From NCBI RefSeq assembly GCF_029633865.1, contig NC_079230.1, forward strand, positions 28,055,089 to 28,119,088: a stretch of 64,000 nucleotides of DNA, in the 5' to 3' direction. Each line of letters begins with the position of its first letter. Within the stretch, counting starts at the first letter, position 1. Below are positions 1-64,000 of this stretch, piece by piece. The notes below the pieces were generated by a model, which saw only the letters and a program-made list of their open reading frames with translations, did no database searches and was not told where the DNA came from. The DNA comes from Lampris incognitus. Its lineage: Eukaryota; Chordata; Actinopteri; Lampriformes; Lampridae. Both the position numbers and the translations under genes were made by a program.

Positions 1-240
1 GTAACTAAACAGAATATGTATTCAGTAACTTTCAGATATATGTAACAAAACAGAATATGTATTCAGTAACTTTCAGATATATGTAGCAAAACAGAATATG
101 TATTCAGTAACTTTCAGATATATGTAACTAAACAGAATATGTATTCAGTAACTTTCAGATATATGTAACAAAACAGAATATGTATTCAGTAACTTTCAGA
201 TATGTGTAACAACAGAATTTTTATGCAGTAACTTTTAACA
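1..240. repeat. tandem repeat, 41-bp unit, over 5 copies
   Basis: Units start at 1, 42, 83, 124 and 165 with a decayed sixth. Each reads GTAAC.AAACAGAATATGTA then TTCAGTAACTTTCAGATATA. Copies differ by single bases. The array may continue before position 1. Confidence 0.95.
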
Positions 241-690
241 ATGCAAACGGGAGCGAGATCTCTTATTAAAATACAATAAATGACACTTGTGAAACAGATG
301 TAATTAGAGAAAAAAGTCCTGTTACCCTTTATAGTTTAGGTGGATAAAGATCTCAGTCACATTTGAGTAAAATAATCCTATTTCTATAAATGTCGTAGGA
401 TCTTTTTTTTAAATATATTTTATTTTCACGGACCCCTTGCAATTACACCATGGACCACTAGGGGTCCGCGGACCCCCGTTTTCGGTCAATTTCTTGTATT
501 TCCACCCCTCACGAACAACGATTTTTGGGTACTCGGTAAACACTCCTCGTAGTTTCTCGGTTTAATCGATGTGAGCAACCGGCGTGTTGAGCGTTTGCGA
601 CGGCGCTTCCCGTGTAGAAAGTCACTTCCTGCCCTCCACCTAACAGTTCGCGCGTCATATGCAAACAAGCTATTCGTGGGTTTGACGTCA
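241..690. other. AT-rich spacer, nothing recognised
   Basis: No convincing exon. GGACCACTAGGGGTCCGCGG at 451-470 is a small palindrome-like run of the sort found at hAT ends, but no partner end was found. Confidence 0.4.
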
Positions 691-708
691 TTTGAGTGGC
701 GCGTCACG

Positions 709-1410
709 CCGCCATCTTGAGGACCGACGGATGCCGAGAAGCCTTCGATCTGTTGTGCTGCGGGTTGTGACCACAAAAAGTCACAAACAAATGGATTACG
801 ATTTTACAGAATCCCTAAAAACCACGATCGTCGAAATAAATGGATCGAAAGGGACCCCTGGATCCCCACAGAACACTCCGGGCTATGCAGTGAGCACGTT
901 GTTTCGGGTAAGTAGCTGACGTTAGCGTTAGCTAGCTGGCTAGCGCGTTAGCTTCATAGCCTTGTAACAACACAGTCTTGTTGCAAGGCTAGCTAGCTTC
1001 ATAGCTGTGTCCTGTGCACTGATGCTAATATGACATTTATCAACAGACTGTCACTTAGCATTCCTGTACAGACGAGCAGTTTTTTCGTTTTTACATGATT
1101 CATTTTGACGTCCTTCACCCATCCTGCGGTGACGTAGCGGTAGGCTTCAGTGCTTTTGGAGGCTTTCGGGGCTTCACCTGAGTATGGCGAGGGATTGTGG
1201 ACGAGATACACGTAAACGTCGTGAAACGTAAAATTAGGAAGATCTATAGCAGACTGAAGTGGGGTTAATTGGTCTTTGGATAGAAGATAAGGATCCAATT
1301 TTAAAAACTTAGTTTTTTTTGCAGATAACGCTGCTTCTCCTCCGTGGTTAAGTGAGCGATTCTGGACAGTCTTTCAAACTTCCCGGGGACCGCGGTCCTC
1401 AAGATGGCGG
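709..1410 (+). mobile_element. THAP-exon segment bounded by 18-bp inverted repeats
   Basis: CCGCCATCTTGAGGACCG at 709-726 is repeated exactly in inverse orientation at 1393-1410. Between them lie a THAP zinc-finger exon and an intron-like stretch. THAP domains occur both in host genes and in P-element and Kolobok transposases, so a transposon-derived unit is likely. The true termini and target duplication are not resolved. Confidence 0.5.
721..910 (+). pseudogene. THAP zinc-finger domain exon, start codon out of frame
   Basis: The frame beginning GCC at 733 reads CCAAGCDHKKSQTNGLRFYR and then IPKNHDRRNKWIERDPWIPT, ending LCSEHVVS. This gives C-x3-C, 39 residues, then C-x2-H, plus the conserved Trp, the THAP pattern for DNA binding. 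An upstream TGA (718-720) closes the frame and the only nearby ATG (731) is in another frame. Donor at 909 (CGG|gtaagt) and a possible acceptor ttttgcag near 1324 lead to a stop within about 35 codons. The gene appears broken. Confidence 0.6.
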
Positions 1411-1441
1411 TCATAGCAACAAAAACCACGTGACTGAAACC

Positions 1442-1770
1442 CATGAATACATGCGGAGTCGCCAGCCGCTTCTTTTCACCTGACAGTGAGGCGTTTCGCC
1501 AGGGGGACTATCGTGTGGGAGGATCACGCTACCCCCCCCCCCCCCAGTTCCCCCTCCCCCCCGAACAGGCGCCCCGACCGACCAGAGGAGGCGCTAGTGC
1601 AGCGACCAGGATACCTACCCACATCCGGCTTCCCACCCGCAGACACGGCCAATTGTGTCTGTAGGGACCCCCGACCAAGTCGGAGGTAACACAGGGATTC
1701 CAACCCGGGATCCCCATGTTGGTAGGCAGCGGAATAGACCACTACGCTATCCAGACGCCCACGCTTTCCT
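1442..1770 (-). mobile_element. tRNA-derived SINE, copy 1 (3' truncated)
   Basis: Member of the main SINE of this window, described at 40402-40832. The tRNA-like head is at the right end (..CTATCCAGACGCCC). The left end begins inside the body, so the 3' tail is missing. Confidence 0.85.
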
Positions 1771-2240
1771 GCTATCTGCTTCATGTTAGGGACATGACCC
1801 AATTTCCCCTCGGGGATGAATAAAGTATTCTGATTGTGATTCTGATGACCTGCTGACATTAACGCCACGTTAAATGCGTGTCCTGTTTCTGTGCTTTGGT
1901 GTGTGCAGGCCAGAGGAACCACAATAACTGAAAATGTTTCATTCAAAACAGGATACATCTGTTATAAAAAAAAGCTGTTTTTAATCAAATATTATAACTT
2001 GTAGGTTATTAATCGCAGAATAACTGATTTCAAATAAACATTTCAAAGTTCAGCAGTTAGATTGTGAAACACTGACTCAAGAAGTTCAGAAGTTGAAACG
2101 TCTGAGAAGTATCTGACGCGGCCTGGTGGGTCTTCAGAGTGAAACCCCAAATGTGAACTGGAAGCCGAGGTGGCTGTAAAATAAAACCATTGACAAACTG
2201 CGCCGTTTGTTAACCACCAAAACTCCTCTCCCTTGGTCTT
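1771..2240. other. spacer with LINE/SINE tail remnant
   Basis: 1798-1850 reads AATTTCCCCTCGGGGATGAA then TAAAGTATTCTGATT, a 3' tail seen on several teleost retroelements. Nothing else is recognised. Confidence 0.4.
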
Positions 2241-3590
2241 AACCCCTCCCTCTTTAACTGGACCCTGGTCTTCCAGACCAGCACACACCTCCTGCACCCT
2301 GACCCTCAGCACAGGTGCCCCTCAAGGCTGTGTTCTGAGCCCCCTTCTTTTCTCCCTCTTTGCCCATGACTGCCTGCCCACTCACCTTCAGATGTATAGT
2401 TAAGTTTGTGGATGACACCACAGGGACGAGATTCAGCACCTCACATCATGGTGCACCACCAACAATCTTGTCCTCAGTGTGCATCAGATGAAGGAGCTGA
2501 TTGTGGACTTCAGGAGGTCTAGAAGCTGCAGCCACTCCCCCATACACATTAATGGGGTGGAAGTGGAGCGTGTCTCCAGCTTTAAATTCCTTGGAGTCCA
2601 CGTCAGCGAGGACCTCTCCTGGACATCAAACACCCAGACCCTTGTGAAAAAGGCCCAATAACGCCTGCATTTCCTGAGGAGGCTGAGGAGCGCCCATCCA
2701 TCCCACAAAAATTCTCACCCACTTCTACCACTGCACCATAGAGAGCATCCTGACCAGCTGCATCTCAGTGTGGTACGGCAGCTGCACCTCAGTAGACCAG
2801 AAAGCTCTGCAGCGGGTCGTCAAGGCGGCCCAGCATATCACCGGTACCCAGCTCCCAGCCATAAGACATTTATCACAAACGCTGCCTTCGAAGGGGTCTC
2901 AGCATCAGCAGAGATCCCACCCACCCCGACCATGGACTTTTCTCCCCCCCTGCACCCTGGGAGGTGCTATAGGAGCCTCAGAGCCCGCACTACCAGGCTC
3001 AAAAACAGCTTCTTTCCCCAAGCTGTTGCCCACCTGAACCTGGCTACCCACTGAATGTCTGTAGATATGTTTATACTCGTGCTCTTTTTTTACTTATCTT
3101 TAGCTTTTAGTCTTCATCTGTATATATCTTATACTGTGTTTGCTATGGGACAATTTAGTACGGCTGATTCAGCTGACCTACATGTCTTTGGACTGTGGGA
3201 GGAAACCGGAGCACCCGGAGGAAACCCACGCAGACACGGGGAGGAGAACATGCAAACTCCACACAGAGGACGACACGGGATGACCCCCAAGGTTGGACTA
3301 CCCCGGGGCTCGAACCCAGGACCTTCTTACTGTGAGGCGACCGCATTAACCACTGCGCCACTGTCTGGCGGCGTGTCCAGAGTGTTTCCCCACCTGCCAC
3401 CCAGTGACTACTGGGATAGGCTTCAGCATCCCACGACCCCGGTTGGGATAAGTGGCTTGGATAGTGGATGGATGCTTGTCTATGCCTGTCTTGCACTGTT
3501 TGGCGAAGCCGCAGCCCTCATTTTGTTTTTACACATGTGCCTGCATGTTGCTTTTAATGACAATAAATTGAGTTGAACTGAATTGCTCTG
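2241..3590 (+). mobile_element. CR1/Rex1-like LINE, 3' part, interrupted by a SINE
   Basis: Broken frames give KELIVDFRRSRSCSHSPIHI, FKFLGVHVSEDLSWT, SVWYGSCTSVDQKALQRVVK and GAIGASEPALPGSKTASFPK. These are the C-terminal reverse-transcriptase and thumb region of a non-LTR element. Stop codons and frameshifts show it is dead. The tail ends AATGACAATAAATTGAGTTG, typical of such 3' ends. A SINE interrupts it at about 3150-3440. The clade assignment is from memory of motifs only. Confidence 0.75.
3150..3440 (-). mobile_element. second tRNA-derived SINE family, copy 1
   Basis: On the - strand the head GTGGCGCAGTGGTTAATGCG (A box) and GGGTTCGAGCCCCGG (B box) precede the body ending near ACATGTAGGTCAG. 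The body, with GTTTGCATGTTCTCC and CCGGAGGAAACC-type motifs, is shared with 53740-54100. It sits inside the LINE 3' UTR. Confidence 0.8.
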
Positions 3591-6480
3591 CAGAGCTCAG
3601 TTAAAGTTGGGTTTTAGCTGTAATGATGACGTCCTGCACTGCTGCAGGCTCATGGAGCCTCCAATGTCATACCGCGTGTGTGTTTCAGTGTCACGGTCAG
3701 ACTCACTTATGCAACACAGTTTCGACCTGTCATGCATTGCCTTTTTTCAATCTCATAGACACATCGGCTGCATCTCTCTGTCCATCTCATCACCCCCCCC
3801 CCCTCTGGCTAATGGTGCACATCACTGCACATGTTCATGAAGACAGGAAAGAGAGCGAGAGAGCGAGCGAGCGAGCCTGTGACCTTTTCTCTGCTGACAG
3901 CAGCACTCTATAAGACGAAGTGGATTTGCTGGAGAGCTTCAGGGTGTGTCCGTGTGCATGCTCGCCGAGAGGACTCTGTCCTCTGTCCTCTGTCCTCCTC
4001 CTCAGCTCTGCTACATCATCACTGGTGCTGCACGTTGACTCTGCGTGTACATATCTGTGCGTAGCTGCTCCGTAGTGTAATTATTCTGTAGTCGTTTATA
4101 TCCACGTTTGAGTGACAGGTCCGTGCACACACCCTGTGAACCTGGCACACAGACACCCTGACTGCTGGGAATTAAAAAAAAAAACATTTTCATTTGGTGA
4201 CCCGTGAAACACACACACCTCATAGAAAATCTCCCTCCCTGCTTCAGCCGTAATCCTTCGTGCACTTGTAGTGAGTCAGTGTGTAATGATCGAGAGTGTT
4301 TGTCTGATATCCAGCAGCACATCAGATAAACACAGACCTGCTGCATCAGCACACACCTCACATGTGCAGCACGGCCCACGTGCACCTTCACATGCATGTG
4401 TGTGTGTGTGTGTGTGTGTGGCACAACACATGCAAAAGTTTTGGCAAATCGGAGGCTGTGCATGGTTTTGTGCATGAGACGTACACACATAACGGGTGAA
4501 TTCTCAAATTATGCACACACTCTCTATGCAGTCCATGCTGCTGTGTGGGTAGTGTCTATAATATATCTAACCCCTGTGGGGGTATTTATGATCTATCTAA
4601 CCACTGTGCTCCTGCTGCCAGATAAATCCCTGGTAATGCGGGAGGAGCAGGAGGAAGCTGTAATAAATAATATCAGAGAAGATAAAACTCCTCGTCCTCC
4701 TCCGTGCTCCGTTACGCTGAGCGTTTAACGTATAGCGGGTGAGGTAAAGACTACTCCAGTACAACCACGCACACTTTTACACACACTTGCAGCATGTGTC
4801 CAAATTTGCGAGTGAGATTCCTCCTGCAAATGGAAACAGCTGTAAAATGTGTGTGTGTGAGAGATAAACCACCGACAGCCTGAGGGCTTGAGGTCTTCTT
4901 CGGTGGAGTATGAGGCATGGTACGGGGAAGATTGACTCTCATTGACTGGCTGTTAAGATGAAGGAGGCGGACGTGATCTGATTAAGAGGTCAGGTGTGTT
5001 TGTGTGTGAGAGAGGAAGAGAGGGAGAGAGAGGGAGAGGAGTTGGCATTAGTCTAGTCCAGTTTCTAATAGGCTTAGTGGATTTCCAGTTTCTCCCTTGA
5101 TCTGGTGGCTGGCTCAGATCCAGACCAGCATAACATTGAGTTCACCTCAGAGCTTTTTAGCTAAAGACTCGCACCACCAGAATCCCACCTACCTCTCTCT
5201 CTCTCTCCCTCCCTATGTCTTTATGTCACTCTACCATCACCATCATTCTCTTACCCTGCTGCCTTGCTAGCCGCTCCTACATTAACAGTTTAACACACAG
5301 TGCTGACAAATGTGACATTGTGCATACAGTAGACATTTTCTCCCCCCCCCCCGTCGCTCTCTCTCTGTCTCCCTCTTTCTCTCTCTCGCTCTCTCTCTCT
5401 TGCTCTATCACTCTCTCATTCTGTCTATCATTTCTCTCTATCATTCTCTCTGTAACTACCATACTCTCCATCATTCTCTCTACCATTCTGTCACTATCAT
5501 TCTCTTTCTCTCTCTATCATTCTGTCTGTCGGCCTCTCTCTCTCTCTCTCTCTCGCTGTAAAAGGAAAATGTCAACTAATGAATTTTATCTTGGGACAAG
5601 GAAAAATTGGCTATTTATGTCGGCAGAAAGAGGAAGATGGACAACTCGGTAGACACTGATGTAAAGCTGTTGTTTACTAGGATGGCAAAAGCCAGGATGA
5701 TGATTGATTTCAATTGTTACAGAGAAATTAAAGATATCCAGCAATTCAGTGTTATCTGGGCTCATGGGGATGTGCTGTGCTCAGTAAAAGACAACAACTT
5801 GGTTTTTTTCTGGAGAATTGATGTGATTTATTTTTAGTTTCAATTATCTATTTATTTGCTTGTGTTTTCAATATGATTGTATTTTTAAAAAAAATAAAAG
5901 TTACTTTTTAGAAATCAAAATCTCTGTCTCTGTCTGTCTGTCTCTGTCTCTCTCAAAATACATTTTGAAATTTCAAATTTGCTTTATTGGCATGACAAGC
6001 ATTCTCCTATTGCCAAAGCATTAATAACATGTGATACAAAATACATAATGTCATAAGAACAATACAGACAAGACAGTCGAAAACAAACAAACACACAAAC
6101 AAACAAACAGACATATATTAATTATTATATGTTCTCTCTCTGTCTCTCTCACTCTCTGAATAAAGATGTCCTGAGTTGTTCGTAGTTTTAAAACTTGCTA
6201 ATGGTTTTCAAGTTTTCTAGATGCTAATTGTTGGTGTAAAGCTAATGTGCCTACATGCTATAGCTGCTGCTGTGTACTCTAGTGGGCGTAGCCTGACATG
6301 ACGTGACGTCGGCACCCTGAGGGTTTCGCAGGTTGTCCCGATTCCCACTGGCGCCACACATGACCTTAATGATGACGGTCCATGCCATGACATGCTTCTC
6401 TACGAAGACTGTAAAGACAATGCAACATGTCCGACTGATCGCTGCTCCACAGTCTCATCCTGTCTGTAGTCAGTGTGTCT
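3591..6480. other. intergenic or intron-1 DNA with microsatellites
   Basis: Holds (GAGC)n at 3850-3874, (TG)n at 4397-4420, (GA)n at 5006-5037, a 350-bp (CT)n-rich tract at 5190-5560, and a low-complexity (CTGT)n at 5920-5955. No exon was supported. The missing tesk1 first exon was searched for here and not found. Confidence 0.5.
5955..6115. repeat. dispersed retroelement tail-like repeat
   Basis: AAATTTGCTTTATTGGCATG followed by ACAAGCATTCTCCTATTGCC is a sequence common at teleost LINE 3' ends (reverse orientation). The family is not resolved. Confidence 0.4.
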
Positions 6481-6490
6481 CTGCTCGCCT

Positions 6491-7095
6491 CAGGGGCGTA
6501 GCCAGGACTTTTTTACTGGGGGGGGCAGCTGGGGTCAGCCATTTAATCAGGGTGGCACTTGTCAAAACTACTATTTTAAAACTACTTTTCGAAGATGATG
6601 ATAGCCCTTTTAACAAGGCCGTGGACTGTGTATAGCCAAAGGGTATGGGATGGTATCATTCATCTAATCTACATGTCCCATGCACGGGTGTTAATGCAAT
6701 GGGTATGGTTTAAGTGCTGCAACGTGTAAAGACCGAAGACAGAAATGCCGTTTAGTATTTCAATTGCAATTTCAATTGCATGCAGGGAAAATGTACACGA
6801 TGAGGCCAACACTTCCATATCCTGAACACACACAACTAAATAAACTACGTCACTTGGACTTGCCATGCTGCACTTACACACTCTTGCTTTTACACAAATA
6901 TGAGCCCATTGGGCTCATAACGTTGGTGGCAAAGGACAAGACTTAATAATAATAGGCTAATGATATTAATGCATGTATTTCAGCTTCCATTTGACTGTTT
7001 CTGTGCAGGTGTTTTTTTTTTACCCACTCGGGACAGGGGAAGGGTGGCGGGGGGGGCGTGCCCCTCCCCTCGGCCCCCACGTGGCCACGCCCCTG
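6491..7095. mobile_element. hAT MITE, 605 bp, with perfect 8-bp target duplication
   Basis: Termini CAGGGGCGTAGCCAG and its inverse (GTGGCCACGCCCCTG) flank the unit. GCTCGCCT is duplicated on both sides (6483-6490 and 7096-7103), the 8-bp duplication of hAT transposition. No transposase is present. It ends 127 bp before a tesk1 exon. Confidence 0.9.
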
Positions 7096-7221
7096 GCTCG
7101 CCTGTTTTTGTATCTTCAAGAATTACTAAACAATGTTGACCTTCTCTTTGTGGTACTTAAATCAGAGGTGAAAATCCAAAAGGAATAAATTGTGTGTGTG
7201 TGTGTGTGTGTGTGTGTTCAG

Positions 7222-7343
7222 GTGCAGCACCGGGTGTCAGGCCAGGTGATGGCTCTGAAGATGAACACCATGGCCAGCAACAGAGCCAATATGCTCAGGG
7301 AGGTCCAGCTCATGAACAGACTATCACACCCCAACATACTCAG
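7222..7343 (+). CDS. tesk1: tesk1 exon: kinase N-lobe
   Basis: 122 bp, acceptor after a (TG)n tract and TTCAG, donor CAG|gtcagt. It encodes [17 protein letters not shown] and continues to [11 protein letters not shown] (codon split after two bases). The lysine of MALKMN is the ATP-anchoring beta-3 lysine; REVQLM holds the alpha-C glutamate. Confidence 0.95.
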
Positions 7344-10300
7344 GTCAGTATGGACGAAAACACACATTGGGTTGTTTGTTTGTTTGTTTGTTTGTTTGTT
7401 TTCCCATGAATTTAGCGGGGTAGTTTGGTTTCCAGGGTAACGACGTGTCCTACTTGCATGGAGTCGGACAAACTCATGGATACCTGTTTACTACAAGGTA
7501 CGCTGAGCGACGAGTTTAGCCTAGCTTAGCTCAATTGCTGGACGTCAACTGGGATCATAAGCATCTCTCAAAAGAAGGGAAAGCCTTTAAACTTCACCAA
7601 AAAAACAAAAACAAAACAACGGATGGCTAGTCTAAAAAAACTAAATGTTGTAATTCGTGTATGTATAAAATTGGTGATTTTCACTACAAACAATGAAAAG
7701 AGATGATACCAAACTTGCTAAGTTTACGCTTCCTCCTAGCTGGACTAGCTTGACTTTCCATTCGCTTTCCAAGTCTCCCAACAAGACTGAATGAGAGTGA
7801 ACTATAATTACATTTTTAGGATTTTGTGTATGCTTGTGGAAACATTGATGAAGAATAAAATAACGCTTGGCTAACAGGTAAACGGTATTAAGGATTCGCT
7901 CCGGGGAAGGTGTGTTTCTCCTGTGGGAAGCGGTGCTCGTCAGACGCCCAGCAGTTGAGCTTAGCTAGGCTAAACCTAGCTGGCTTAGATAGCCTAGCTT
8001 AGCTTAAGCTAGGCTAAACCTAGCTGGCTTAGCTAGCCTAGCTTAGCTCAACCTACCTTTAAACCGCACGGGGAAATAAACAGGTTTCCATTAGTTTGTC
8101 TGACTCTGAAAAAACGAATCAATGGTAAACAAATATTAGATCTGTGGTAAAATTGATGATCTGCAGGCTGTTATAGTTGAATTAATCCTGTTTATAGTTT
8201 CCTTCCGTGGTCATAATTTCTCTTTAGCATGTCTTAATTATGACGAGGTGGTGTTGCCAAAATCTTATCAATATTTTTGATTGACTGTCTCTATTGATAA
8301 TGTGGCTATATTATGTGGGTGACTATCAGTGCTTTCACAAGATATTTACACAGCAGTAAATGTTGATAAATGATCATTAGTAATGTGGACGTGATGACCA
8401 AGCAGGTAGAGACGTTCATTGTTCATGTCACTAAAACAGTGGAATAAGTTCGGAAAACTCTCACTTGACTGTAATGCAGCCTTTAACCAGGGAATGTCAA
8501 CATTTAAGTTATATCACCAGATTACCACAATCAGACAACACACCTTTAAGTCCAGGGAATGTCAACATTAGATTAGATTAGATTGTTGTATTAGCAACAC
8601 AACCAAGGCCGGTGGAATTTGGTTTCGGTACACGTTAAACTCTGCAGCACAATACATACATGGACAACAGCGGATCACGAACAACACAGTTACACATTTA
8701 ACATTTAAGTTATATCTCCGTATTGCCAGAACCACGATCCCACAACACACCTGGTTTTATATCAACATATCTATATATTTTTTTTCCACCCTTTTTCTCC
8801 CCAATTGTACCTGGCCAATTACCCACTCATCCGAGCTCTACCGATCCGGGGAGGGCTGCAGACTACCACATGCCCCCTCCGATACATGTGGAGTCGCCAG
8901 CCGCTTCTTTTCACCTGACATTGAGGAGGTTCACCAGGGGGACGTAGTGCGTGGGAGGATCACGCTATTCCCTCCCAGTTCCCCCTCCTCCCTGAACAGG
9001 CACCCCGACTGACCAGAGGAGGTGCTAGTGCAGTGACCAGGACACATACCCACATCTGGCTTCCCACCCGCAGACACAGCCAACTGTGTCTGTAGGGACG
9101 CCTGACCAAGCTGGAGGTAACACGCGGATTCGAACCGGTGATCCCCGTGTTAGTAGGTAATGGAATAGACCACTATGCCACCCAGATGCCCGTTACATAT
9201 CAACATATCAGTTCGAATTAGGGACCTTCGGTGAAGCATGAAATGACACCGGGACTCATCTTTGTTTCCTCAGTTGTATCTCTTCATTGAAAAAGTGTGT
9301 TTGTCTGCTTTCCCTGCAGGTTCATAGGAGTGTGTGTGCACGAGGGACAGCTCCACGCCCTCACAGAGGTAACACACTCTCAGTTTAATCTGCTGATGGA
9401 GCGGAAGTGTCTTGTAGTGGAAACCACAAAACGCCGTGTTTCAGAATGGAAACCATAATCACTTCATTGGCTGATGACTGCAGTTGTTTTGCGGGACGTT
9501 TGTGTTTGTGGCATTGGTGCGGGGACGTATTGACAACTAACAAAGTCCACACTGACACACATGGCACAGGAATGAATGGGGCCCCGAGCGTTGTGTAACA
9601 GCACAGGGTCACGCATACAATAGACAATAGACAGAGCACCAAACACATCTCTCCACATACACACAAAAAAAGTCAATCAATATAAACAACTACAACAACA
9701 GAGCACAGAGTCCAGTAATGCAACGAGAGAGAATGAAAGAAGAGGCTGGAAGTCAGCTGGAATAGTGTTTGATTTTTTCAAACAATATCTAATTGGGGGA
9801 AAAAGCAGCATTACATGGTATACAAACAGGAAAAAAAAGAAGTATTTTTTACAGCGGTTGGTGAACCCAAACCTAGTTTTCCAACCCAACCCATCACACA
9901 GACCTCTTCCACAATGAGTATAATATAATATCCATTATCCAAACTGCTTATCCTGCTCAGGGTTGCGGGGATACTGGATAAATAATAAATAAAAATAATA
10001 ATTAATAATAATAATGGAGAAATAATATAAGATTGTATGATAAATAGAAATAATAATAATAACAATAATGTAAAAAATAAAATAATAATTTAAAATAATA
10101 ATAATAGAGACATAATATATGATTGTATATGTGCAAACACAATATGACTGCAGTTCTGTACTATATAAGGGTTCTAAGGGGAACTGGGTGGCTAATGGAC
10201 AGCACCTGTACATATTATGGACAGACATGATGCATATCACAGACACACATGAAGTATGTTATACATTGATATGGTAAAACCAGTTTTGTCTTTTGCCATT

Positions 10301-12128
10301 AACCAGTTTTTGGTGACGTGACTGTTGCTGAATGTCTAATGTCGCCTCAGTCACAGAACGGCGGTTGACACTTCCTGTTGCTGTCCCAGTAACTGATAGC
10401 CATGACAACCCGACAACAACAGATGATTCAGATGATCTACAGTTACCATGACATCGAGAATATCCCTCGCCTTTACTTTCTAATCGAAAACCTGTTTTTG
10501 TGCCCCTCCTGTTAACTGCAGTACATTAACGGTGGCAACTTGGAGCAGCTGTTGGACAGCGAGGTGTACCTGTCCTGGAGCACTCGGCTGGGCCTGGCCC
10601 TGGACATCGCCAGGGGACTGCAGTATCTCCACAGCAAGGGCATCTTCCACAGGGACCTCACCTCCAAGGTAACTGTACACACCATGCACACGCACTGATG
10701 CCCTCAGAAGTAACTGTACACACCATGCACACGCACAGATGCATGCAAGCACACACATCTAAGCACCCACACACACACTAACGCTCAACAACTTTGCAGC
10801 GATGCGTCCTCCACAGGGACCTCGCCTCCAAGGTAGTCATGCATATGAATTACAAGCATGGATGCACACTGACCTGCACAACCACACACAGACACACACA
10901 CTTGCTTCACTTGTATATACACAGATGGGTAACACTTTAGTATGGGGAACATATTCTAAGTAACAAAAACTTAATTTACAGTAATTTAACACTATTAACA
11001 CTTGTAGTTTTGTGTTTTGTTATGTAAGAACAGACCATATTCATTAAGTGTTAGTAAGGGAGAATAACTCTTCTTGTTGTACTACCACCTTATAAAGTCC
11101 ATACTAAGCAAAGCATATTGAGATGGTACTACTAATAAGCAATAATTCTGAGGTTATAGAGGGAAAACTCATAGTTAATGGCTTACTGGTTGTATAATAA
11201 GGCAATGCAGAATAAGGCATTAATGAGTACGTAATAATGACCAATTAAGAGCCAATATGTTGCTAATTTGCATGCTAATTAGCACCTAATTACTGGTGAC
11301 TACGTTCCCCATACTAAAGTGTTACCCACAGATGTATCTTCCAACAAAACACCACCACATGGCAGTTACACACACACACACACACACACACAAGGTAGGC
11401 TTCATGTAACTCAGTATGAGGACAGGCGTATGTATGTACCCCTATCACTCTGGTCCACTGGCTGAAGTTTGTTTTTTTCCACCAGTGTTTTTGTGCAGCG
11501 TTTGTGTAGCCTGTAATAAAGCGGTGTGTGTGAACTCTGCAGAACTGCCTGGTGCGCTGGGAGAGCGGTGTGTGTTCGGCGGTGGTCGGGGACTTCGGTC
11601 TGGCGGAGAAGATCCCGGAGTACAGGTCAGTGTGTAGGTCTGTTCATCAAGCTGCTATCTGCACATGTAGGTTAGATAAGATGTGACAACAAGACTCCTC
11701 CTCTTCCTCCATCTGTCGTTCTCTCACTCATCAGTCTTCAATACTGCTGTCTGTGTTGCTCTGCCCCTCTGTGAGGAATGTGACTGTGTGTGATTGTATG
11801 TATCTATGTTGTGTTTGTGTGTGTGTTTGTATGCATGTAGGTATCTATGTTGTGTGTGTCTTATCTATGTTGTGTGTGTGTATGCATGTGTGTATGTATG
11901 TGTTTGTATGCATGTATGTGTGTGTTTGTATCTATGTTGTGTGTGTATGTATGCATCTATGTTGTGTGTGTGTGTGTGTGTGGGGGGGGGTCAAAACAAA
12001 GTTTCCCCCAAAATAACGTGGAACTATGATTAATGAGCCTTGTTTCTAGGGGGACGTTGGACAGACGTTCACTTGTCAACATTTCATCTGCTCTGTCCTG
12101 AGCCACCTGTGAGATGTCTTGTCTTCCT

Positions 12129-12182
<54 letters not shown>

Positions 12183-12523
12183 ATCATGCTGTGACATTTA
12201 CACAGTGTATTTTATTCATCATCATAAATTCACAGCCTGCTGTGCCGGCTATAAACAACTGGCCAGAATTGCGGCGGTTGGTTGGCTGCTTCTCAGATGA
12301 AATCACACACACACTGTGTATCATGACGACAACAATCACACACCCACACCGTGTGTGATGACGACAACGAGGCCATTTAACCCTCCACGCCTCCCCTCCA
12401 CTTACACGCGCTGCCTCTCTGTTTTATGGACATATCGCTTGACCGCCTGGACTGATAACTGATGAAGAGGCTGAGATGGCGAGCGTGACGTCAAGGAAAT
12501 GCAACCTCACTCCCCACCTCCCG

Positions 12524-12554
<31 letters not shown>

Positions 12555-15500
12555 CACACATCCCATTAGCACGTTATTCTCCTGTTGGTCTCTTTAGGAA
12601 ATGTGTCTCCAGTCATTTAGTAAACACGCTGAGAGGAGACAGCTGCTGCTGTAACCTGGCCTGCCCCTGTGTGTGTGTGTGTGTGTATGTGTGTGTGTGT
12701 GTGTGTGTGAGACTATACTGTTTCCTCTTACTCTGTTTGTGCCCAGCCCCTCTCATGTTTGCCTACCTGCACATGCAGTGTGTGCACGTCTGTGGTTCAC
12801 TGTGTGTGTTTGTCGTTCCTCCAGCAGTGTAACATGGGAGTGTGTGTTTGTCGTTCCTCCAGCAGTGTAACATGGGAGTGTGTGTTTGTCGTTCCTCCAG
12901 CAGTGTAACATGGGAGTGTGTGTTTGTCGTTCCTCCAGCAGTGTAACATGGGAGTGTGCGTTTGTCGTTCCTCCAGCAGTGTAACATGGGAGTGTGTGTT
13001 TGTCATCCGACTTCAGCTGTTGTGTTCCAACAGTGGCCATTGAACTCGTTTCCGAAACACTTTGAATGGCATGTTTTCCTTTTCAGTGAGCACCGAGTAA
13101 GGTATTTACACTTATAGAGGTGGAGAACTCACCGTAATGTCAACCCTTTTCTGTGTGTGTGTGTGTGTGTTTCTGTTGGACTGCTACCCCTGTGCTTGTG
13201 GCATGATTGGAGGGAGAGGAGATGAAGAGGGGTTTAGGGAAAGAGCTCCAAATAAGGTCAAACTATTCTAGTCGTCCATCTCTCTCTCTCTCTCTCTCTC
13301 TCCTGGCTGTCTCACCTCTCTGTCGTCTGTCTCACTTTTCTGTCTGTCTGACCTCTCCCTCTCTCGTCTGTCTGTCTCTCATCTCTCTCTCTCGTCTTTC
13401 TGTCTTTTCTGTCTGTCTGTCTCACCTCTCTCGTCTATCTGTGTCTCTCAGCTCTCTCTCCCTTTCTCTGTCTGTCTGTCTGTTACGCTCTCTCTCTGTC
13501 TTGCTCTCTTGTCTGTCTGTCTCGCTGTCTCACCTCGCTCCCCCTCCCTCTTTTTCCCTCCTTTGCTGATGGTTCCCTCACTTCTCCAAATGACGTTTAT
13601 CCTGAGGGACTGCCTCCCTGTCTCTCCATGGTGCTATTACTTCTCTTGCTGTATTTCTGCAGTATCACAACCCACAGTAGCAGATGAAAATAGCACAGAG
13701 AGGAAGTATCTGCCAGCAGTTGTGTGCATGTGTGTGTGTGTGTGTGTGCGCGCACATTTTCCTTGCACATTCTTGTGTTCCTTCCTCTTTCTAAAATTTG
13801 CAGTTGCACAACGGCATCTCTTATGGTATCCCTGAAAAACACTGCAGTAATTAAGATACAGCTGACGCGCACGCTCACGTGCACAGACCTCTGTGTTTCA
13901 CCCCATGCACCCTCTCTGATTGGGTTGTGTGTTAATGAAGTGAAGCATACTGCCTGGTCGCATGGCTGTTATTCCATCTGTTTTGTCTTCTGACTCATCT
14001 ACGAACAGCGGGGTTCCTCTGCAGGCCTGGAAAGTGGCCATTTTTCTAATTTACAAAACGGAAACTTTGGCAATGCATTAAAAACCATTCAGAAATAAAT
14101 TTAGTCAGTGGTGACATGAAAATGACTTCACAATTTATGTTATTGAAGGCATACTTAATCCATTGGGATATTTATGAATCGCAATTCTCTAATAGAATAA
14201 TAGTCATTTGTCACTAAGCCAGAAAATTATGCTTATAAGTCCGACCAGAGCACGAGACCCAAAGTGTTTGTGCCTGATTTCAAGTGTCGCTTTCCTTCAT
14301 ATCTCTCTCTCTCTCTCTCTGTCTGTCTCTCTGTCGTCGTCCCTACAGTGACGCAGCAGACCAGGAGCCCCTGGCTGTGGTGGGCTCCCCCTACTGGATG
14401 GCTCCAGAAGTGCTGCGAGGAGAGCTTTATAATGAGAAGGTAATGACAGATTTATTCCCACGACCTGTAGCTGTGTGTTTGCTTTCCCTGCGAGAATTCC
14501 GCATACATCATGAATGGCCATGTTGACAAGTACAAAGACAAAGCTAGAGGAAGTACATGCTGACATACACAGACAATTTGATAAATTATAATGATTCATG
14601 CCAGTATGGAGTCTAGCTGTGTAGTAGGCAGACACGGAGAGGGAAATTACTACTAACTCGACTGCCAACCGTTTTGTAATACTCTGTTTAGATTAGTGAA
14701 GTATATGCATCACTCCTGATGCGAATCCAATTTTAAAAAGGCAAACATGAGAAGGCCAGTGCAAATTAACTAAACCTGCCAAGACCACACACACACAGCA
14801 GCCTTGCATTGAATCCTGCTAGGGTTTTTTCCCTGTCACTTGCTAATAAGCGTTGTACAGATGAGTGGACAGTATACACAAGCATTTACTGTAATACTGC
14901 AGATTTATTAGCATATTATAATACTGCAGCTTTATTAGGATATTATAATACTGCAGATTTATTAGCTATTATAAATTATAATACAGCAGATTTATTAGGA
15001 TATTATAATACTGCAGCTTTATTAGGATATTATAAATTATAATACTGCAGATTTATTAGGATATTATAATACTGGAGCTTTGTTAGGATATTATAAGATG
15101 GCCAAAACATGTGAAAGTTAACACAGTCGAATAACAAAAAAACAAAAAAAAATTCATTTTTGATAAATGGAATTTCTTGCTATGGATGGGAATGGAGATG
15201 ACGGAGATGATGCATGTATGTTTTACCTCATTTTGTTTCTCGAATTTACCAGGATATATCTTTCTGTATCTCTCTCTCTCTCTCTCTCTGTATCTCTCTC
15301 TCTGGGTCTCCCCCCCCCCATCAGGTGGACGTGTTTGCATTTGGGATCATCCTTTGTGAAACTATAGCGAGGATACAGGCTGACCCCGATATCCTGCCAC
15401 GCACTGAGGTGCCGGTGAAAACCCTTTCATTACTTCCATAGCTACAGTCACGTCAGCCTTTCATCAATTCATCACATGTTAGTCATCCTTTCATCAAGGG

Positions 15501-18500
15501 TCCTGCTGCATCAAGTCATCTTTGAAAAAAAAGCTATTAATAATTTCAGGGCCGATGTTCGCTGCTCAGTATGTAAAATACTAATTCCTATCTGGTTATG
15601 AGTTAATAGAAGGACTAACTTAACCTATGGATATATAACCACTGTTAAAGTCCAGACTACAATCCTTTTACTGGTTTTGAGTGTCGCATCCTGCAAATAC
15701 ATGTTGGATATATCATTTCGGAAGGAAATTATATATATATATATTTTTATTTATTTCCCACCTTTTCCTCCCCACTTCTATCAGGCCAATTACCCCACTC
15801 TTCTGAGCCGTCCCGGTCGCTGCTCCACCCCCTCTGCTGATCCGGGGAGGGCTGCAGACTACCACATGTCTCCTCCAATACATGTGGAGTCGCCAGCCGC
15901 TTCTTTTCACCTGACAGTGAGGAGTTTCACCAGAGGGGACAGTGTGTGGGAGGATCACGCTATTCCCCCCAGTTCCCCCTCTTCCCTGAACAGGCGCCCC
16001 GACTGACCAGAGGAGGCGCTGGTGCAGCGACCAGGGCACATGTCCACATCCAGCTTCCCACCTGCAGACACAGCTAATTGTTTCTATAGGGATGCCTGAC
16101 CAAGCCGGAGGTAACACGGGGATTCGAACCAGCGATCCCCGTGTTGGTAGGCAACAGAATAGACCGCTACGCCACCCGGACGCCCGTTACATATCTATAC
16201 TACATCCACATACTGAGCAGATCTGTCCAGTTCATGGGAAGCTGGATGTGGGTATGTATCCTGGTTGCTGCACTAGCGCCTCCTCTGGTCAGTTGGGGCA
16301 CCTGTTCAGGGGGGAGGGGGAACTGGGGGGAATAGCGTGATCCTCCCACACACTATGTCGCCCCTGGTGAAACTCCTCAGTGTCCGGTGAAAAGAAGCGG
16401 CTGGCGACTCCACATGTATCGGAGGAGACGTGGTAGTCTGCAGCCCTCCCCGGATCAGCAGAGGGGGTGGAGCAGTGACCGGGACGGCTCAGAAGAGTGA
16501 GGTAATTGGCCAGATACAAGTGGGGAGGAAAAGGTGGGAAATAAATTTTTTTAAAAATATATACATATAATTTCCTTCCAAAATGATATATCCAACATCT
16601 ATTTGCAGGATGCGACACTCAAAACCAGTAAAAGGATTGTAGTCTGGACTTTAACAGTGGTTATATATCCAGCAGCGACCGGGACAGCTCAGAAGAGCGG
16701 GGTAACTGGCCAAGTACAATTGGGGAGGGGAAAAAAACGGGGGTTAATCCCCTCCCCCCCAAAAAAGAGCACTGGATGATATGGCTTCTACTTACGCTTA
16801 AATTTATGCAAGGGTATTTTAGTTCTTTGTAATAAACAGTGTTAGAATTTTAGTCCAATAGCTTCCCGGTCATTCCCAGTGAATCTACACGCCCCGACGC
16901 CTGGCAGCGAAAGCTACGTACATTGCAGGTTCAGTGTAAACCTATGGCAGCTAGCTCCCCGAGAGGCAGCTAGCTCCCCGAGGCTACAACCTTACTGTTT
17001 TTTGTTTATCTTTTTTTTTTTTTGGTAGGACTTTGGTCTGGATGTGGAGACCTTTCACCACATGGTGGGAGACTGTCCTCCTGACTTCCTGGAATTAGCC
17101 GTCACCTGCTGCAATGTAAGACACACAAATTGCACAAATTGCATGTAACCCATTTTCTACCTTCCTTCCCCTCCATCCATAATGCATTTGTTGATTCATT
17201 TGGTTAGATAGGTAGTTAGCCTGCCTGTTTAGCGACTGATACCGAGTGAGGTTGTTGAGCAGTGGTTCTCCATCAGGTCCTCAGGTACCACCGGTAAGTA
17301 CTGTTGGGTTTCTGTTATCCCAGGTAGTTCATTATAGACTCTTCCAAGTGCTCCAGCACATGAACGCCTCTTCAAAGTAGTGATCACCAGTGGGGAAATT
17401 GGGGAATATTGATGATATTTGTTTTCCTGAGTTGTGATGTTTCATGACCGCAAAAATAGCGGAGTGAGTAGGAAGGAAGTAAGCAGCTGATGTTAGAAAG
17501 ATGATATTTTTAATTATTCTATGTGTATTTAAATTGCTTGGGGAGAACCCTGGAAAGAAATAAACAAACTGGCCAATAAACAAATTTGGCCTGAATAATA
17601 ATTTGTAAATTAGAAAAATGAAAGAGAAAATATACTGCAGGTGTTTCCTCTCTGCTGTTCACTCAGCAGCTTAGGTAGAAAACAACTCACACATTTTTTG
17701 TAGCTGTATGTTTAACATCTACGGGTAAACGGGATGAGTTTCCTCCGTAGGGTGTCTGGGCTCAGCCTTAGAGATAGGGTGAGGAGCTTGGACATCCGCA
17801 GGGAGCTCGGAGTAGAGCCACTGCTCTTTTGTGTCGAAAGGAACCAGTTGAGGTGGTTCGGGCATCTGATTAGGATGCCTCCTGGGCGCCTTCTTTTGGC
17901 GGTTTTCCGGGCACGGCCAACTGGAAGGAGACCACGGGGTAGACCCAGAACTTGCTGGAGGGACTACATGTCCAATCTAGCCTGGGAACGCCTTGGGATC
18001 CCCCAGGAGGAGCTGGAGGGCGTTGCTGGGGAGAGGGACATCTGGAGTGCCCTACTTGGCTTGCTGCCACTGCGACCCGACCCCGGAGAAGCGGCTAATG
18101 ATGAGATGAGATGAGATCCAGTTGCTTTGGTCACCCGATATTTCTGACCAAAACACTTGAACGCCAGTCAGGTTGCACATAGGACTTCCGACATTGGAAA
18201 TACGAGCTTCCTCCGTCCACCTGATGAAGGGGTCACATTCACCTGTTCCAGTTATTCAGCCTCCAATCAGGGAGCTTTTACACCTGGAACAACAGGTGGA
18301 TGCCATGACCTACCTGGCAGAACAGAACCAGCAGTACCGGTGGTACCTGAGGACCTGATTGAGAACCACTGGTCTAAACTCTTGGGTGCTAAATGGATGT
18401 CTACGTAGTTGGTAGACCATCCATGTCCTGTAGGCCGGGTTAGATCTGTTCAGAATGGGAAGTGGATGTATAGTAGAGTCTTTTTGGGATGCAAGACGTT

Positions 18501-21107
18501 ACCGTTGAGGCCTCCTCTGTTAGCTTGGTTGGCATAATTTAATAAAGCATTGTGTGTGGTGTGTGTTTTCCATCCCTCCTTTAACATCTAAACTAGATTT
18601 CTTCGTACTCGCCTGCCTGCATGTAACTTTAAAATGACTTCATGTGTTTCTGTGCATTGAAAAAAATGCAAAGACCACTCTGTCACACAGTTTATTTACG
18701 TGATTTCTCTACAGAAAATGTCTGATTTTGAGCTGAGCGCCATTCCTCTTTCTATCTGACTGGTTTCCCTCTGTCTCTCTCTCCTCCACCAGATGAACGC
18801 GGCGCTCCGTCCATCCTTCTCCGAGATCGTAGCTGAGCTGGAGAAAAGGGAAGTCGAGAGGACGCAGAAAGATGAGCCAGCGGTCAAGGGTGAGTCATTC
18901 AGTGTCCGTGTGTGTGTGCGTGTGTGTGTGTACACTTTAAGGTGCACACAAGTGGAGGTTTCCGCTGTCATGTTGTGGTTTAAAGGGAGAGTTTGGTTTC
19001 TGGGTTTTGTACTATGTGTCCTACTTGGATCAAACTCATGGATACCTTTTTACTTCTGTGCAGTTTGAACGTACGAGTTTAGCCTAGCTTAGCTCAATTG
19101 CTGGCTGTCGTTCAGGGCAATTAGCAATGCCTCTCAAAAGAAGGGTAATCCCGGGTGGTGTGTTTAAAGATGCGTGTATGTTTTTCAAGTCAAATTATTT
19201 TGTCACGTTTGCGGGGCGTCCGGGTAGCATAGCGGTCTATTCCGTTGCCTACCAACACGGGGATCGCTGGTTCAAATCCCAAGTTACCTCCAGCTTGGTC
19301 CCTACAGACATAATTGACCGTGTCTGCAGGTGGGAAGCTGGATGTGGGTATGTGTCCTGGTTGCTGCACTAGCCCCTCCTCTGGTCGGTCAGGGCGCCTG
19401 TTCGGGGGGGGCTGAGGGGAATAGCGTGCTCCTCCCACGTGCTACGTCCCCCTGGCGAAACTCCTCACTGCCAGGTGAAAAGAGGCACGTGGTAGTCTGT
19501 AGCCCTCCCCGGATCGGCAGAGGGGGTGGAGCAATGACCGGGACGGGTCAGAGGAGTGGGGTAATTGGCCGGGTGCAATTGGGGAGAAAAAGGGAGTAAA
19601 GTCCAAAAAAAAAAAAACAAACGATAAAAATGACAAAGATGTTTAACAAAAACGAAGTATAAATGATGGAATAGTGACAAAAAGCTCTATAAATTTATAA
19701 CAAAGGAAGTGAAAATGTCGGTGTGTCATCTGGTCTCTCTGCTGAGACTCGTAGGGATCCAAACATCCTGTCACGCTGCTGAGCTGCAAGTTTCCTTTTT
19801 TTATTGCAGGGAGAGTACAGCGTCCTGAATATTGCATGTGTTTTAATGTTATATAAACTCTTCTGCTGACGTCACACGGAGGCAAACTGTTTTTCTCTGC
19901 ACCGTGCCTGGCGTCTTACGTGTAGTTCACATGCTCAAAGCAGCCATGTCTCAGCCATGCAGCGTGGTCTAATGGGTGGTTTTTGTTTTTCCTTTCTTTT
20001 CGTTCAGCAGCTTCTCCGGTGATTGGTCCCCTGCGTAGACGGTCCTTGTGTCTCCCGGCCGACCCTCGCCTTTCCCGCAGCAAATCAGACATGCTCCATC
20101 CCCTGGCCATGCTCCCTGCCACCACTCTGGCTCCTCCCACCCGCTTCAACCCCTTCTCCCAGCGCGAAGACCTGAAAGGGGGAAAGATCAAACTGTTCGA
20201 CACGCCCAGCAAGTCGGTCATCTCCCTGACCTTCACCCTCCCCCCGCCGCCAGACCCCTGTGGCAGCTCGGCAGCGTCAGAGGCGGACAGCGGGGACCCA
20301 CCCAGGAGGCACAGACGCTGCCTGTCACTTCCGTGCACTCCGCCGCCAAACGTGACATCCGCCCCCGCCACTGTCCTATCCGAGGAGGACCACCGACCGC
20401 CGTCCCAGACAGACACCGTAAATGGCAGAGGTGAGAAGGACAGACTCGTCTTAGGCGAGGACGAGAGGAAGAGCATGGATAGCCCAGCGGAAGAATCAGG
20501 TATCCCGTTTACCCTCGAAGCTATGTCACTTGATTTCCTGGACCAAGAGAATGGCAACAATGAGGAGGAGGATGAGCAAGAGGAGCCCATGGACTGCACC
20601 AGCTCCCCAGAGACGTTAGAAACGCCATCTCCTTACTCTAAACTCTCACCTTCCCCCACCCAACCTGCCACACTGCCTTTCTCCAACGGCTGGGGAGCCA
20701 CCATCTCTAACGCCCCCCCCTGCCTCCCTCCCCTCTCCCCCCTAGACAATAACAACGTGGTCATCAGCCGACCCTTAACCTGGGGTGCTGTCAACAATGC
20801 CGCCGATAACGGGTACCATCACACCCCCGGGGACCCCGCCGGGCCGTCTCCGTTCGGATCCGGCAGCGGCCACTCCCTGGACCAGGAGGAGGTCATCTCC
20901 TGTCCCGGCTGCTGTCTGGCGGGCCTCCGTTTCCCGTCGGTATGTTTGCGCGCTGCCCCACCCCGCAGAAACCCCTACAAAAACCTGAACGTCGACCACA
21001 CGGCCTCCCGCAGCCTGCTCTGCCCAGGACCCAAAGGCCTGCAGCCATCACCGACCCCCACTGCCAGCCAGGAGCTGGGACTCTCCTTACCGGGGGCGCA
21101 GACATAG
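7222..21107 (+). CDS. tesk1: tesk1: testis-associated actin remodelling kinase 1, 3' nine exons (N-terminus missing)
   Basis: Exons are 7222-7343, 9320-9368, 10522-10668, 11543-11625, 14349-14439, 15325-15408, 17029-17115, 18793-18889 and 20008-21107. All join in frame through GT..AG introns and give about 619 residues; human TESK1 has 626. Visible kinase parts are the beta-3 lysine (MALKMN), catalytic loop HRDLTSKN (the TESK signature), GDFGLAEKI, and [10 protein letters not shown] at the activation-segment end. The proline/serine-rich tail ends in ISCPGCCL...SLPGAQT, which fits TESK1 and not TESK2. The known family role is serine/threonine and tyrosine phosphorylation, including cofilin on its inhibitory serine, which stabilises actin filaments downstream of integrins. 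No exon with the glycine-rich loop was found in 1-7221, so the start lies outside or was missed. The a or b teleost paralog cannot be told. Confidence 0.95.
7415..7585. repeat. dispersed repeat shared with 18977-19145
   Basis: Contains AAACTCATGGATACCTGTTT, GAGTTTAGCCTAGCTTAGCT and CTCTCAAAAGAAGGG in the same order as the second copy. The spacing and about 75-80% identity by eye suggest an old interspersed element of unknown class. Confidence 0.65.
7586..8487. other. tesk1: tesk1 intron, AT-rich, one palindromic block
   Basis: Apart from the AGCT-rich block at 7957-8056 no exon or named repeat was recognised. Confidence 0.45.
7957..8056. repeat. imperfect palindrome built from TAGC/GCTA steps
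   Basis: GTTGAGCTTAGCTAGGCTA on the left faces TAGCCTAGCTTAGCTCAAC on the right. Inside, AGGCTAAACCTAGCTGGCTT occurs twice about 39 bp apart. The block could extrude as a cruciform. Confidence 0.7.
8486..8760. repeat. tandem duplication with an insert in the second copy
   Basis: CCAGGGAATGTCAACATTTA at 8488 and the matching run at 8555 start two copies. The second resumes at about 8700 (ACATTTAAGTTATATC) after roughly 128 bp of unrelated DNA beginning with three AGATT steps. Both copies end ACAACACACCT. Confidence 0.65.
8765..9192 (-). mobile_element. tRNA-derived SINE, copy 2
   Basis: Near full length, tail CTCCCCAATTGTACCTGG at left, tRNA head ATGCCACCCAGATGCCCG at right. Lies in a tesk1 intron, antisense to the gene. 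Confidence 0.9.
9320..9368 (+). CDS. tesk1: tesk1 exon: kinase beta-4/beta-5
   Basis: 49 bp. The first base completes the split Arg codon, then [16 protein letters not shown], the segment leading to the hinge. Acceptor ccctgcag, donor gtaaca. Confidence 0.93.
9369..10521. other. tesk1: tesk1 intron with (TAA)n-like tract
   Basis: 9980-10110 is an imperfect AATAAT microsatellite. The rest is unremarkable. Confidence 0.5.
10522..10668 (+). CDS. tesk1: tesk1 exon: hinge to catalytic loop
   Basis: 147 bp (49 codons) from [11 protein letters not shown] to [12 protein letters not shown] is the catalytic loop; the Asp is the catalytic base. Phase 0 at both ends. A 33-bp relative of the exon end sits 131 bp downstream (see 10800-10832). 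Confidence 0.96.
10800..10832 (+). pseudogene. candidate micro-exon duplicating the tesk1 HRD loop end
   Basis: Inside the intron after the catalytic-loop exon, ctttgcag is followed by 33 bases and then gtagtc. The 33 bases read [11 protein letters not shown] in the phase of the flanking exons and closely resemble the last 23 bases of the true exon (CTCCACAGGGACCTCACCTC-type run). Including it would add 11 residues and repeat HRD before NCLV, probably damaging the catalytic loop. It is most likely a fossil partial exon duplication, but it keeps both splice dinucleotides and the frame. Confidence 0.45.
10927..11327. mobile_element. MITE with 23-bp TIRs and ACAGAT duplication
   Basis: GGGTAACACTTTAGTATGGG at the left end is mirrored by CCCATACTAAAGTGTTACCC at the right. 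ACAGAT flanks both ends (10921-10926, 11328-11333). It is a 401-bp AT-rich non-autonomous DNA transposon of unassigned superfamily. Confidence 0.85.
11543..11625 (+). CDS. tesk1: tesk1 exon: DFG segment
   Basis: 83 bp (27 codons plus two bases). It begins NCLVRW, so the metal-binding Asn follows HRDLTSK across the intron, and contains [14 protein letters not shown] with the magnesium-binding DFG Asp. Confidence 0.95.
11626..14348. other. tesk1: tesk1 intron, microsatellite-rich
   Basis: (TG)n/(TATG)n at 11785-11982, (GT)n at 12131-12181, (CA)n at 12527-12560, (GT)n at 12669-12709, the 38-bp array at 12803, (GT)n at 13153-13170, (CT)/(CTGT)n at 13277-13530. No exon seen. Confidence 0.6.
12803..12992. 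repeat. minisatellite, 38-bp unit, five copies
   Basis: Units at 12803, 12841, 12879, 12917 and 12955 each read TGTGTGTTTGTCGTTCCTCC then AGCAGTGTAACATGGGAG. The only change within the units is T to C (TGTGCG) in the fifth, so the expansion is recent. A partial sixth follows. Confidence 0.97.
14349..14439 (+). CDS. tesk1: tesk1 exon: activation segment and APE
   Basis: 91 bp. The first base completes Ser, then [20 protein letters not shown] and [30 protein letters not shown] matches TESK1. The acceptor follows a (CT)n run at 14302-14340. Confidence 0.96.
14890..15090. repeat. AT-rich tandem repeat, about 27-bp unit
   Basis: ATACTGCAGATTTATTAGGA and ATACTGCAGCTTTATTAGGA alternate with TATTATA, with a longer variant holding an extra TATAAATT. 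About seven units lie in a tesk1 intron. Confidence 0.9.
15325..15408 (+). CDS. tesk1: tesk1 exon: kinase C-lobe alpha-F
   Basis: 84 bp, 28 codons, [20 protein letters not shown] to PDILPRTE. The D of VDVFAFG is the structural alpha-F aspartate. Acceptor after a (CT)n and C-run tract. Confidence 0.95.
15750..16188 (-). mobile_element. tRNA-derived SINE, copy 3 (left arm)
   Basis: Full-length, antisense to tesk1. Tail CCTCCCCACTTCTATCAGG at left, head CTACGCCACCCGGACGCCCG at right. Confidence 0.9.
16228..16548 (+). mobile_element. tRNA-derived SINE, copy 4 (right arm, head missing)
   Basis: Begins at GGGAAGCTGGATGTGGGTAT, without the tRNA-like head, and runs to GGCCAGATACAAGTGGGGAG. The missing head fits loss at the centre of the inverted duplication. 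Confidence 0.88.
16673..16745 (+). mobile_element. SINE 3'-tail fragment
   Basis: AGCAGCGACCGGGACAGCTC through CCAAGTACAATTGGGGAGGG: only the last 70 bp of the main SINE, directly abutting the right arm of the inverted repeat. Confidence 0.8.
17029..17115 (+). CDS. tesk1: tesk1 exon: kinase C-lobe
   Basis: 87 bp, 29 codons, [20 protein letters not shown] to LELAVTCCN. This DFG is the TESK DFGLDV motif, not the metal-binding DFG. Acceptor is tttggtag after a T-run. Confidence 0.94.
17260..18371. mobile_element. hAT-like MITE with nested LINE fragment
   Basis: Ends CAGTGGTTCTCCATCAGGTC and the inverse GACCTGATTGAGAACCACTG are Charlie-type hAT termini. A 5'-truncated LINE piece (17733-18117) is inserted inside. 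No clean 8-bp duplication was seen. The same termini recur at 23936-24648 and 44279-44436. Confidence 0.82.
17733..18117 (+). pseudogene. RTE-like LINE 3' end, 5'-truncated
   Basis: Open frame [20 protein letters not shown] ... [15 protein letters not shown] ... [20 protein letters not shown], the extreme C-terminus of a non-LTR reverse transcriptase. It ends in a (GATGA)n tail. The same protein end appears at 22358-23330 and 28256-29640. Confidence 0.85.
18793..18889 (+). CDS. tesk1: tesk1 exon: end of kinase domain
   Basis: 97 bp encoding [20 protein letters not shown] then [12 protein letters not shown]. The RPSFSEI segment is the conserved Arg near the kinase end. It ends with one base (G) of a split codon. 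Confidence 0.93.
18977..19145. repeat. second copy of the dispersed repeat at 7415
   Basis: Shares ATGGATACC, CGAGTTTAGCCTAGCTTAGC and CTCTCAAAAGAAGGG with the first copy. A SINE starts about 65 bp after it. Confidence 0.65.
19210..19605 (+). mobile_element. tRNA-derived SINE, copy 5
   Basis: Starts GGGGCGTCCGGGTAGCATAG; B box reads GGTTCAAATCCC. Internal deletion near 19480 (AAAAGAGGCACGTGG). Tail CAATTGGGGAGAAAAAGGG and an A-run. Confidence 0.9.
20008..21107 (+). CDS. tesk1: tesk1 last coding exon: regulatory tail
   Basis: 1100 bp, stop TAG at 21105-21107. It encodes about 365 residues rich in Pro, Ser and Glu/Asp. It holds [15 protein letters not shown] (Ser sites typical for 14-3-3 binding in TESK1), [20 protein letters not shown] (conserved in TESK1 and TESK2), an acidic run near 20560, and CPGCCL near the end. 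The acceptor is the tandem ttCAGCAG; starting at 20008 or 20011 keeps frame and differs by one Ala. Confidence 0.95.
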
Positions 21108-21867
21108 ATGTAGACATGAAATGCACCCAACGCACCCGGAAATGGACCAGAGAGGAAGTTGCGTGTAAGCCGCACCAACACATCTGCCCTGGAAATGAGT
21201 GGGTCTACCTGAAAATTTGCACAGATTACCAATCCAGCAATACCCCACTGATTTCCTGGGTGTGTTTATTTTTGTTTGATTCTGGGTGTGGGCGGCACAC
21301 ACACACACTTCGTGGTGGGAGCTTGATGGAGGCCGCAGACCTCCACATGTCTGAGCTCGCATCAGTTTACTTAAAACACACACACACCCGTGTTCTGTCA
21401 GTATGTGATTTATAGGAGCTGTTTTCTGACCCCTTTATTTGTGGTGAAATGGTGGGGACCAACTCCGTAGACGATACAGAGCTGACGACTCTGCAAGGAG
21501 AATGACGCCCTCTGCTGGGCTGGGGGTGTTACGACATGGATGTCGGCCATGATGTCAGTGTGCGCGCGCGTGTGTGTGTGTCTGTGTGTGTGTGTGCGCG
21601 TGGGCCTGGCTGATTTCACACTATTTGCAGCATGAAATCCTATTTTTTTGTTTGTTTGTTTGTTTTTGTTGTCCATACGTTGACCTGGACCCTGTATGTG
21701 TCCTGCTTTAAAGAGTCTTTTTTGACCGACGATGCTACGATGAGGAATGTTATGCCTAGTATTACTATTGCGATGATTTTGATACGATGCCGTTTTGAAT
21801 GACTAGACGGATATGCTTTGTAATTTGATTGTCGAGAAGTGTACAGCGCACTGTGTGCACGAGGGAG

Positions 21868-21899
<32 letters not shown>

Positions 21900-22195
21900 A
21901 TGAGAATGAGGTGGTAGATGCATGTCTGAGACTGTTCCAGAAAGATCTGTGTGTAATAGTGTGTCCTGTACACCATAACATTTTTTTTTTAATGTTGTTG
22001 CTGTTATGATCCCTCCATTGGCCTTCTGGTTGCCTGGTAAAGCACTTCAGCTGCATTACTCTTATTAATAAGGAAACGGATGTCTGTGGTTATTACTTTT
22101 GCAAAATGAGGGTCGAAGACTGGCGTCAACAAAGAGATGTACAGATTCTTATTATTTAAAGATGGCATTGAATAAAAAGATAACAGAATGCAGTG
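21108..22195 (+). other. tesk1: tesk1 3' untranslated region
   Basis: Sequence after the TAG with no coding feature. It contains (CA)n/(GT)n stretches (21298-21309, 21560-21600, 21868-21895) and ends near a poly(A) signal. The end is inferred from that signal only. Confidence 0.55.
22171..22176 (+). promoter_or_regulatory. tesk1: poly(A) signal AATAAA, likely tesk1
   Basis: First canonical AATAAA downstream of the tesk1 stop on this strand, about 1.06 kb after it, before the LINE at 22358. Confidence 0.5.
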
Positions 22196-22357
22196 ATGTT
22201 TGAATGTCTCATTTTCATAATCCCGTTTTAGATGTCTGGTAGATTTGCTTGTTTTTAGGGTTTCGACCCACAAGTTTGCCTTAACTTTCCATGTACTACT
22301 TGTTGCCAAAACATGTGCAGGTGAATTTCAAAAAAGTTGCTCTGAAAACTGCTCTCA

Positions 22358-23330
22358 TCTTATCTCATCCTCAGCCGCTTCTCCGGGTTCGGGTCGCGGT
22401 GGCAGCAAGCTAAGTAGGGCACTCCCGACATCCCTCTCCCCAGCTCCTCCTGGGGGATCCCAAGGTGTTCCCAGGCCAGATTAGTCATGTAGTCCCTCCA
22501 GCGAGTTCTGGGTCTACCCCGGGGTCTCCTCCCAGTTGGCCGTGCCTGGAAAGCCTCCAAAGGAAGGCGCCCAGGAGGCATCCTAATCAGATGCCCGAAC
22601 CACCTCAACTGGCTCCTTTCAACGCGAAGGAGCAGTGGCTCTACTCCGAGCTCCCTCCGGATGTCCGAGCTCCTCACCCTATCTCTAAGGCTGAGCCCAG
22701 ACACCCTACGGAGGAAACTCATTTCAGCTGCTTGTATCCGCTATCTCACCCTTTCGGTCACTACCCAAAGCTCATGACCATAGGTGAGGGTTGGAACAAA
22801 GATTGACTGGTAAATTGAGAGCTTTGCCTTCCAGCTCAGCTCCCTCTTCACCACAACGGTCCAGTACAACGTCCACATTACTGCTGATGCTGCACCAATC
22901 CGCCTGTCAATCTCCTGCTCCATCCTTCCCTCACTCGTGAACAAGACCCCGAGATACTTGAACTACTTCACTTGAGGCAACAATTCATCCCCAACCCAGA
23001 GGGAGCAATCCACCATTTTCCGGTAGAGAACCATGGCCTCAGTTTTGGAGGTGCTCACTCTCATCACGGCCATTTCACACTCAGCAGCAAACCGCCCCAG
23101 TGCATGCTGGAGGTGGCGTTCTGATGTGGCAAACAAAACCATATCATCTGCGAAGAGCAGAGATGCAATTCTGAGGTTCCCAAAACAGAACGATCCATAA
23201 CAATCCGTACACCAAAGGGTTGTCTCGCTACGGAAACATGAACCGCAGCACAGGAAGCTGCCGTCACTCCCAGATTGATTGACAGGTCTGTTAATACAGG
23301 CCTTACCACTAAACACCAACTAAATCTGAG
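22358..23330 (-). pseudogene. RTE-like LINE reverse-transcriptase fragment
   Basis: Three consecutive broken frames read, 5' to 3': LRIASLLFADDMVLFATSER (FADD is the polymerase active-site box), HALGRFAAECEMAVMRVSTS, SEGRMEQEIDRRIGAASAVM, LTYGHELWVVTERVR, then the [10 protein letters not shown] end and a GATGAG-type tail. Frameshifts and a stop after LLPQVK make it non-functional. It lies antisense to and just downstream of tesk1. Confidence 0.9.
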
Positions 23331-23834
23331 TTTCTAATGTTCTCTGATGCTGTAAAAGGTTTGTTCACATCACTAAATGGTTGTAGAGTAAAACGGGTCG
23401 ATATTTTTGATTACCATCTGTTGAGAAAGGAATGTTTATTTTCAATGTATAACTCAAACTCTACAATTACTCATGTAAATATACCTGAATGTAACATGGT
23501 CGAATGACTCACTTCTACAGAAACTTCTCATTCATGTGCAGAATCGGCCTGTAGTTGTTCATCTGTTTGTCAGTCCCCCCCCGTCCCGTTCCCCATAAGT
23601 AGATTACAACCTTTCCTCTCTCTTACAATCTAACCAGCCTTCAATTAAATGCTTATCTCCACCTCGTACACTCACCTCATCCCCTCATCCGGTCTTCCTT
23701 CTCGGCAGCGAGATGCTGTTTACCTTCCAGCTCTTCTTGCCTGCGGTTTGGTAGGGTTTTCGTCGCTCCCACTCATGGTCTAAATAGTCACCTTCATGTT
23801 GGGATGTCATCCAGCTCTCCTCTTCATCACGGCG
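23331..23834. other. upstream region of the receptor gene
   Basis: About 500 bp without a recognised repeat directly before the receptor start codon, so the promoter probably lies here. No TATA box or factor site stands out enough to call. Confidence 0.35.
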
Positions 23835-23886
23835 ATGCTGAAGGTGGGGATGAGTCTGTGTGTCACGGCTGCCGTGCTCATCACTG
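23835..23886 (+). CDS. CRFB exon 1: signal peptide
   Basis: Starts at ATG in GGCGATGC and encodes MLKVGMSLCVTAAVLIT plus one base; donor ACTG|gtgagt. A short hydrophobic core fits a signal peptide. The ATG is the first in frame. The exon is small, and the call rests on its phase-1 match with exon 2. Confidence 0.65.
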
Positions 23887-26800
23887 GTGAGTCCTGCGAA
23901 AGAGAATGATTTTTTTTTTTAAAAGTTAATCTAAACAGTGGTTCTCAATCAGGTCCTCAGGCACCACCAGTACTGCCGGTTCTGTATTCTGACGATTAGT
24001 TCATTACAGCCACCTGTCATGAACTACTTGTCAGTAGTAGTGGGCGATATGGAAAGTAGTATCACACCAAAACGTTCACATAGTAATTCATATATGGCAC
24101 AAAATCTGCTCACATGTGCAAAAATACCATGTTTGAGGCTCCGACTCGGTTTCGGCATGTTGAACTGTTTGGTAAAGGAAAGTATAATATCACGCCAAAG
24201 CTAGTTTTCAGATAATGCTCGGGGAACAGCAGCCGTGCTGAAAACACATCTCTAAAAATGTGCATTTATGCAGAATAACTTTATACTTGCTCTAACAGCT
24301 GCTAAATGTTCTGTTGGATTTGACTGCAGCTTCTGTCATGATGGCGTGTTTCCTTTTTTAACATGCGTTCCTCTCATTATTCATTTATTGACTCGTTAAA
24401 TATGCATGTCAACCGCTTCTCATCCTGTTTGATTGTTTTTTATATTTCAGATGAGACACGCTATGAATAGATTCTCATTATAATCCATTTAGACGACAAA
24501 AGTGTGCCTCACGATATGACAATATTGGAATGGCATCCCGATACGAACCATTGAAAGACGATAATATCGGATTATTGCCCAGTCCGACTGGGTAGAACAG
24601 AGAATCAGCAGTACCGGCGGTGTCTGAGGACCTGATTGAGAACCACTGGTCTCCAGTAATTAATAATTTCCTCCAGTTTGGTAGCAACGGGGCAGGCTGC
24701 TGCAGCGCCACACGCTGAAGTGAGCGCGTGTGTTGGAGTCTGTGTGCATTCAGGGGTTTACAGACAGGTTTATCGGGTCAGCGAGCATCGCAGTGCGTGA
24801 GCTATTCTTGGTGTTTGGGTTTCGTGCGAACCTCGCAGGGTCGACTGGATCAGTCTGCCACACGGCGGTGGAATCACTGGACTTAGGATGCCTCCTGCGG
24901 TGGGATTGTCCCCACGCCAGTCCTAATGCCACCTACACTGTACAGACCAAGACACAGGGGTAAGTCTCCCAGCATGTGTGTGTTCGCACGCACACTTTTA
25001 CTAAATATAGATCCATTGTTGCTGTATAATGACGCTACTGATCTAAGTGGAAGTAAGCTTGTGTGTGTGTAATGGAGAAAAAAATGTATGTCAGTGTATT
25101 AAAATTCAGAGGGCATATGGTATGGTAAGGCATTTTAACCTTTACTCTCATTTTTTTGGTATCACACATTCAATTTACACTAGGTAGTATATCCTTTTTT
25201 CATACCAGACATTGAATTACAATCTTTTATTCAGTTTTACGTAATAAAAAAACCCCAGTTGTAATTCAATTTATGCTCTCCATTTCAGTTGATAAAAATT
25301 GGATTTGTGATATCAAGAAAATGATCAAAAGTTAAAATGGCTTGCCATAAAATGGGAACTACACGTGAGAGTCCACGGTGGTTGAATATTACTCTGGAGC
25401 TCCCACACAGGAGACTGTGACGTGTTTTCCTGTGTGGCCACTAGGGGGCCCTGGCGGGACGTGGAGTGGTGTGTGCGGATCTCATCGCGCCGCTGTGACG
25501 TCACTCTGGTGTTCTCAGACTTTGAGGTGTACAACATGATCCGTGTTGGGGTCCGGCTCGGGCCCGGGGCCACCGTCTGGACCGAGCCACGCAAGTTCGA
25601 CTACAGCGACCTGAGTCAGTGGCAGCCTGCAGTCTCCCTATAATGACTTCCAACTACATCCAATTACACTAAGCCTTCAGTTCCACAACAGGGACAAAGC
25701 CTTACCTATTATCATTCAATACCACCAAAATAAACAGGATACTTGTTAAAAATAGTTTTGTAAACATTAACACATCAGTTTAGAGAATGTGTTAGAGCAC
25801 ACGTGTGTTTAAGAAACGAGTCATTTAGTAAGGATGTGTAACTGACCGACAACTGCTTTCTGCCTCTGCGTTGTGTAGTTGAGTGAGACACGTACACCGG
25901 AGCTGGAGATCTGTGGGGCTTATTTTTCTTCATAAGAAAAACAAAACAAAAAAACACACACAGGCATCAGCCACACAGCTTGCCCTCTGCACCTCTCCAT
26001 ACAGCTCACAGTATAAAAACGTAAAAAAAACAAACATATAATAAACATAAAAACAGTATAAAATATGAATGCACGGTATAAAACGGTATCTAAACTATAG
26101 TAAATCAAAAAAGGTGCAAAGAAAACAGGATAAAACACATTTATCATAATATTTTACCTACATCAACCCATTTTATTTTATAGTGTAAAAATATAAGAAA
26201 CAGGCTAAAATAAATACGTCATACCAGCAGCACCGGAAACAGACACACCACGGGCATCAGTCACGTATCTTGTCCTCTGCATCTCTCCATACTACAAAAA
26301 ATGAATAAATAATAATGATAATAATAATAATAGTAATAATAATGTAAGACTTCACATGAAACACTACACAGCACCGCATCACCTACGAGACGCCATTAAA
26401 ATCCATCCGGAAGCTAGCACGAGGCTAATTAGATTAGCCAAACACACACGAATAATAGTTTAAACATGAAATTACAAGTCATTTATACCGTGGCGGATAG
26501 ACCGAAAGGTTCGTTAGCACGTCATAATACTGTGTGTATCGCCACAATATAGCTTTAAACAAAAAAAGAAGCAAACATGTACGATAACGGGGAGAGCGTT
26601 AGCAAACGTGACTCACCAGCTCCGCGCATGCGTGCTCACTGACGCTAGGCCCAGAGGTGTCACACCAGAACAGCGCCCCTGTGGAACAAAAAGGTGTGCG
26701 TTTAAACCCGCTAGGGTGGAACCTTTTTACAGGTAGGAACTAATTTTGGGGACGTTCACAACAATTGAAAAAACATTTTTTTTTTCAGGGAAAATAAAGA

Positions 26801-29800
26801 AACAAATAAAATAAGAAATTGGGCTCGGCTACAGATGCACGTTACTGACGTTTTTTTTTTCGCTGATTACCAATTATTATGGTCAATTTGGCCGATAGAG
26901 ATACTGACAATTTATCATTTCCTTGCAATCCCATCGTGTGTCTTAGTTTCCACCGGTGGAGATTAGCTGGTGTTGTTGTTGTTGTTGTGTAACTGTGATA
27001 TTTGGTGCAGTTTTAGGCGTCTGAACAACACTGCGTTATTACTACCTGCCCTGCTTCATTACTCTCATTTATTTTGCTAAAACATTTTCAAAAATCTTTT
27101 TTTCTGCAACATTTGTTCTACAACAAGTCGATCCCTAGTTTCTCTGAAATGCAACTATTGCACTTTTGACCAAGTAAACTCTGTTTTTTTCCTAAATAGC
27201 CTACATTTCTATGTAGGCTGTAGCGCCCCCTGTCCATCAATCAACGTCTGTCGTCAGCACGTCATCATCGGCGCGACATGTTGGACCAGACCGGTCGCTG
27301 TCCGCCCTTTTTGTTGCGCCCCCAGTGGCCAGAAGACGGGATTGCGGCCCCAGTGGCAACTAATACGTGTCCATATGCACTTATTTCGGTCTCGCAAAAA
27401 CGTGTCCTCTGATGTTGGCGTCTGTCCGGACACTGAGAACACATTTTTAAGCCGTTATTGTGGGATATGATGATCCGGCCTCCTATCTGCACCCCTACAT
27501 ACACTGCATAATACTCATACACTAAGCAGCGGGAAGGTTTACGTGTATTTAGCTCTACCGGTGTTGAGATGCAAGATGGTAAACACATTCTCCTCCTCTC
27601 CGATCTTTTAACAGCCTTCAGCCCTCCCTCCGTCTCCGTCTCTCTGGATGGCGACCGGCTGGCGGCCCAGGTGCAGTTCCCCTGCGCCGCCAGCAGGAGG
27701 TGCTCTCAGGGGAGGTGCTGTCCGGTCTCGGAGCTGATCGACCCCTGGACCACCGTGACTCTTTACAACCAGCTCAATGACTCCGACCACCAGGTACCCC
27801 TAGTCTAGTTTTCGCCTTTTTTATTTAAATCAAATGCCGTACACAACCATACTGTGTTGATACAAACAGTATGTATTCAATTTAATTTGGTAATAAGTTA
27901 CTTTTACGTACGTGTAGGGCAGTTGTCTAGAGTTGGCCGCTGGGTGGTGCTCTTGCCCTATGCGGCAGTCTGTAGCGTCTATTAAAAATATGAGAACTAA
28001 AACTACCCACACCCCTAATTTGTTGACGGCGCTAGTCTATTAAGATGTTTTCAATAGAGATTGTGAGTTTGAGAAGCACATTGTGTTATCTTTGGTGAAA
28101 AAGTAGTGTTCTTGCCGTGATTTTGGCTAGCAGTATCGGTAATAGCTTAGCTGCTACTTGTTTATTTTCGCCTGTATTGCATGTTCCACAGGATTGTATC
28201 TCAGTTGACCTCATGCTAAAGAATATATATTTATATATATATTGAAAGAATAATTTTATGGTTCTCTACCGGAAAATGGTGGACTGCTCCCTCCGGGTTG
28301 GGGGTGAGTTGTTGCCTCAAGTGAAAGATGTGTGTGTGTGTGTGTGTACATACACACAGGGTGTTGTGATGCGTCTAGTGCAGCAGTGTGTAGTTGGAGG
28401 GAAGGTGCATGTGTTCTTCCAACCCGCTTGTGTCCCTCCTGCCCTTAGCTTGCTGCCGCTGGCTAGCCTTTGTGGCGAATAGGGAAGCATCCTAGCGTGT
28501 AAGCCTTCCCTTGCCAGTACATAGCCTCTCCTTCACCAAGACTCCTGCCAGGCCTCCCCGTGGCCACACGTGGTAACTGGGGTCTTGCGGCCCCAGGCTA
28601 ACTTGGCAGGGGATCTCGGAGCAGCAGTGGGCCCCAGAGATATGGTGTGCAGGCCCACCATGGTGGACACGCCCTGGCACCTATCAACCACTGCCCCGCT
28701 GCCTTGTGGATGAGTCTGGAAGACATAAGGCTAAGGGAGCTTACCCCAACAGAAAAGCAAGCTGTGGCGGCACGCTTCGAGGCGGTTTCCGAAAAACTGG
28801 ATTTCCGGCAGCCCCCTGCAGTTGAGTGGAGGTGCCGGTCGTCTAGGGATCCCCCTTGCCATCGGAACCATCTCCTCTACAATCAAGTCATGTGGCGTTG
28901 GGAGAAGCGCACCCCCCATGCCATTTTAAAAACCATCTCTGCGCAGGTATCTTCTGCTATCTGAGTCCTCAAAGGACCCACAAATAGAAGAAGATGGTCA
29001 TCATCGGGCACGATGGACAACCAGCAAGCAAGCAAGTGAAAGAGTTCAAGTATCTCAGGGTCTTGTTCACGAGTGAGGGTAGGATGGAGCAGGAGATTGA
29101 CAGGCGGGTTGGTGCAGCATCAGCAGTAATGCGGACGTTGTACTGCACCATTGTGGTGAAGAAGGAGCTGAGCTGGAAGGCAAAGCTCTCAATTTACTGG
29201 TCAATCTTCATTCCAGCCCTCACCTATGGTCATGAGCTTTGGGTAGTGACCGAAAGGGTGAGATGGCAGATACAAGCGGCTGAAATGAGTTTCCTCCGTA
29301 GGGTGTCTGGGCTCAGCCTTAGAGATAGGGCGAGGAGCTCGGACATCCGGAGGGAGCTCGGAGTAGAGCCGCTGCTCCTTCGCATTGAAAGGAGTCAGTT
29401 GAGGTGGTTCGGGCCCAGTAAACCTCCAAGGGAAGGTTTACTGGGCCCGGCCAACTGGGAGGAGACCCCGGGGTAGACCCAGAACGCGCTGGAGGGACTA
29501 CATGTCCAATCTGGCCTGGGAACGCCTTGGGATCCCCCAGGAGGAGCTGGAGGGAGTTGCTGGGGAGATGAGCATCTAGAGTGCCCTACTTAACTTGCTG
29601 CGACCGTGACCCGACCCCGGAGAAGTGGCTGAAGATGAATGAATTTTATTGTGCACTAGTAACTGGAGACGTATTGCATTATCTTGCAAGGTTCCGTACC
29701 TGTGATGGCTGCTTAGTTCCGATGTCGAGGAAATGAGCGTCTCTACTGCAGTAAGAGAACCCGGCTCCGCTTCTCTCCCACAAGACACACCCAGCCTTAC

Positions 29801-32800
29801 CACAATGCAGAGATGCCAATCTTAACCAGGGCGTGCAGGAGAGTTCCCTGTAGACTAGGATGGCTGAGAGAGAAGGAATTCTGGGATACATATGCTTTGG
29901 AAATCTGTGTTTCAAACATCTTAATCTGTATCATAAGTGTGAATCCCACACTTATCCAATTATGTTGACCCCTGCCATGCCATCGAAGTAATCTCTTTGT
30001 TCAGGATGAGATAACTGCACTGATTAAGGAATTTGAACCTGCAACTTTTACTCTCCATATAAGTATATGGTCAGTGTACATGGTGTACTTCCAACACCTT
30101 GGACAAACAAAGTTCATGTGGTCCATCAAATATACAGCCAACAAGTCCAAACACAATACCTAACACAACTCCATAAGGAGCCAGCAAGATTCACATGAAA
30201 CAAGTCGGTGACAATTCCTCATTAAGACCTGTTGGCATAACTGTGTCCACGTAATGAATCTGTATCTAAAATATCAGTTATACAGCTTTCCAACGTCCCT
30301 ACATAAGATATCTGAGCAGGTCCTATCAGAGTATTGTGTGGAGAAAAGTTGCTTGTAAATGCAAATCGCTCTCGATGCCAGTGACTTGTTAAAACCTGGA
30401 CTTTTTTGCATGGAACGCAGATGAGAGTTTACTATCTGCAAAGTGAGCAGCTTGTAAATGTGATGAAAGAAAGAGGAGATCCCGCACCTGCAGCTGAGCA
30501 TTTGATGCAAATGATTTGAATGAGCGTGTTTGATGCTGTAATTCGGCGTACTTTCCGTTGGCAGTTTGCCACTGTTTCTCCTCACACTGGTTCTCTGATG
30601 TTCTTCCATTTCTCTCGCTGAAAACAGAAAGCTCATTCATCGCAGCTGATTTGCAAACAGCCAACGGTCCCATGATGTATCTCATGAAGCGTCCATGATA
30701 GAAGCTGTGCTTGCCTGATATCAGACAGAAGTGTCAACTCCACTTCCATCTTCAGTCTGACATTGCCTCCACTCTAATCCATTTCTGTGGGGGAGGGAGA
30801 TTCGAGTTTCCCTAACCGATCACTAGAGACCAACTTATCCGCCCGAATCTAACGTCTCTTTAAGTCGACACTGATGTGTAGCCATGCCAACATACTGGTT
30901 TTGCCGGGGTTTTAAGAGTGGAGCGAAGTAAAAACAAACTGTGATATTGAGAAGACATGCCTTGACAATGGCATTAGTCCCCCTGCGGCGCTTACTGGAT
31001 AATTGCTTTTTCAAATGCTGTTTCATGTCATGATGCCAGATCAGAAGAATCAGTCAACTCGGTGGAGTGGGCGGATTCAAAGGTCTGGACCCAGTCAAAA
31101 ACTGTGCATCTTTGGTCTATGCCAGTGTTTCCCAACCCAGTCCTCAAGGAACCCCTGTCCTCAAGGAACCCCTATCCTGCAGATTTTCTTTGCAACCCTG
31201 AATAGGTACCTGTTTGTAGTTATTCAACCAATCAGCAATGAATTATGTCAGATTTTGCACAACTTGCATAATTAAGTGCTGTGAGATGATTGGTTGAGTA
31301 AATACAAGCAGGGCTACCTATGCAGGGTTACAATGAAAATCTGCAGGATAGGGGGTCCTTGAGGACTGGGTTGGGAAACACTGGTCTGTGCCATTGTCTA
31401 CTAACATCCCTGTGTTACCTTGGTCGGGCGTCCCAACAGACACAATTGGCCGTGTCTGTGGGTGGGAAGCCGAATGTGGGTGTGTGTCCTGGTCGCTGCA
31501 CTGGCGCCTTCTCTGGTTGGCCGGGGCACCTGTTCGGGGGGGAGGGGGAACTGGGGGGAATAGAGTGATCCTCCCACGTGCTATGTCCCCCTGGTGAAAC
31601 TCCTCACTGTCAGGTAAAAACAAGCGGCTGGCGACTCCACATGTATCGGAGGAGGCATGTGGTAGTCTGCAGCCCTCCCCGGATCGGCAGAGGGGGTGGA
31701 GCAGCAACCAGAACAGCTCGGAAGGGAGGGGTAATTCACCGGATACAATTGGGGAGAAAAAAGGGGAAAGGAAAAAAAACTGCATCTTTAATGAAATTAG
31801 TGGGGGAATGACCTGGTGGTTGTTTTTTTGGGTTTTGCAGAGCCGTACAGTTTGGACCCAAGAGATTTTGTCCTATGTGGAGTTCTCCGGTTTGGCCCCT
31901 GGTCAGAACTACTGTGCAGTCGCAAACTTCTCCTTTCCGTCCTTCATCATGGCGGCATCTCCCAAATCACGGCCTCAGTGTGTCCAGACAGCTCCCGAGT
32001 CAGGTGAGAGGAAGATAAAGAGACGGGTACGATTCAACTTGTCAGCTAAATCATAATTTGACCGTTAGTGCACCGAGGAAAAGCAAAAAGCCCATTAAAA
32101 GTGCCCTTATAGCTCAACCATCACCAGTCACAATTTAACCTCCTCTAAGACGATGGGGTGAGAGAATAAGTGGATGAGATGGATTACTTCTGTTTGGCTC
32201 CTTGACAACAGCATTCTAAATGGAGCAAACCCCCAGATTAGCCAAACTTCATTTGTCCTTTTGGAAATGAGGGTGTTGCCACCTGCGGTGCTGACCCGTC
32301 CTGCTCTGTCTGGGATGAGTTAGCTTCTTACTGACAGATTGTCCAGTGACGGGTAAGAATCTGGACACTGAGCAGACTCGTTGTCAGAACTAAGAGGCTT
32401 TCCAGCAGCTGCTGCTCATGCATACTTAATTATTAACTCTTAGCATATCACACCTTGACGTTATGACTACACTGTATTTCAACACTGAACACAACGTTCA
32501 GTACACATAGCACACAGTAAACAAGAAACATTCCAACCGAGGAAAGTTCCTCAACAAGGCCGCACATTTATTAAAGTACCATAGTATTTACTGGCTTTAG
32601 AAAGACCTATTAATCAGGATCAGTGTATCAAATTAATCATTATTTAAAAAATATTATTCATGAACTATTAGTATTGCTGATTACACTTACAAATAATTAT
32701 AATCACCATTAGCATTTATACAATGATTAAAATTGTAATAATTATTATTACAAAATAACCTGTTTTTCCTCCTTTGAATACCATACAATCCGGGTTACTG

Positions 32801-35800
32801 CTCCTATTAAACTATTTATGGTTGTCATATACTGCCCACCAGGGTGTCAACTGAGGAACTTTGTAATTGAACTAGACATGTTACTTTCAGCCATTCCTGA
32901 TGATGACACAAAACTGATTGTCATGGGAGACATGAATATCCATACTAACAAAACCCAAGCAGCTGACATCCAAACCTGCTCACAACCCCCCTCCCCCACC
33001 CCTGAGTCCATGGTTTACTGAAGTCATCAGAGAGCAAAGGGTGGAACTCAGAGCAGCAGAGAGAAAATGGCGTAAATATAGAGAGCCTACTGACCTCAGT
33101 AACAGTAAGTCTCCTTGCATCATTCTCCTTAAAAGCTGCTCAGACCACTTACTATCGGAACAAGATCTGTGGTACCACAGATGCTCGGAGAATATTCTCT
33201 GCTTTTAACTCACTCCTCAATCTGCCTCCTCTTCCACCTTCCACTCTGCTCACTGCAGACATATTAACCCCGTTTTTCTTACTGATAAGGTCTCTGCCAT
33301 CAGTAACCAGTTCATCTGAGCCTGACCATCTCAGTCTGCAGCTGCCAGCTAACAGAGCCGCACTCTCCTCATTTTCCCCTCTGACTGAGGAGGAAGTCTC
33401 CAAACTTCTGCTGGACTCTCGCCCCACTACTTTTCCACTGGACCCAATACCATCCAACCTTCTACAGACCAATTCCACCACACTTGACCCCGCAGTCACA
33501 TTACATTTACATTACAGTCGTTTAGCCGACGCTTTTATCCAAAGCGACTTACAATAAGTGCATTTAACGTAGGAAATCAGGAAAACTACTAGTCATCAGA
33601 GGTCATAAGTGCATCTTCTCACTAAACAAACATCTAAGAGCAAAACCAGTGCTAAAGTAAAAATGCGAGAAAGAGATCCTTTTTTTTATATAAATGAGTG
33701 AAAACAATAAGTGCTACGAGCAAGTCACACACATTATCAACTCTGCACTAAGAATGGGTGTGTTTCCCACCGCATTTAAGCAAGCTTGGGTCACCCCGCT
33801 GCTCAAACACCTACACTCAACCCAGCCCAGGTTGAAAACTACAGATCTGTTTCACTCCTGCCCTTCTTGTAAAAAATACTTGAGCTCACAGTCTTTAACC
33901 AAGTCTCTGAATTCCTTTCTGAGAATAACCTGTACTGCCCAAACCAGTCTGGCTTTAAGCGAGGGCACTCTACCAAGACTGCACTCCTGTCGGTAATGGA
34001 ATCACTGCGTTCAGCTAGAGCTGCTGGTCAGTCCTCAGCTCTATTGTTGCTTGATCTGTCAGCTGCCTTTGACATGGTTAACCACCAAATCCTCCTCTCC
34101 ACACTCACTGATCTTGGTATCTCAGGAACTGCCCTCCGCTGGTTCATGTCCTACCTCTCAGGGAGATATTTTAGAGTATCTTGGAGGGCTGAAGTGTCCA
34201 AACTGCACGGTTTATCCGCGGGATTCCTCAAGGGTCAGTGCTTGGTCCCCTTCTATTTTCAATATACGCCACCTCACTCGGTGCCCCCGTGGTTTCTCAT
34301 ACCATTGCTATGCTGATGATACCCAGCTCTTCCTGTTGTTCACACTGGAGGATTACACAGTCTTGGCTCAGATCTCATAATGCCTTGCCGATATATTGGC
34401 ATGGATGAAAGAACGAATTAAACTTAACCTCTCTAAGACCAAGCCTTGTCATACCAGCCAGTCCCTCTTTACAACAAGAGATCAGTATCTAGCTCGAATC
34501 AACCCAACTCATGTCCACAAAGGTTCACGAGGCCTCAATTGCTTGGTTGTGTCGAGTTGCCCTATACAACGTAAGGAAGATCATACCCTACCTGTCTGAG
34601 CATGCAGCACAACTCCTGGTACAGGCTCTCATTATATCCTGCATTGACTACTGCAACTCCTTACTGGCAGGCCTCCCTGCATGTACGTTCAAACCTGTGC
34701 AGATAATCCAAAATGCAGCAGCACGTCTGGTCTTTAACCAGCCCAAAAGAGCCCGTCACCCCACTGTTCATATCCCTTCACTGGCTCCCAGTCGCTGCCT
34801 GCATCAAATTCAAAACCCTGACACTCGCTTACAAAACAGCAACTAAAACATCTCTTGATGCATGCTCAATAATCCAGGTAAGAAAATCAAAGAAGGTTGA
34901 ATCAGTTCATCTGGATACAACACTTATTAAGTTAAGTGCGAGGAGGATTGCTGTGACTTATACATTGGGGAAACTAAACAGACGCTGGCCAAAAAAATGG
35001 CACAACACAGGAGAGCCAACACATCAGGCCAGGACTCTGCAGTCTACACCCATCTACAGGCCAGTGGCCACTCTTTCAAGGATGAGGATGTGCACATCCT
35101 TGATAGGGAGGAATGCTGGTTTGAACGGGGAGTCAAAGAGGCCATCTATGTTAAGAGGGAACGACCATCCCTGAACTGGGGGGGGGGGGTTCTAAGAGTA
35201 CATTTGTCACCATCTTACAATGCTGTGATTGCAACTATTCCCAAACCCTCTGTGAATAGTACACATGGCCATCGAAACTGTAGTTAATGGTCACACCCAT
35301 ATTTGCACATGAAACTGGTCATTGGTTTCGGTCATTATACATCTGTCACCATCTTAGAATGCTGCGATTGCAACATTCCCAAATCCTCTGTGAGTAGTAC
35401 ACATGGCCATTGAAACTCTAGTTAATGTCCCAGCCATATTGACATGAAACTAGTCATTGGTTTCGGTCATTATGCAACTGTATTGTACTGTATTGCTTAT
35501 GAGGAGTGGGGATACCTGCAGTCAGTTTAGACCAGCGGTGACTAACCATGTGCCATGGAGAGCCATATGTATGCAGGTTTTCATTCCAACCCGACTCCAC
35601 ACCTGGTGATACATTCTTCGTCTTTGGTTGAAGGGTTGCTAATCAGTGAAATCACCTGGTGTCGAGTCCAGCTGGAATTAAAACCTGCATACATATGGCT
35701 CTCCTTGGCACATGGTTACCCATCCCTGGTTTAGACTGAAGATGTCACTTAGTTGAGTGATGAAACATATCTGTCAATAAACGTTGTATCCAGATGAACT

Positions 35801-36807
35801 GATTCAACCTTCTTTGAGCAACTAAAACAACTCCAGTCTACCCGAACTCCCCAATTCAGGTCTGCGCTCTGCCAATGAAAGGCGCCTGGTATTGCCACCA
35901 CAACAGGGCACTAAGTTTCTAGCTAGACTCTTCTCATCTGTAGTTCCACCATGGTGGAACAAGTTACCAAAGTCTGTTCGATTGGCAGAGTCCCTCTCAA
36001 TCTTTAAGACTAAAGGCCCAGCTCTTTCACTTTGCTCTGCACTTGATGGACTGATGGGGGAAAAAAATCTGCTTCTATGCATTGCCTCTGTACACTGCCT
36101 GTTGGCACCTACATCCTATCTATCGGACTCAAACTTAGCTTTACGGCACTTACTTGTCATGTTCTCTCCTGCCTAGATCCTTTCTTGTGTTGTATCAGCT
36201 CTCAGATGTGTCACTTTGGATAAAAGCATCTGCTAAATGAAATTGTAAATTGTAAGTAAGTACAATTAGCAAGAATAGTAAATAAGAATTGATAATTAGT
36301 ATTACTAATGATTGATTATTGGTTCTCACATGTTCAAAATCAATCAATCGATTGATCACAAATGTGTGTTTGTTCTCCTCAGGGATTCTGCTCGTCTTTA
36401 TGGGAGTCGGACTTTGTTCTTTGTTCATCTTTCCACTCATCCTCCTCTTCCTGTTCAAGAAGAGAAAATGTGCACTGACCAATGAAAATCAACCCAAAAC
36501 TGTGGTATTAATTTTTTTTCTTCTTCCTCGTCAACTGTTTCTGCCTGACCTGTTGCTTACACTCCCGAAATGAGTAACACAGTTGATGTCCTTGATTTTT
36601 TTTTTGTGTCATGCTATCTATATTTTTAATCAGGCACCCCCCCAGGACCCAGTGTCTTTGGTTCCTCTGTCCGCGGTCCCAGCCGACCCATCTGACATCC
36701 ACCTTGAACTCCTTGATGACTCCTCCAGCAGCCCCAGCCAACAGGACCAGGGCTCACACCAGGGGGATGGGTACAGCAGCAACTCGCTCCGGTGCGACTC
36801 CATGTAA
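23835..36807 (+). CDS. class II cytokine receptor (CRFB family), complete, 326 aa
   Basis: Exons are 23835-23886, 24839-24959, 25445-25614, 27615-27793, 31841-32003, 36383-36504 and 36634-36807. They join into one frame, and the intron phases 1,2,1,0,1,0 are those of class II cytokine receptors. Order: signal peptide (residues 1-17), first FNIII module (about 20-115), second (about 116-228), membrane span 230-253, KKRK, and a 73-residue Ser- and acid-rich tail with one Tyr (GDGYSSN). Glycosylation sites NAT, NDS and NFS are visible. The family binds interferons or IL-10-type cytokines at the cell surface and signals through JAK/STAT. The first module (EWCVRISSRRC...VRVG) recalls IFNGR1, while the short tail recalls accessory chains such as IL10RB or IFNGR2. 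The ortholog is therefore left open. Confidence 0.88.
23936..24648. mobile_element. hAT-like MITE with a second nested MITE
   Basis: Outer ends CAGTGGTTCTCAATCAGGTC and GACCTGATTGAGAACCACTG. Inside, AGTGGGCGATATGG (about 24038) and ATTGCCCAGTCC (about 24588) look like the ends of another hAT-type MITE. It occupies most of receptor intron 1. Confidence 0.8.
24839..24959 (+). CDS. CRFB exon 2: first FNIII module, N-terminal half
   Basis: 121 bp. Encodes VESLDLGCLLRWDCPHASPN and ATYTVQTKTQG, the LxW...P..ATYTVQ pattern of class II receptor modules. The acceptor aacctcgcag at 24837-24838 is the one that joins in frame; a stronger-looking cattcag at 24751 leads to a stop. Confidence 0.8.
25445..25614 (+). 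CDS. CRFB exon 3: first FNIII module, C-terminal half
   Basis: 170 bp; one base completes Gly, then GPWRDVEWCVRISSRRCDVT through MIRVGVRLGPGATVWTEPRK to FDYSDL. The Cys pair and the VRV strand match this family. Donor CTGA|gtcagt. Confidence 0.88.
25615..27614. other. receptor intron 3 with a local duplication
   Basis: CAGGCATCAGCCACACAGCT at 25961 and CGGGCATCAGTCACGTATCT at 26251 start two related blocks, each followed by CTCTGCA.CTCTCCATAC. (TAA)n lies near 26315-26345. 26380-26680 looks like a promoter or 5' end of an unidentified element. No exon supported. Confidence 0.4.
27615..27793 (+). CDS. CRFB exon 4: second FNIII module, N-terminal half
   Basis: 179 bp. FSPPSVSVSLDGDRLAAQVQ begins the second module. 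It has a Cys-rich insert (CAASRRCSQGRCC) and then WTTVTLYNQLNDSDHQ. Phase 2 in, phase 0 out. Confidence 0.87.
28256..29640 (+). pseudogene. RTE-like LINE fragment split by an insertion
   Basis: 28256-28330 encodes MVLYRKMVDCSLRVGGELLP then QVK. The frame resumes at about 29035 with VKEFKYLRVLFTSEGRMEQE, then KELSWKAKLSIYWSIFIPAL and [20 protein letters not shown], and breaks near 29410. Same family as 22358-23330. Confidence 0.88.
28332..29034. mobile_element. insertion splitting the LINE, identity unknown
   Basis: Starts with (GT)n and then GC-rich DNA with a short frame (MSLEDIRLRELTPTEKQAVA). It ends AAGAAGATGGTCATCATCGG just before the LINE resumes. It resembles a retroelement 5' region but the family was not recognised. 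Confidence 0.45.
29641..31122. other. receptor intron, no recognised feature
   Basis: Ordinary-looking single-copy or ancient repeat DNA. Short frames here lack domain motifs. Confidence 0.4.
31123..31383. mobile_element. hAT MITE, 261 bp, near-perfect 8-bp duplication
   Basis: CAGTGTTTCCCAACCCAGTC and its inverse GACTGGGTTGGGAAACACTG are the ends. GTCTATGC (31115-31122) and GTCTGTGC (31384-31391) match 7 of 8. A short CCTCAAGGAACCCC repeat is duplicated inside the left end. Confidence 0.9.
31395..31775 (+). mobile_element. tRNA-derived SINE, copy 6 (head truncated)
   Basis: Begins near CTGTGTTACCTTGGTCGG, after the B box, so the pol III promoter is gone. Ends CAATTGGGGAGAAAAAAGGG, 60 bp before receptor exon 5. 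Confidence 0.88.
31841..32003 (+). CDS. CRFB exon 5: second FNIII module, C-terminal half
   Basis: 163 bp from SRTVWTQEILSYVEFSGLAP through GQNYCAVANFSFPSF to RPQCVQTAPES. The GQNYCAV strand and the final Cys are the conserved closing disulphide of class II receptors. Confidence 0.9.
32004..32789. other. receptor intron, AT-rich, nothing recognised
   Basis: Includes an ATTATT-rich stretch at 32640-32750. Confidence 0.4.
33501..33722 (-). mobile_element. SINE-like insert sharing the L2 3' tail
   Basis: AGTCACA duplicates flank it (33494-33500, 33723-33729). On the - strand it ends with TTGGATAAAAGCGTCGGCTA, essentially the tail of the surrounding L2 (36212 onward). This is the hallmark of a SINE moved by L2 machinery. 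Confidence 0.8.
34888..35819 (+). mobile_element. Penelope-like element 3' fragment with inverted ends
   Basis: Frame pieces MAQHRRANTSGQDSAVYTHL, QASGHSFKDEDVHILDREE and GVKEAIYVKRERPSLNW are the end of a GIY-YIG endonuclease region. AAGGTTGAATCAGTTCATCT at 34894 and its inverse at 35795-35814 bound the unit. A hAT MITE is inserted at 35533. The PLE itself lies inside the L2. Confidence 0.88.
35533..35728. mobile_element. hAT MITE, 196 bp, with perfect 8-bp duplication
   Basis: CAGCGGTGACTAACCATGTG at left; CACATGGTTACCCATCCCTG at right. GTTTAGAC is duplicated at 35525-35532 and 35729-35736. It sits in the Penelope tail. Related ends occur at 42926 and about 49140. Confidence 0.93.
36383..36504 (+). 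CDS. CRFB exon 6: transmembrane segment
   Basis: 122 bp. ILLVFMGVGLCSLFIFPLIL then LFLFKKRKC: about 24 hydrophobic residues followed by a basic stop-transfer cluster. Donor GTG|gtatta. Confidence 0.9.
36634..36807 (+). CDS. CRFB exon 7: cytoplasmic tail and stop
   Basis: 174 bp with TAA at 36805-36807. It begins APPQDPVSLVPLSAVPADPS, then an acidic/Ser stretch ending DGYSSNSLRCDSM. PVSLVPL is a possible box1-like JAK contact. Only one Tyr is present, so few STAT docking sites are expected. Confidence 0.85.
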   Translation, partial: APPQDPVSLVPLSAVPADPSDIHLELLDDSSSSPSQQDQGSHQGDGYSSNSLRCDSM

Positions 36808-38170
36808 GCAGTGTGCACTGGGACAGCAGGGAGGAGGAGGAGGAGGAGGTGGAGCGAGGCCTGAACTCTGGCATTGGTATCCTGCCTGCATCTCATTCCT
36901 CTGAGGGCGCCCATGGGGTGACTGAAAACTAATATACTGAATACAAATGCAACTCCTGATGAGGACTGCAGCCGGTCATTATCGGCCCCAGGACAAGAGG
37001 ACCGGGCTGCTGCACCCTCCTGTTTGACCCAGGAGGACGTTATTATTTATCGTTCTAAGTTTAATTTCGATGCCTCCATATGGCAAACATGAGCAAATAA
37101 GACCATCATTGAGAAGATTAGGCTAGATATAGGTATTCGTACCACGTTCATGGAGAATACTGGTGTCTGACTGGCTGGAGGGCATGTGTTAAAACCGTAT
37201 CATACACACGTAGTTCGGCTCAAATTTTATTTACCGTGCTAAATTCATGTGCTAGAACCACAGCAACACGCTGAATCAGTAGCAAGCCCAGTGAACATTC
37301 ACAGCTTTAGCTTAGCGGCTAAATTTTGCTTCTGCCAAAGTGCCCTTGAGCTAGACAAATAAATCCTGACCCGCTGTGACTGGGAGCGGGGGCGGTTAAC
37401 ATCTGGTTCTACACTTTGACATCCATGTTTTTGGTACTGAGAGAAACGATTAATTATCTTTAGGTGATCAGTAACAACAGGACAAATGAGTTGTTGGATT
37501 GTGGGTCTGTCGTGGGCCCTTATGGTTTACTGGTTGGTTGCACAGGAAGATGAGGAGGACGGACAGAACCACAGTCAAGCTCATGACGTCACGGACACCT
37601 GATATGCTCTTTTTTGACCCAGCGGACCACCGGACAACCCCACTGTGCACTTCTGCTGAGTCGGCATCAGTGCACAAGCCTAAGTAATTGAGACAGCATG
37701 GCTCCATTTAGTGAGGTAAAGTTAGAAAGATACTGGGTATTAAATGCTGCCTGAGCCGGCAGAGGAAGGTGTTTTGCAGGGGAAGGGTATCGTGGAGTAG
37801 GGACCCCTACTCTATACACTTTTTTGTTTAGAGAAATCCATGCTCGTTTAGGCTAGCATGCTCATCCAAAATTGACTGTCCCTCTTTTCCTTTTTATGTT
37901 TGAGGGGGGGAAGAAAGCTTGTCAGAGGGATGCAAGATTCTGTAAAATAGCTTTGTTTTTTGTTTTTTTACCTTCCTCTTCTCATTCCCGTTGGTTTTGC
38001 GCACCCAAATTCGACATTTTCTCCATCGTCGTCATGTAGCTAAAGCTAGTGTCTGACCGCTAATGCTAACACCCAGCCACAGCCAGATGAGACAAAGCAC
38101 TAGTTTTTTCATTCAGTACAAATGAAATATAATTCTCAAATGAATAAAGTGTAACTGAACAGCTTAATAT
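36808..38170 (+). other. likely 3' UTR of the receptor and following spacer
   Basis: No coding feature or named repeat is seen. AATAAA occurs at 37358-37363 and 38143-38148; either could end the mRNA. Starts with a (GAG)n stretch at 36830-36848. Confidence 0.4.
37358..37363 (+). promoter_or_regulatory. candidate poly(A) signal AATAAA of the receptor
   Basis: First AATAAA after the receptor stop (about 550 bp). A second lies at 38143-38148. Confidence 0.4.
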
Positions 38171-38405
38171 GAGCATAAATTAACAATATTTAGCATTCAA
38201 TAGAATGTCCCCCCCCCGCCATTTTGTTCAGATACTGAAGCACTTTCAACTTGGCTCAGCGCGCCCGAGTGCATAAAAAGAAGCTCGCCGTGGGCGGGAC
38301 CGGTACCGCCACAGGATGTAGTACCAAATACAAGTTCCTGTTCCGGTGTAGGTAGCTGAGGTGACCCCCGCAGACTGGGAGAAAATAATGTGACGACCAC
38401 CGATG

Positions 38406-38515
38406 TGTAGACTGGCTAGCCCTTGGCTAACGACTCGGACCTTTTAGTTGACTGGTTAGCGTAGTCGCCCGTGGTGCGGGAGACGCGGGTTCGCTTCCCG
38501 GCTGCCCCCTGGATT
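38406..38515 (+). repeat. diverged relative of the TRIM LTR with tRNA-like body
   Basis: TGTAGACTGGCTAGC...CTAACGACTCGGACCTTTTA then GTTGACTGGTTAGCGTAGTC follows the same order as the LTRs at 38710 and 38949. A good B box (GGGTTCGCTTCCC) follows. It is about 200 bp upstream of the TRIM and may be a fossil LTR of the same lineage or a related tRNA-like SINE. Confidence 0.55.
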
Positions 38516-38709
38516 CACAAATCCACCAGCATCTTGAAATAGCCCAACTCTCGCTAGACTCTGACGTTTTTGAACGTGTTAGGGCAGAGGAGGTCAGCCG
38601 GTGTCTGGATAATTTGTTGTTCCTGATGTTGGAGGTAAATTTGAGTCCATGCAGTCACATGACCGAGCTGTTGTTGGGGGTAGTCACTTCTGTAAAACTT
38701 GTTTCATAT

Positions 38710-38845
38710 TGTAAACTACTAATAAGACCCGTTAGTCCCCTAACTAACGGATCTGACCCTTTAGCCGAGCGGTTAGTGATGTCGCCTTGTGGTGCAATAC
38801 ACCTCGTATCGAATCCCGCACCGGGCAAGAAAATAACCGGTTACA
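38710..38845 (+). repeat. TRIM 5' LTR
   Basis: tRNA-like part 38754-38827 has A box TAGCCGAGCGG (matches TRGCNNAGYGG) and a weak B box GTATCGAATCC. TGACCC and GGGCA can pair as an acceptor-like stem with one bulge, and CGCC-TTGT-GGTG can fold as an anticodon-like arm. Confidence 0.85.
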
Positions 38846-38846
38846 T

Positions 38847-38863
38847 TGGTGGCAGCGGTGGGA
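38847..38863 (+). promoter_or_regulatory. primer-binding site matching tRNA-Leu 3' end
   Basis: TGGTGGCAGCGGTGGGA is complementary over 17 nt to the 3' end of vertebrate tRNA-Leu(AAG) including CCA (...TCCCACCGCTGCCA-CCA), as recalled from human tRNA. It starts one base after the LTR, the normal place. Confidence 0.82.
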
Positions 38864-38948
38864 ACCGGAAGTGTGCAGATCCTCAGAAGTCTCTTCGGAG
38901 CGCGGTAATAACAAAGCGCGAGGGCGAGCTTCCGGGGAGGGTGACGAC

Positions 38949-39084
38949 TGTAAACTACTAATAAGACACGTTAGCCCCCTAGCTAACGGGTCTGACCCTT
39001 TAGCCGAGCGGTTAGTGACGTCGCCTTGTGGCGCAGTACATCTCGTATCGAATCCCGCACCGGGCAAGAAAATAACCGGTTACA
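38949..39084 (+). repeat. TRIM 3' LTR
   Basis: Same 136 bp as the 5' LTR with 8 substitutions. Its tRNA-like part is 38993-39066. It retains more CpG sites (GACGTCG, GGCGCAG) than the 5' LTR, whose changes look like CpG decay. Confidence 0.85.
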
Positions 39085-39088
39085 ATAT

Positions 39089-40400
39089 CAGCAAATATTT
39101 GCTACCACGTGGTTCTTCATTTCCAGCCACACTTAGGCGGGAGTATTTCTGCATGTTTACTTTGTAGCTGGAGGCTCTTTCCGTTTCTATGTGTCATTGT
39201 TGTCGGTACTTCAGCTTTTTGCAGGTGTTTGTATCCCCTGCCGTGTTTTCACCCCCCCCCCCAAACTAAAAAATGTCGCCCCTGCAGAACAGCTTCCCCC
39301 TGACGGCTGATCGGGTCTTCAGTGTCCAACACGTTTCCGACCGTTCTCCAGCGCATCACATCGACGGCCCTTCAGATCTCCAGGGGAGTGGAATATGAGT
39401 CAGCACCGCCTGCAGGAGGTCAACAGACTTGACGAGTGAGGACTTGTAATGGAGGAGAAACTGTTTATTTTCTATTTCGCAGCTCCGCGAGGAACTATTT
39501 CTATTTTTCGGTGTTTTTACGCATTGTAGTGCTGGGATTCAGCGCTGCTCAGCGGGCCAAGTCCAAATAGTTAAAACGGGACACTCACCAACACTGTGCT
39601 CTGTCCAGCCCATCCATCCTCGGGGCGGTGAGAGGAGGTTATTTTGTTCTTTTCTTTGACTTGATAAGTTGTGACTCACAGTCGCACCGCTGGCGGTCCA
39701 CTGTCACTTACCCGTGACCGGCACCCGATTCTGCTTCTTGCGTGAAGGCAAAGGGGGGAACATGTTGCTCCCCGTCTTGCTGGTGGTGCACTTTTTATGC
39801 CCCATTAGAGAGCCTGGGGGTTAACAGGGGGGGGGGGGGCTGTAGGTGTTTGGAGAGGCAGAAAAGACACAAACAGTTTAATAGCGAGAGCCATTTCTAC
39901 CCCACAGGGACCTCAGGGGTTATCCAAAGCCCCCCACCCCCACCCCGTCCAGGCCATAACCGCAGCGTTGGGAGGAATGATGGGTTTAGTTTGTAGGGTT
40001 AGTGAGTCATGTGGCATGTGTTACCACCTGACTGTGTGACGGAGAGCTGTTCCCTCCAGCATCCACAAATCTCCATTTCAACATAATCCCATGTTGTTGT
40101 TGGTTTTGTTGTATTTGCGCTACATTTTCTGGGAAATCCCTGCTGAGATGGACCCAGTCTTGCGTCGTCCATTGTGCGAGCGTGTGTGTGTGTGTGTGTG
40201 TTGGCAGGCTCTTTTGCACAGAGTGTACTGTGGGGTACTGATCACTTGATGCTTGACCTTGAAGTTGATCTTTTTAAGATCGTTCCTTCTGTTCTGTGTG
40301 CAGCCATGTTTAAATGTACATTTTCATGCGGATTACAAAGTAGAACAAACGGGCCCAAAATGAACATTTTAAAATCTTACTTGCAAGAATTTGGCTTTTG
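39089..40400. other. intergenic DNA
   Basis: No gene seen. C-runs at 39252, a G-run at 39826-39839 and (GT)n at 40182-40201 are the only low-complexity parts. Confidence 0.4.
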
Positions 40401-40401
40401 G

Positions 40402-40832
40402 GGGGCGTCCGGGTAGCGCGGCGGTCTATTCTGTGGCCTACCAACACGGGGACCGCCGGTTCGAATCCCCGTGTTACCTCCGGCTTGGTCGGGCGTCCCT
40501 ACAGACACAATTGGCCGTGTCTGCGGGTGGGAAGCTGGATGTGGGTATGTGTCCTGGTCGCTGCACTAGCGCCTCCTCTGGTCTGGTCTGGTCTGGTCTG
40601 GGAGGGGGAACTGGGGGGAATAGCGTGATCCTCCCACGCTCTACGTCCCCCTGGTGAAACTCCTCACTGTCAGGTGAAAAGAAGCAGCTGGCAACTCCAT
40701 ATGTATCCAAGGAGGCATGTGGTCGTCTGCAGCCCTCCCCGGATCGGCAGAGGGGGTGGAGCAGCGACCGGGACGGCTCGGAAGAGTGGGGTAATGGGCC
40801 GGATACAATTGGGGAGAAAAAAAGAGGGGGGG
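40402..40832 (+). mobile_element. tRNA-derived SINE, copy 7 (reference copy)
   Basis: Nearly complete, about 430 bp. The tRNA-like head GGGGGCGTCCGGGTAGCGCG holds the A box. GCCGGTTCGAATCCCCG is an excellent B box. The body has CAATTGGCCGTGTCTGCGGG, TGTCCTGGTCGCTGCACTAG, CTCCTCACTGTCAGGTG and CTGCAGCCCTCCCCGGATCG. The tail is GGATACAATTGGGGAG and A/G runs. A (GGTCT)n expansion at 40579-40600 is private to this copy. Pol III promoters plus a unique body mean a SINE, not a tRNA gene. The name of the family was not recognised. Confidence 0.93.
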
Positions 40833-41504
40833 GGGGGTTGGGTTTTGAAACAAGACTCAAGTTTTGTGACGAAATGAGCCTAAAGTCAAATCTACAACGC
40901 AAACAAAAGACCATAGGTATGATCCACTACTCTGAAAACAACGTTACTAGTATTTTGACCAAACGGGTCCACTGGCCTTTGTGAATTCAGGAGTAAACTG
41001 CTTTGCTACTAAATCACTTAGTTCACCACAAAGTCTTTTCAGATGTCAACTAGATAAACCTTTTTTCTATTAAAAAATAAAACTCATTTAAATAACTGAT
41101 GTCGGAAGCCTTGTGTGTGACAGTTGCTGTGTTCTACTTTCAGGGTGTTTCTGACAGTTTGCTAGATGCTGCTTTACGGCACCAGAACAGACCGTCAGAA
41201 AAGACGGCGTTATCTTCTAGAATAAATAAATGCAGTTTTTGCTTATGGGGCAAAAACCGGGCTGAATGTGTTGAGGAAACGCTGAGTCAGTGACGCGGTG
41301 ACTCACCGGCCTCTCGGTTCGGTTTGTCTCGACCCCCAGCGAATGGCGCGGCACCAGATGCAGACGGACCGTAACGCTCGGTTAATAAACACGCTGAGCG
41401 CCATAAACGCTTTGTGGCGATCGGGGAAAACTGAAAAAAAAAAAAAAAACCCAGCTCGTGTGTCAGGAACGCACAGGTGCAAAAAAACAAAAACAAACAG
41501 AAGA
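40833..41504. other. intergenic spacer downstream of pik3c3
   Basis: No recognised feature; an A-run lies at 41434-41449. Confidence 0.4.
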
Positions 41505-41529
41505 TACCCGGACAAGTGCAGTTGAACAT

Positions 41530-41535
41530 TTTAAT
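41530..41535 (-). promoter_or_regulatory. pik3c3: candidate poly(A) signal ATTAAA for pik3c3
   Basis: ATTAAA on the - strand about 340 bp after the stop codon, the commonest variant signal. The end of the transcript is inferred from this alone. Confidence 0.4.
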
Positions 41536-41755
41536 CATTCATTTGGTAATTAATGTACATGATATATACATGAGAAAACACAGGCGTTCGAGTCCTTGTT
41601 TCGCCGTCTTGCAGTGAAAGTTGGCAGTGCATTCTTGGCCTCTGTTTAACAGTGTCAGTGGAGGTTGCTTTCTGTCTCTGGCTTCTTATCAATGTCCATC
41701 TCTGAGGACACAGGACAGCCATGGTACCCTGTGTATCCACGGAAATCGCCCTCCC

Positions 41756-41758
<3 letters not shown>

Positions 41759-41826
<68 letters not shown>
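41759..41826. repeat. (GT)34 microsatellite in the pik3c3 3' UTR
   Basis: Uninterrupted dinucleotide run directly 3' of the pik3c3 stop; on the mRNA it is (CA)n. Confidence 0.95.
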
Positions 41827-41827
<1 letters not shown>

Positions 41828-41874
41828 TGTCCGTGTCTTACAGTCTAGCTTGGTCTTGGCCGTCTCCGTCCTGC

Positions 41875-63821
<21,947 letters not shown>

Positions 63822-64000
63822 CTGTTGGCAAGTAAATCACACACAAATCAAAACCAGTGTTAATAGACTTTTACACCAGCCTCAGTGATGACAGACTGTG
63901 TTTAACACCGGATGCAAGTGGTGGTTTCAATATGAGTGTTTACATAATCCATCTGAAACTTCAAAAAGAAAGACGACATGGCATCTACAAATAAAACACA

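Follow-up and report, generated by a model that had tools for sequence, protein, structure and literature searches.

A miniature LTR retrotransposon family with a tRNA-like unit in its LTRs, probably of the Helenus kind, in the opah Lampris incognitus

The DNA analysed here, called the window below, is a stretch of 64,000 nucleotides from the opah Lampris incognitus (contig NC_079230.1, positions 28,055,089 to 28,119,088 of the forward strand). Among its reading frames, the one at 19929-21104 matches TESK2 of Lampris incognitus with 100% identity over 93% of the frame, and the next best match, among the best 120 of 598 listed, is that of Polymixia lowei at 72%. Further downstream lies a short unit with the build of a miniature LTR retrotransposon (TRIM), which occupies 38706-39088 together with its target duplications, the element proper being 375 bp long. 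Its parts are the following:

38706..38709, no strand: 5' target site duplication ATAT, read from the sequence
38710..38845, + strand: LTR1, 136 bp, TGTAAA...TTACA, from repeat comparison
38846..38948, + strand: interior between the LTRs, 103 bp
38847..38863, + strand: primer binding site TGGTGGCAGCGGTGGGA, 17 nt, for tRNA-Leu (AAG or TAG), by complementarity
38888..38900, + strand (the same strand): 13-nt identity to the variable arm of tRNA-Leu (AAG/TAG), by sequence comparison
38934..38941, + strand: purine run GGGGAGGG, putative PPT, read from the sequence
38949..39084, + strand: LTR2, 136 bp, from repeat comparison
39085..39088, no strand: 3' target site duplication ATAT, read from the sequence

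A preliminary description of this DNA had reported two equal repeats. They are equal in length, and their starts lie 239 bases apart, but their sequences are only 94.1% identical, with 8 differences of which 7 are transitions. At a typical substitution rate, the 5.9% difference gives the window copy an age of probably a few million years. The TG...CA termini, the 103-bp interior and the ATAT on both sides were found as described. The same is true of the primer binding site, which begins one base past LTR1, at a border with the motif TTGGTGGCAGCGGTGGGA, and is complementary at 17/17 positions to the 3' end of tRNA-Leu, CCA included; it sits just inside the 5' LTR, as in other TRIMs. The AAG isoacceptor, originally named alone, and the TAG isoacceptor have a common 3' end. 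The first 18 bases of the interior are identical in 33 of the 39 independent copies described below. The purine run noted before LTR2 also exists, although it does not adjoin the repeat directly: 7 bases (TGACGAC) separate its end from LTR2, and it is therefore not an abutting PPT. The ending of the interior, GGGGAGGGTGACGAC, is exact in 25/39 copies.

The 13-nt identity to the variable arm, kept in 37/39 copies, involves the same tRNA-Leu that we presume to be the primer. Since the stretch contains a UUCG-loop hairpin, convergence is a possible cause of the likeness. With regard to coding capacity, open frames of 111-169 amino acids run across the element, and the two of them that were searched (16 and 15 candidates) had no relatives at E 1. 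The unit accordingly has the size and coding status of a TRIM, with two LTRs, a length of 375 bp (<1000 bp) and no recognised mobility protein in the two frames searched.

When the 1.48-Gb opah genome was searched with the element, 4,088 candidates emerged at first look, and 40 of them were scored. All 40, the window copy included, were near full length at 94-100% identity, while the 41st entry was a fragment. One locus (L071) was left out as a likely segmental duplicate because the 8 bases on either side of it equal those of L046, which leaves 39 independent copies, the window copy and 38 others. They are a biased sample, since candidates were ranked by their similarity to the window copy. 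Duplications of 4 bp are perfect in 25 of these copies and have one mismatch in 11, two in 1 and three in 2; that is, 25/39 are perfect and 36/39 lie within one mismatch, against 5.9% and 37% in a null built from the flanks of different copies. Duplications of 5 bp were seen in 0/39. The perfect duplications have a central TA in 21 of 25 cases, compared with 7% TA in the flanks. The two LTRs of one copy are 91.1-97.8% identical (mean 95.5%) and LTRs of different copies 95.1%, a near equality of the kind that a burst from a small number of almost identical sources should produce.

Exact counts point to a large family. A 20-base core of the LTR, lying over the TTT and box A described below, occurs 5,929 times genome-wide, and the junction of LTR and primer site 1,528 times; the reversed controls occur 0 times in both cases. 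The first 40 regions with this 20-mer on contig C1 (2.67-8.35 Mb) were used as a second sample. They hold 51 chains, namely 22 of the form LTR-interior-LTR, 25 single LTRs (among them at least 4 diverged fragments of related lineages and 1 cut by a region edge), 2 LTR-interior and 2 three-LTR tandems. After 20 chains were dropped, 31 with complete ends remained, of which 15 have perfect duplications and 27 have at most one mismatch (null: 2.2% perfect and 19.8% within one mismatch). For the single LTRs the corresponding figures are 6/14 and 13/14. A central TA is present in 8 of the 15 perfect duplications, a weaker preference than in the 39-copy set.

These dispersed copies with 4-bp duplications, which also flank solo LTRs, argue for a transposed TRIM family, as the preliminary description had proposed; tandem arrays without target duplications, the pattern that it named as speaking against a TRIM, are not what the sampled copies show. 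The duplication length agrees with the 4-6 bp of TRIMs and the 4 bp of animal Helenus elements (25/39 and 15/31 perfect). The three-LTR tandems, which make up 2/51 chains, could suggest a satellite-type or other tandem repeat, or a SINE that carries a duplication by chance. Such a reading is hardly credible in view of the dispersal with 4-bp duplications, the primer site adjoining the LTR and the single LTRs with duplications of their own.

The number of LTRs can be estimated from the exact counts. Of the 22 full copies in the second sample, 9 keep the 20-mer in both LTRs and 13 in one, which puts retention at ~0.58 of LTRs and, with 5,929 exact 20-mers, the genome at ~10,000 LTRs. The 39-copy set keeps the 20-mer in 57/78 LTRs, from which an estimate of ~8,000 follows. 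Sampling of 200 kb at fixed positions of contigs C1 and C2 yielded five hits, 1 to this family and 4 to related lineages. Some further observations concern individual loci. The 100 junctions listed, all on C1 and reaching up to 98.7 Mb, are unevenly spread, with 1 between 56.7 and 92.0 Mb. An inverted LTR-interior / interior-LTR arrangement of the element is found in L085 (448-852), and the interiors in L093 (449-811) and L113 (436-790) are 83% and 80% identical to that of the window, possibly representing a subfamily.

Each LTR carries a tRNA-like unit, with the following features:

38760..38762, + strand: TTT in LTR1, its sole run of >=3 T, the third T being base 1 of box A
38762..38772, + strand: box A TAGCCGAGCGG in LTR1, exact in 69/78 LTRs
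38768..38827, + strand: tRNA-His(GTG)-like stretch of LTR1, limits carried over from the LTR2 alignment
38806..38816, + strand: box B-like GTATCGAATCC in LTR1, 9/11 to the consensus
38999..39001, + strand: TTT before box A in LTR2, read from the sequence
39001..39011, + strand: box A TAGCCGAGCGG in LTR2, read from the sequence
39007..39066, + strand: tRNA-His(GTG)-like stretch of LTR2, from alignment to a tRNA panel
39045..39055, + strand: box B-like GTATCGAATCC in LTR2, read from the sequence

The unit and its box A had been recognised in the preliminary description, where they were ascribed to a class II tRNA (Leu/Ser). The tRNA likeness stands, but the class does not. Comparison was made with a panel of 11 human tRNAs, in which boxes A and B are 43-45 apart in class I (8 correctly parsed entries, tRNA-Gly being left aside as misparsed) and 53 apart in two class II tRNAs; the distance in the LTR is 44. 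The best panel match of LTR2 is tRNA-His(GTG), with a score of 24.5 and an alignment that takes in the anticodon region. Shuffled sequences reached at most 17.5 (300 mononucleotide shuffles) and 20.5 (2000 dinucleotide shuffles), so that 0/2000 attained the observed score. Furthermore, tRNA-His is the best match for 78/78 LTRs, with a mean score of 21.9 as against 16.0 for the runner-up, and an origin from a class II tRNA is rejected on both spacing and best match. Box B was scored against the consensus GGTTCGANTCC; 2/11 positions depart from it. The LTRs thus contain tRNA-derived sequence with boxes A and B, the mark of Helenus elements, box B being degenerate.

The opah element is, in our view, likely a Helenus-type TRIM whose LTRs bear a tRNA-like unit and which is driven by RNA polymerase III (pol III), primed by tRNA-Leu and moved in trans. 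Transcription by pol III is an inference. In tRNA genes pol III starts 12-17 bases upstream of box A, and in the 5' LTR of the element it would likewise start ~12-17 bases upstream of box A and then read through the interior into the 3' LTR. Minus-strand synthesis would be primed by tRNA-Leu, and the nascent DNA would transfer to the corresponding sequence in the 3' LTR. The enzymes needed, namely reverse transcriptase, RNase H and integrase, would be supplied in trans, most likely from Gypsy elements, as Kojima (2024, PMC10886601) has proposed for animal Helenus.

A check for a pol III terminator was negative for the LTR, with runs of four T (T4) in 0 of 78 LTRs and in 0 of 39 interiors, so that the examined copies contain no canonical terminator. 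The first run of T4 or longer past the window element lies 132 bp downstream, and a pol III transcript of a copy lacking T4 would enter the flank unless a weaker signal stops it. Transposition could proceed despite such read-through, since the RNA would still find a match to its 5' end inside the 3' LTR.

The lack of a T4 terminator and the off-consensus box B would also fit an ordinary TRIM or an internally deleted Gypsy element transcribed by RNA polymerase II, in which the tRNA likeness stems from an ancient insertion of a SINE or tRNA that has no function today. Several other results go in the same direction. Neither ARAGORN nor Rfam calls a tRNA at the element, and the Rfam hits in 38300-39200 are all under the gathering score and outside it. 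The tRNA-like units fold no better than shuffled sequences, 59/200 shuffles folding as well as that of LTR1 and 102/200 as well as that of LTR2. Within the family, conservation offers no contrast either, since box A (98.5%) is hardly above the rest (97.3% overall, 94.3% in the box B region). Two related LTR-like lineages are of help in weighing this account. The first, F2, comprises a 150-bp LTR-like stretch in L034 (2800-2949) that is flanked by ATAT at either end; its relatives have ATAG in the case of L112 and ATAT in that of L126. The other, F3, is present in L099, L124, L135 and, in degraded form, next to the element in the window:

38388..38519, + strand: degraded F3 LTR-like stretch, with putative limits and no clear target duplication

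This last stretch has a score of 38, a value that 1000 mononucleotide shuffles did not approach beyond 30, and is 86% identical to L099 over 109 nt. As no full-length copy of either lineage was seen, the F2 and F3 stretches are presumed to be LTRs. The segment with TTT and box A agrees with the window family at 14/15 positions in each of three F2 LTRs, where it is the best kept segment (the next best reaching <=11/14), and at 11-12/15 in five F3 LTRs, where it does not rise above the preceding segment (10-12/14) and in single cases is no better than positions 1-36 or box B. The idea of a box A conserved better than anything else in all related LTRs consequently holds for the three F2 and fails for the five F3. 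A TTTAG at box A, as CTTTAG or TTTTAG, is present in 8/8 aligned F2 and F3 LTRs. The retention in F2 and the occurrence of the unit in three LTR-like lineages speak against a functionless insertion, although the presence of the unit in F2 and F3 is partly a matter of ascertainment because those lineages were found by it; the unremarkable box A of the five F3 LTRs favours one. On balance, we regard transcription by RNA polymerase II with a defunct tRNA likeness as rather unlikely. Three units of the related lineages were scored, and their best matches are tRNA-Asp, Gly or Thr, not His. The motif GTGACGAC at 38389-38396 had been considered as a common interior end and was rejected, since the comparison with L099 suggests that it is the start of the F3 stretch.

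If the element is transcribed by pol III, as preferred here, the ends of its RNA become of interest, and the LTRs contain a structure near the predicted start:

38725..38754, + strand: hairpin in LTR1, ahead of the predicted start, z -3.14 (61 nt) and -4.88 (38 nt)
38964..38993, + strand: hairpin in LTR2, z -2.13 and -3.28

The outer stem of the hairpin ends 5 nt ahead of the TTT. Given the position of hairpin and TTT around the start, the hairpin would be transcribed only in the 3' LTR, where the two together might act as a conditional pol III terminator and leave a short R of ~15-18 nt. The placement and z-scores of the hairpin in the window family suit this idea, as does the TTTAG at box A in 8/8 related LTRs, and in the pol III assays of PMC9278858 a hairpin 0 or 7 nt (not 18 nt) before T4 enhances release. 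The same assays require a T-tract, even T4 being essentially non-functional without structure, while the run in the LTR has three T only. Moreover, in four stretches of the related lineages the hairpin does not reach significance (z -0.89 to +0.65), and only 1/10 of its pairs has a double change. The difference between the two window LTRs at one pair, T27-A34 against C27-G34, was considered as covariation and set aside, since T-A occurs in 1/78 LTRs and looks like chance. A conditional terminator of this type appears improbable. Its R may be compared with the 18-bp terminal duplication of Cassandra RNA cited in Kojima (2024, PMC10886601), the available part of which gives no start or end for Helenus transcripts. 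If it were true, the placement of hairpin and T run across the start would let both LTRs share promoter and terminator with only the 3' copy terminating. It would also set a minimal R region for TRIMs of the tRNA type and account for the T run abutting box A in all three opah LTR-like lineages.

TRIMs with tRNA-like LTRs have been published as Helenus, so the kind is already known. According to Kojima (2024, PMC10886601), Helenus elements are TRIMs with tRNA-derived sequence in their LTRs from fungi, animals and a plant; their described hosts include fungi, molluscs, wasps and groups of fish other than that of the opah, and those of animals have 4-bp duplications, with vertebrate primer sites for tRNA-His, Leu or Lys. 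The opah element resembles them in its length (375 bp within a range of 311-1263), tRNA-like LTR unit, 4-bp duplications, high copy number, tandem arrays, solo LTRs and tRNA-Leu primer site (PMC10886601), and agrees with them in all features tested but one, the purine run being set off from LTR2. For fish, the table of that paper has coelacanth, Acipenseriformes, Cypriniformes, Siluriformes and Gonorynchiformes, with no Lampriformes or other acanthomorph, and its fish alignment uses tRNA-Val, whereas the opah LTRs score best with tRNA-His. For the zebrafish Helenus LTR-11_DR it gives 5,575, which is a count with 90% cut-offs, as opposed to the ~8,000-10,000 opah LTRs, which are an estimate. 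What is new is the host order Lampriformes, the thousands of copies and the two related LTR-like lineages. The opah elements plausibly form a separate family. They extend tRNA-promoter TRIMs to an order that is not among the fish groups given for Helenus and are a natural set for studying how pol III-driven LTR elements make the repeated RNA ends needed for reverse transcription. Such families can also inflate tRNA-like annotation.

TRNA-derived SINEs (SINE2) have a similar tRNA-like head with boxes A and B, but they lack LTRs, a primer site and integrase-type duplications and are moved by LINEs. SINE2 as a possible source of the LTR unit is a proposal of Kojima (2024, PMC10886601), who also draws the parallel to Cassandra (TRIMp3). 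The preliminary description had likewise seen in the opah element a fish tRNA analogue of Cassandra; the likeness holds, whereas its novelty as a kind does not, given the published Helenus. Cassandra similarly has a small pol III gene sequence in both LTRs, is non-coding and is moved in trans. It differs in that the sequence is 5S rRNA instead of tRNA, that the hosts are plants and that transcription has been reported (PMC10886601, PMC7215508, PMC10853983). For another animal TRIM, from Echinococcus, the published text (PMC4558846) contains TGGTGGCAGCGG, with which the tRNA-Leu primer site of the opah element also begins. No other account of such elements in fish appeared among the titles and abstract beginnings listed in literature searches.

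Exact-pattern scans were extended to other contigs. In viral contigs three scans had 0 hits and two others hit 8 and 3 contigs, and prokaryote contigs gave 18 hits. In the 40 best BLAST rows the similarity between these loci and the element spans no more than 17-21 nt, and ARAGORN, run on 15/29 of them, called three tRNAs, none at a hit.

Other repeats were noticed in the window. Matches to the UnaL2 LINE 3' element lie at 33512-33565 (- strand, 52.5 bits) and 36197-36246 (+ strand, 39.2 bits), the gathering score being 55. At about 40392-40490 there is a different tRNA-like unit ending in GGTTCGAATCC and followed by repeated downstream sequence, which looks like a tRNA-derived SINE family represented several times in the window; similar reading-frame phrases were seen by eye near 1524, 15713, 31318, 49339, 50711, 56417 and 59258.
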